Source: Fibrobacterota bacterium
Lineage (GTDB): Bacteria; Fibrobacterota; Fibrobacteria; UBA11236
Reading direction: 5' to 3'
Assembly: GCA_947466585.1 (NCBI GenBank)
Contig: CANIEU010000016.1
Coordinates: forward strand, 1 to 49,873
Length of the DNA stretch: 49,873 nucleotides
Below are positions 1 to 49,873 of the stretch, one piece after another. A program made the position numbers and the translations under genes. The notes under the pieces are model-generated. The model was not told the origin of the DNA, made no database searches, and saw only the letters and a program-made list of their open reading frames with translations. Numbering within the stretch: position 1 is the first letter of the stretch; each line of letters starts with the position of its first letter.

Positions 1-9
1 GAATTACCC

Positions 10-2655
10 ATGACGCCTAACGCGATTCTTTCGACCCTCCCCCGCCTGCTGCCCAAGGTGAAAAATCCCGGGCGCTATCTCGGCGGCGAAGCCAACCAGG
101 TCGTCAAGGACCCGGCAACCGTGTTGGCTTCCATCGCGATGGTGTTTCCGGACGCGTACGAGATCGGCATGTCGCACAACGGCACCAAGGTGCTGTACCA
201 CCTGTTCAACCGCGAAGCCGACCTCGCCGCCGAGCGCGCCTTCGTGCCCATGCCCGACATGGCGGAGCAAATGCGCGCCGCCGGCATGCCGCTGTACACG
301 CTCGAATCGTACCGCGCGATCTCGGAGTTCACCGCCATCGGCATCTCGCTGCAAACCGAGCTCAACTACACCAACGTCCCGTTCCTGCTCGAACTCGGCG
401 GCGTCTCCGCTTTCACGCGCGACCGCGGCGAACTCGAACCCTTCGTCATCGGTGGCGGCCCGTGCATGGCGAACCCGGAACCGGTCGCCGATTTCTTCGA
501 CCTCTTCGTGATCGGCGACGGCGAAGGTCTCGCCACCATGCTGGTGCGTTTATTTGGCGAAGGCCGTCGCGCCGGCAAATCGCGCGCGGAGATTTTGCGC
601 GAAGCCTCGGAGCTGCGCGGCGTGTATGTTCCGGCCTTGCTTGACGTGACCACCAATCCGCGCGGCGAAGTCGTGCCCGTGGTGGAAGGATCGCAGGGCC
701 CGTATCTGCGCGCCAAGAGCATCAAGCGCCATTGGGTCGACAAGCTCGATCCCGCCGATTATCCGGTCAAGAATCTGGTTCCGCATCTGCAACTCGTGCA
801 CGACCGCTTCTCCGTCGAGGTGATGCGCGGCTGCACGCAAGGTTGCCGCTTCTGCCAGGCCGGATACTGGTACCGCCCCAACCGCGAGATCTCGGGCGAC
901 GACGCCATCGACATCGCGCGCCGCGGCCTCGCCGCTACGGGCGAACGCGAGCTCGGCCTCTTGTCTTTGTCGACGGCGGATTACAAGCCCGTGGAAAAAG
1001 TTTTGGATCTGTTCATCGAGGACGAAGGCTTTGACGGCGTCGACGTGTCGCTGCCTTCGCTGCGCGCCAACAGCTACGGTCAGAACATCGCCCGCAAGGC
1101 GGCGGCACTCTCCGGAGGCAAGAGCGCGACCTTCGCACCCGAGACCGGTTCGGAACGCGTGCGCAAGATGATCAACAAGACCATCAGCGACAAAGACATG
1201 TACGAAGCCGCCGAGGGCGTGTTCTCGAGCGGCCTGCACAACATCAAGCTGTACACCATGATCGGGTTCCCCACTGAGAACCTCGACGACATGGAAGCGT
1301 TCTGCCGCCTCATTCGCAACCTGTACGCCATCGCGAAGAAGCACAACCCGCGCAACACCATCCATGCCAATATCGGCATCTTGGTGCCCAAGCCGTTCAC
1401 GCCCATGCAGTGGGTGCCGTTCATGGACGAGGAAACCGTGCGCCGCCACATCGACTACGTGCGCTCGGCGTTCAAATACACCAAGGGCGTGCGCATCACT
1501 TGGGCCGACTACGGCCTCGCGCATGTCGAAAGCTTCTACTCCCGCGGCGACCGTTCGCAATCGGAACTGATTTACGAAGCCTACAAGCGCGGGCAAGTGT
1601 TCGAATCGTTCTCGGAACATTTTTCTTTCGACGGCTGGAAAAAGCTGTGGGAAGAAAAATCCTTCGACATGGCGCGCGTGTATGACTTGCGCGAGACCGA
1701 TGAGATCTTCCCGTGGGACTTCATCCACGCCGGCGCGAACAAAGGCTTCCTCAAGAGCGAATACAAGAAAATGTTCAAAGAGGACGCCGCGCCCGTGCCC
1801 GATTGCAAATGGGGCGACTGCCAAAAGTGCGGCATCCCCGGCAACGGCACCGACACGCAGCTGGGAGAAGACCCCGTGCTTCGAGTGGGGAAGAACCGCG
1901 ATCTCGCCGAAATCGCCTCCATGGTCGCCGAGCGGCGGGGACGAAACTCCGACACCACCTTCGCCTACCGTTTCTACTACACCAAAACCGGCCTCTCGCG
2001 CTTCATCGCGCACCAGAACACGCTCGACCTGTTCGAGAAGGCCTTCCGTAGATTGAAACTTTCCCTGCGCAAATCACAAGGCTTCAATCCCAAGCCGCAG
2101 ATGAAAAACACCGGCGCCTTGCCGCTCGGCCTCGAGTCGCGCCGCGAACTGCTCATCATTGAGTTCACATCGGAGCTCACCGATCTTGCGGAAACTGCAG
2201 CACGCCTCACCGAGTGCTTACCCGAAGGCATGCATATTCTCACGATTGAACCCACAGAATCCGCAAAAGTTCCATTCGTCACGAGTGTGCTGTATCGTCT
2301 CGAAGCCGGCAAAAATGAGAAGACCTTGATCAGTATGATCGACGGCTCCGCAATCGAGCAAGGTTTGGTGCGCTTGCGCAATCATCTCGTACCCCAGGGC
2401 CTCCACCGCGACAAGCCGCTCGACGCCGTCGCAGAAATCATGGACTCCGCAATCGAACCCGGAACCGGCGACCTCCTGTTGCGCCTCCGCTGCGGCGAGA
2501 GCGGCTCCACCGTGAGTCCCTACGCAGTGTTCGGCCTGGTGCTCGGTGTCGACCCCGAAGACCTGCGGTCGGAATCGTTGGTCAAGGAAGATTTCGTCGT
2601 CGAGGAACGGCCCGCACCGGGCCCTGCGTTTACGCCGAAAAGGAGCGTCGCATGA
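10..2655 (+). CDS. B12-binding-like radical SAM protein fused to DUF2344 (TIGR03960/TIGR03936 type)
   Basis: 881-aa protein. Residues ~1-250 resemble the N-terminal domain of TIGR03960-type B12-binding radical SAM proteins. The radical SAM core follows, with the [4Fe-4S] motif C275-x3-C279-x2-C282 (MRGCTQGCRFCQAGY). A second Cys set C599/C604/C607 (DCKWGDCQKCG) could bind a metal. Residues ~650-850 form a DUF2344/TIGR03936 domain that begins near FAYRFYYTKTG. The two domains are separate neighbours in many bacteria, usually beside rng-rplU-rpmA, and fused in others. The substrate is not established; a link to translation or RNA modification is inferred from that context and from the downstream pseudouridine synthase. 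ATG start at 10; only nine bases precede it, so its RBS and promoter cannot be judged. The stop overlaps the next start by 4 nt (ATGA), indicating coupling. Confidence 0.88.
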   Translation: MTPNAILSTLPRLLPKVKNPGRYLGGEANQVVKDPATVLASIAMVFPDAYEIGMSHNGTKVLYHLFNREADLAAERAFVPMPDMAEQMRAAGMPLYTLESYRAISEFTAIGISLQTELNYTNVPFLLELGGVSAFTRDRGELEPFVIGGGPCMANPEPVADFFDLFVIGDGEGLATMLVRLFGEGRRAGKSRAEILREASELRGVYVPALLDVTTNPRGEVVPVVEGSQGPYLRAKSIKRHWVDKLDPADYPVKNLVPHLQLVHDRFSVEVMRGCTQGCRFCQAGYWYRPNREISGDDAIDIARRGLAATGERELGLLSLSTADYKPVEKVLDLFIEDEGFDGVDVSLPSLRANSYGQNIARKAAALSGGKSATFAPETGSERVRKMINKTISDKDMYEAAEGVFSSGLHNIKLYTMIGFPTENLDDMEAFCRLIRNLYAIAKKHNPRNTIHANIGILVPKPFTPMQWVPFMDEETVRRHIDYVRSAFKYTKGVRITWADYGLAHVESFYSRGDRSQSELIYEAYKRGQVFESFSEHFSFDGWKKLWEEKSFDMARVYDLRETDEIFPWDFIHAGANKGFLKSEYKKMFKEDAAPVPDCKWGDCQKCGIPGNGTDTQLGEDPVLRVGKNRDLAEIASMVAERRGRNSDTTFAYRFYYTKTGLSRFIAHQNTLDLFEKAFRRLKLSLRKSQGFNPKPQMKNTGALPLGLESRRELLIIEFTSELTDLAETAARLTECLPEGMHILTIEPTESAKVPFVTSVLYRLEAGKNEKTLISMIDGSAIEQGLVRLRNHLVPQGLHRDKPLDAVAEIMDSAIEPGTGDLLLRLRCGESGSTVSPYAVFGLVLGVDPEDLRSESLVKEDFVVEERPAPGPAFTPKRSVA

Positions 2656-3074
2656 CCGAATCCGTTGAACCTCAGATGGCCTATCTCGACGGCGACCACT
2701 TGCCCGAGACGTTGAAGCGACTTGATGAACTGATCGAGCGCACCGAACATGTCGATCGTTTGCGCAGCGGTCTCGGCATGCGCCTCGCGCTTACCATCGC
2801 CAACGAACTGCGCGAACACCGCAACCTCGGTGAAGTCTCCGCCGCGCTCGTCGCCGACTGGACCGAACGCTTCGGCCAAGAGACCGTGGACATGGCCGTG
2901 GCAGTGGCTCGCGAGTTCTTGCTGCGCCCCGATGAGCTCGCCAAAGAATTCGCCGAACGCTTGCAGCGCGCGGCGGTTGAAACAACGGAAACCACGGAAT
3001 ACGTGGAAACATCGGAGCCAGCGGAGGAACTCGAAGCTCCCGGCGGCCCCACATCGGAATCGACCGTATCATGA
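2652..3074 (+). CDS. Hypothetical protein, 140 aa, in radical SAM/RluB operon
   Basis: I do not recognise this family. It overlaps the previous gene (ATGA, 2652-2655) and the next one (ATGA, 3071-3074), and an AGGAG ribosome site lies 7 nt upstream, so it is almost certainly translated. The first ~105 residues look helical and charged (LDELIERTEHVDRLR, LGMRLALTIANELREH). The last ~35 residues are acidic and rich in Thr, Glu and Pro, probably a disordered tail. No signal peptide, membrane segment or Cys motif is visible. Double coupling to a radical SAM enzyme and an rRNA pseudouridine synthase suggests an accessory role in RNA modification or ribosome assembly, but only context supports that. 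Confidence 0.75.
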   Translation: MTESVEPQMAYLDGDHLPETLKRLDELIERTEHVDRLRSGLGMRLALTIANELREHRNLGEVSAALVADWTERFGQETVDMAVAVAREFLLRPDELAKEFAERLQRAAVETTETTEYVETSEPAEELEAPGGPTSESTVS

Positions 3075-3790
3075 GTGTAAATGAGCCTCGCACAAGCTTT
3101 CCCATGCGTCTGAACCGTTACCTCGCTTTGTGCGGTCTCGGAAGCCGCCGCTCCGTCGAGGATCTGATCCGCTTCGGACGCGTCACCGTGAACGGCACGC
3201 CCGCTGAAATCGGCATGCCCGTGACCGAAACCGATGACGTCCGCTACGACGACAAGCCGGTGAAGCCGGGCGCGACGCACACCTACATCCTGTTCAACAA
3301 ACCGCCGGGATACGTCTGCTCGCGCGGCGATACGCACGGCCGCCCCACGGTTTACGATTTGCTCCCGCCCGAAATGCAGAAGCTCCACTACGTCGGCCGC
3401 CTCGATCTCGACAGCCGCGGACTGCTGTTCTTTACCGATGACGGCGACCTCACGCTGAAGCTCACCCACCCGAGCAACGGCGTGCCGCGCGTGTATGCCG
3501 TGCGCACCAAGCAGCCGCTGTCGGAGGAAGACATCCAGGATCTGCTCGGTGGCGTGGAAGTGGAACCTGACGTGGTGTTCGCCTGCGCCGAAGTGGAAAC
3601 CACGCAGACCGGCTATCGCCTCACGTTGCTCGAGGGCAAGAAGCGCGAGATCCGTCGCCTGCTGCATGCGCTGCGTCATCACGTGATCGATCTGAAACGC
3701 GTGGCGTTCGGCTCCGTACGTCTCGGCCAACTACCCGAGGGACGTTTCCGGATGCTGGAATTGGACGAAGTCGAGGCGCTGCAAGCGTAA
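3071..3790 (+). CDS. RsuA/RluB/RluE-family pseudouridine synthase
   Basis: 239 aa. An N-terminal S4 RNA-binding domain (residues ~12-60, MRLNRYLALCGLGSRRSVED) is followed by the catalytic domain with the family signature GRLDLDSRGLLFFTDDGDL; D112 is the expected catalytic aspartate. KPPGYVCSR and the C-terminal KKREIRRLLHALRH block are also family-typical. Members isomerise uridine to pseudouridine in rRNA (RsuA in 16S, RluB/RluE in 23S); length and the KPPGYVCS element fit RluB best, but the target site cannot be read from sequence. ATG 3071 is chosen because it overlaps the upstream stop; ATG 3104 (MRLNRY) is an alternative nearer the domain. Last gene of the three-gene operon. Confidence 0.92.
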   Translation: MSVNEPRTSFPMRLNRYLALCGLGSRRSVEDLIRFGRVTVNGTPAEIGMPVTETDDVRYDDKPVKPGATHTYILFNKPPGYVCSRGDTHGRPTVYDLLPPEMQKLHYVGRLDLDSRGLLFFTDDGDLTLKLTHPSNGVPRVYAVRTKQPLSEEDIQDLLGGVEVEPDVVFACAEVETTQTGYRLTLLEGKKREIRRLLHALRHHVIDLKRVAFGSVRLGQLPEGRFRMLELDEVEALQA

Positions 3791-3812
3791 AGCCCGCAGC
3801 AGGGGTCTTTTT
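3790..3812 (+). terminator. Weak candidate terminator between convergent genes
   Basis: The 22 bp between the convergent stops hold CCC-GCAGCA-GGG followed by GTC and TTTTTT. The stem is only about 3-5 bp, so intrinsic termination is plausible but weak. Confidence 0.3.
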
Positions 3813-4681
3813 TACTTCCGGATCATCCAGATGTTGCGGAAGCGCACATCGCCTGATTCGGACTGCAACTTCAATCCTTGCACCGACGCATCGACCGACT
3901 CGCCGCTGGTGTTTTTGAGTCCGCTGGCTTTTCCAGTCACGGCGCGATCGTCATGCACCTTCACGCCGTTCCACCAGACCGTCATGCGCGCCGGCTCGAG
4001 CAACGTATCGCCTCGCCAAGCCGCCGTGCGAAAGTCGATGTCGTAGGCCTGCCACTTTCCATTGGGACGACAAGGATTCGCGGTCGGCGGATATTCGTCG
4101 ACGATGGATCCCGCGTCATGCTTGTCGTGGATATTCCGTTTGAACGCGTGCGAGCGGATCTGGATCTCGTAACGGTTCTGGATGTACATACCGCTGTTGA
4201 CGTACTGCGGCACGCGGGGATCGGGTTCGTAGCGGCTTGCCGTATCGGGGTTTTCCGGGTCGGCCGGATTGTATCGTCCCATCGCCACCCACTCCACATG
4301 CAAACGCGCATCGCCGTGCCGGTATTCGGGACGCGTTTCGATGTCGTCGTATCCCCAGCGCGCGCCCACGCCTTCGGTCGGCGCCGTCGGATGCGTCGTG
4401 CGCAAGGTCACCCGGTTGGAATCGTTCGGGTACTCCGGATCGCGCGCGATGGCGAACCCGGGCGGCGAGGTGTTGCGGGTGGAGTTGCGCCAGTTTTCAC
4501 CCGAGAATCCACTCGGCCAATCACGCCAGTCGACCCATTTGGTATAGAGCTCGTCCTGCGCAGCCGCGCGACCTTCGGAGCCGTCGAACAATACGACCGC
4601 GCCCTCGGGTGGCCGAACGCCGACGCCGACGGAATCGGGAAAGGCGGATAGAAGCAAAAGGGCAAGGGTTCCCGTAAACAT
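3812..4681 (-). CDS. Secreted DUF1080 (3-keto-disaccharide hydrolase-like, LamG-fold) protein
   Basis: 289 aa. The N-terminus (MFTGTLALLLLSAFP) is a signal peptide, giving an exported protein. The body reads as a DUF1080/concanavalin-like sandwich: VVLFDGSEGR near the start, NSGMYIQNRYEIQIRSH in the middle, the block TANPCRPNGKWQAYDIDFR and the C-terminal VRFRNIWMIRK. These are standard landmarks of DUF1080 proteins, some of which hydrolyse 3-keto-glycosides. It is a single-domain version with no sorting tail, unlike the second DUF1080 protein at 46867-47991. Its own ATG at 4681 has no strong RBS. It is isolated between a convergent operon and the PFP terminator. Carbohydrate or glycoside processing in the periplasm or outside the cell is inferred. 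Confidence 0.75.
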   Translation of the reverse strand: MFTGTLALLLLSAFPDSVGVGVRPPEGAVVLFDGSEGRAAAQDELYTKWVDWRDWPSGFSGENWRNSTRNTSPPGFAIARDPEYPNDSNRVTLRTTHPTAPTEGVGARWGYDDIETRPEYRHGDARLHVEWVAMGRYNPADPENPDTASRYEPDPRVPQYVNSGMYIQNRYEIQIRSHAFKRNIHDKHDAGSIVDEYPPTANPCRPNGKWQAYDIDFRTAAWRGDTLLEPARMTVWWNGVKVHDDRAVTGKASGLKNTSGESVDASVQGLKLQSESGDVRFRNIWMIRK

Positions 4682-4772
4682 GCCTGGTAAGATGACAAAC
4701 CGGAATCCGAAAACCCATACGGAGTTTTCCGCGATGGATCAAAAATTGGTAATGGATTATTCAGCATTCAAT

Positions 4773-4798
4773 AAAAAAGCGGCCCCCGAAGAGGCCGC
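4773..4798 (-). terminator. Intrinsic terminator of the PPi-PFK gene
   Basis: On the minus strand GCGGCC-TCTTCGGG-GGCCGC is followed directly by TTTTTT, about 25 bp after the phosphofructokinase stop. Perfect 6-bp GC stem with a U tract. Confidence 0.9.
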
Positions 4799-4823
4799 CC
4801 ATTGTTCATTTCTCATTGCCTGC

Positions 4824-6494
4824 TCACCCCTGCTCCAACTCCAGCGTCTTGGTGATCGCGTCGCACACTTCGGCGGGACCGAAGTATTGGATGGGGCCGG
4901 GGAACAAATACGCATCTTCGGTTTCCCACGCGTCACGATTTTTGACGAGTTCCTTGAAGGCCGGGCTGTCGAGCTCGACGAGCGCCTTCTGAATCACCGG
5001 CTTGAGCTTGCCGTGACGCTGTTCCATGTTGAACAGCATGGTGATGGGAATACCGCCCGCGATCCAGTTCGCCGGACCTTTAGAGAGATTGCGGATGGAG
5101 GCCATGTAGCCGGTCTTGCCGTTGCGGATGAGCACGCCCGCCACCGAGCCCAGGCCGTAGCAATAGTCGGCATCGAAGTTCGACGGCGCCGCCGCGCGGC
5201 CTTCGTATCCGAAAAAGTGATGCTGCGCCGCGAACTTTCCGCCTTCCGCCTTGTACACCAGATCATTCTTCAACTTCGCGGCCACGATTTCGGAGAGCAG
5301 CTTTTCGGTTTCGATAAGCGACACCTGCACGTTGCCGTGGGGATCGCGGTCGAGCAGCAACTGCGACTGGATGCTGGCCGGGAGCGATTCGAAGGTTGCG
5401 GCGTTCTCGGCGCGCAGCCAGCCCGCCAGCGTGGCGATCTTTTCGTTCACCGTCTCGAGCGCGCCGAACTCGGGTTCCTTCTCCGCGAGCAGGTGGTTCA
5501 CTTCGGCGATCAGAGCCTTGATGGCGGGGATGAATTCGACAAGACCTTCGGGCACCAGCACCACGCCGTAGTTGAGGCCCAGCGCCGCACGCGCCTTGAT
5601 GGGGCGCACGATCAGTTCGACCACCTGGTCGAGCGTCATCGCCTTCGCTTCGATCTCTTCGGAGATCAGCGTCACGTTCGCGCGCGTCTGCAATCCCGCT
5701 TCCAGTGTAATGTGGCTCGCCGAGCGGCCCATCAACTTGATGAAGTGCCAGTATTTGCAGGCGGAACGCGCATCGCGCGCGATGTTGCCGATCAGTTCGG
5801 AGTAGGTCTTCACCGCGGTGTCGAAGCCGAAGGACGTCGGAATCTGCTCGTTCTTGAGATCGCCGTCGATGGTCTTGGGCACGCCCACCACCGCGATCGA
5901 AAGGCCCTTCGCGAGGAAGTACTCGGCCAATACGGCGGCATTGGTGTTGGAATCGTCGCCGCCGATGATCACCACTGCGTCAAGTCCGATTTTTTTGATC
6001 ACTTCGATGCAACGGTCGAATTGTTCCGTCGTCTCAAGCTTGGTGCGGCCCGAGCCGATGATGTCGAAGCCGCCGGTGTTGCGGTAGGCGTCCATCAGTT
6101 CGGGCGTGATGATTTCGTACTTGCCCTTTTCGAGTCCGCCCGGCCCACCCGAGAAGCCGTACAGCACGCTGTCTTTGTGGATGGCGCGGATGGAATCGAA
6201 AATACCGGCGATCACATTATGTCCGCCGGGAGCTTGCCCGCCCGAGAGCACCACGCCCACCTTGAGCGCTTTGGCATCGCCTCCAGAAGCCTGGCCCGGC
6301 TGCATCGACAATAGCGGCATGCCGCAGGTGTGCGGGAACGCCGCCTTGATCGCATCCAAATCTTTCACGGGCGCGGTGGCGGCACCCGAGGTCACCACCA
6401 CGTGATCGGCACCTTGGGCGAGCGCGGGAGGCAATTTGGGGGAATAGGCTTTGCGGGCGCGGTCGAGTGCGGACAGAACGGTTGAGGCGTGCAC
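4824..6494 (-). CDS. pfp: Pyrophosphate--fructose 6-phosphate 1-phosphotransferase (long PFP)
   Basis: 556 aa, the length of plant/spirochaete-type long PFPs rather than ATP-PFK (~320 aa). It reversibly phosphorylates fructose 6-phosphate with PPi in glycolysis/gluconeogenesis. Visible motifs: GGQAPGGHNV phosphate loop, YGFSGGPGGLEKG, VVIIGGDDSNTNAA (the GGDD form is the PPi-specific signature, replacing the GGDG of ATP enzymes), the catalytic VPKTIDGDLKN, and MGRSASHITLE for sugar phosphate. The start is GTG at 6494, preceded by CCGGAG six nt upstream, and fits the family N-terminus (KAYSPKLPPAL). The gene is monocistronic with its own terminator. Use of PPi fits bacteria that save ATP in glycolysis. 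Confidence 0.95.
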   Translation of the reverse strand: MHASTVLSALDRARKAYSPKLPPALAQGADHVVVTSGAATAPVKDLDAIKAAFPHTCGMPLLSMQPGQASGGDAKALKVGVVLSGGQAPGGHNVIAGIFDSIRAIHKDSVLYGFSGGPGGLEKGKYEIITPELMDAYRNTGGFDIIGSGRTKLETTEQFDRCIEVIKKIGLDAVVIIGGDDSNTNAAVLAEYFLAKGLSIAVVGVPKTIDGDLKNEQIPTSFGFDTAVKTYSELIGNIARDARSACKYWHFIKLMGRSASHITLEAGLQTRANVTLISEEIEAKAMTLDQVVELIVRPIKARAALGLNYGVVLVPEGLVEFIPAIKALIAEVNHLLAEKEPEFGALETVNEKIATLAGWLRAENAATFESLPASIQSQLLLDRDPHGNVQVSLIETEKLLSEIVAAKLKNDLVYKAEGGKFAAQHHFFGYEGRAAAPSNFDADYCYGLGSVAGVLIRNGKTGYMASIRNLSKGPANWIAGGIPITMLFNMEQRHGKLKPVIQKALVELDSPAFKELVKNRDAWETEDAYLFPGPIQYFGPAEVCDAITKTLELEQG

Positions 6495-6719
6495 GAGAAC
6501 TCCGGGCGTGGTAGTGAAGGGCGGCGGGTGTTTTTACGCTGAAATCGAGCTTTTAAATTTAACTACGGAGAAGGGTCGAGGTGCTTCGGTACCCGCGCGC
6601 GCACCAGCGCGCGTCGACGCGCGTTCCCGGGCGTAGGGATTCTCCGTCCGGGTCGGATGCGGGTCGCGCTTGTTTTTGACGATTTCAGGCCATTCTACGC
6701 CTCGAAACCGCACTTTTCA
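6495..6719. other. Intergenic region upstream of PFP and tRNA-Pro
   Basis: About 225 bp without a gene. It holds an AT-rich patch (6550-6565) that may contain the PFP promoter and a GC-only alternating patch at 6594-6624 (CGCGCGC-ACCA-GCGCGCG-TCGA-CGCGCG) able to form alternative hairpins. No convincing promoter hexamers are visible on the minus strand. Confidence 0.4.
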
Positions 6720-6748
6720 TTGACGCGACGTGCCCGGGCTTTTACATT
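6720..6748 (+). promoter_or_regulatory. Sigma70-type promoter of tRNA-Pro
   Basis: TTGACG (6720-6725), 17-bp spacer, TACATT (6743-6748). The predicted start is around 6755, a few bases before the mature tRNA 5' end at 6761. Confidence 0.7.
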
Positions 6749-6760
6749 GTCCCGCCTGTT

Positions 6761-6837
6761 CGGGACGTGGCTCAGTCTGGTAGAGTACTTGAATGGGGTT
6801 CAAGTGGTCGTGGGTTCGAATCCCGCCGTCCCGACCA
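6761..6837 (+). tRNA. tRNA-Pro (GGG anticodon), CCA encoded
   Basis: Full 77-nt cloverleaf read by eye. The acceptor is CGGGACG/CGTCCCG (7 bp, all paired). D arm is GCTC...GAGT. The anticodon arm is CTTGA-ATGGGGT-TCAAG with U33 and anticodon GGG, reading CCC/CCU proline codons. Variable loop is TGGTC and the T arm is GTGGG-TTCGAAT-CCCGC. Discriminator A is followed by a genomic CCA (6835-6837). Confidence 0.97.
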
Positions 6838-6915
6838 TTAATCTTTTGACCCCGCCCCCTCATAGTCTTCTGGATTCGCCGGGCTGCGAGCCGCGTGGAG
6901 CGGCGTCATCGTCGG

Positions 6916-8271
6916 TTAATCCCCCATCCCCTCCAGCACCTGTTTCCAAAACCTGCGGGCTTCGGCCGCGGCGGCGGGATGTTCACGCAGCGGCAGCGGC
7001 ACGTCGCCGTTTGGCCCGGCGAACGCGGCCACGATCTGGATGTCGAGGTTGGCCAAGGTGCGCAGCATGAGGTTGGTGGCCTCGGGGCGCATCTCCCGCT
7101 CCCCGGAAAGAGTGATGAGCGCCACCCGCGTCGCCCCAGCGGGGAACTCGCGCAGCGCGGCATCGACGCCGATCCACTGCCCGCCGAGAAAGGCTTCGGC
7201 CCAGGCGTGCCCGATCCAGACGCCACTTTGGAGGGTGGCGTAACCCATCACCACACGGCTCGGAATATTCGCGGCGCGCAAGAGTGCGGCCGTGAGCACT
7301 GCCGCTTCGGAGCAGTCGCCGGTGCGGTCGCGCAGCGCTTCGCGACTGGTGCCGAACAGCGTGGCACCGAGCCGGTAATCGAACGACGTCGTGACGAAGT
7401 TCCAGATGCGCCGCGCGGTTTCGACTTCGTTCGGCGAGCCTTGTTTGAGTTTGGCGGCACGGGTGCGCAGCATTTTGTCGGTGAGATCGAGATCAATGGT
7501 GGAGGCAAGATATACGGCGAGTGAATCCGTCCACGGCGCGGGGGTGGGCTTGGTGGGTAAGGCGATGACGCATGTTTCGAGAATCTTCGTCGGCTCGGAA
7601 CCATCGCGAAGCGCGATGCGCAGACGCAGACGCGTGACCCGCTGCATGTCTTCCTTCGCGGGAGCGAGACGCGAGATCGGGAACAGGTTGTTGGCGGTCG
7701 CAGATGCGGCTGATGATGCGGAGGATCCGGTCGCGGCTTCGGGCGGCGCGGAAAGCGAACCGGTGCGTACGACGAGCGGTGCCTGCGCATCGGAAAGCTC
7801 TTCGAGTTCGGCGATCTTCCACCCGGCCGAGTCGCGCCACAGATGCGCGGCCTGCATCGATTCCATCCGCTCCCTGCCGAGGAACGGTTTTTTGAAAACC
7901 ACCAACGACTGGATTTTGAGCGCGGTCCAGTCGCCTGCGCGCCGCTCTTCGAGCATGGAGTCGCGGCTGCGGGCGGTATCGAGAAAGGGCGCGAATCGGG
8001 CCTGCATTTCGACAAGAAGCGGGAACAAACGACGCATCGACCCGGTGGTGAGCATTCGCGCTTGGTCGATGGCTGCGGGCGAACCGAGTTCGATCAGGGA
8101 GTCGAAGGTTTCAACCACCTGACGGGGGGAAGATTGTGAAAATCGGTGAAACGCCGGGGAAGTTGGTGGGGATGCCGCCAGAGACCCGAACGGGAGGGCG
8201 GCCAGGAGCAGTGCTCGACCAAAAAACCATCCGGCTTTCGCGTTCATATAGGGCGAGGGCTTCAAAGACAT
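6916..8271 (-). CDS. Secreted transglutaminase-like (papain-fold) protein
   Basis: 451 aa from the ATG at 8271 (preceded by TGGAAA); an upstream GTG at 8280 and an ATG at 8247 are alternatives. The N-terminus carries a signal peptide (GWFFGRALLLAALPFGS, then an A-S cleavage zone). The C-terminal third is a transglutaminase-core domain with the full triad: Cys320 in TGDCSEAA, His355 in GHAWAEAF, Asp370 in WIGVDA. Typical flanks are FVTTSFDYRLG and the SRVVMGYA block. The middle (~50-300) is not recognised. Bacterial members are usually periplasmic peptidases or cross-linkers of unknown substrate rather than true transglutaminases. It lies 26 bp downstream of the CorA-like gene on the same strand, so they probably share a transcript. 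Confidence 0.82.
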   Translation of the reverse strand: MSLKPSPYMNAKAGWFFGRALLLAALPFGSLAASPPTSPAFHRFSQSSPRQVVETFDSLIELGSPAAIDQARMLTTGSMRRLFPLLVEMQARFAPFLDTARSRDSMLEERRAGDWTALKIQSLVVFKKPFLGRERMESMQAAHLWRDSAGWKIAELEELSDAQAPLVVRTGSLSAPPEAATGSSASSAASATANNLFPISRLAPAKEDMQRVTRLRLRIALRDGSEPTKILETCVIALPTKPTPAPWTDSLAVYLASTIDLDLTDKMLRTRAAKLKQGSPNEVETARRIWNFVTTSFDYRLGATLFGTSREALRDRTGDCSEAAVLTAALLRAANIPSRVVMGYATLQSGVWIGHAWAEAFLGGQWIGVDAALREFPAGATRVALITLSGEREMRPEATNLMLRTLANLDIQIVAAFAGPNGDVPLPLREHPAAAAEARRFWKQVLEGMGD

Positions 8272-8297
8272 CGTTTCCACGCGTTAAACCGGAGCGG

Positions 8298-9272
8298 CTA
8301 AAACCATTTTCGGCGGCGAAACCACACGAGCATGCCCAACAGGATTACAAAGGAGACTCCCGCGAGTATTGCAAAAGCATGAGGCCGATCGGAAAAGGGA
8401 AGTGAGACATTCATGCCGTAAAGTCCGGTGAGAAACGTGAGCGCGAGAAATGGTGTGGAGACCACGGTGAGAAGGCGGATGGTGTCGTTGGTGGACTGGG
8501 TGATAGCCGAACGGTAAAGTTCCAGAATGTTTTGCACCACCTCCTTGTAGATCGCGACGTCGTCGATCAAGCCGCGCACCCGGTTTTCTGTGGAGCGGAA
8601 AAAGGGCCGGGCGTATGGAGTGATGAAACGCGAGGCGCCCGAAGTGATATCATGCAGCATTTGAAGCTGCGGAACGAGAGAAAGATGAAGCAGATGGAGC
8701 GCATCGCGCGACACCACGATTCGCTCGAGAAGCTCGGGTCCGGGCCGATTCATTGCCTCATCTTCCAGACTATGGAGGGCACCGTCCATGGCGTCGATCC
8801 CGGGAGCAAGCGCCTCGATGGCGGAAAAAATCAGCCGATGCAGCAACAGATCCAGGGATTTGGGCGGATTTTTCCAACCAGGCACTTCCGAAAGCAGCGC
8901 GTTCACGATCGGAATAGGGGCGCGATGAAAGGTGATCAGATACCCTGGGCCGAGGACGGCATCCACTTCCTCGGTTTTCGCTTCCTCCGCCTCCCCCCCG
9001 GGAACGGGAATAAAAAAGGTCAGATGGGTATAGTCCTCGAAGGGAGTAAGACGGGAACGCAGGCTTGCTTGGCGGATACTCTGAAAAACGATCGGGTGCC
9101 AATCCAGATTTTCTCGCAGGCGCGTTTCCATTTCCGCACCGGGCTCACCCTGTGCGTCGATCCAAACAAAGCGTTTGTTGCCCACCTTCTCAAGGTCATC
9201 CCAGGAGTTCACCAAAACAACGGGAGATCCCGACTCAAAAGCAAGGCCGCGGAGGAGTACGGATTCAGGCAT
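8298..9272 (-). CDS. CorA-family divalent cation (Mg2+/Co2+) transporter
   Basis: 324 aa from ATG 9272; a TTG at 9329 would add 19 residues without family similarity. The cytoplasmic funnel domain is followed by two C-terminal membrane helices with the YGMNVSLPF motif (the GMN selectivity motif of CorA/MRS2/Alr) and a basic tail WFRRRKWF. Charged helices such as SLEDEAMNRPGPELLERIVVS and the DDVAIYKEVVQNILELYRS stalk are typical. It likely forms an inner-membrane pentamer importing Mg2+ (or exporting, as in ZntB-like proteins); the metal cannot be deduced. Divergent from the RND exporter gene, with a ~97-bp shared upstream region, and upstream of the transglutaminase gene. Confidence 0.9.
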   Translation of the reverse strand: MPESVLLRGLAFESGSPVVLVNSWDDLEKVGNKRFVWIDAQGEPGAEMETRLRENLDWHPIVFQSIRQASLRSRLTPFEDYTHLTFFIPVPGGEAEEAKTEEVDAVLGPGYLITFHRAPIPIVNALLSEVPGWKNPPKSLDLLLHRLIFSAIEALAPGIDAMDGALHSLEDEAMNRPGPELLERIVVSRDALHLLHLSLVPQLQMLHDITSGASRFITPYARPFFRSTENRVRGLIDDVAIYKEVVQNILELYRSAITQSTNDTIRLLTVVSTPFLALTFLTGLYGMNVSLPFSDRPHAFAILAGVSFVILLGMLVWFRRRKWF

Positions 9273-9369
9273 GAATTGAAAGTACTTGAAGTGCGTCCAA
9301 AAACCCCACACGCCTGCAATGTGTGACAAGGGCGCACAACCCCGCGCAAGCTATATTGACGGTACCATT

Positions 9370-12000
9370 ATGACCGCATCCAGCACGCCCCCCGCCTTGC
9401 CCCCGTCCGGCTTTTTTACACGTCTCGTAATCTGGTACTTGGAGCTGTCGTACAAGCGGCCCTGGTTGCCGATTTTGTTTATCGCGCTCACGGCGCTCGG
9501 CGGCTTCCAGCTTGCGCGCGGTCTACGCATCGATACCGATTTGCGCGTGCTGCTTCCCGAGGGTACGCCCTCGAAGAAAGGGATTGAAGAGGCGGAACGG
9601 CGCAAGGGCTCGACCGACCTTTATACGATCGCGATGGAATCGCCGTCGATCGAGGGCTTGGCGAGTTTTCAAAAGACGCTGGCCGATTCGCTCGCGAAGT
9701 GGCCCGAAGTGGTGTGGGTGCAATACGATCAGGATCGATCCTTCTTCGAGAACCGCGCGCTGTTGTACCTGCCGGTTTCGCAACTGGAGGATTTGCGCGA
9801 ACGCGTGCGGTCTATGATTGGCGGGAAGTTCGCCGCGGCGAACCCGTTGATCACCGACTTGATGGAAGAGGGCGAAAAGAGTCCCGCCAATCTGGAAGGC
9901 TGGCCCGACCGCGAGGATTTGCAGCGCGAAGGGCTTCCGCAGGATATCGTGAACTCCCTGACGAGCAAAGCCGGGCGCAGCCAGGTCCAGCACGATTCGG
10001 GATCGGCCGTCGAATTGTCGGAAGAAGGAGCGCCGATTCCGCCGAAGCCCGATTCGCTGGCTTCCCGTTTGATGAGCTGGCATTCGGCCAAGGGCGTGTG
10101 GGTGGGCGTGGTGCTGGTGCAGCTGAAGTACCCGTCCACCAATGCGACCTTCGCGAAATCGATGTACGATCGCGGCGAGGCGCTGATCAAGCGCGTGAAC
10201 ACGCCCGTCAAGGATCCGCAGCTGGTGGCCAAGGTCGCCGGCGCCTACCGCAACTTCAACGAGATCGATCAGGTCAGCTCCGACGTGACTATCGCCGGCA
10301 TCATTTCCTTCGTGCTCATCACCGGGCTGTTGTGGTTCTTCGTGCGCAAGCCGTTCAGCCTGATACTGATCAACATTCCGCTGTTCACCGCGATGGCCTG
10401 GGCCATGGGCGTGACCTACCTGGTGTATCATCGCCTCACGCTGTTGACGGCGTTCATCCTGTCGCTCATTCTCGGTCTGGGCATCGAGTACGCGGTGCAT
10501 CTGTATGCGCGCTGGGCGGAGGAGACGCGCAAGGCGCGCGATCCCGTGAAGGCCATGACCGCGGCGATGCTGGCGACGGGACGCTCGCTGCTCGCGGGCG
10601 CGGCCACCAACGTGTTCGCAATGCTGAGTTTGCAGATCGGGAACTTCGAGGGCTTCCGGGAGTTCGGGGTCGTGGTTTCCATCGGTATCGTTTTCGCCCT
10701 GCTGGCCAACTGGATCGTGATGCCTCCGGTGTTCTTCCTCGCGCTGCGCGGCGCGGGCTGGCTGGGGCGCAGTTCCCCGGCGCTGATGCAACCGGTGCTC
10801 AAGGCCCTACTGCCCTCCGAGTCGGGGGTGAAGGGCGGCCTGATCGTGCCCGAGCTTCCGCTTTCGCGGAAGGTAGTGGCCTGGATGGCCGCCGCTGCAG
10901 GCGTCTTCACGTTGTTGGTGGCCTTTGCGCCGGCCGTGCATTTCGAGAACGACTTCCGCAACCTGCGCGGCAAGAGCACCGGCGCCGGCATCAGTTACGG
11001 GCGCGCAGTGGGCGCGGGACAGAACACCTCGCCGGCGATCATTCTCGGAACGAGCGAAGACCAGATGCGCTCAGTGCACGAGGAGCTCACGAACCGGTAC
11101 GGCGAACCCGCCGACAGCATGCTCAAGGGTTACGTCACCATCCAGTCGTTCGTACCCACACCTGGCAAACAGCGGCAACGCCTTGCGGTGATGGCGGAGA
11201 TCAAGGATCTGCTCGCCGGCCGCGCGCTCGACAAGGTCGATGACAAAACGCGCGCGGATCTCGACACCCTTCGCCGCTATCTCGACGCGCAGGCCTTCAC
11301 TTTCGAAGATCTGCCCGGCTGGGCGCAGCGCTTTTTGACCGAGGCCGACGGCACCCACGGCAAGATGGGTTTCCTTTACGCCAGCATGCGCGAGAGCGAT
11401 GCCGTGGAGAGCGGACTGTTCCAGGACCGCTTCCAGTTCCTCGACTCGGACGACGGCAAGGTTCCGGTGGCCAGCAGCGGATTCATTTACGCGGACGTGG
11501 TGCGCATGGTGAAGGCCGACGGCCCGCGTCTCGCCCTGGTGACCCTGATTTTGCTGATGATCATCACCTGGATCGACATGCGCCGCTGGAAGGGCGTGCT
11601 GATCGTGGTGGGCTTCATCGCCCTGTCGGGTTTCTGGACCTGGAAACTGATGGGCCTGTTCGGTCTCAAGCTCGGCGTGTTCAATCTCGTGGTGATCCCC
11701 ACCATCCTGTCGGTGTCGGTCGACTCGGTGATCCACCTCTATCATAGGCGGCGCTCCATGGGCGCGGGCCGCATGCGCGAGCTCTATCACACCACCGGTT
11801 CGGCGGTTTTGACGGGAACGCTCACCAACATGTTCGGCTTCCTGGGTCTGTGCTTCGTGGGGCACAAGGGCATGCAGAGCATCGGCATTCTGGCCACCAT
11901 CGGCATCATGAGCGGGTTGGTGGTGATGTTCACGGCCTTGCCCGCCGCGCTCGAATTCCTTTGCCCGGTAGAGCCGGTCGAGGGCGAGGAAGACGAGTAG
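9370..12000 (+). CDS. RND-superfamily exporter, MMPL/HpnN-like
   Basis: 876 aa from ATG 9370. Two homologous halves each hold a first helix, a large periplasmic domain and a five-helix membrane bundle: helix 1 near RPWLPILFIALTALGGF, first bundle ~325-480, second bundle ~700-870. The first half has LRIDTDLRVLLPEG after helix 1 and GLGIEYAVHLYARW in the membrane; the second has VSVDSVIHLYHRRR, both typical of the MMPL/RND lipid exporter group that includes hopanoid transporter HpnN. No adaptor or TolC-like gene is adjacent. Lipid or hydrophobic substrate export is a family-based inference. A TATATT sequence at 9352-9357 could be a -10 element very close to the start. Confidence 0.85.
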   Translation: MTASSTPPALPPSGFFTRLVIWYLELSYKRPWLPILFIALTALGGFQLARGLRIDTDLRVLLPEGTPSKKGIEEAERRKGSTDLYTIAMESPSIEGLASFQKTLADSLAKWPEVVWVQYDQDRSFFENRALLYLPVSQLEDLRERVRSMIGGKFAAANPLITDLMEEGEKSPANLEGWPDREDLQREGLPQDIVNSLTSKAGRSQVQHDSGSAVELSEEGAPIPPKPDSLASRLMSWHSAKGVWVGVVLVQLKYPSTNATFAKSMYDRGEALIKRVNTPVKDPQLVAKVAGAYRNFNEIDQVSSDVTIAGIISFVLITGLLWFFVRKPFSLILINIPLFTAMAWAMGVTYLVYHRLTLLTAFILSLILGLGIEYAVHLYARWAEETRKARDPVKAMTAAMLATGRSLLAGAATNVFAMLSLQIGNFEGFREFGVVVSIGIVFALLANWIVMPPVFFLALRGAGWLGRSSPALMQPVLKALLPSESGVKGGLIVPELPLSRKVVAWMAAAAGVFTLLVAFAPAVHFENDFRNLRGKSTGAGISYGRAVGAGQNTSPAIILGTSEDQMRSVHEELTNRYGEPADSMLKGYVTIQSFVPTPGKQRQRLAVMAEIKDLLAGRALDKVDDKTRADLDTLRRYLDAQAFTFEDLPGWAQRFLTEADGTHGKMGFLYASMRESDAVESGLFQDRFQFLDSDDGKVPVASSGFIYADVVRMVKADGPRLALVTLILLMIITWIDMRRWKGVLIVVGFIALSGFWTWKLMGLFGLKLGVFNLVVIPTILSVSVDSVIHLYHRRRSMGAGRMRELYHTTGSAVLTGTLTNMFGFLGLCFVGHKGMQSIGILATIGIMSGLVVMFTALPAALEFLCPVEPVEGEEDE

Positions 12001-12011
12001 GGGCGGGAAGA

Positions 12012-12060
12012 GTTTACAGTTTACAGTATACGGTTTACAGTTTATCGTGAACCGTACACT
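12012..12060. repeat. 7-bp tandem repeat array A1 (GTTTACA family)
   Basis: Seven heptamers in strict phase: GTTTACA, GTTTACA, GTATACG, GTTTACA, GTTTATC, GTGAACC, GTACACT. It sits at the convergent 3' ends of the RND exporter and the SRPBCC gene and encodes the last residues of the latter. Related arrays lie at 25812 and 25910. Confidence 0.85.
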
Positions 12061-12541
12061 TTGAACCGCGATCCAAAGACGATAGCGCCTGCACCGTCAC
12101 GCCGTGGCGGTAGGCGAACATCCGTTCCAGCTTCCGCCGCGTGAACGCGGCACCGAAGACTCTTCCGAAGATCCCGAACGGCAGACGAAACCGAATCGTA
12201 TCCGACATCCGACACGTTCCCTCTTGCTCGTCTTCGAACAAGTGCCGGTGTTCCCACAACGGAAACGGCCCGCGCAGCATACGATCGTTGAATTCACGAC
12301 TCTCGACATACCCGAAATGCTCCATCACCCAAGTGGTCCAAATCGGCCCCACCTTGGCGCGCACCGTCACGCGTGAACCCGCGCGGATCCCGTCCGTCAT
12401 GGAGACAAGACGGATGCGCTCCCACGGCGGGGTCAACGCTTCGAGCGCCCCCGGCGACACATGCCACGCAAAGGCCTGCGCTGCCGACACCGGAAGCACC
12501 ACGCTGCGTGAAAAATATTCGTCGCGTTTCCAAAACGGCAT
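12035..12541 (-). CDS. SRPBCC-family (START/Bet v1-like) protein
   Basis: 168 aa. Start-to-end it follows the SRPBCC ligand-binding fold found in 'cyclase/dehydrase' proteins: FSRSVVLPVSAAQAFAWHV at the N-terminus, GSRVTVRAKVGPIWTTW, FNDRMLRGPFPLWEHRHLF, and a C-terminal helix FTRRKLERMFAYRH. The ligand is unknown. Its ATG lies one base after the photolyase stop (TAAGATG), so it is the second gene of that operon; such proteins accompany photolyase genes in other bacteria. The final residues (about SSLDRGSKCTVHDKL) are encoded in or next to the heptamer array A1, so the C-terminus may have been altered by repeat insertion. Confidence 0.8.
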   Translation of the reverse strand: MPFWKRDEYFSRSVVLPVSAAQAFAWHVSPGALEALTPPWERIRLVSMTDGIRAGSRVTVRAKVGPIWTTWVMEHFGYVESREFNDRMLRGPFPLWEHRHLFEDEQEGTCRMSDTIRFRLPFGIFGRVFGAAFTRRKLERMFAYRHGVTVQALSSLDRGSKCTVHDKL

Positions 12542-12542
12542 C

Positions 12543-14039
12543 TTAGCGCTCCCTGAATTCTTTTAACAAGGCGAAAGCCTGCAAGGCATCCGCGCGCGCG
12601 GCGGCGTGATCGACGAGCGGACGCGGATAGGTTTTACCCAGCGTCACTCCCGCAGCCGCCAACACTCCGGCGGGCGCTTCCCACGGCGCATGAATCCATT
12701 TGTCGGGTAACTGGGCCAGTTCGGGAACGTACTTCCTCACGTAATCGCCGGCGGTATCGAAGCGCTGCCCCTGCGTCACCGGCGCGAAGATGCGGAAATA
12801 CGGCGCGGCATCGGCGCCGCAACCCGCGCTCCACTGCCAGCCCAAAGTATTGCTCGCAAGATCGGCGTCGACCAGTGTGTCCCAAAACCACGCCGCGCCT
12901 TGTTGCCACGGAAGGCGCAGATGCTTCACCAAGAACGAAGCGACGACCATGCGCACGCGATTGTGCATCCAGCCGGTGCTCCACAACTGGCGCATGCCCG
13001 CATCCACGATAGGATAGCCCGTCAGACCCTTTTGCCAGGTACGCAGCTTTTTGCCACCGGGATCTTTCGCCCAGGGAAAGCGTGCGAACTCGGCACGCAG
13101 CGGCTGCTCCGGTGTGTGCGGAAAGTGATACGTCAGGTGATAACCGAATTCTCGCCAACCGATCTCGGCGAGATACGTGCGCGCGCTTCCCTCGGCGAGG
13201 TCGAGACCTTCCGTATGGCATTGCGCTTCCACTGCCGCCCACACCTGACGCGGGCTCAGCTCTCCGAAATGCAACCAGGGCGAAAGCATCGAGGTGCCGT
13301 CTTCTCCCGGAATATTGCGGCTCTCGGAATACTCCGACAAAGCGCGCTTCAGAAAATGATCGAGGCGCTTCGAGGCTCCGGCCTCTCCGGGTTCCCACTG
13401 CGGGCCGAAGTCCACGTCCCAGCGAATCGATGGGAGCAGATCGAGCGCGGAGAGCGGGAGAGCGGTCGGCGAAGCGGGCCAAACCGGTGGTGCCGGCAAA
13501 GACTTTGATCGCATGGCTTGCGGCCTCTGAATTTCCCGCGTGAGACAATGCTTCCAGAACGGCGTGAACACCTGGAAGGGTTTGCCCTGTTTGTTAGCGA
13601 CGGTGTGCGGTTCAAAGAGCAAGGAGCCGTTGAAACTTTTCGCCTCGATGCCGGCGGCAAAGAGACTTTTTTTGACGGCTTCGTCACGTGCGCGGATCGA
13701 GGGTTCGTAGCGGCGGTTCCAGAACACGGCGTTTGCATGGGTCGAGCGGATCAGTTCGTGCAGAATCGTTTCGGAATCACCGCGTGCGATGTTGAGGCGG
13801 GATCCCAGATTCTTCAAGGAGGCTTCGAGCGAGGCGAGGGCGTGATGCAGCCACCAGCGCGAGGCTCCGCCATACGGCCACGCGCCCTCCCCCGCTTCGT
13901 CGAGGATGTAGACGGCAAGGATGCCGCCGCCGGTGCGCGCCGCCTGTTCAAGCGCGGCCGCGAGGGCCGGGTTGTCTTGAAGGCGAAGGTCGTGGCGAAA
14001 CCAGACGAGGACGGGAGGCGGAATGGTTGCGGCAGACAT
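12543..14039 (-). CDS. phrB: Deoxyribodipyrimidine photolyase (class I, FAD-dependent)
   Basis: 498 aa. It repairs UV-induced cyclobutane pyrimidine dimers using light. The N-terminal antenna domain starts with VLVWFRHDLRLQDNPALA. The C-terminal FAD domain carries GTSMLSPWLHFGELSPRQ, WREFGYHLTYHFPH, GYPIVDAGMRQLWSTGWMHN, RMVVASFLVKHL, and WFWDTLVDADLASNTLGWQW, which are the flavin and DNA contact blocks. The region GCGADAAPYFRIFAP is also standard. Full length for the family. ATG at 14039. First gene of an operon with the SRPBCC protein. A cryptochrome role is possible in principle, but conservation is typical of CPD photolyases. Confidence 0.95.
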   Translation of the reverse strand: MSAATIPPPVLVWFRHDLRLQDNPALAAALEQAARTGGGILAVYILDEAGEGAWPYGGASRWWLHHALASLEASLKNLGSRLNIARGDSETILHELIRSTHANAVFWNRRYEPSIRARDEAVKKSLFAAGIEAKSFNGSLLFEPHTVANKQGKPFQVFTPFWKHCLTREIQRPQAMRSKSLPAPPVWPASPTALPLSALDLLPSIRWDVDFGPQWEPGEAGASKRLDHFLKRALSEYSESRNIPGEDGTSMLSPWLHFGELSPRQVWAAVEAQCHTEGLDLAEGSARTYLAEIGWREFGYHLTYHFPHTPEQPLRAEFARFPWAKDPGGKKLRTWQKGLTGYPIVDAGMRQLWSTGWMHNRVRMVVASFLVKHLRLPWQQGAAWFWDTLVDADLASNTLGWQWSAGCGADAAPYFRIFAPVTQGQRFDTAGDYVRKYVPELAQLPDKWIHAPWEAPAGVLAAAGVTLGKTYPRPLVDHAAARADALQAFALLKEFRER

Positions 14040-14192
14040 CGGAGTACAAAGGTACCGACAAAGCTTCGGGCCGGGATTTTCGAAGTTTTGATAGGCAGGA
14101 GAAACCGGTCATCCAGAGCGAATGCACGATCCACTCTCGGCCTTTTTGCCTCGATTTACGATTTTATTCGCCGTTTCTCCGATCAAGAATCC

Positions 14193-17117
14193 TTACCCTT
14201 CGTACGCTTCGATCGGCGGGCAAGCGCAAAACAGGTTCTTGTCCCCATAGGCGTTGTTCAGCCGCCCCACGCTCGGCCAAAACTTGTGCGCACGCACATA
14301 GGCCAGCGGAAAGGCCGCCTGTTCGCGCGTATAAACGTGCGTCCATGCGTCGGCTACGACTTCTTCCGCCGTATGCGGCGCCATCTTCAGCACGTTGTCG
14401 GCCTTGTCGGCGCGGCCTTCTTCGATGGTACGGATCTCTTCGCGAATGGCGATGAGCGCGTCGCAGAAGCGGTCGAGCTCGGCCTTCGGTTCTGACTCGG
14501 TGGGTTCGATCATCAGCGTGCCCGCCACCGGGAACGACACCGTGGGCGCGTGGAACCCGTAGTCCATCAAACGCTTGGCGATGTCTTCCACCTCGACGCC
14601 CGCCGTTGCCTTGAAGGCGCGGCAGTCAGCGATCAGCTCGTGCGCCACCGTACCGTTCGCGCCCACGTACAGGATCGGGTAGTGCTTCTCGATGCGCGCC
14701 TTGATGTAGTTCGCATTCAGAATCGCCATCTCCGTTGCGCGCGTCAGTTCACGACCGCCCATGAGGCGGATATACGCCCACGAAATCGTGAGGATGCTGG
14801 CGCTGCCGAAAGGCGCGGCCGAAACGGCGTGGATCGCCTGCGCACCGCCGGTCTTCACCAATGGATGCCCGGGCAAAAACTTCGCGAGATGCTCGGCCAC
14901 GCAGATCGGGCCCATACCCGGGCCGCCGCCGCCGTGCGGGATGCAAAAGGTTTTGTGCAAGTTGATGTGGCACACGTCCGCGCCGATGGCGCCGGGGGCG
15001 GTGAGGCCCACCTGCGCGTTCAGGTTCGCGCCGTCCATGTAAACCTGGCCGCCATTCGCATGTACGATCGCGCAGGCCTCGACGATGCCGGCCTCGAACA
15101 CACCGTGCGTGGAGGGGTAGGTGATCATCGCGCAGGCGAGATCATCCTTGTGCTCATCCGCAAGGCGCGTCCAGTCGGCGAGATCGATGTTGCCCTTCTC
15201 GTCGCAGCGGGAAACGACCACCGTCATGCCGGCCATGGCCGCGCTCGCGGGGTTGGTGCCGTGCGCCGACGATGGAATCAGACAAATGTTGCGATGTCCG
15301 TGACCGCGGTCTTTTTGCCACGCGCGGATCACCAGCAGACCCGCATACTCGCCTTGCGAACCGGCGTTCGGCTGCAACGACACGCCGGGCAGCTTGGTGA
15401 TCGTCGCGAGATCGCGTTCCAGTTCGTTGAACAAGCGGTGGTAACCCTTGGCCTGCGCGGCAGGCACGAAGGGATGCAGCTCGGAGAAACCCGGCCAGGT
15501 GAGCGGCATCATTTCCGCCGTGGCGTTCAGTTTCATGGTGCAGGAGCCGAGCGGGATCATTGAGGTGGTGAGCGAAAGATCCTTCTTCTCCAACCCACGG
15601 ATATAGCGCAGCATCTCGTGCTCGCTATGATGCGTGTTGAAAACCGGATGCGTCAAAAACTCCGAGGTGCGCTGCAGGTCGACCGGGATGGCGGCCTCCA
15701 CCGTTTCGGAGAGAGAGCGCAGCGCGGCGGCATCAGGATGCTTCGCGCCCAGCGCTTCGGCGAAAATGCGAGCCACGCGGCGCACGGTCTCGAGCGTCCA
15801 GGTTTCATCGACGCTGATGCCGAGCGATCCGTCGGCGTGATACCGCAGGTTGATGCGTGCTTTGTCGGCCTCGGCGCGCAAGGCCACCAAGGTGGTCGAG
15901 CCCGCGCCCTTGCCGGGCAGCGCCATGTGCAGCGTGTCGAAATAACCGGAGGCATACACGGCGCAGCCCATGCCCGTCAGGCTCGCGGCCAGTACGCGGG
16001 CTTGCGCATGCACGCGGCGCGCGATGCGGCCCAGGCCTGCGGGGCCGTGATAGGCGGCGTAGAATCCCGCGATCACCGCGAGCAGCACTTGCGCCGTGCA
16101 GATGTTGCTGGTGGCCTTTTCGCGGCGGATGTGCTGTTCGCGCGTTTGCAGCGCCATGCGCAGCGCGCGCTTGCCGTGGCGGTCGACCGACACGCCGATG
16201 ATGCGCCCGGGCATGTGGCGCTTGAACGCATCCTTGGCCGCGAGAAAGGCCGCGTGCGGGCCGCCGAAACCCATGGGAACGCCGAAGCGCTGCGCCGAGC
16301 CGAAGGCGACGTCGGCACCGAGTTCGCCGGGCGAGGTGAGCAGCGTGAGCGCGAGTAGATCGGTTGCCATCGCCACGGAGAGCCCGGCGGCTTTCGCCTG
16401 CGCGATGCGCTTGGCGACGTCGCCGTCCGCGGCGCCGAAGGTGTCCGGGTATTGCAGCAGCAGGCCGAAGGCTTCGGGCGCGTCGGCTTTAAGATTGGAT
16501 TCCGTGACATCGGTGATATTCAGAAGGATGCCCAGCGGCTCGGCGCGCGTCTGCAAAACCGCAATGGTCTGCGGATGACAGCGGTTCGACACGATGAAGG
16601 TGCGGCGCGCCGCGTCTTCGCGCAGCGAGAACAGCATGCCCATTGCTTCCGCGGCGGCGGTGCTTTCGTCGAGAAGAGACGCGTTGGTGATCGCCATGCC
16701 CGTGAGATCGAGCACCATGGTCTGGTAATTCAGCAAGGCTTCGAGACGGCCCTGCGCGATCTCCGCCTGATACGGCGTGTACTGCGTGTACCATCCGGGA
16801 TTCTCGAGCACGTTGCGCTGAATCACCGGCGGCAAGATCGTTCCGTAGTAACCCGTGCCGAGGCAAGACAGCCAGCGCTCGTTTTCTTCCGAAACCTCGC
16901 GAGCCAGGCGCAGGAAGTCGATCTCACCTGCTACCGAAGGAATCTCCGAGATGCCTTCGATGCGGATGTTCTCCGGCACGGTCTTGTCGATCAGGGTCTT
17001 CAGATCCGGCGCACCGACCGCGCGCAACATTTCCGCCGTCTCGATTGCATCGGGCGCGATGTGTCGGGACGAAAAGGATTCGGAGTTCTCAAGAACGGAG
17101 CGCAGGGATTCGGACAT
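14193..17117 (-). CDS. gcvP: Glycine dehydrogenase (decarboxylating), P-protein
   Basis: 974 aa from ATG 17117 (GGAAA upstream; a TTG at 17162 is less likely). This is the full-length single-chain P-protein rather than the split GcvPA/GcvPB form. It decarboxylates glycine with PLP and passes the aminomethyl group to lipoyl H-protein. The PLP lysine is K722 in [16 protein letters not shown]. Other blocks: FSSRHIAPD at the N-terminus, [39 protein letters not shown] and [14 protein letters not shown]. No gcvT, gcvH or lpd gene is in the window, so the other system components lie elsewhere. It is divergent from asd across ~250 bp. Confidence 0.97.
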
Positions 17118-17369
17118 CGGTTTTCCAGTCGGAAAGAGAAAAACAGGGAAAATGCGCGGCAAAAAGACCCCGTCAAAATAGCTTTTGGCCGCTGTTCTGG
17201 CGCGGGCGCTGAGGGTTCGGGACGCTATGTGAACGCCTTAACCCCGGCTGGAATCCGTTCTCTTTCGCAACGCCGCCCCGATTGTTAAATTTTCCGCCTC
17301 CAAATACAGCGATCAGGTTCAATCCGTTATTTGAAACGGTCCGAAACGGTCTCAAGAAAGCAAAGCATC

Positions 17370-18364
<995 letters not shown>

Positions 18365-18374
<10 letters not shown>

Positions 18375-18386
18375 TTCGGCGGGTTC
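18365..18386 (+). terminator. Hairpin at the end of asd
   Basis: ACCCGC-TGATTCG-GCGGGT: 6-bp GC stem with the TGA stop in the loop. It has no good T tract (TCCCC follows), so it may act as a Rho-assisted end or a 3' stabiliser. Confidence 0.4.
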
Positions 18387-18814
18387 CCCAAAGCGTCCCC
18401 TCCCCGGTTATCCACAGCCGCGGGGAGCCTTCCCCTTTTCCGTTTTCAACGCCTATTCTGTTGATTCCTGTTGAAAACCGGAAAGCTTTCGCGATTTTTT
18501 GAGGAATTTTTGGGTTTTCAATCCACAACGGGGAAAGCCTGTGAGTTTGGGTTGAAGACTCATTTTCAACATCTATCAACAGCCTGGCGTATTGAAAACC
18601 CAAGTTGTTTTCCCTGCTCTAAACTTCTTGTTGCCTTTGTTATAAGCGGACTATTTTGAAGAACTTGGGATGGGGTTTTTGGGTTTTCAACATCACCCAA
18701 CAAGCTTATCACTATCCCTTCTTAAATCTCTAATAAGACGTATTTAGGAAATGGTGTGGACAAAGGAAGCACCATCGCTTAAATCGAATTTCGATGCTCC
18801 ATCTTGGATGGGAA
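18387..18814. other. AT-rich intergenic region with DnaA-box-like 9-mers (candidate oriC or other DnaA-binding locus)
   Basis: About 430 bp without a gene, strikingly AT-rich compared with both sides. A perfect consensus DnaA box TTATCCACA lies at 18408-18416. A one-mismatch box TTGTCCACA is on the minus strand at 18755-18763. TTTTCAACA occurs three times (minus 18469-18477, plus 18563-18571, plus 18684-18692), and TTTTCAACG (18443), TTTTCAATC (18515) and TTTTCAATA (minus, 18590) are near variants. Such clustering is what an origin or DnaA-titration site looks like, but dnaA, dnaN and gidA/parA are not nearby, so this stays a hypothesis. Confidence 0.45.
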
Positions 18815-18848
18815 CAAAAAAGTCTCTCAAGATACCCTGAGAGACTTT
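18815..18848 (-). terminator. Intrinsic terminator of moxR
   Basis: On the minus strand AGTCTCTCA-GGGTATCT-TGAGAGACT is followed by TTTTT: 9-bp stem with U tract, ~55 bp after the moxR stop. A second hairpin GAAGCG-TTTATT-CGCTTC (18880-18897) lies between it and the gene. Confidence 0.88.
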
Positions 18849-18904
18849 GGGAGAGATCTTAGTCTCTCTGCTGCTAGCGGAAGCGAATAAACGCTTCAGC
18901 AGGC

Positions 18905-19864
18905 CTAAATAGCCTTCAGAATAGATTCCAGCAGGTCATCTACCGTGACACCTTCCGCTTCGGCCTGGAAGTTGAGTTGTAAGCGATGATTCATGCAGGC
19001 TTTGAAGAGTGCGGTGACGTCTTTTTCAACAGGGGTGGGACGACCTTCGAGTAAGGCTTTGGCTTTGGCAGCCAAGACCAAAAATTGAACAGCGCGAGGA
19101 CCGGCTCCCCATTTTACGAATTGACGGATTTCAGGGATAGAGTTCTGACTGTCAGGCCTTGTTGCTCGTGTGAGTTTGACGGCCTTTTCATAGACATGTT
19201 CGGGAACAGTCATGGAATACACGGTGTTTTGTAGGTCGAGAATTTCTTCTGCAGACAAAACAGCCTGGACCTTTTCATGAATCGTCGAAGAGTGTTTTTT
19301 AACGATCAATAATTCATCTTCGTAAGACGGGTAATCGAGATAGAGAGAAAAAAGAAAACGATCTAATTGAGCTTCAGGAAGAGGATAGGTGCCTTCTTGT
19401 TCAATAGGGTTTTGAGTAGCGAGAACCATAAAGGGTTCTGCGAGTTTTTCGGTACGCCCAAAAAGAGTGACGGTTTTTTCTTGCATGGCCTGTAAAAGAG
19501 CAGCCTGAGTTTTTGGAGGCGTACGATTGATTTCGTCGGCCAAAAGAATCTGGGTAAAAATCGGTCCTTTAATGAAGGATAGTTCACGCTGACCGGTGCT
19601 TTTGTTTTCCTGGAGGATTTCATTTCCGAGAATATCGGAAGGCATGAGGTCAGGAGTGAATTGGATACGATTGAAAGGGAGATGCAGCGAATCGGCGAAG
19701 CTGTGGACCAAGGTGGTCTTTGCCATTCCAGGAGGACCGATTAAAAGCACGTGTCCGCGTGAAAGCAGCGCGATCAATAGATGTTCGATCAATGTCTCAT
19801 TGCCGACAACGATCTTAGAGATTTCGGCTTTGACGCGGGAAAGAATATCAGGGGCTGTGGTCAT
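18905..19864 (-). CDS. MoxR-family AAA+ ATPase
   Basis: 319 aa, full length for the MoxR family. AAA+ landmarks: IGPPGMAKTTLVHSFA (Walker A, here GPPGMAKT), LLADEINRTPPKTQAALLQAM (Walker B and MoxR signature), ATQNPIEQEGTYPLPEAQLDRF (sensor 1 and arginine finger) and a lid domain ending in a typical C-terminus. MoxR ATPases act as chaperones for partner proteins with DUF58 or von Willebrand A domains; none is next to it here. Its DNA is visibly richer in A and T than the genes on either side, and it lies between AT-rich intergenic stretches, which suggests a different origin or relaxed codon selection. The ATG at 19864 has no Shine-Dalgarno sequence. Confidence 0.9.
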   Translation of the reverse strand: MTTAPDILSRVKAEISKIVVGNETLIEHLLIALLSRGHVLLIGPPGMAKTTLVHSFADSLHLPFNRIQFTPDLMPSDILGNEILQENKSTGQRELSFIKGPIFTQILLADEINRTPPKTQAALLQAMQEKTVTLFGRTEKLAEPFMVLATQNPIEQEGTYPLPEAQLDRFLFSLYLDYPSYEDELLIVKKHSSTIHEKVQAVLSAEEILDLQNTVYSMTVPEHVYEKAVKLTRATRPDSQNSIPEIRQFVKWGAGPRAVQFLVLAAKAKALLEGRPTPVEKDVTALFKACMNHRLQLNFQAEAEGVTVDDLLESILKAI

Positions 19865-20042
19865 GGGGGATAAGATAGGAGGATTTGGGGGTTTGGAATA
19901 AGGTTTTAGGGCTTGTAAAATTGGGGTTTGGACGGGTAGAGATAAAAATTTTGATTTTAATTTTTATTGAAATTATGAATGAAATAGTGATTTGAGTGAG
20001 AGTCGAATATCACCTAAAGTACTCTGGAATCCGTTATACCGG

Positions 20043-20060
20043 CCCCCGCCTTCGCGGGGG
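20043..20060. repeat. Dispersed palindrome C1
   Basis: CCCCCGC-CTTC-GCGGGGG, 7-bp stem with a 4-nt loop, flanked by GGAATCC-type sequence. Same family as 20138 and 33257. Confidence 0.75.
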
Positions 20061-20126
20061 TAAACTGCGGCCGGAATCCAGTCAAGACAGAAAAGACAAC
20101 AAAGAATTTCGCTGATGATTATTCCC

Positions 20127-20160
20127 TGCAGTCTGGACCCCGGCCTTCGCCGGGGTGACA
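20127..20160. repeat. Dispersed palindrome C2
   Basis: Core CCCCGGC-CTTC-GCCGGGG (20138-20155) with conserved flanks CAGTCTGGA and GTGAC. The ~32-bp unit is the reverse complement of the copy at 33253-33284 with about two mismatches. Confidence 0.8.
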
Positions 20161-20184
20161 AGGGAAAATTGAAACCCTGTGGAT

Positions 20185-20220
20185 CCTTGGATAATCAGGT
20201 TGTGGACCATGATTCCAAGG
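20185..20220 (-). terminator. Candidate hairpin downstream of purM
   Basis: CCTTGG-AATCA ... TGATT-AT-CCAAGG forms an interrupted 11-bp stem just after the purM stop on the minus strand. No strong U tract follows. Confidence 0.35.
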
Positions 20221-20232
20221 AAGGTCAACACC

Positions 20233-21408
20233 CTACCCCAACATGTATTCCAGTACCTTACCATCAACAGTGAGTTCGAGCTTGTTGTTATTGGGTCCAG
20301 CTTCGGTGCGGCCGATGATCTGAGCGTCGATACCAAGACTCTTCGCAATATCGATGAATCCCTGCGCTGCAGAAGGTTCACACACAATCTCCAAACGCGT
20401 CCCCATATTCAAGGAACGATACAACTCACGCGTATCGAGCCGCGAACGTTCTTTGAGCACCTGGAACAACGGAGGTGGGGCGAAGAGGTTGTCCTTGATA
20501 TAGGTCAGGTTCTTCCCGAAACGCAAGCACTTGGTCTGACCGCCACCCGTATTATGAAACACCGCCGCGATGGAGTCCTTCGCTTCGGCGAACGCCTTGG
20601 CGAGAATGGGCGCGAAGGTGCGCGTGGGCGAAAGCAACGCTTCGCCGACGGTCATGTTCGAACCAGGCAGCGTATCCTGCAAACGGAATGGGCCGGTGTA
20701 CGCGAGATCCTTGATCTGCGGCGCAAAGGCTTCGGGATAGGTATCCGTATAGTGACGCGACAACAGTTCGTGGCGGGTGGAAGTCAATCCATTGCTTCCC
20801 ATTCCAGAATTCTCTTTGGTCTCGTAGTTCGCTTTACCGAACGACGCAAAACCCACGATCGTCAAACCGGGACGCAGCTTCTCGCCCGAGACCACATCGC
20901 TGCGCTTCATGCGCGTCACGAGAGTGGAGTCGATGACGAGTGTGCGGATGGCATCACCCATGTCGGCGGTTTCGCCGCCGCCGCTCACGATTTCGACGCC
21001 GTGCTTGGCCAGCATCTCGGCACAGTCGCGGTAACCCGCGATGATTTCCTTAATGATCTCGCCGGGAACGATCTTCGCGTTGCGGCCGATTGTGTTCGAC
21101 AACAGAAACGGACCCGTCGCGCCGACGCACAAAAGATCGTCGAGGTTCATCACCAGGCTGTCTTGCGCCAGGCCGCGGAACACCGACGCGTCGCCGGTTT
21201 CCTTCCACCACAACCAAGCCGCTACCGACTTGGTGCCGGCGCCGTCGGCGTGGATCAAAACGCAATGTTCGGGGCTGCCGGTCAGCGAATCCGGCAGAAT
21301 TTTGCAGAAAGCGCCGGGAAAAAGGCCCGGATCTTCGCCCTGGATGGCGGCGTGGACTTCACTCTTATCGGCCGAGGCGCCGCGGTCTTCGTATCGCAAA
21401 CTGGTCAT
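20233..21408 (-). CDS. purM: Phosphoribosylformylglycinamidine cyclo-ligase (AIR synthetase)
   Basis: 391 aa. It closes the imidazole ring of purine synthesis (FGAM + ATP to AIR). Landmarks: HADGAGTKS near residue 53, DLLCVGATGPFLLSNTIGRN, VSGGGETADMGD, VVGFASFG-type strand (TIVGFASFGKAN), NGLTSTRHELL, and HNTGGGQTKCLRF. The length and the variant signatures match the longer PurM type found in Bacteroidetes/Fibrobacter-like bacteria rather than the ~345-aa E. coli form. ATG at 21408. It lies 75 bp downstream of the second SMP-30 gene; a palindromic repeat separates them, so co-transcription is uncertain. Confidence 0.9.
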   Translation of the reverse strand: MTSLRYEDRGASADKSEVHAAIQGEDPGLFPGAFCKILPDSLTGSPEHCVLIHADGAGTKSVAAWLWWKETGDASVFRGLAQDSLVMNLDDLLCVGATGPFLLSNTIGRNAKIVPGEIIKEIIAGYRDCAEMLAKHGVEIVSGGGETADMGDAIRTLVIDSTLVTRMKRSDVVSGEKLRPGLTIVGFASFGKANYETKENSGMGSNGLTSTRHELLSRHYTDTYPEAFAPQIKDLAYTGPFRLQDTLPGSNMTVGEALLSPTRTFAPILAKAFAEAKDSIAAVFHNTGGGQTKCLRFGKNLTYIKDNLFAPPPLFQVLKERSRLDTRELYRSLNMGTRLEIVCEPSAAQGFIDIAKSLGIDAQIIGRTEAGPNNNKLELTVDGKVLEYMLG

Positions 21409-21440
21409 TCCCCAAAGGTAAATCCATGGGGGAAATCCTC

Positions 21441-21464
21441 CCTCCCCCGTTTTAAAAGGGGAGG
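21441..21464. repeat. Dispersed palindrome D (CCTCCCC...GGGGAGG)
   Basis: CCTCCCC-CGTTTTAAAA-GGGGAGG in the gap between purM and the SMP-30 gene. On the minus strand it could also serve as a weak terminator for the SMP-30 operon. Confidence 0.6.
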
Positions 21465-21484
21465 AGAATGATCGAGATTCCCTG

Positions 21485-22633
21485 CTAATCCGCGTGGTTC
21501 GGTACGCTGACGGATCGAACCGTTTTCATCTTGGCCCCCGGCAACGCGGGGTCGAGGGACCGTCCCAGAGCATCGCGCGGCTCGCGCAGAACCTTGACCT
21601 CACCCGGAATTTTACGGGTCGTCGAGCTCGCGGGGCTATCATGCGCCCAGATCGACACCGGTCCGCTCCCTTGCGATACGCCGGGGATTTTGAGGGGAAT
21701 GCTGAACAGACCGCCGTCGCCCGTGATGTAGAGCGTTTTCATGTCGGGCCCGCCGAACAGGCAATTGTCGGCGTTTCCCTGTTTGCCCGTGCGGCCGCTG
21801 CTGGCCACCGAATCGTAGACGCCCTTTTGCTTGCGGAGCGCGATGCGGCCCAAGTAGGTTCCGCCGTTGTTGTAGACGCGGATTTCACCATTACCGTAAC
21901 TGGCCACATAACGGTTGCCATGACTGTCGAACGTGCCGCCGTCCGCTTGGACGCCCGTGATGAAACTCGTGCGGTTCGACAGCGCGCCCGTGGCGGGATC
22001 CCGTTCGTAACGGTACACAATGCTGCTCCCCGATCCATTGACATAGACGGCATTGCTATCCAGGCCTTGCAACCATTCGATCCCGTTGGAAGAACTCACG
22101 CCCGTAGCCACCGTCGAAAGCACACGTTGCGTGTTCAAGTAGTAGACCTTCCCGTCGTTGTAGCCGCTAAAGTAGATGTCTCCGGCCCTGCCGATATACA
22201 GGTCGTTCGACTGCGTGGTCGACGTGAACGTCGTCAACACGCTGTCGAGCATACCCAGCCCGTCGGTGGAGTTGGGAACCAGACGCGAGAGCTGACCGTT
22301 TTGGCATGTCACGAGACGGTTTTGCGGATCGAAAAACAGCCCGTTGTTTTGTTTCGCGTTGTACCAGACCACCGCAGAATCCACTCCGGGTTTGACGCGC
22401 ATGATGGGCCAGTTCGCGGTGCTGTTTCCGATCTGCCGCGTAAAGTAGACGTAACCCGTCGCCGCCTCGTAGGCCGGGCCCTCGCAATAGGCGGGCACCT
22501 TGCTCACCCACGCGACCGAGTCGGTGGAAGACCAGATCGAGTCGGGAAGCGCGATGGTGTCGGTCTGCGCCGCGGCGGGAATCACCGACAACAGCGCGCC
22601 GAGGACGAAGAGAATGCGGAGCAAGGATTTCAC
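21485..22633 (-). CDS. Secreted SMP-30/gluconolactonase-type beta-propeller protein (paralogue 2)
   Basis: 382 aa from GTG 22633, which overlaps the upstream stop (GTGA); reading further upstream is out-of-frame sequence of the neighbour. The signal peptide is VKSLLRILFVLGALLSVIPAAA. The propeller has SMP-30-type landmarks: EGPAYE with metal-ligand candidate E51, ATGYVYFTRQI, NGIEWLQGLD, and DGGTFDSHGNRYVASY. Members hydrolyse lactones (such as gluconolactone) with a divalent metal. A C-terminal extension ends REPRDALGRSL..., reminiscent of sorting-tail sequences. It is a diverged tandem copy of the gene directly upstream. Lactone hydrolysis is inferred; substrate unknown. Confidence 0.8.
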   Translation of the reverse strand: MKSLLRILFVLGALLSVIPAAAQTDTIALPDSIWSSTDSVAWVSKVPAYCEGPAYEAATGYVYFTRQIGNSTANWPIMRVKPGVDSAVVWYNAKQNNGLFFDPQNRLVTCQNGQLSRLVPNSTDGLGMLDSVLTTFTSTTQSNDLYIGRAGDIYFSGYNDGKVYYLNTQRVLSTVATGVSSSNGIEWLQGLDSNAVYVNGSGSSIVYRYERDPATGALSNRTSFITGVQADGGTFDSHGNRYVASYGNGEIRVYNNGGTYLGRIALRKQKGVYDSVASSGRTGKQGNADNCLFGGPDMKTLYITGDGGLFSIPLKIPGVSQGSGPVSIWAHDSPASSTTRKIPGEVKVLREPRDALGRSLDPALPGAKMKTVRSVSVPNHAD

Positions 22634-23781
22634 CGGGGTTCCGTCACGGGAGAAAGATTCAACTTGGGGCCGTGCGAAGATTCGAAACCTTCGGGAAGCA
22701 GGCGCCCGCGCAGGTCGCGCGATTCGATCTGCTCGATAAGCCTCATCGGCAGGCGCGAGGTTCTGCCGGTGACGTTGTGGAACTGGAGGCCGGTGGGGGC
22801 CCCGGGATAACCCCCACGGATGCGGCCGGAGATTTTCATCGGGATGCTGTACAGGCCGCCGTCGCCGACGAAGTACATCGTCTTGAGATCGGCGCCGCCG
22901 AAAATGATGTTGCTCACGTTGCCAAGGCCTCCCGAAAAGCCTCCGGTTTCGTAGGGCGAGACAACGGATTTGGGCGTGATCCTCCCGATCGAATCGCCTT
23001 TTGCGTTGTAGATCTTGATATCGCCGATTTGTTGGGCGGCGATGTAGCGGTTTCCGTGCGAATCCATGGTACCCCCGTCGGCATAGGTTCCGCCGCTGCC
23101 GCTGCCGGCGTAAACGGTGATGAACGTTTGCGGGTTGCTCACGGTACCGTTGGCGTTCACCTTGTACTTCTTCACCAGCCGACTCTCGTTGACGTACAGC
23201 GCGCTGTCTTCTTCGATCCACTCGATCCCGTTCGTAAGATTCCCACTGGAATACGCCTGTACGAGTTCGCGCGACGGGCTGAGGTAATAGATGTTGGTGT
23301 TATAGGTTGTGAAGAACATGGCTCCGGAGCCGCCGATGGTAAAATCGTTCGCGTCTCCGAAGGTGACGCCGTTTTTGCCCGAGGTCACCAGCACCGAATC
23401 TTCGGTCCCGTCTGCCTTGTAACGGGTGAGGCGGCCACTTTGCGCCGCGACCAATCGGCCTTGGGGATCGATATCCAGGCCGTTGGCCTTGCCGGGGCTG
23501 GCCACCCAGATCATTCCGGTGTCCACACCGGGTTTGATGCGGTAGATGGGCCATTGGCTCGAGCCAAGCGTTTGACGCGTGAAGTAGACATACCCGGTGT
23601 TGGCGTCCCACATGGGGCCTTCGTTGAATCCGGCGACTTTCTTGACCCAGGTGATCGTGTCGCCCGGGGTGTACAGCGAATCGGGGAGCTGGATGGTCTG
23701 CGCCTGAACCGACGAAGCGGCTCCGGTCAGAACGGCGAGGGCGCACAGGATTTTGAAACGGGCTTTGAAATTCCGGAACAT
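22630..23781 (-). CDS. Secreted SMP-30/gluconolactonase-type beta-propeller protein (paralogue 1)
   Basis: 383 aa. Signal peptide (FKILCALAVLTGAASSVQA) then a six-bladed propeller. Candidate metal ligands follow the SMP-30 pattern: E54 in NEGPMWD, Asn in TNGIEWIEED, Asp in DGGTMDSHGNRYIAA. GLDIDPQGRLVAAQSGRLTR is the typical inner-strand block. The C-terminal tail SRDLRGRLLPEGFES resembles the paralogue's RDALGRSL. ATG 23781 has a strong GGAGG site six nt upstream. It is the first gene of the pair and overlaps the second by 4 nt, so the two exported proteins are made together. Possible role: hydrolysis of sugar lactones outside the cytoplasm. Confidence 0.82.
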   Translation of the reverse strand: MFRNFKARFKILCALAVLTGAASSVQAQTIQLPDSLYTPGDTITWVKKVAGFNEGPMWDANTGYVYFTRQTLGSSQWPIYRIKPGVDTGMIWVASPGKANGLDIDPQGRLVAAQSGRLTRYKADGTEDSVLVTSGKNGVTFGDANDFTIGGSGAMFFTTYNTNIYYLSPSRELVQAYSSGNLTNGIEWIEEDSALYVNESRLVKKYKVNANGTVSNPQTFITVYAGSGSGGTYADGGTMDSHGNRYIAAQQIGDIKIYNAKGDSIGRITPKSVVSPYETGGFSGGLGNVSNIIFGGADLKTMYFVGDGGLYSIPMKISGRIRGGYPGAPTGLQFHNVTGRTSRLPMRLIEQIESRDLRGRLLPEGFESSHGPKLNLSPVTEPR

Positions 23782-24012
23782 GAAAAACCTCCATCCCCCT
23801 CCGGCTTCCAGACTCTGGACTGACTCTAAGACATGGCCGTGGGGATTCAGGCTAATTTAGCGTGAAACCGGGTGTACCGTTGGGGATTCCCACAAAAATC
23901 CGGGGACAATGGCTGAATTCACGCGAACCGGTATTTATCTGCGGTCACGTAATCGGAAAACACCAGCCGAAATCGGGAACGAAAAACGGGGCAGAAAACA
24001 GCGACCCCGGAA

Positions 24013-24666
24013 TCAGGATTCTGAGGCAGCCCTTGCTCCAAACCGCGCGCGGAACAAGGCGATGAGGCTGGGCACCAGCGAAACGCCGATGATGCCCAGC
24101 ACGACCACCGTGAAGTTGTCCTTTACCACGGGGATGTTGCCGAAGAGGTAGCCCGCCAGGATGCACGACCCGACCCACAACAATCCGCCGAAGAAGCTGT
24201 ACAACACAAAGCGCCGATAGCTCATGCGTCCAAGCCCCGCGACGAAGGGGGCGAATGTCCGCAAGATGGGCAGAAAGCGCGCAAGAACGATCGTCATGGC
24301 ACCGTGCTTTTCGTAGAACGCATTGGTTTTTTCGATGTGACTGGTTTTCAAAAAGCGGGCGCCCTCGCGGAAGCCTTTCATTCCGATGGTGCGCCCGATC
24401 CAGTAATTGAGCTGGTCGCCGAGTACCGCGGCGGCAAGCAACAGAAAAAACGAAAACAGCGCGTCGAGTTGTCCGCGCGCCGCGATCGCCCCAACCGCGA
24501 ACAAGAGCGAGTCGCCCGGCAGAAACGGCGTGACCACCAGCCCCGTTTCGCAGAACACGATCAGAAACAAGATCACGTACGTCAGTGCTCCGTATTGATG
24601 GATCGCATCCGTCAGATGCGCGTCGAAGTGCAGGAAAAAACTGAGGATGGGGGCGAAGAATTCCAT
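24013..24666 (-). CDS. DedA-family (VTT domain) membrane protein
   Basis: 217 aa with about five hydrophobic segments. DedA landmarks: FCETGLVVTPFLPGDSLLF (E40 and the PGD motif), LGDQLNYWIGRTIG, ARFLPILRTFAPFVAGLG with the essential arginines, and FGGLLWVGSCILAGYLFG. DedA proteins are inner-membrane scramblases/flippases for phospholipids and undecaprenyl phosphate, needed for envelope integrity and pH or cationic-peptide tolerance. It follows murG, which uses an undecaprenyl-linked substrate, by 43 bp; recycling of the same carrier is a reasonable inference. ATG at 24666. Confidence 0.93.
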   Translation of the reverse strand: MEFFAPILSFFLHFDAHLTDAIHQYGALTYVILFLIVFCETGLVVTPFLPGDSLLFAVGAIAARGQLDALFSFFLLLAAAVLGDQLNYWIGRTIGMKGFREGARFLKTSHIEKTNAFYEKHGAMTIVLARFLPILRTFAPFVAGLGRMSYRRFVLYSFFGGLLWVGSCILAGYLFGNIPVVKDNFTVVVLGIIGVSLVPSLIALFRARFGARAASES

Positions 24667-24709
24667 GGCCGTGCAAGATAGCAGACGACAGGGAATATGG
24701 GGGCGTTGA

Positions 24710-25798
24710 TCAGGCCCGAACGACCGATGTGATCACTTCGAGCACCTGTTCGGTGCCGTGCGTGAGGCCCGACGTTTCCATCGCGTTGCGGAGCGCGCCT
24801 GCGGTCCAATCGAGTGCTTGCAGCGCGCTGCGCAACGTGTCGGCGTTGAGGTTTTCCTGCAGGAGCACATGGGCCAGGCCGCGCTTCGCGAAGGATTCGG
24901 CGTTGAGGATTTGATCGCCTCGCGAGGCGCGGCCGGGCAGGGGGATCAGCAGCATGGGTTTGCGCAGGGCCAGCAGTTCAAACAGGGAGTTCGCCCCCGC
25001 GCGCGAGACCACGAGGTCGGCGGCGGCGAGCACGTCGGGAAGATCCGCGCCCACGAATTCGAACTGACGGTATCCCGCGTGCCCGTATTTTTCATCGAGC
25101 GCGGGGGCGAGCCAGCCTCGACCGCAGAGGTGGACCACCTGGTGACCGACCAAAATCCAATCCAGATTGGCCCGGAGCGCTTCGTTCACGGCTTTCGATC
25201 CGAGGCTGCCACCCATCACCAGTAAGACGGGTTTGTCGGCGGCAAATCCCAAACGCTCGAGGCCGGCGGCGCGATTGCCCGCGAACAGTTCGGGACGGAT
25301 GGGCGAGCCGGTGAGCGCGGCCCTCTCCTTTGGAAAACCCTTTGGCAGATGATCGAGCGTTTCGGGAAAGCTGACGCACACGCGGCGGCAGAAGGGCATG
25401 CACAAGCGGTTCGCCAGACCGGGCGTCAGATCGGATTCGTGCAGCACCACCGGGATGCGGCGCAGCGCGGCCGCGTACACCACCGGCACGGCGACGAAGC
25501 CGCCCTTGGAGAATACGAGATCGGGTTTGAGTTTGCCGAGCAAGGCGAAGGCTTGGAAGGCGCCGAGGAACACGCGGAAGGGATCGGTGAAGTTCTCAAG
25601 TGAAAAGTAGCGGCGCAGTTTGCCGGTTGCGACGGAATGAAAGGGAATGCCCGCAGCCTCGACCAGCGCGCCCTCGGGCCCTTTGGCCGAACCGAGATAG
25701 TGGAGATTCCAGCCCTGGGCGCGCAACAAGGGTGCGAGCGCGAGATTGGGCATGACATGGCCGGCTGTTCCGCCGCCGGTAAACACGAGGGTAGGCAT
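24710..25798 (-). CDS. murG: UDP-GlcNAc--lipid I N-acetylglucosaminyltransferase
   Basis: 362 aa. It adds GlcNAc to lipid I to make lipid II on the inner membrane face. Landmarks of this GT28 enzyme: GGGTAGHVMPNLAL glycine loop at the N-terminus, VFSKGGFVAVPVVYAA, VVLHESDLTPGLANRL, MGGSLGSKAVNEAL as the second glycine loop, and the UDP-GlcNAc site ADLVVSRAGANSLFELLAL. ATG at 25798. No other mur/fts genes are nearby, so it is separated from the usual dcw cluster. Heptamer repeats lie between it and the upstream thioredoxin gene; dedA follows downstream. Confidence 0.95.
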   Translation of the reverse strand: MPTLVFTGGGTAGHVMPNLALAPLLRAQGWNLHYLGSAKGPEGALVEAAGIPFHSVATGKLRRYFSLENFTDPFRVFLGAFQAFALLGKLKPDLVFSKGGFVAVPVVYAAALRRIPVVLHESDLTPGLANRLCMPFCRRVCVSFPETLDHLPKGFPKERAALTGSPIRPELFAGNRAAGLERLGFAADKPVLLVMGGSLGSKAVNEALRANLDWILVGHQVVHLCGRGWLAPALDEKYGHAGYRQFEFVGADLPDVLAAADLVVSRAGANSLFELLALRKPMLLIPLPGRASRGDQILNAESFAKRGLAHVLLQENLNADTLRSALQALDWTAGALRNAMETSGLTHGTEQVLEVITSVVRA

Positions 25799-25811
25799 GG
25801 AAGGAATAGTA

Positions 25812-25846
25812 GTGAACAGTTTAGAGTTTACGGTTCACAGTAAAAC
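25812..25846. repeat. 7-bp tandem repeat array A2 (GTTTACA family)
   Basis: Five in-phase heptamers: GTGAACA, GTTTAGA, GTTTACG, GTTCACA, GTAAAAC, immediately upstream of murG. Faces array A3. Confidence 0.8.
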
Positions 25847-25909
25847 GGCAAAGGAGTGGCGGATGGGGATTTGGTTTCCGGACCGATTCGAACCGAAGAA
25901 TTTTTACCG

Positions 25910-25951
25910 GTTTACAGTTCACTGTAAACCGTGAACTGTAAACCGTATACT
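25910..25951. repeat. 7-bp tandem repeat array A3 (GTAAACC/GTTTACA)
   Basis: Six in-phase heptamers: GTTTACA, GTTCACT, GTAAACC, GTGAACT, GTAAACC, GTATACT. Largely the reverse complement of A2, 64 bp away, so the two could pair. It ends just before the thioredoxin-gene stop. Confidence 0.8.
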
Positions 25952-25957
25952 CTTCGT

Positions 25958-26506
25958 TTACTCGTCCAGCAACAACTGGATTTGTCGCGCGATGCCGTCG
26001 AGATCTTTGGCTTTATAGCCGTCGTGCCGGAAGCGCAGTTTGCCCTCGCGGTCGATCACGAAGCTGCTCGGCATCTGCTCCACCCCGTAGGCATCGGCCA
26101 CGGCATGGTTCGCATCGTGCACCGCGCGCAGCGACGGTTCCACGCCGCGCAGGAAGGTGATCGCTTTTTCGCGGTTGGCGTCCACACTGACGGCCACGAT
26201 CTCGATCTCGGGATAGCGATCCTTGAGCTCCGCGATGCGCGGCATTAATTGGCGGCACGGCAAACACCAGCTCGCCCAAAAGTCGACGAACACGACCTTG
26301 CCGCGCAGTTTGGAGAGCGTGACGGAATCATCGCCGGCCAAGCCGGTCAACACAAATTCAGGTGCGGGTTTTCCGGCGGAGGGGCGTTTGGGGCCCTTGG
26401 ACGCCCAACTTGCACCCGTAAGCACGAGTAAGGTGAGGCAGAGAATGACGCAGGTCCATGTTGCGCAAACGCTGACCTTTTTCCCCAATGAGGAAGAAGA
26501 GATCAT
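25958..26506 (-). CDS. TlpA/ResA-like thiol-disulfide oxidoreductase
   Basis: 182 aa. An N-terminal hydrophobic segment (CVILCLTLLVLTGASWA) works as a membrane anchor or signal peptide, placing the thioredoxin domain in the periplasm. The active site is WASWC81-L-P-C84, and the cis-Pro region is VEQMPSSFVIDREGKL. GKPAPEFVLTGLAGDDSVTL is the AhpC/TSA-Redoxin start. Family members reduce cytochrome c apoproteins or other periplasmic dithiols; the exact partner is unknown. ATG at 26506. A 14-bp palindrome lies 52 bp upstream. Confidence 0.88.
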   Translation of the reverse strand: MISSSSLGKKVSVCATWTCVILCLTLLVLTGASWASKGPKRPSAGKPAPEFVLTGLAGDDSVTLSKLRGKVVFVDFWASWCLPCRQLMPRIAELKDRYPEIEIVAVSVDANREKAITFLRGVEPSLRAVHDANHAVADAYGVEQMPSSFVIDREGKLRFRHDGYKAKDLDGIARQIQLLLDE

Positions 26507-26557
26507 ACGCTTAATTTACCGTGAACGTGTTGTGCGCGCCACGTTTTTATGCAAACC

Positions 26558-26571
26558 GGGGTGATCACCCC
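26558..26571. promoter_or_regulatory. Perfect 14-bp palindrome upstream of tlpA-like gene
   Basis: GGGGTGATCACCCC, 52 bp upstream of the thioredoxin ATG. Looks like an operator; the binding protein is unknown. Nothing else stands out in the 166-bp gap. Confidence 0.35.
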
Positions 26572-26672
26572 ACCCGTCAATGCGCTTAGTCGTTGATATG
26601 ACGCGAAATGGAATTCCGACTAGTTGAAAAAAATATTTCGTGAAAAAATGAAACCGCGTTTTTAGCGCTGTT

Positions 26673-27911
26673 TTACGGTGTATTGACGCCCTTCAATAGT
26701 CGTTCTCCAGCGCGTGTTGCCGCGCGATTCAACAGAAATTCCTCATTCGCAAAGTTGAATTCCATGGCGTTCTCGTTCGCGATTTTATCCGCAAGATATT
26801 TTTGATTGTCATGATGCGGGCCGATCTCGATGCGCGCACCGGCAAGAAGCGGCTCCCACAAGTTATGACCGCCGATGCGATCATTTTTTCCGTAGCTTCC
26901 GCCGATCACTGCGATGCGCGCCTGCGCCAACGTTTCCGTCACGCGACCAAAAGAATCCACGATCACGCGCGTCGCGTCGGGAGCCTGTGAATACAACACG
27001 AAGCCGTGGGGCGCGAGCGCTTTCACGAAGGAGGAACGCTCGTTTTGTTTGCGTGGAAAGATGCGGATCGGTAGCTCCGTGCCGGCCGCCGTGATCTTCG
27101 GGAGCAAGGCGGTCAATTCGTCCGCGTGGAGGGAGACGAAGGCGGTGCCGCGCCGCGCGGCATCTTCTGCGCGCGTCGCTGCGTGCCCTTGCTTTCGGAT
27201 TTGCAGATAATACAGGCCGCGCAGATCCGCTCCAGTCTCCACATTGCGCCCGCCGAGCGCGCGCAACACATCGGCGTCATCGAGGGTTTGTGTCTGAATC
27301 CACCTGATCTTCCCGAGCACGCGGCGCAGCGCGGCGGCGCGGAGAGAATTTCCAGACGCGCTCCCGGCATACCGCCGCCGCGCCCGTGCGGTCAACCGCG
27401 CGGAGATCCAGAACACCGGAACGTCTTTCTTGCCCGCGGCGAAGATCCAATGTGGCCACAGCTCCACTTCGAAGAGCACCAACGCGCGCACGTTGTGATT
27501 CCGGAGAAATTGTTTGGCAAGGCGCGGATGGTCGAGTGGTGCGAGGCGCGCATCGAGGGTGTTCGACGCGTTTCCGATTCCGGTTTGACTGCGGATTTGC
27601 GCGCGCAAAAAATCGAGTCCCGTCGTGGTGTTGCAAGTCAGCAGAATGTGGGTGTCTGCGGGAATTCCGGCCCTCAGGGTTTGCGCAAAGGCCCACAGCC
27701 CCTTGCATTCGCCCAGCGAGGCGGCGTGCAGCCAAAGCGTTTTGGGCGCGTCTACATTGGCCGATCCCGTATCCATTCGTTCGGTCAATCGATCCGACAG
27801 GTGCCACCGCGCGGGCAAGAGTTTGCCGCCCATAATCGATTCCAGGCCCGCGCACAGCCGGATCGCCCACAACGCGGGTTCCCACGCGGCGCGGTAGAGG
27901 CCCAGGATCAC
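26673..27911 (-). CDS. waaA: 3-deoxy-D-manno-octulosonic acid (Kdo) transferase
   Basis: 412 aa. It transfers Kdo from CMP-Kdo to lipid A precursor in LPS synthesis. N-terminal blocks: LYRAAWEPALWAIRL (membrane-associated helix) and WLHAASLGECKG, the counterpart of the WIHAVSVGE motif. C-terminal GT-B blocks: FGRVTETLAQARIAVIGGSYG, GGHNLWEPLLAGARIEIGPH and the NQKYLADK region. Start GTG at 27911, one base after the upstream stop (TGACGTG); an ATG in the sequence ESIMGG lies too far in. Third gene of a tight operon with an ABC exporter and an ICMT-like protein, consistent with envelope lipid work. Number of Kdo residues added cannot be told. Confidence 0.88.
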   Translation of the reverse strand: MILGLYRAAWEPALWAIRLCAGLESIMGGKLLPARWHLSDRLTERMDTGSANVDAPKTLWLHAASLGECKGLWAFAQTLRAGIPADTHILLTCNTTTGLDFLRAQIRSQTGIGNASNTLDARLAPLDHPRLAKQFLRNHNVRALVLFEVELWPHWIFAAGKKDVPVFWISARLTARARRRYAGSASGNSLRAAALRRVLGKIRWIQTQTLDDADVLRALGGRNVETGADLRGLYYLQIRKQGHAATRAEDAARRGTAFVSLHADELTALLPKITAAGTELPIRIFPRKQNERSSFVKALAPHGFVLYSQAPDATRVIVDSFGRVTETLAQARIAVIGGSYGKNDRIGGHNLWEPLLAGARIEIGPHHDNQKYLADKIANENAMEFNFANEEFLLNRAATRAGERLLKGVNTP

Positions 27912-27912
27912 G

Positions 27913-28530
27913 TCAGACTCCCCGCGCTTGTCCGTAATGCGCCGCGAGCCAGAGCGCGAACACGCAGAGTAAGGCGTAGAGCAGGTTCCGGGATTGCCGG
28001 CGGAGTGCGGTTTTCAGCGAAGCGGACAGGGAGACTCGATCTGAAACATCTTCTGTAACGGTCTTCGTGAGCGATTTCGGTCGTGCAACGCCCCACCATC
28101 GCGGTGTGGCGGTGGCATACTCCGCATAAACGGAGCCGTGCGCGGCGCGCAGGAAGGCCTCTTCGTGCCGCACCAATAGCATGTGGTGGGCGATCACGAA
28201 GGCGGCGAGTGCGATTTCGAAGGCGAGAGGCAAGGCGTTGGCGTAGAAGATCAATCCGGCGGCGGTGAAGATGTTCGCGACGTAGAGCGGGTTGCGCGAG
28301 GAACGATATGGGCCCGTGCGCACGAGCCGCGTTGCTTCGGGATGTGCTGCATTGCCGTGTTCACCGAGATGCGCGCCGGCCCACAAACGCAGCGCCGCGG
28401 CTGCGAGCAGATAGATCAGCCATTCCGGACGAATGGGATGGTCGCTCACCATGCGCGCCCACAAAAGGACGGCAAGCGGGAGCAGCATGACCCAACCGCG
28501 TGCGGCGAAATAGGCTTCGTTCCATTTCAC
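27913..28530 (-). CDS. Isoprenylcysteine carboxyl methyltransferase (ICMT)-like integral membrane methyltransferase
   Basis: 205 aa from GTG 28530, which overlaps the ABC gene stop (GTGA). About five hydrophobic helices. The family signature sits mid-protein: VRTGPYRSSRNPLYVANI followed by HHMLLVRHEEAFLRAAHG and YAEYATATPRWW, the SAM-binding region of ICMT/phospholipid methyltransferase (PEMT-like) proteins. In bacteria the acceptor is usually unknown and may be a lipid or small molecule. A C-terminal extra helix (NLLYALLCVFALWLAAHYG) follows a basic linker. Between an ABC exporter and Kdo transferase, methylation of an envelope lipid is a guess only. Confidence 0.78.
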   Translation of the reverse strand: MKWNEAYFAARGWVMLLPLAVLLWARMVSDHPIRPEWLIYLLAAAALRLWAGAHLGEHGNAAHPEATRLVRTGPYRSSRNPLYVANIFTAAGLIFYANALPLAFEIALAAFVIAHHMLLVRHEEAFLRAAHGSVYAEYATATPRWWGVARPKSLTKTVTEDVSDRVSLSASLKTALRRQSRNLLYALLCVFALWLAAHYGQARGV

Positions 28531-30116
28531 GTCGCGCTCTCCACTTCCTGGTCCTGCATGCGAATCACCCGGTCGCACAGGCTTTCGAGGTTGGGTTCAT
28601 GCGAGACGACCAACACGCCACGGCGTGTTTTGAATACCTCGGTTCGGCGTGTTTTAAAATCCCCAACCCTGTTCGTCCAAAATTCCAATGCGCCGCGCAG
28701 GATGCGTTCGCGTTCGTCACCCGGCAGGGCCGTGGTGGGTTCGTCGAGCAGCAGGAAGGAGGCGTCCGAAGCCAACGTGCGTGCGAGCGCCATGCGTTGA
28801 CGTTCGCCGCCCGAGAGCGATTCCGGATGGATGGCTTTGTCGTGCAGCCGGTGCAGGCGCAACAGATGGTCGAGCGCTTTCCAGTCCTCCGGATGCTCGT
28901 CGCAGAAGCGTGCGGCCCAGGCGACCCAGTCCGATCCGGGTTGGGCGCGTTGTGGCAGGTACGCGATACCGTGATTTTCCGCACGGGCGGCTTCGGTCCA
29001 ATACACGACTCCGCCGCGCGGGATCTCCGCACCGGCGAGCAGGCGCAGCAATGTGGTTTTGCCTGCACCGTTCGGGCCCGTAATGCCCGTCACCTGATCT
29101 TCGTAAAAATCCGCCCTGAAGTTCCGCAACACGCTGTGTCCGGGTTCGTACCCGAACTCCACGTTGTGCAAAGCGAAGCGGTCTCCCTGCGGATGCTGCT
29201 TCGGTAGCGCGCGCGGCGGGTATAGTTCCCATGCCTGCGCCAGCTCTTCGACACGCTTCTGCGCCGCCGCACCCGCCACGCTTGCCGGGTAATGGCGCGC
29301 GGCTTCGCGCACGGGGCGGTAGGCGAGCAGGAGGAGCAAGGAGAAAAGCAGCAGCGCATTCCAATCGGGCAAGGTGAACGAACCCGCGACCAGCAGGGCT
29401 GTGAGCACGAAGAAGAGTCCGGTTTCGAGCAGGGCGGGATAGCGCAGTTGCGCGCGCCACCAGCGCGATTCGGGGAGATGAGCCGCATCGAGCGCGGCTT
29501 CGAGATCCTTGAGCGATGCGGAAAGTCCCGTTCCCGCGCGTGCCTCCAGTGCGTTCCCGAAATCTTCGCGGGCGCGTTTCGCTTCGCCTCGCCCGGTCAT
29601 GCCGGCGGATTCGAGTGTTTTGAGCGCGCGGTTGCGCCAACGCAGTACCGGCCACACCAGTGCGGCGAAGGCGATGCCGAGCAAGGCTGTTTTGAACGAA
29701 AGCAGAACGAGCATCACGGCGAACAGGGCGCACTGCAACAGCGCCCCTTCGAAGTGGCGGCGCGCAAGCTGACCTTCGGCGGCGCGCGGAACGTGCTCTT
29801 CGAGGGCGCGCTCGAGTGCGCGTCGCTCTTCGGGACGATAGGCCGGCACCGCATGCGATTGCAGGGCACTCAGCATTCGGGCGCGCAATGCCGCCACCGT
29901 GTCGCGCAGGGCGCGGGCCTCCAGCGCGGCGCCGCGGTCCTGAAACACGAAGCGCAGCAGCACGCTGGCGAACAGGGCCATCAGGAGGATCGGGGAGTCC
30001 CCGCTCTTTAACCCGGCCTTGGCCGAGAGTACGAAGCCGATTTCGGCGAGGCCCTGCCCCAAAGCGAGGGCGGGGATTCCGTAACGATAGAGGGGGTGGA
30101 GGTTGTTGGGGCGCAC
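28527..30116 (-). CDS. ABC exporter half-transporter (fused membrane and ATPase domains)
   Basis: 529 aa. The N-terminal ~300 residues carry hydrophobic segments (YGIPALALGQGLAEIGFVL, ILLMALFASVLLRF, CALFAVMLVLLSF, LLETGLFFVLTALLVAG, NALLLFSLLLLLAY). The C-terminal ATPase has Walker A GPNGAGKTT, Q-loop region YLPQRAQPG, signature LSGGERQRMALA, Walker B FLLLDEPTTALPG and H-loop VVSHEP. Overall it resembles CydC/CydD or MsbA-type exporters. An unusual in-frame 8-residue duplication (FKTRRTEV/FKTRRGVL) sits between Walker B and the H-loop. Start GTG 30116 has no clear RBS. First gene of the operon with the ICMT-like and Kdo transferase genes; export of a lipid A-related substrate is plausible but unproven. 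Confidence 0.85.
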   Translation of the reverse strand: MRPNNLHPLYRYGIPALALGQGLAEIGFVLSAKAGLKSGDSPILLMALFASVLLRFVFQDRGAALEARALRDTVAALRARMLSALQSHAVPAYRPEERRALERALEEHVPRAAEGQLARRHFEGALLQCALFAVMLVLLSFKTALLGIAFAALVWPVLRWRNRALKTLESAGMTGRGEAKRAREDFGNALEARAGTGLSASLKDLEAALDAAHLPESRWWRAQLRYPALLETGLFFVLTALLVAGSFTLPDWNALLLFSLLLLLAYRPVREAARHYPASVAGAAAQKRVEELAQAWELYPPRALPKQHPQGDRFALHNVEFGYEPGHSVLRNFRADFYEDQVTGITGPNGAGKTTLLRLLAGAEIPRGGVVYWTEAARAENHGIAYLPQRAQPGSDWVAWAARFCDEHPEDWKALDHLLRLHRLHDKAIHPESLSGGERQRMALARTLASDASFLLLDEPTTALPGDERERILRGALEFWTNRVGDFKTRRTEVFKTRRGVLVVSHEPNLESLCDRVIRMQDQEVESAT

Positions 30117-30237
30117 GGTGGCAAGATAGCGAACCGGGGGGCGAGTTTCCTGTCATTCTGGCGCGGCATTCTTTCCCGCCCCTTTTCCGCAGCGCACTCT
30201 CACTTCGTTTGGGTTGTCACGGATCTATTTTAATGGA

Positions 30238-30786
30238 ATGGCATCGAATGAATACCCACGGATGTATACGCCCCGCCGATTCCGAAAGCACACTCTTTTT
30301 TTGTTGGCGGTTGTAGTGGGCCTGGCCTTCAACGCCTGCGAAAATATTCCGACCGGTACCGGCGGCTGTCCGGACAGCGCTTCCACTTTGGCTAAAATTT
30401 CGACCTCATGCATTGTGCCACCGTATTATCCTTGGAAGCGCGAGCCCCCCGCGGCCTACGCCTTCACCTATACCCGGCAATGCTTTTGTCTGGCGGAAAG
30501 CGCCGGACCGTTTTTCGTCACCCAGCACGGTGACTCGGTGACGCAGGTGTTGCGCCGCACCGAGATCGGCGACACGGTCGCCGTGACGGCGAGCCTTCAG
30601 TCCTACGCCTTGGACAGCCTTTGGGCGGATGTGAATCAGCAGCTTTCAAAATTGTATGCACACGCTTTCCTGCGCCGCGACAGCACCTGGGGGTTTCCCG
30701 ACTCCTTTTATGTCGATCCTTATATCAACCTCGCCGACGACGAGAACGGCCTGACGATCACGAATTTCCGCGATCTGACCCCTTAG
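30238..30786 (+). CDS. Putative lipoprotein with DUF6174-like domain
   Basis: 182 aa from ATG 30238 (TTG 30214 and ATG 30262 are alternatives; none has a good RBS). A basic N-terminus and hydrophobic stretch (TLFLLAVVVGLAFNAC) end at a lipobox-like FNAC, so Cys lipidation is likely although F at -3 is unusual. The body contains YAFTYTRQCFCLAESAG, then a short strand FVTQHGDSVTQV and a pattern similar to DUF6174 proteins (Cys-x-Cys after an aromatic strand). Function unknown. Divergent from the ABC operon; no partner downstream before the groES promoter. Confidence 0.65.
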   Translation: MASNEYPRMYTPRRFRKHTLFLLAVVVGLAFNACENIPTGTGGCPDSASTLAKISTSCIVPPYYPWKREPPAAYAFTYTRQCFCLAESAGPFFVTQHGDSVTQVLRRTEIGDTVAVTASLQSYALDSLWADVNQQLSKLYAHAFLRRDSTWGFPDSFYVDPYINLADDENGLTITNFRDLTP

Positions 30787-30945
30787 GTTCGGCCGAATCA
30801 ACCCGGCGGAAGGGCTGATCGGCAGATTAATCGACCCCTCCTCCCCTTTTCCCCTCTTTTCAGCGTCCCACTCTCGCCTTCAGGCAGCGGCGTTCCAAAA
30901 CGCAACAAATCGTGTATTTCCAACGGTTTGCGACCCCCGAACGCC
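30787..30945. other. Intergenic region upstream of groES
   Basis: 160 bp with no gene, hairpin or repeat that I can support before the groES promoter begins at 30946. Confidence 0.5.
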
Positions 30946-30974
30946 TTGACTTGACCCCTTCCGGGGTGTAAATT
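30946..30974 (+). promoter_or_regulatory. groESL promoter (sigma70 type)
   Basis: TTGACT (30946-30951), 17-bp spacer, TAAATT (30969-30974). The predicted start (~30981) falls just before the CIRCE operator. Confidence 0.7.
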
Positions 30975-30986
30975 CCCCCCCACTCG

Positions 30987-31013
30987 TTAGCACTCCCTCT
31001 GTCGGACTGCTAA
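30987..31013 (+). promoter_or_regulatory. CIRCE operator (HrcA binding site)
   Basis: TTAGCACTC-N9-GACTGCTAA, matching the consensus TTAGCACTC-N9-GAGTGCTAA with one mismatch (GAC for GAG) in the right arm. It lies at the predicted transcription start of groES, so HrcA bound here would block groESL at normal temperature. The hrcA gene is at 34222. I see no second CIRCE before hrcA or dnaK. Confidence 0.93.
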
Positions 31014-31079
31014 TTGGACCTCTGATTTGCCCGGGTCTCCGGGCGCACGATCACTTATTCACCACCAAAGGAGTATGCC

Positions 31080-31364
31080 ATGAGCATCAAACCCCTCGCA
31101 GACCGCGTCGTTGTGCAGGCCCTCGAAGCCGCCGAAAAGACCGCGGGCGGACTGTACATCCCCGACAACGCCAAAGAGAAACCCCAGAAGGGCAAGATCA
31201 TCGCCGCCGGTCCGGGCAAGGCCTCCGACGCGGGCACGCTGATCAAGATGGAAGTCAAGGTCGGCGACACGGTTCTGTACGGCAAGTACTCCGGCACCGA
31301 AGTGACCGTGGACGGCAAGGACCTGCTCATCATGCGCGAGAGCGACATTTTGGCGGTGATCTGA
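31080..31364 (+). CDS. groES: Co-chaperonin GroES
   Basis: 94 aa, normal length. [21 protein letters not shown] at the N-terminus, the mobile-loop region [18 protein letters not shown] and the end [13 protein letters not shown] are typical. It caps the GroEL barrel during ATP-driven folding. AAAGGAG lies 7 nt before the ATG. Transcribed from the CIRCE-controlled promoter with groEL. Confidence 0.97.
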
Positions 31365-31388
31365 TCCGGTAGACTCTTCGGCGGTACG

Positions 31389-33130
<1,742 letters not shown>

Positions 33131-33194
33131 ACCCTACGCCGCTGGGATGTCCGCTGCGTCGGGCATTCCGTGTGCCAGGTTTCATGATGATTCG

Positions 33195-33244
33195 GTCCCC
33201 CGGCTCGCCCGTCGCAAGATGGAAGGGTCGGGGGATTTTTTGTT
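33195..33244 (+). terminator. groESL terminator
   Basis: CCCCCG (33197-33202) pairs with CGGGGG (33229-33234), followed by ATTTTTTGTTTT. Inner loop can pair partly (GCCC/GGG). Confidence 0.75.
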
Positions 33245-33252
33245 TTGTGCCC

Positions 33253-33284
33253 GTCATCCCGGCGAAGGCCGGGATCCAGACTGC
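33253..33284. repeat. Dispersed palindrome C3
   Basis: Core TCCCGGC-GAAG-GCCGGGA (33257-33274) with flanks GTCA and TCCAGACTGC. Reverse-complement copy of the element at 20127-20160. Confidence 0.8.
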
Positions 33285-33307
33285 GAAGAGTTAAACATCG
33301 AGGGAAT

Positions 33308-33619
33308 ATGGAAACCGCTAAAGTCGCAGTCCTAGGAACCTTCCGGTATCCTCCCGAGAAAATCGCGGAAGCGCTTCCGCATTTGAAAGCGCTGGTCGAC
33401 GCGACCCGTCGTCTCGATGGCTGCATCGCGTACGACATCGCCGTCGATCCGTTCGACCCCGGCCTCATCCGCATGAGCGAACTGTGGCCTGATCACGCGT
33501 CACTGCAGAAGCATCTTCAGGCGCCGCACATCGATCCGTGGCGTAAAGCGGCGGTGGCGTTTGGAATGATCTCGCGCGAGTTCAAGGTGTACGACGTCGC
33601 CAACGCGCGGGATCTTTAA
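33308..33619 (+). CDS. Antibiotic biosynthesis monooxygenase (ABM/YgiN-like) domain protein
   Basis: 103 aa, the size of a single ABM domain (dimeric alpha+beta barrel). METAKVAVLGTFRYPPE starts the first strand; EALPHLKALVDATRRLDGCIAYDI, then ELWPDHASLQKHLQAPH are the family blocks. The ATG at 33308 has GAGGG just upstream; the reading frame further upstream is repeat C3 and unlikely to be coding. Such proteins act as cofactor-less oxygenases or stress proteins. Whether it belongs to the heat-shock regulon is unclear because a terminator separates it from groEL. Confidence 0.82.
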   Translation: METAKVAVLGTFRYPPEKIAEALPHLKALVDATRRLDGCIAYDIAVDPFDPGLIRMSELWPDHASLQKHLQAPHIDPWRKAAVAFGMISREFKVYDVANARDL

Positions 33620-33656
33620 GCGATGTTGATCTTCCACCAGCGGCAGCATCGACCCT

Positions 33657-33702
33657 CCCCTCTCTGCGCCGGAACGGCGTGGAGAGGGGCCGGGGGTGAG
33701 GC
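33657..33702. repeat. Left hairpin plus inverted repeat flanking the DUF559 gene
   Basis: Hairpin CCCCTCTC-TG-CGCCG-GAA-CGGCG-TG-GAGAGGGG (33657-33689). The 22-bp GGAGAGGGGC...GTGAGGC (33681-33702) is repeated in inverted orientation at 34162-34183 with one mismatch. Confidence 0.85.
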
Positions 33703-33784
33703 GCCTGTGACCGCTGTCACACCTTGCGTGGCTCACACCCATTCGACTATATCCTTCCGTTTCGCCAGCAGAAGGACGGCCTCA

Positions 33785-34225
33785 ATGCCCGACATGAGCC
33801 GCAGACGCAAGATGCTCGTCTCACGCGATCTCCGCCGTCGGTCCACCTATACCGAAAACCTCGCTTGGAACCTTCTGCGCGATCGCCGCTTCCTGGACCT
33901 CAAGTTCCGTCGGCAATACGGTGTTGCGGGATTCGTTGTTGACTTCTATTGCCCTGATCTCCGACTCGCCATTGAAATCGACGGCTCTTCACATGATGGT
34001 CGCGAAGGTTACGATGTGTGGCGTCAGCAACTCATTCAGGAGGAAGACGTCTCCTTCATCCGAGTGACGACGGAAGATCTCATAGCGGATCCCGCATGCT
34101 TGCTCGAACGCATTCGTGAGGTCGCGACGGTGCGCATCTCGCGTTCCGCGAACGCGCAAGAGCCTCACCCCCGACCCCTCTCCAACTCCATTGGAGAGGG
34201 GAGTCTCCCTGTAGGCACGGTATGA
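33785..34225 (+). CDS. DUF559 endonuclease-fold protein (PD-(D/E)XK, Vsr-like)
   Basis: 146 aa from ATG 33785, with AAGGA eight nt upstream. DUF559 landmarks: RRRSTYTENLAWNLLRDRRF, KFRRQYGVAGFVVDFYCPDL and the catalytic-type strand RLAIEIDGSSHD; FIRVTTEDLIAD closes the domain. The pattern D..(14)..E-I-D is the PD-(D/E)XK nuclease layout related to very-short-patch repair enzymes; activity has not been shown for most members. The reading frame runs through the right flanking repeat and ends overlapping the hrcA ATG (ATGA). Inverted repeats on both sides make it look like an inserted cassette in the chaperone locus. Confidence 0.85.
   Translation: MPDMSRRRKMLVSRDLRRRSTYTENLAWNLLRDRRFLDLKFRRQYGVAGFVVDFYCPDLRLAIEIDGSSHDGREGYDVWRQQLIQEEDVSFIRVTTEDLIADPACLLERIREVATVRISRSANAQEPHPRPLSNSIGEGSLPVGTV
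34162..34201. repeat. Right inverted repeat plus hairpin flanking the DUF559 gene
   Basis: GCCTCACCCC...CTCTCC (34162-34183) is the inverted partner of 33681-33702. It leads into the perfect hairpin CCCCTCTCCAA-CTCCA-TTGGAGAGGGG (34175-34201). Confidence 0.88.
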
Positions 34226-35373
34226 CGTTGCGAAGCCCTGATCTCAATCCCCGCCAGAAGCAGGTGCTCACCGCGCTGGTGGACCACTACATCGTGCGCG
34301 CGGAGCCGGTGTCGTCGAGCCTGCTGAGCCAGAGCGCCGTGCTGCGCGCAAGCAGCGCCACCATTCGCAACACCCTCGCCGATCTCGAAGAGCGCGGCTT
34401 CGTCGAACAGCCGCACACTTCGTCGGGGCGACTTCCCACCGATCGCGGGTACCGCACCTACGTCGACGAACTGATGCACCCCGAACCGCTCGGCGCCGAA
34501 GACAAGCGCGCGCTGGATGTCGCCATCCCCTCTATCCCCTCCCCCGCGACGGAATCCGGATATGGCGCCACTGATGACCAGGACGGAGCGCGGCCCCGGT
34601 CGGGCACGGCTGCCAGCCAGGAGTCTCGAATGGCCGGAGCGGCCAAGGGGCTGGCCGACCAAACCCGCCTGCTGGGCCTCGTCATCCCCCCCTCCGTTCA
34701 CGACCCCATGTTCCGCAAGGTCTCGCTGGTGCAAGTTGAAGAGGGAAAGGTCGCCGTGCTGCTGGCCGGGTCAGATCAATCGGTCCGCTCCTTGCTTCTG
34801 GATGTCGGTGAAGCTCCGGGTGTTTCGATTTTTCGTCTGGAGGCGGTGGTCAAGCGATTGAACGACGTCATGAAAGGGCGTTCCGTTTCACTTTTGAACA
34901 CTTATATTGGGGGTACCAGCGAGCTGAGCGCCTCTGGGGATGAAAAAACCGCTCTAGACCTCTTGGGCCGCTCTATTTTGAAGCTGTCTCAGGAGAAAAC
35001 GGGAGACGAGATTTTCATCTCCGGCGCTCGGAACCTGGTGAATCGGCCAGATTTCGCCAAAATCGAGGATTTGGAGTCGGTTTTCGAGCTTTTAGAGTCC
35101 AAGGTCACCTTGGTTCACTTCTTGCGTCAGAAGGCCCCTATAGACGATCGAGACGATCAAGACGGTGTCCATGTGACCATAGGCGAAGAACGCGGCCAAG
35201 ACGGCCAACTGTTCAGGTCCTTATCACTGGTCACCGCCAGTTTTTCGGGGGGTGGAGCCTCCCGCGACAGGATGGGCATCGTCGGCGTGTTGGGCCCCAA
35301 GCGGATCCCCTACGCGCGGCTGGTGCCGGTGGTGCGGTATGCCGCACAGAGGTTGAGTCGACAAGAACCGTAG
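34222..35373 (+). CDS. hrcA: Heat-inducible transcription repressor HrcA
   Basis: 383 aa, ~35-40 longer than most HrcA. N-terminal winged helix: LNPRQKQVLTALVDHYIV, EPVSSSLLSQ, SSATIRNTLADLEERGF and QPHTSSGRLPTDRGYR. GAF-like middle and inserted dimerisation domains follow. Residues ~100-140 (after EPLGAEDK) form a Pro/Ser/Asp-rich stretch absent from typical HrcA. HrcA binds CIRCE and represses groESL. ATG 34222 overlaps the DUF559 stop and has no clear RBS, so its translation may now depend on coupling. Codon choice shifts toward less GC-rich codons in the second half (after ~34800). Confidence 0.93.
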   Translation: MTLRSPDLNPRQKQVLTALVDHYIVRAEPVSSSLLSQSAVLRASSATIRNTLADLEERGFVEQPHTSSGRLPTDRGYRTYVDELMHPEPLGAEDKRALDVAIPSIPSPATESGYGATDDQDGARPRSGTAASQESRMAGAAKGLADQTRLLGLVIPPSVHDPMFRKVSLVQVEEGKVAVLLAGSDQSVRSLLLDVGEAPGVSIFRLEAVVKRLNDVMKGRSVSLLNTYIGGTSELSASGDEKTALDLLGRSILKLSQEKTGDEIFISGARNLVNRPDFAKIEDLESVFELLESKVTLVHFLRQKAPIDDRDDQDGVHVTIGEERGQDGQLFRSLSLVTASFSGGGASRDRMGIVGVLGPKRIPYARLVPVVRYAAQRLSRQEP

Positions 35374-35423
35374 GGGCGTCTTCGCGATCAGCGCGTCGCC
35401 TCTGCCACCGAGAGGACGACACG

Positions 35424-35999
35424 TTGAGCGAAGACAAAAACGAGAAGGGCCAGAACCCTCAGAATCCGGACAGCATCGAAGAGATCCTCGCCGAAGCCTC
35501 CAGAGGTACTGGGCCGGACACCTCGTCCGCATTTTCCGCTAATGATGAAGAGCGCTCTGCGAACGAAGAAATCGCGAAGCTGCAAGACGAAAAGCTGCGC
35601 CTCTATGCGGAGTTCGACAACTTCCGTCGCCGCAGCGCCAAGGAAAGCTTCGAGCTGATGGCCACGGCCAACGCAAAGCTGCTCGGCAAGCTCACCGAAG
35701 TGCTCGAGAACTTTTACCGCGCGTTCGATGCCCAGGGCAAAGGAACGGCGGAAGATTTTGAAAAAGGCGTCAAGCTGATCTTCGGGCGTTTCAAGGAAAT
35801 TCTCGATGCCGAAGGTCTCGAAGAGATCGATCCGGTCGGCGGAGAGTTCGACCCGAACCTGCACGAAGCGTTACTTCAGCAGGTCAGCGACACCGTTCCC
35901 GAGAATCACGTGATCCAGGTGGTCTCGAAGGGTTACAAACTGAAAAGCAAGATCCTGAAGCACGCGAAAGTGATCGTGTCGCAGGGTCCGCAGGGTTAA
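35424..35999 (+). CDS. grpE: Nucleotide exchange factor GrpE
   Basis: 191 aa. An acidic disordered N-terminus (SEDKNEKGQNPQNPD) is followed by the long coiled coil (NEEIAKLQDEKLRLYAEFDN) and the beta domain, ending VSKGYKLKSKILKHAKVIVS, all typical of GrpE. It releases ADP from DnaK. Start is TTG at 35424 with GAGAGGA upstream; no ATG or GTG fits the conserved start. 50 bp after hrcA and 68 bp before dnaK. Confidence 0.95.
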   Translation: MSEDKNEKGQNPQNPDSIEEILAEASRGTGPDTSSAFSANDEERSANEEIAKLQDEKLRLYAEFDNFRRRSAKESFELMATANAKLLGKLTEVLENFYRAFDAQGKGTAEDFEKGVKLIFGRFKEILDAEGLEEIDPVGGEFDPNLHEALLQQVSDTVPENHVIQVVSKGYKLKSKILKHAKVIVSQGPQG

Positions 36000-36015
36000 C
36001 GACAAACAACCGCAA

Positions 36016-36037
36016 GGGCGAGGCATGCCTCGTCCCC
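36016..36037. repeat. Palindrome GGCGAGGCATGCCTCG upstream of dnaK
   Basis: CGAGGCATGCCTCG (36019-36032) is a perfect 14-bp palindrome within GGGCGAGG...TCGTCCCC. The same GGGCGAGGCATGCCTCGCCC type is a common dispersed intergenic repeat in other bacteria. Confidence 0.6.
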
Positions 36038-36067
36038 GCATAGAATAAACAACACGGAGAAACCATC

Positions 36068-37987
<1,920 letters not shown>

Positions 37988-38014
37988 AACAAAGCGTTCC
38001 CCCGGTTGGTTTCG

Positions 38015-38041
38015 GGATCCGTCGCCCGCGGCGGCGGATCC
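38015..38041 (+). terminator. Strong hairpin between dnaK and dnaJ
   Basis: GGATCCG-T-CGCC-CGC-GGCG-G-CGGATCC: about 12 bp including one T-G pair, 3-nt loop, followed by only TTTCG. It could partially terminate or protect the dnaK message so that less dnaJ is made. Confidence 0.5.
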
Positions 38042-38072
38042 TTTCGTTGAATGAAAGGCACAAGACACTACG

Positions 38073-39215
38073 ATGGCCGCGAAGAGAGACTACTACGAGA
38101 TTTTAGGCGTTACCAAAGACGCCGATGCGGCCGCCATTAAATCGGCTTATAAGAAACAGGCCATCAAGTTCCACCCGGACAAAAATCCGGGCGACAAAGG
38201 CGCCGAAGAAAAGTTCAAGGAAGCCGCCGAAGCATACGGCGTTCTTTCCGATCAAACCAAGAAAGCGCAGTACGACCGTTTCGGTCACGCCGGCATGAAC
38301 GGTGGCGGTGGTTTTGGTGGCAGCGGCGGTGGCGGAGCCCAAGGCTTCAGCAACTTCGAAGACATCTTCTCCTCGTTCGGCGACATCTTCGGCGGCGGTG
38401 GGGGCGGAGGCCGGCAGCAACGCCGTTCCGGACCGCCGCGCGGCTCTGACCTGCAGATCCAGCTCACGCTGACGCTCAAGGAGATCGCCACTGGCGTCAC
38501 CAAGAAAATCCAGCTCAAGCGCCACGGCAAATGCAAAACCTGCGACGGCGCGGGCGGAACCGGCAAACAGACCTGCGCCACCTGCGCGGGCCAAGGCCAG
38601 GTGCGCCGCGTGCAGAACTCGTTCTTCGGCCAGGTCGTCAACGTGACCACCTGCCCCGATTGCAACGGCCAGGGCCAGCAGATCAAGACGCCGTGCAAAG
38701 ACTGTCATGGTCAGGGTCGAGTACAGGAAGAGGTCATGATTCCCATCGAGATTCCTGCGGGGGTCGAAGAGGGACAGTACCTGACCATGCGCGGCGAAGG
38801 CCATCGCGGCCCCAATGGCGGCGGTGCGGGCGATCTCATCGTCGTGTTGCACGAAGCCAAGGACGCGCATTTCGAAAGGCACGGGCTCGACCTCCACTCG
38901 GAAGCGGTCATTCCGTTCACCACGGCCGCTCTGGGCGGAACCATCCGGGTTCCCACCCTCGACGGCGAAGTGGAACTCAAGATTCCCGCGGGCACGCCGA
39001 GCGAAAAGCTCATGCGTCTGCGCGGCAAAGGTTTGCCCGAACTGCACGGCGGGGTCGAGGGTCATCTCTACGTCAAGGTGCGGGTGCACGTGCCCGAGAA
39101 GCTCGGCAAGCGCGAAGAGGAGTTGTTGAAGGAACTGCAGGCCCTTACAGATGAGGCCGCGAAAAAGGGATCCGACAAAGGCACCGGAAAGTCGAAGATG
39201 TTCTTTTGTCTTTGA
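38073..39215 (+). CDS. dnaJ: Chaperone DnaJ (Hsp40, type A)
   Basis: 380 aa. J domain with H34-P35-D36 ([10 protein letters not shown]), then a Gly/Phe-rich linker (~70-115). Four zinc-binding CxxCxGxG repeats follow: [24 protein letters not shown] and CKDCHGQG. The substrate-binding C-terminal domains include [17 protein letters not shown]. DnaJ stimulates DnaK ATPase. The tail GKSKMFFCL is unusual in ending with a Cys-Leu. ATG 38073 follows the 38015 hairpin. The activator gene starts 18 bp after its stop. Confidence 0.97.
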
Positions 39216-39232
39216 ATAGGGCGGGAGGTAAA

Positions 39233-40648
39233 ATGGAAGAGTTATCTGCAAAGGTCCTCATCCTCGACAGCGATGCGGAGTTGAAGAAAGAAGTCTTCGC
39301 CGCTTGGTCGCTGCCCGATACGCGTTTGCTCGAAAGTTCTGGCGGGCAGGGCGCCATTCGTTTGCTCAGCGAAGGCGACATCGCCGTGCTGTTCCTTTCC
39401 ACCGAACTGCTGACCATCGATAACCTCGACACGGCCGCTCTCGCCCGCGAACGCAACCCGGGCATCGAGATCTTCATCCTCACCTCCTTGCGCGACACCG
39501 CCAAGGCCGAGGAGGCCGTCAAACGCGGTGCGCACTCCTTCCTCAACAAACCGGTCAACGTGGCGCTGCTCGAGTCGCTCGCCAAAAAGGCCCTCTCGCG
39601 CTCCGTCAGCCGCCGCAACGTGCGCGAACTGCAGGAACACGTGCTCGAAGATCTGCTCGGCTCCTCGCCGGGCATGAAGAAAATCCTCAAGACCCTCATC
39701 AAGGTCGCGCCCACCAACAGCACCCTGCTCATCTCGGGCGAAAGCGGCACCGGCAAGGAGTTCGTCTCCAACGTCATCCATCGCCTCTCTTCGCGGTCCG
39801 ACGAAAGCTTCGTCGCCGTAAACTGCGGCGCCATTCCGGAGAGCCTGGTCGAGTCCGAGCTCTTCGGCTCGAAGAAGGGTTCCTACACGGGTTCTGTGGG
39901 CGACCGCAAGGGTCTCATCGAAATGGCCGACAAGGGCACGCTCTTCCTCGACGAAATCGGCGAACTCAGCCTGCAAACCCAAGTCAAGCTGCTGCGCTTT
40001 CTACAGGAGCGGGAAATCCGCCGCGTGGGCGACACCGAGAACCGCTACGTCGACACCCGCGTCATCGCGGCGACCAACCGCGATTTGCACCAGGCCATCG
40101 CCGCGGGCACGTTCCGCGAAGACCTGTACTACCGCCTCAGCGTCTTCCACCTCACGCTGCCGCCGTTGCGAGATCGCCGCAACTCGATCCCCAGCCTCGT
40201 ACGCAGCTTCGTCAAGAAGTACGCTGCTCGCGAAAAAAAAGACATCCTCGGCATGGCCAAAAACGCCGAGGCCGTACTCATGAACTACGACTATCCCGGC
40301 AACATCCGCCAGCTCGAGAACATCATCGAGCACGCGGTCACGTTGTGCGAGGCCGATCACATTTTGCTCGAAGATCTGCCCGAATACCTTACCGGCGTCG
40401 GCGAAGGGCCTGCATCCCCTATTCAATTCGCCTTGCCGTCCCATGCCATTCATTCAAAAGCGGAGGACCCCATGCAGACACCCGATACCTTGCTGACACT
40501 CGCGCAACTCGAGCGGGATTACATCCTGCGCGCGTTGGACATCTGCCAGCGCAACCATACCGAAGCGGCCCGTCGACTGGGCATCTCGCGTTCCACCTTG
40601 TGGCGCAAGCTCAAGGAACACGGCATGGAGCTCGCCGGCGCGCACTAG
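39233..40648 (+). CDS. Sigma54-dependent transcriptional activator with atypical receiver domain
   Basis: 471 aa from ATG 39233 (GGGAGG five nt upstream). Layout REC (1-125), AAA+ (~135-375), Fis-type HTH (~420-465). In the REC domain the phosphoacceptor position carries Ser56 (VLFLSTELL) and the acidic pair reads D12-S13, while the Thr and Lys of the switch (FILTSLRD, FLNKPVN) remain; phosphorylation by a histidine kinase is therefore unlikely. AAA+ motifs: Walker A GESGTGKE (K175), GSYTGS at 216-221 in place of GAFTGA, GTLFLDEIGELS and FREDLYYRLSVF. HTH: HTEAARRLGISRSTLWRKLK. Last gene of the chaperone locus; a sigma54-type promoter lies 342 bp downstream. Confidence 0.93.
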   Translation: MEELSAKVLILDSDAELKKEVFAAWSLPDTRLLESSGGQGAIRLLSEGDIAVLFLSTELLTIDNLDTAALARERNPGIEIFILTSLRDTAKAEEAVKRGAHSFLNKPVNVALLESLAKKALSRSVSRRNVRELQEHVLEDLLGSSPGMKKILKTLIKVAPTNSTLLISGESGTGKEFVSNVIHRLSSRSDESFVAVNCGAIPESLVESELFGSKKGSYTGSVGDRKGLIEMADKGTLFLDEIGELSLQTQVKLLRFLQEREIRRVGDTENRYVDTRVIAATNRDLHQAIAAGTFREDLYYRLSVFHLTLPPLRDRRNSIPSLVRSFVKKYAAREKKDILGMAKNAEAVLMNYDYPGNIRQLENIIEHAVTLCEADHILLEDLPEYLTGVGEGPASPIQFALPSHAIHSKAEDPMQTPDTLLTLAQLERDYILRALDICQRNHTEAARRLGISRSTLWRKLKEHGMELAGAH

Positions 40649-40650
40649 GA

Positions 40651-40692
40651 GGATAGGTAGTCGGAAGTCGGTAGTCTGACGTCGGAAGAGAA
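40651..40692. repeat. 7-bp tandem repeat array B1 (TAGTCGG family)
   Basis: In-phase heptamers GGATAGG, TAGTCGG, AAGTCGG, TAGTCTG, ACGTCGG, AAGAGAA, directly after the activator gene stop. Complementary to array B2. Confidence 0.82.
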
Positions 40693-40788
40693 CGCAGAAA
40701 GTGATCGGGATTTTTACCCCGGCCTGCTTATTGCGGTACCAGCTGTATCTCTTGGACTGAGATGTGTTTAGTCCCTCTTTGCTTTGTG

Positions 40789-40865
40789 TTTCCTACCGAC
40801 TTCCGACGTCCGACTACCGACCCTTTCTCGTTCTCTACTGCCTACCGTCGACCTACTACCGTCTC
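40789..40865. repeat. 7-bp tandem repeat array B2 (CCGACTT family)
   Basis: Eleven heptamers in unbroken phase: TTTCCTA, CCGACTT, CCGACGT, CCGACTA, CCGACCC, TTTCTCG, TTCTCTA, CTGCCTA, CCGTCGA, CCTACTA, CCGTCTC. Reverse complement of B1, ~97 bp away; the pair could form a long stem. Confidence 0.85.
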
Positions 40866-40989
40866 GTCCATCGCTTCGACTTGGAACGGTTTCGACCGCA
40901 TAAATTTGCCGCTCCCCGATTTTATTTCATAGTTTCCAGTCAGGAGCTGTTTTCTGTTTCTTTTGGCCGTTGCAAAACAGCGGCCGACG

Positions 40990-41005
40990 TGGCACAGGAT
41001 TCGCT
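40990..41005 (+). promoter_or_regulatory. Sigma54-type -24/-12 promoter
   Basis: TGGCAC-A-GGAT-TCGC-T against consensus TGGCAC-R-N4-TTGC-W: exact GG-to-GC spacing with one mismatch. Predicted start ~41016, with the GGGGGG ribosome site and ATG 41043 following. The inverted repeat GGCCG...CGGCC at 40965-40985 abuts it. Confidence 0.65.
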
Positions 41006-41042
41006 TTGGTTTAGTGGAACACTTGTCGTCAAAGGGGGGGGT

Positions 41043-41225
41043 ATGATTCCGAACACTGACAACACCGGCTCCGCCAAGGTTGAGCACGTTCTGGCGGCGG
41101 ATAGCATTCCGTTGTTCTCGGGACGTCCTAAGCGTGAAAAGGTCATCGGTCGCGAAGACCTGATGGATCTCGATATTCTGCTGCACACCTGCGACACCGT
41201 GGATGCGTTTCTCGCCAAGTCTTGA
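41043..41225 (+). CDS. Small protein, 60 aa, behind a sigma54-type promoter
   Basis: Not recognised. 60 aa starting MIPNTDNTGSAK, with a G-rich ribosome site (AAAGGGGGGGG) just before ATG 41043 and a perfect terminator after the stop, so the unit promoter-RBS-gene-terminator is complete. No signal peptide or membrane segment. The second half is basic then acidic (SGRPKREKVIGRED, LMDLDILLHTCDTVDAFL), containing one Cys. It may be a small regulator or stress protein controlled by the upstream activator; that is inference from position. The reading frame is open upstream to 40764 but that part is repeat sequence. Confidence 0.7.
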   Translation: MIPNTDNTGSAKVEHVLAADSIPLFSGRPKREKVIGREDLMDLDILLHTCDTVDAFLAKS

Positions 41226-41242
41226 TCGAGTTTTCCAGTAAC

Positions 41243-41277
41243 AAAAAACCTCCCGGTGAACTCCGGGAGGTTTTTTT
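41243..41277. terminator. Bidirectional intrinsic terminator
   Basis: AAAAAA-CCTCCCGG-TGAACT-CCGGGAGG-TTTTTTT: perfect 8-bp stem with A/T tracts on both sides. Ends the 60-aa protein gene; could also end the convergent XRE gene. Confidence 0.93.
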
Positions 41278-41384
41278 GTGGAACGGCTTCGTTCGGTTTC
41301 GTACCGGAAAGACTCTCCTGCTCGGCTCCGCCGCGCCGAGCCATTCAGGGCCGTGAGCAGCGGAAGAACCGCTACAGTTCGATC

Positions 41385-41828
41385 TCAAAGCTCGATGCGA
41401 AAAGCCTTTGTTTGCAATGCCAACTCACGAACTTTTTTCCCGGATGTTTCGAGGATCACCGGGCTCTTGTCACGCGAGGTCTTCCGCACTTCGAGGCGGT
41501 CGAATTCATCGCGGGTAAACTTGAAGGTGCGGCTGCCCGGTTCGGGCTGCTTGGCGCGGGAACTGCGGGTTTCGGATGCCGGTTCTTTTTCGCGCACCAG
41601 CGCACCGGTTCCGGTTCCGTAGAGTTCTCCGATGCCGAGATTGAGCGCGTCCAGGATTTTAAGAAAGGTCGAAAGACGCACTTCGCGTTTGCCGCGGATG
41701 AGGCGATTCAGCACCGACTTGTCCACGCCGCTCTCATGGGCGAACAATTCGATGGTCTTATAACCCCGTATCCGGATGAGGGCGCCGACGCGTTCCCCCA
41801 CGCGTTTCCATTTTTCTGTCTCTGCCAT
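41385..41828 (-). CDS. XRE-family helix-turn-helix regulator
   Basis: 147 aa from ATG 41828; an upstream ATG at 41897 would add 23 residues of unlikely sequence and overlap an operator-like palindrome. Neither start has a good ribosome site. The N-terminal ~65 residues are a HTH_XRE domain: WKRVGERVGALIRIRG, FAHESGVDKSVLNRLIRGKR, LSTFLKILDALNLGIGELYG. The C-terminal half is basic and probably disordered, then TRDEFDRLEVRKTSRDKSP and a short end. Convergent with the sigma54-promoter small gene. Likely autoregulated through the palindromes at 41895 and 41930. Confidence 0.82.
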   Translation of the reverse strand: MAETEKWKRVGERVGALIRIRGYKTIELFAHESGVDKSVLNRLIRGKREVRLSTFLKILDALNLGIGELYGTGTGALVREKEPASETRSSRAKQPEPGSRTFKFTRDEFDRLEVRKTSRDKSPVILETSGKKVRELALQTKAFRIEL

Positions 41829-41894
41829 GGAGGAGAATTTAGGGATGCACAACCCCCTATGGATGTCAAAAGACAACAAAAATAATTGTTTGAT

Positions 41895-41939
41895 CATTCC
41901 GAATGACAGCTTAACAGAGTAGTCCGCTTATTCCGGAAT
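41895..41939. promoter_or_regulatory. Pair of ATTCCGAAT-type palindromes (putative operator)
   Basis: CATTCCGAATG (41895-41905) and ATTCCGGAAT (41930-41939), ~35 bp apart, upstream of the XRE gene. Similar half-sites suggest binding by one regulator, perhaps the XRE protein. Confidence 0.35.
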
Positions 41940-42235
41940 TCAGGCGAACAGATTATTCTGACAGATTGGCGGGATTCGTTCAGGGGGCGCTTGACTACCG
42001 CCCTCAATTCAGACTACGCTCGTAGAGGCAAAAAATATTTTTCATCTCAATTGTTTTACCCCCGTTTTTTAGCCACTTTCCGCGAAAAGTGCTTTTTGAC
42101 GCTTTTCGGGGAGGGTATCCGGGTGGCAGCATTTCCCGACTTTTTGATTCCGTGTGCCTTCGGTCTCGAATTCAGTCCAGAAACAAAAAGCGCTTCCCTT
42201 CACGAAATGTGGTTCGTGAAATGCGGTTCACAAAT
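41940..42235. other. AT-richer intergenic region with several inverted repeats
   Basis: About 300 bp without a convincing gene. CGAAAAG...CTTTTCG (42083-42108) and TTCACGAA-ATGTGG-TTCGTGAA (42199-42220) are perfect 7- and 8-bp stems. AAAAAGCGCTTCC at 42186 resembles the ahcY terminator arm. A noncoding RNA is possible; not supported further. Confidence 0.4.
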
Positions 42236-42270
42236 AAAAAGCGCTCCCCTTCTTTCGAAGAGAAGCGCTT
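42236..42270 (-). terminator. ahcY terminator
   Basis: On the minus strand AAGCGCTTCTC...GGGGAGCGCTT followed by TTTTATT; the inner CTTTCGAAAG can pair as well. Lies ~30 bp after the ahcY stop. Confidence 0.85.
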
Positions 42271-42296
42271 GTAAATGAAAGTCCGAACCGATGCGC

Positions 42297-43742
42297 TTAG
42301 TAGCGGTATTGTTCGGCCTTGTACGGGCCGCTCACCGCCACGCCGATGTAATCAGCTTGGTCCTTGGAGAGCACCGTGAGCTTCGCACCGATCTTGTCGA
42401 GATGCAAGCGGGCGACTTCTTCGTCCAAGTGCTTCGGCAATACGGTGACACCGATAGGACGGTTGTCCTTGGTGGCCCACAGTTCGATCTGCGCCAGCGT
42501 CTGATTGGTGAAGGAGTTCGACATCACGAAGCTCGGGTGGCCGGTAGCGCAACCGAGGTTCACCAAGCGGCCTTCGGCGAGCATGTAAATGCTGTTGCCG
42601 GTGGCGAAGGTGTATTTGTCCACCTGCGGCTTGATGTTCAGCTTCTTGATGCCGGCGAGCTTCTCCAGCTTGTCGACCTGGATCTCGTTGTCGAAGTGAC
42701 CGATGTTGCAGACGATGGCCTGGTCCTTCATCTTCGCCATGTGGTCGGCGGTGATGATGTCCTTGTTGCCGGTGGTCGTCACGTAGATGTCGCCCCAGCC
42801 GAGGGTATCCTCGACGGTGAGCACGCGGTAACCTTCCATGGCGGCTTGCAGCGCGCACACGGGGTCGATCTCGGTGACCACGACCTGCGCGCCCATGCCC
42901 TTGAGGGCGGCCGCACAACCCTTGCCCACATCGCCGTAGCCGCACACCACGCCGACCTTGCCGGCGATCATCACGTCGGTGGCACGCTTGATGCCGTCAA
43001 GCAGCGACTCTCGGCAGCCGTACAGGTTGTCGAACTTCGACTTGGTCACGCTGTCGTTCACGTTGATCGCGGGGAACAGCAGCTTGCCGGCCTTTGCCAT
43101 CTCATAGAGACGGTGCACGCCGGTGGTGGTCTCTTCGGAGACGCCCTTCAGTTCCTTGACGATCTCGTGGAAGATGCCGGGCTGTTCGACCTTCACCTTT
43201 TTGAGCAGATCTTTGATGACCTTGACTTCGTGGTTGTCGGACGGAGTGTCGATCCAGGTGTCGCCGTTCTCCATCTCGTAGCCCTTGTGGATCAGCAGCG
43301 TCACGTCGCCGCCGTCGTCCACGATCAGCTGGGGACCCAATGCTTTGCCGTCCTTGCCCGGGAAGATGATGGCCTTCCAGGTGCAATCCCAGTATTCTTC
43401 CAACGTCTCGCCCTTCCAGGCGAACACCGGAGTACCGCTCGCGGCGATGGCGGCGGCGGCATGGTCTTGCGTCGAGAAGATGTTGCACGAGGCCCAACGC
43501 ACGTCGGCGCCGAGAGCCTTGAGGGTCTCGATCAGCACACCCGTCTGAATGGTCATGTGCAGCGAGCCGGTGATGCGCACGCCCTTGAGCGGCTGCTTGG
43601 GGCCGTATTTCTCGCGGGTGGCCACGAGGCCTGGCATTTCATGTTCGGCGATGTCGAGTTCTTTGCGGCCGAAGTCAGCGAGTCTGATGTCGCGGACTTC
43701 GTAGTCTGTCGTCTTCGGAGCCGAGGCGGTTGCAGTGGTCAT
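42297..43742 (-). CDS. ahcY: Adenosylhomocysteinase (SAH hydrolase)
   Basis: 481 aa from ATG 43742 (AAGGA six nt upstream). It reversibly splits S-adenosylhomocysteine into adenosine and homocysteine, removing the product inhibitor of methylation. Landmarks: [39 protein letters not shown]-binding [30 protein letters not shown] and the C-terminal [20 protein letters not shown] through PYKAEQYRY. The length reflects the bacterial/plant form with the extra ~40-residue loop (near [11 protein letters not shown]). It lies directly after metK on the same strand, separated by repeat arrays B3/B4. Confidence 0.97.
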
Positions 43743-43773
43743 TGTGAATCCTTCGTTGATTGTTCTTTGATTG

Positions 43774-43837
43774 TCGGTAGTTGGTAGTCGGTAGGGAAGA
43801 AGGGGGCGTTTTACTCCCGACTTCCGACTCTGTCTTT
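43774..43837. repeat. 7-bp tandem repeat arrays B3/B4 between metK and ahcY
   Basis: B3: TCGGTAG, TTGGTAG, TCGGTAG, GGAAGAA (43774-43801). B4, opposite orientation: CCGACTT, CCGACTC, TGTCTTT (43817-43837). They face each other and can form a hairpin; B4 reaches the metK stop codon. Confidence 0.8.
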
Positions 43838-45039
43838 TACACCAGTGCGGGCAGCACGACGCCGGCGGCGACGTGTTTCTCGCCCGCCGCGCGCAGGGCC
43901 GCGGCTTTGTCAGTCTTTTCCCAGGTAAAGGAGTCACCCGTGCGGCCGAAGTGGCCGTGCGTCGCGGTCGCCCTGTAGCGGGGCTTGAGCAGATCGAGCG
44001 TCTTCACGATGCCGGCGGGCGTGAGGTCGAAGTGTTCGTTCACGAGCGCCGAGAGCACTTCATCCGACACGCGGCCGGTGCCGAAGCTGTCGACGAACAC
44101 CGACACGGGCTTCGGGTAGCCAATGGCGTAGGCCACCTGCACTTCGATGCGGTCGGCGAGGCCTGAGGCCACGAGGTTCTTGGCCACGTAGCGCGCGGCG
44201 TAAGCGGCCGAGCGATCCACCTTCGTGGGATCTTTTCCAGAGAAAGCGCCGCCGCCGTGACGGCCCATGCCACCGTAGGTGTCCACGATGATTTTGCGGC
44301 CGGTGAGACCGCAGTCGCCCATCGGGCCACCGATCACGAAACGACCGGTCGGGTTGATGAGGTAGCGGGTCGCGTCGTCCAGCAGGTTCGCGGGGATCAC
44401 GGCCTTCACGCACTGAGCGATGATTTCTTTGGCGAGTACTTCGTGCGTCACTTCTTCGTCGTGCTGGGTCGAGATCACGACGGTGTCGACGCGCAGGGGC
44501 TTGTTGTTCTCGTCGTACTCGACGGTCACCTGCGACTTCGAGTCGGGGCGCAGCCACTTGAGCGTACCGTTCTCGCGCAGCTCGGCGAGCTTTTCCATCA
44601 GACGGTGCGAGAGGTGGATCGGCAGCGGCATCAGCACGTCGGTCTCGCGCACGGCAAAGCCGAACATCAAACCTTGGTCGCCAGCGCCCTGTTCCTTGTG
44701 GAGGCCTTCGCCTTCGGTCACGCCTTGCGCGATGTCGGGGCTCTGCTTGTCGAGCGCGACCATGACGCTACAGGTGTTGCAGTCGAAACCCTTGCGGGCA
44801 TCATCGTAACCGGTGCGGCGCACGGCTTCGCGCACCACGGCCTGAAAGTCGATGTTCGCCTTGGTGGTGATTTCACCGGCGATGACCACGAGGCCCGTGG
44901 TGATCAGGGTTTCGCACGCCACGCGCGATTTCGGGTCCTGCTCGAGCATGGCGTCGAGAATGGAGTCCGAGATCTGATCGGCCATTTTATCGGGGTGGCC
45001 CATCGAAACGGATTCGGATGTAAAGAGGTGTTTGGACAT
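43837..45039 (-). CDS. metK: S-adenosylmethionine synthetase
   Basis: 400 aa. It makes S-adenosylmethionine from ATP and methionine. Landmarks: [36 protein letters not shown], the [19 protein letters not shown] loop and [16 protein letters not shown]. Start ATG 45039 with AAAGGAG upstream. It shares an apparent operon with ahcY. A ~165-nt leader with a stable stem lies upstream. Confidence 0.98.
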
Positions 45040-45118
45040 GGTGAGGTCTCCTTTGGAAGAAGGAATCTACAAAAGATCGGAGCCACATCCATCGTCTTAT
45101 CGCGATGTATCGATATTT

Positions 45119-45180
45119 TATTTGGGCGGAGGGTAGGCCCCGGGGGGTTCGGGTCGAGCACCTACCCGAAAACGCGATTT
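45119..45180 (-). other. Structured leader upstream of metK
   Basis: On the minus strand GGGTAGG (45161-45167) pairs with CCTACCC (45131-45137) around a 23-nt loop, in a ~165-nt leader between the upstream terminator and metK. It does not match SAM-I, SAM-II or SAH riboswitch patterns that I know. The loop CGACCCG can pair with the CGGGT next to the stem. No anti-terminator is visible. Confidence 0.35.
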
Positions 45181-45206
45181 TTTGGGAATAATCGTCGATT
45201 TTATCC

Positions 45207-45232
45207 AAAAAAAAGGCTCCTGGTAAGAAGCC
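45207..45232 (-). terminator. Terminator of the outer-membrane-type protein gene
   Basis: GGCTTCT-TACC-AGGAGCC followed by TTTTTTTT on the minus strand; 7-bp stem with one T-G pair, ~30 bp after the stop. Confidence 0.88.
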
Positions 45233-45261
45233 CTCCGAATGGTTTGATCTCCGTTCGCGGC

Positions 45262-46776
45262 TTAAATGCTGGCGGACAGCTTCACCATCCAGTACCAATC
45301 GGACGGATCGCGGAAGTAGGCCCAATAGCGGCGGCCGGAGGGGTATACCCAACCGCGGGCGTTGTCGCTGGCGACCTGCACGTCGAGGTTGAGGCCTTTG
45401 ACCAACTGGCGGCGGGCGAACGCCGACCACTTGATGTTGTCCTTCGTCCAGTCTTCTGGGTTGTACCCGTGGGTTCCCAGCTGGCCCGAAAAGATCGAGG
45501 GCTGCGGAACCGGCTGCAGATAGCTCTCCGTCGTTTTGCCGGCCTGCTGCTGCGAGGCCATGCTGCTGTTGGGTTGTTTGGAACCGAACCATTCCACTTC
45601 GAAAGCCAGCACTTCAAGCTGACGGAAGGTCGGCAGATTGAAGCCGAGCATGGCCACGGTGCGCTCGAGGCGGTTCTCGTACAGGATGGGATAGTTCTTG
45701 ATGCCGAGCAGCGCCGCTTCGCCGTAAACCACGAGGTCGTTCGGTCCGAGGATTCCGCCGTCGTTGAACAGGGGCTTCGGATCGAACGAGAAGCTGGCCA
45801 CCGCCTTGGACGATGTGGCGTTGTAATGGTCGTACGACGAAGAGCCGGCGGCCACGCCTTCGCTCCGCTCGAGGCTGTCGAGCGCGTCCTGGAACGACAT
45901 GCCGCCCTGAACCATGTTGGACAATTGCGTGGTGAGGGTGTTGCCGCGCTCGAACTGCAGGCTGTCATTGCCCGGCTTGTTTTTGAGACGGTTGGTGTAG
46001 TAATCGGCGTTGTCGATGTAGGTCGTGTCGTTGAATTTGAAATAGTGGTTGTACAGAATGTCGGGGTTGGTGAGTTCGTCGCTGATCGGGATCACGCGCG
46101 CCAGTTGCACGCCGCCGCCGATCTTCAACGTCTTGCCGATTTTCGCCTTCGCCATATAAGTGAGGTTGAGATCGTAAATCGGCAATTGATCCGTTTCGAA
46201 GGTGACCATCAGATCGTGCGAGAAGATGTCTCCGAACTGTTGGGAGAAGCGGAGGCCCGTCACCGAGGCGCGATTCACATCCACCCAGGTCAGTCCGCCG
46301 TTGAACACCTGCGTGGGGTAAGCCGTGGTGCGGAACATGTATTCGCCGAGGTTGTGCGTGTAATCGTTGTACTTGTACGGGAAGATACCGGCCTCGACGG
46401 TGAGCGACGGGGAAGACACTTCGCCGAACACGTAGGTGCCCGACATGCGCGGGGCCGAGGCGGCGAAATAACGCAGCACGTTTTCAGAGGAACTGTTTTC
46501 GTTGAAGGTGGGGTTCCAGTAGATGCCGCCGATCGTGGCGTTGAGCGTGAGGCGCTCGTTGCGGACGGCCTTGAGGTTCATCCACACGCCGCTGCGCTGG
46601 AGGAAGTAATCGTTGAAGGAGCGCTCTTCGAAGTCGGTGCCGTGCTGGATGCTCCCGAATTCGTGGAACACCGTGAAAGACGGCCGGGAGACCACGATGG
46701 TGTCCTCTGCGGCCCGGGCGGCGGTGAAGGTCAGGCAGATGCAAGCCAGAGCGGCTGCGGTGAGAGTGCGCTTCAT
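45262..46776 (-). CDS. Probable outer-membrane beta-barrel protein, unknown family
   Basis: 504 aa from ATG 46776 (GAGGA four nt upstream). Signal peptide MKRTLTAAALACICLTFTAARA, then alternating aromatic/polar strands (SVTGLRFSQQFGDIF, DLMVTFETDQLPIYDL, LVVYGEAALLGIKN) with polar loops, and a C-terminal strand WYWMVKLSASI, all typical of a barrel. I do not recognise a named family. It resembles lineage-specific outer-membrane proteins of Fibrobacter-like bacteria. The downstream neighbour on the same strand is metK; the upstream neighbour is the DUF1080 gene, from which a hairpin terminator separates it. Confidence 0.65.
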   Translation of the reverse strand: MKRTLTAAALACICLTFTAARAAEDTIVVSRPSFTVFHEFGSIQHGTDFEERSFNDYFLQRSGVWMNLKAVRNERLTLNATIGGIYWNPTFNENSSSENVLRYFAASAPRMSGTYVFGEVSSPSLTVEAGIFPYKYNDYTHNLGEYMFRTTAYPTQVFNGGLTWVDVNRASVTGLRFSQQFGDIFSHDLMVTFETDQLPIYDLNLTYMAKAKIGKTLKIGGGVQLARVIPISDELTNPDILYNHYFKFNDTTYIDNADYYTNRLKNKPGNDSLQFERGNTLTTQLSNMVQGGMSFQDALDSLERSEGVAAGSSSYDHYNATSSKAVASFSFDPKPLFNDGGILGPNDLVVYGEAALLGIKNYPILYENRLERTVAMLGFNLPTFRQLEVLAFEVEWFGSKQPNSSMASQQQAGKTTESYLQPVPQPSIFSGQLGTHGYNPEDWTKDNIKWSAFARRQLVKGLNLDVQVASDNARGWVYPSGRRYWAYFRDPSDWYWMVKLSASI

Positions 46777-46812
46777 GGTTCCTCGTTGCGTTTTGAGGTC
46801 AAGGGTGGTTGT

Positions 46813-46854
46813 CAAAAAATCGGGAACCCCGAGGCATCGCGGAGATGCCCGGGG
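46813..46854 (-). terminator. Terminator of the second DUF1080 gene
   Basis: CCCCG-GGCATC-TCCGC-GATGCC-T-CGGGG on the minus strand, 11 bp with one bulge, then TTCCCGATTTTTTG; the U tract starts seven nt later. Confidence 0.6.
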
Positions 46855-46866
46855 ACGGTCGCACGG

Positions 46867-47991
46867 TTAGCGGATGGGCGAAAGCAGATGGCGGTAGGCT
46901 TCGCTGTTTCCGTTGGCGTTCAGCACGCGCAGAATGCGCGTCTCGCCCGAGAAGGCCGAGCCCGGCAGGAAGATTTCGTTGCCGGTGCGAATCGCGCTCT
47001 TGAAGGCGTTCTTGCCGCGCAAGTCGTCGATGCGCACGGTGTAGTCGCCGTTGCGGTCGAGGAGCAGCATGAAGTCGCTGCCGTTTTGAAGCAGGCGGCC
47101 GTTGATGCGGTTGCCGAGGCTGCGTTCGCCCGGGGCGATTGCGGTGGGGAACATGTTTTCGTCGAACGTGAGTGTCGCCTTCAGGCCGCTGGCGCTGTCC
47201 GAAGGGTTGGTCAGGTACGAAGAGCCTTCTGCCCAGGGGCTTTCGGTGAGTTTCTTGATGCGAATCGAGCGGAACTTGATGCCGGTCTCGCTGTGGTGTT
47301 GGAGATAGATGCCGCCCTGGTGGATGGTCTTATAGATCGGGTAGGTGGCGTACTTGCTTGCGGTGTATGCGGTGTTGTAGGCCGAGGAGGCGATTTGGTA
47401 CTCGAGCAACTTCATGCCGTTGCCGTAGTGGGCGACGCGGTTGTTGTAGGCCACGATGCGCAGCTGGTGGTACACGTCGTAGTTGACGCCGTTGGCGCCG
47501 GTCTTGTCCCAATTGAGTGCCGAGTTCTGCAGCGGGAACATGTCGTAGCACGTGCCCATGCGATGCAAGGTGCTGGTGCCGTCGCTGTTGTTGATGGCGG
47601 CGATCTGGGTTTCGGGACCGGAAGCACCGCCCCACGAATTGATGTTGTACTGGTTGTAGCGAATGAACACACCCGCGTTGCCGGCGCTGGGTACGAGGTA
47701 CTCGAACTTGAGGTCGAAGTTCTGGAAGGTGGAATCGTTGGTGATCAACGGGTTGACGGTACCCGTTCCGTTGCGGATCACGTTCCAAGTGGATTCAGCG
47801 ACCACGGCCCAGCTGTTGGGAGGCGTGGTACTGTTCCAGGTACGCCATCCGTTGAGGTTGGTGCCGTTGAAGAGCAATTGGTAGCCAGAGGCCGACTCTT
47901 CGGGCGACAGCGTGTTTTTTTGCGCGGGGGCGATCTTCGCCGCGACCAGCAGGAGGGTCAGCGTGGCCATGGTGGCTGTTATGCGTTTCAT
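46867..47991 (-). CDS. Secreted DUF1080 (3-keto-disaccharide hydrolase-like) protein with C-terminal sorting-like domain
   Basis: 374 aa. Signal peptide MKRITATMATLTLLLVAAKIAPA. The DUF1080 domain runs ~30-250: GYQLLFNGTNLNGWRTWNS, NFDLKFEYLVPSAGNAGVFI, NSWGGASGPETQIAAI, GIYLQHHSETGIKFRSIRIK. Known members hydrolyse 3-keto-glycosides or bind carbohydrates. A C-terminal ~70-residue domain starts around residue 300; YTVRIDDLRGKNAFKSAIRTG and TRILRVLNANGNSEAYR resemble T9SS/Por-type sorting domains. GGAG site before ATG 47991. Paralogue-like to 3812-4681 but longer. Confidence 0.82.
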   Translation of the reverse strand: MKRITATMATLTLLLVAAKIAPAQKNTLSPEESASGYQLLFNGTNLNGWRTWNSTTPPNSWAVVAESTWNVIRNGTGTVNPLITNDSTFQNFDLKFEYLVPSAGNAGVFIRYNQYNINSWGGASGPETQIAAINNSDGTSTLHRMGTCYDMFPLQNSALNWDKTGANGVNYDVYHQLRIVAYNNRVAHYGNGMKLLEYQIASSAYNTAYTASKYATYPIYKTIHQGGIYLQHHSETGIKFRSIRIKKLTESPWAEGSSYLTNPSDSASGLKATLTFDENMFPTAIAPGERSLGNRINGRLLQNGSDFMLLLDRNGDYTVRIDDLRGKNAFKSAIRTGNEIFLPGSAFSGETRILRVLNANGNSEAYRHLLSPIR

Positions 47992-48079
47992 CTCGGGCTC
48001 CAGGAAAACCGTTTCAGCGCGGGATTCCCCAAGGAATACCGCTTTGGATGTGTCTTATAAGATAGGTGCAACCCTATGA

Positions 48080-49198
48080 TTATGCGCGTGGTTTCGGGTC
48101 GTAGACACCTATTCTATCGCGCCGTGAGGCTTTTTTGACCCGATTTTTTCGCCAACGTGCGAAAATCATGCAGACGACAACAAGCATGCCCCACACTCCG
48201 GCAACCTGCCACCCTGCCGTGAGGGGTTGGCGCCCTGCCGAAACCACGAGGATCGCCAGTAAGGACAAATGGAGGATATAGGCCGGCAAAGCGTCTCGAC
48301 CCAGAGCGAATGCCACCGAAGCCACTCGATCCGGTAATTTTCGAAATACGGCTCCCAAAACGGTCAAACCGGCGAGCTGGATGCCCAAGCAGCACAAGCT
48401 CAGCGTGGGGCGCAAGTTGTAATAGCCGAGGAAGAGGGTCGAGCCACCGTAAATCGGGGCCGGTGTGAGGCGGCCCGCGTCGCTGCGGCCGAGGGGTTTC
48501 GAAAACAGCGCGTCGAGACCGAAGCGCGCGATCAGGGCGAAGGCGACCGCGCCCAAGGCGAGCCCGAGAACAGGGGCGATCCAGGACGGGGTGCTGCGGG
48601 CGGGGAATACGGGCTTTGGAGTTCTTCGCACAAACAGCGATCCCCACACGGCGCCGGTGAGGGCGAACAGCCACAGTGGTAAGAACGGGGAGTTGCCGGT
48701 GTTCACGGCAAACACGCTCCGCCCGTTTTCATCGAGCCAATAAAAGAGCAGTCCGCCTGCGAGCAAGGCGAGCCACAGCGGAAGGCGGCGCGACAACGGA
48801 CCCGTGGGCAGGGTGAGGAGGCCGGCGATCAGGACGATGGCGTAGGCGATGTTGGCGAGAATGCCGCTGGCCGTGACCGCATCGGGCAGCCGGAAGCCGA
48901 GCTCGGCCGTGAAGAAGATTGTGGAGATGACCCACAGCACCGCCGCGCGCCGCGCCTGCCTCAGAAACCACGCGCCGGCCGCAGTGCCGCGCTCCTGCGC
49001 GCCCTCGAACGAACACGTCAGCGACAGGCCGACCAGCAAGAGGAACAGGGAAGGGGTTAGCGGCTCGAGCAGCAGCACGGTTTGCGCCCAGGCGGGGCGT
49101 AGATCGAAAGAGATTAGCCGTGCGGTGTGCGATGCCATCATCGCTACCACCGCGAGCGTGCGCAGCGCGTCCATGCCGTGATCGCGCTGCACCTTCAT
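48080..49198 (-). CDS. Integral membrane acyltransferase-like protein (HGSNAT/DUF1624 type)
   Basis: 372 aa with about ten membrane helices. The N-terminus RDHGMDALRTLAVVAMMASHT has the Asp-x-x-Arg/His arrangement of DUF1624/HGSNAT proteins and related acyltransferases. PSLFLLLVGLSLTCSF and the internal AYILHLSLLAILVV fit a multi-helix transferase. Human HGSNAT acetylates heparan glucosamine across a membrane; bacterial members may acylate envelope sugars. AAGGAG site before ATG 49198. It follows the zinc-ribbon protein gene by 12 bp and is probably co-transcribed. Confidence 0.65.
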   Translation of the reverse strand: MKVQRDHGMDALRTLAVVAMMASHTARLISFDLRPAWAQTVLLLEPLTPSLFLLLVGLSLTCSFEGAQERGTAAGAWFLRQARRAAVLWVISTIFFTAELGFRLPDAVTASGILANIAYAIVLIAGLLTLPTGPLSRRLPLWLALLAGGLLFYWLDENGRSVFAVNTGNSPFLPLWLFALTGAVWGSLFVRRTPKPVFPARSTPSWIAPVLGLALGAVAFALIARFGLDALFSKPLGRSDAGRLTPAPIYGGSTLFLGYYNLRPTLSLCCLGIQLAGLTVLGAVFRKLPDRVASVAFALGRDALPAYILHLSLLAILVVSAGRQPLTAGWQVAGVWGMLVVVCMIFARWRKNRVKKASRRDRIGVYDPKPRA

Positions 49199-49210
49199 CC
49201 GGGAGGCTCC

Positions 49211-49873
49211 TTAGACTTCGAGATCCGGAACGGCTTCTTCGTCTCCCTCCGCTTCCTCGGCCGCGATTTCATCGGGGCTGGGAGGAGCGATCTCCTCTTT
49301 CTTCACGGCGAGATTGAACTCCATGCGGCGCGCTTCCTTGGTCTCGCCGAGGTGGAGGATCTCAGCGCAGCTTTCGCAGTAGCCCAGTTCGCGGTCGATG
49401 GTGAAACGGGGAGTCACTGCGTTGATGCCGCATTTGGTGCACATCTGCGGACGCATCGGCGCGCGCTTCAGGAACGACTGGCTTTGCAGCTCGCGCTCGA
49501 TGCGCTCGGCCAGCTCGTCGGAGGTTTCTTCGGCGGCGGGGCCTTTGCGGCGCGCCTGCAGATCGATCACTTGCGAAACGGCCGACTTGTCGCCGCGCTT
49601 GATTACGCGCTCCACGCCGGGTTTCACTTCGAGGAAGAACGGCTTGGCCGGGCGTTTCACATTGGCGTCGAGTGCGGGGAAGGCATCCAGAGGCGCCGCA
49701 GCCTTTGCCGCGTCTTTCGACTTGGCTTCGCCTTTGACCTTCGGAACCTTGGCGGCTTTTTCAGCCTTCTCAATCTTGGCGATCTTGGGGGCCGTGATCT
49801 CGGCGACCGCCTTCTCGACCTTCTCTATTTTACCGGCGGCTTTTGCAACGGGCTTGACCGCTGCCTTTGCAAC
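49211..49873 (-). CDS. Lys/Ala-rich protein with C4 zinc ribbon (5' end beyond window)
   Basis: The frame is open to the window edge, so the N-terminus is missing; 220 residues are visible. The first ~75 are Lys/Ala-rich with short repeats such as KIEKVEKAV and KIAKIEKAEKAAK, like histone H1-like or basic tails that bind nucleic acid. Then FFLEVKPGVERVIKRGDK and a zinc ribbon: MCTKCG ... YCESCAEI (C-x2-C, ~21 residues, C-x2-C), somewhat like the DksA/TraR finger. The C-terminus is acidic (EEAEGDEEAVPDLEV). A GTG at 49660 is an internal codon, not the start. A transcription- or nucleic-acid-related role is inferred only from composition. Confidence 0.7.
   Translation of the reverse strand, partial: VAKAAVKPVAKAAGKIEKVEKAVAEITAPKIAKIEKAEKAAKVPKVKGEAKSKDAAKAAAPLDAFPALDANVKRPAKPFFLEVKPGVERVIKRGDKSAVSQVIDLQARRKGPAAEETSDELAERIERELQSQSFLKRAPMRPQMCTKCGINAVTPRFTIDRELGYCESCAEILHLGETKEARRMEFNLAVKKEEIAPPSPDEIAAEEAEGDEEAVPDLEV

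Follow-up and report, generated by a model that had tools for sequence, protein, structure and literature searches.

Control of small heat-shock proteins usually falls to sigma32, HrcA, HspR, RNA thermometers or sigmaB-type factors; in Escherichia coli the ibpAB genes are under sigma32, and a sigma54-dependent ibpB promoter has been reported. PspF-pspA and other sigma54 stress operons have in common a dedicated activator (EBP) without phosphorylation control, an enhancer ~100 bp upstream and small proteins among the targets. Our literature searches found nothing that joins Fibrobacter, sigma-54 and heat shock, and no description from Fibrobacterota. In Chlamydia trachomatis, hrcA-grpE is preceded by a tandem sigma66-sigma54 promoter and atoC is raised by heat (PMC8762339). 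Sigma54 promoters have been predicted for chaperone-class genes, IbpA-type Hsp20 included, in Bacteroidota and Planctomycetota; the main text does not mention Fibrobacter (PMC12316311). Pseudo-receiver response regulators keep the receiver fold without the phospho-Asp, and a 2025 review calls their switching in bacteria a mystery (PMC12632262).

The DNA analysed here, the window, is a stretch of 49,873 nucleotides that constitutes contig C16 of a 2.24-Mb Fibrobacterota genome (G000). A preliminary description had singled out one short segment of it as a self-contained sigma54 unit for a 60-aa protein, lying next to a sigma54 activator gene. We propose, with a probability of about 0.66, that this unit belongs, as one of the targets, to a proteostasis regulon which Fibrobacterota control through sigma54, and that its product likely serves as an accessory partner of Hsp20. 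The features of the unit and its flanks are as follows.

40872-40888, plus strand: dyad CGCTTCGACTTGGAACG, probably an activator site (enhancer/UAS); the -24 box lies 118 bp further downstream
40965-41277: candidate sigma54 unit, with box, G-rich ribosome site, 60-codon ORF and terminator all present
~40963-40987: inverted repeat abutting the promoter, TTGGCCGTTG-CAAAA-CAGCGGCCGA, fold -15.9 kcal/mol, z -3.8
40990-41005, plus strand: sigma54 box TGGCACAGGATTCGCT (TGGCAC-AGGAT-TCGCT), 10/11 consensus match
41034-41041, plus strand: G-rich Shine-Dalgarno sequence AAAGGGGGGGGT-ATG, by direct reading
41043-41225, plus strand: ORF of the 60-aa protein (subfamily A), with orthologues and under purifying selection
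41243-41276: bidirectional intrinsic terminator between convergent genes, perfect 14-bp stem and 6-nt loop
41385-41897, minus strand: XRE-type HTH regulator gene, convergent to the 60-aa gene and using the same terminator

Sequence reading and fold computation placed every element named in the preliminary description where it had been reported. The -24/-12 promoter has the correct GG-to-GC distance, the ribosome site is a run of eight G at 41034-41041, the ORF runs from an ATG at 41043 to a stop at 41223-41225, and the 14-bp terminator stem has a T run on either strand, with folding energies of -24.1 and -23.1 kcal/mol (z about -5.6). The Shine-Dalgarno counterparts are G-rich in the same-genus genomes G001 and G003 and read AAAGGA in the sister genus; terminator-like hairpins were seen by eye at the same position in G001, G003 and G005. 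The inverted repeat that abuts the promoter is present, but it has no counterpart in the orthologous regions of G001 and G003; as a candidate activator site it was rejected, a shared dyad having been found further upstream, and the repeat is probably incidental and outside the conserved unit. The more important site, an enhancer-like dyad at 40872-40888, falls outside the coordinates first given.

The 60-aa gene is a genuine coding sequence under purifying selection. Among its orthologues pS is 0.46-0.73 against a pN of 0.08-0.22, and dN/dS is clearly below 1. A search of 61 related genomes recovered orthologues in 2 of the 3 genomes of the same genus (66% identity) and in each of the six from the sister genus (40-53% identity), and a profile search detected family members in 51 of the 168 phylum genomes and 30 of 41 genera, counts that take in paralogues and weak module matches. 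When the collection was scanned with the protein family, the matches fell exclusively in Fibrobacterota-type MAGs (Fibrobacteres, Fibrobacteria, Chitinivibrionales, Chitinispirillaceae and Raymondbacteria), the closest relatives of the window's genome being among these, which places the window in Fibrobacterota. Genomes with the gene mostly have a single orthologue, and its distribution looks vertical. Subfamily A proteins are 60-64 aa long, with invariant GRPxR, L, I and T positions and an N-terminal stretch of ~20 residues that typically reads DKRxVxLExVxxxDYIPFLGGRP. No sequence match was found in Pfam, NCBIfam or PDB, and toxin families gave none either; judged by sequence, the protein belongs to an unnamed, Fibrobacterota-only family and fits no named one. 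The AF2 model has an N-terminal helix (8-16), the IPxxxGRPxR loop and a C-terminal helical hairpin (37-49/53-59) at pLDDT ~90, the remainder being uncertain. A search of PDB folds with this model returned no match, which says little because the model (pTM 0.41) is confident solely in the hairpin.

The box deviates from the sigma54 consensus TGGCAC-N5-TTGC(A/T), in which GG and GC lie one turn apart, at one position only (TTGC to TCGC), a variant common to the window, G001 and G003 (genus g1). As evidence for a promoter the box by itself was rejected: if one mismatch is tolerated, the window contains 6 matches to the pattern and shuffles give 6.7 ± 2.6, so that the count is not above chance. 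The case therefore rests on comparison. With GG and GC required, a match of at least 9/11 and a distance of at most 150 nt from the start codon, a box precedes 27 of 29 subfamily A genes, none of 18 genes of the paralogous subfamily B and 4 of 411 control ORFs of the same loci, and in the orthologues it lies at -41 to -69 from the start codon. On these predictions promoter type separates subfamily A from B, and a sigma54-dependent promoter for the 60-aa gene is well supported by inference. The window's genome has a single rpoN (G000:C5:25814-26287) and seven EBPs. Two further boxes were noted there, one 107 nt before a thioredoxin-like gene (G000:C4:23692-23707, L143) and one 58 nt before an ABC transporter substrate-binding gene, urea-type looking (G000:C7:82824-82839, L145).

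A 17-bp palindromic motif of the type TGTTTCA-N3-TGAAACA lies upstream of subfamily A and hsp20 genes alike, in most cases 65-130 bp ahead of the -24 box. When subfamily A promoters served to train a matrix, it detected hsp20 promoters with a combined p of 1.5e-8, and the reverse test gives 1.2e-14; both values overstate certainty, since the genomes compared are related to one another and the starting motif was picked out by eye. After refinement the matrix reaches a score of 483, as against 282 ± 18 for shuffles. When genus or family was left out, 28 of 36 upstreams still reached p<0.05 against a null of 406 control upstream regions. With its own genus left out of the palindromic matrix, the window dyad is still the best match (p = 0.012 vs the 406 control upstreams), and its distance from the box falls in the range of about 80-200 bp for upstream activator sites; matches are weak in G005 and G008, and several sister-genus subfamily A promoters fit poorly. 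The window dyad is a probable activator site. Between the activator gene and this site lies a palindromic element of ~175 bp (40650-40824), with 22-nt arms that are 95% complementary and nested repeats besides. The arm has a near copy at G000:C7:60344 and none in four related genomes, so that the whole resembles a small mobile element, or one of REP type, confined to the G000 genome.

The link to Hsp20 comes from gene order as well as from the promoters. At eight loci in families f7, f9, f10 and f11, hsp20 directly follows the 60-aa orthologue on the same strand after a gap of ~20-50 nt, apparently within one operon. A representative operonic product matches Pfam HSP20 at 3.7e-23, and the Hsp20 type is the same. 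No conserved partner gene of the 60-aa orthologues was found other than hsp20 or the activator. In f1, f2, f3 and f5, hsp20 lies away from the 60-aa gene and has its own sigma54 box (9-11/11, mostly 10-11) in nearly every genome examined. The window's genome has a single copy, with the box TGGCACGCGGCTTGCA:

G000:C1:44423-44722 (locus L120), minus strand: hsp20, the only copy in the window's genome

This copy contains an in-frame TAG (VLRA*LAGV, where relatives have RAELPGV), which could reflect an error in sequencing, a true nonsense mutation or decay of the gene. Several genomes carry second hsp20 copies without the box, which marks the box as a feature of one hsp20 lineage. Since the 60-aa gene and hsp20 have promoter type and activator site in common, the 60-aa gene appears to be part of a stress regulon, and its regulation by sigma54 through a shared activator site is well supported by inference.

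We then consider the probable regulator, whose gene is the last of an hrcA-grpE-dnaK-dnaJ cluster.

30987-31013, plus strand: CIRCE operator before groES (31080) and groEL (31484), with 1 mismatch in 18 (0 expected by chance)
34222-35373, plus strand: hrcA (HrcA 1.6e-34)
35424-35999, plus strand: grpE (GrpE 9e-41)
36068-37987, plus strand: dnaK, by ORF reading
38073-39215, plus strand: dnaJ (DnaJ, DnaJ_C, DnaJ_CXXCXGXG)
39233-40648, plus strand: sigma54 activator (EBP) with pseudo-receiver, AAA+ and Fis-type HTH domains, the probable regulator

That the adjacent gene encodes a sigma54 activator, as first described, is borne out by its domains (Sigma54_activat PF00158 5.7e-69, HTH_8 PF02954 1.3e-12, Response_reg 1.3e-7). 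It starts 17 nt after dnaJ. Orthologues occur in 122 of 168 phylum genomes, nearly always in single copy, and follow dnaJ in members of seven families (f1, f2, f3, f4, f5, f13 and f14); dnaK lies upstream of the dnaJ-activator-subfamily A arrangement in G001, G004 and G009 too. The linkage to dnaJ is absent in Fibrobacter-type genomes and in f7, f9, f10 and f11. In these last four families the activator gene is beside neither dnaJ nor the 60-aa orthologue, and another of the many EBPs could drive the 60-aa gene. In Fibrobacter-type genomes it adjoins a PAS-type and response-regulator gene instead of dnaJ.

The phospho-acceptor Asp is replaced by Ser or Ala in 8 of 8 aligned f1 orthologues. In other lineages the position holds Glu, Asn, Cys or Ala, and the distant orthologues G012 and G166 still have Asp, a pattern by which the loss of phosphorylation looks derived. 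The Glu of Fibrobacter-type genomes (FIEV, e.g. L162-L169) is a possible phosphomimic. In the sigma54-contact loop, GSYTGS stands in place of GAFTGA in 8 of 8 orthologues, with the T and the second G retained. Because the acceptor Asp is gone, the usual phosphorylation is impossible in the window's lineage, and control by amount or by a partner is probable.

HrcA control of the activator gene was considered and is unsupported. The sole CIRCE in the window lies 8 kb upstream of the activator gene, with none before hrcA or grpE; it belongs to groES, and HrcA control of the activator is therefore unproven. A GC-rich hairpin with a T run after groEL (33200-33245), seen by eye, is a possible terminator (fold z -1.6, not in the terminator scan), and read-through past groEL toward the activator gene may occur. 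Inside the cluster, a DUF559 (restriction-endonuclease-like) gene at 33623-34225 overlaps the start of hrcA.

Taken together, we propose that the neighbouring dnaJ-linked activator probably drives the 60-aa gene and the hsp20 regulon. The activator would be expressed together with dnaK-dnaJ and, being unphosphorylated, would be controlled by its abundance or by a protein partner such as a free chaperone. It would bind the dyad ~120 bp upstream, and its AAA+ ring would contact and remodel sigma54-RNA polymerase at the -24/-12 box, switching on the 60-aa gene and, elsewhere in the genome, hsp20; we infer that stress induces this expression. Made alongside Hsp20, the 60-aa protein would most likely act as its accessory partner or adaptor, docked by the C-terminal helical hairpin, and the conserved IPxxxGRPxR loop would make a second contact. 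The preliminary description had suggested a small effector under the neighbouring activator, in a stress response connected with the chaperone locus, and had made conservation of protein and promoter in relatives the deciding question. Both are kept across the phylum, and its suggestion gains support from the hsp20 operons in four other families, from the dnaJ linkage of the activator in seven and from hsp20 promoters of the window's lineage, which have the same box and a related dyad.

Alternatively, within the same regulon the 60-aa protein could feed back on the EBP or on sigma54 polymerase as a regulator, whether anti-activator or co-activator, in the way that PspA acts on PspF. The protein is small and without a catalytic motif, its gene is right beside the activator gene in the window's family, and a pseudo-receiver requires some control other than phosphorylation. 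However, Fibrobacter-type genomes and G002 retain the activator and sigma54-hsp20 without the 60-aa protein, and other families link its gene to hsp20, not to the activator. In G002, a complete genome of the same genus, the gene has been lost and a convergent adenosylhomocysteinase gene directly follows the activator. By this distribution the protein is dispensable, and it is best described as a target and accessory, not as a required part of the switch. This status favours an Hsp20-associated role over a regulatory one, roughly two to one, and we regard the regulatory role as unlikely. An accessory partner of Hsp20 is the most likely identity of the 60-aa protein, its biochemical role being a guess.

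The C-terminal hairpin is also found outside subfamily A. Subfamily B comprises paralogues of 55-66 aa, usually one per genome, whose N-terminus differs from that of subfamily A; their loci (L027-L033, L080-L081, L085-L087, L089-L090, L093-L096) are without a sigma54 box. In f1 the genes precede an ABC-transporter pair, and in f7 they adjoin pilT. Upstream of the f1 members, and in f1 only, a conserved TTAAAGCTTT...TACCGAGTA pattern was seen by eye that resembles a sigma28-type (FliA-like) promoter. The C-terminal 35 residues of the 60-aa family also end an unrelated zinc-ribbon protein of ~130-150 aa in most genomes checked (L206, L207, L199, L212, L209, L210, L203, L214, L215, L211). That protein, conserved in Fibrobacterota, has two CPxC-type motifs and DDITNLKIxL...DFI at its very end; its neighbourhood yielded no informative partner gene. 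That three kinds of protein end in the same hairpin suggests that it docks to a partner which they share. More tentatively, Fibrobacterota may have a heat-shock circuit that is based on sigma54 and independent of HrcA. Its pseudo-receiver activator, linked to dnaJ, would be gated either by free DnaK/DnaJ or by how much of it is present, and would switch on hsp20 together with ~60-aa proteins that form a new class of Hsp20 cofactors; their hairpin would be a general docking tail, used by zinc-ribbon proteins of the phylum as well.

It is improbable that the sigma54 promoter serves a nitrogen or other signal through one of the six other EBPs, the proximity to chaperone genes being historical. 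The number of EBPs, the classical association of sigma54 with nitrogen and the box before the urea-type-looking gene would fit such a signal, but the hsp20 operon at eight loci, the dyad in common with hsp20 promoters and the tie of the activator to dnaJ in seven families do not. Least probable of all is a toxin, antitoxin, immunity-type protein or proteolysis-targeted peptide functionally unconnected with Hsp20, to which the small size, the adjacent convergent XRE-type gene and a C-terminal tail, common to several small proteins, that could be a degron or sorting tag might point, but against which stand the usually single orthologue with its seemingly vertical distribution, the restriction of conserved partners to hsp20 or the activator, the lack of a toxin family match and the XRE gene, which was not seen beside a 60-aa orthologue outside the genus when neighbourhoods were compared. 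A relative of the XRE-type gene lies downstream in G003, at +1769.

Compared with known systems, the proposed Hsp20 regulon resembles Psp in its dedicated, non-phosphorylated sigma54 activator for a stress operon, proposed here from sequence alone. It differs in that PspF is without any receiver and has membrane-stress targets, whereas here a pseudo-receiver EBP in a dnaK-dnaJ cluster would act on Hsp20 and a 60-aa protein. As in E. coli ibpAB, small heat-shock genes would be placed under an alternative sigma factor, sigma54 included; unlike here, ibpAB is not known to have a dedicated EBP encoded with dnaJ or a 60-aa partner gene. If our reading is correct, Hsp20 control throughout the phylum would run through sigma54 and a dedicated activator encoded behind dnaJ, in contrast to the usual solutions. 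The 60-aa family is a conserved, unnamed and testable candidate for a bacterial small-HSP partner, short enough for routine annotation to miss. The Chlamydia system likewise combines sigma54 and an NtrC-type activator in a heat-shock response in which HrcA/CIRCE is also present; there, unlike here, the activator partners the sensor kinase AtoS and the targets are mixed, and the parts of that report drawn on describe no 60-aa family protein and no hsp20 operon (PMC8762339). The Bacteroidota and Planctomycetota predictions also place a sigma54 box before an Hsp20 gene, and in the portions used here they include no activator, enhancer site or small protein (PMC12316311). Beyond pseudo-receivers in general, the one described here is part of an NtrC-type sigma54 activator for which a candidate regulon is clear and whose gene has dnaJ as operon partner. 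It would be a tractable case of pseudo-receiver switching, the mystery named in the 2025 review (PMC12632262).
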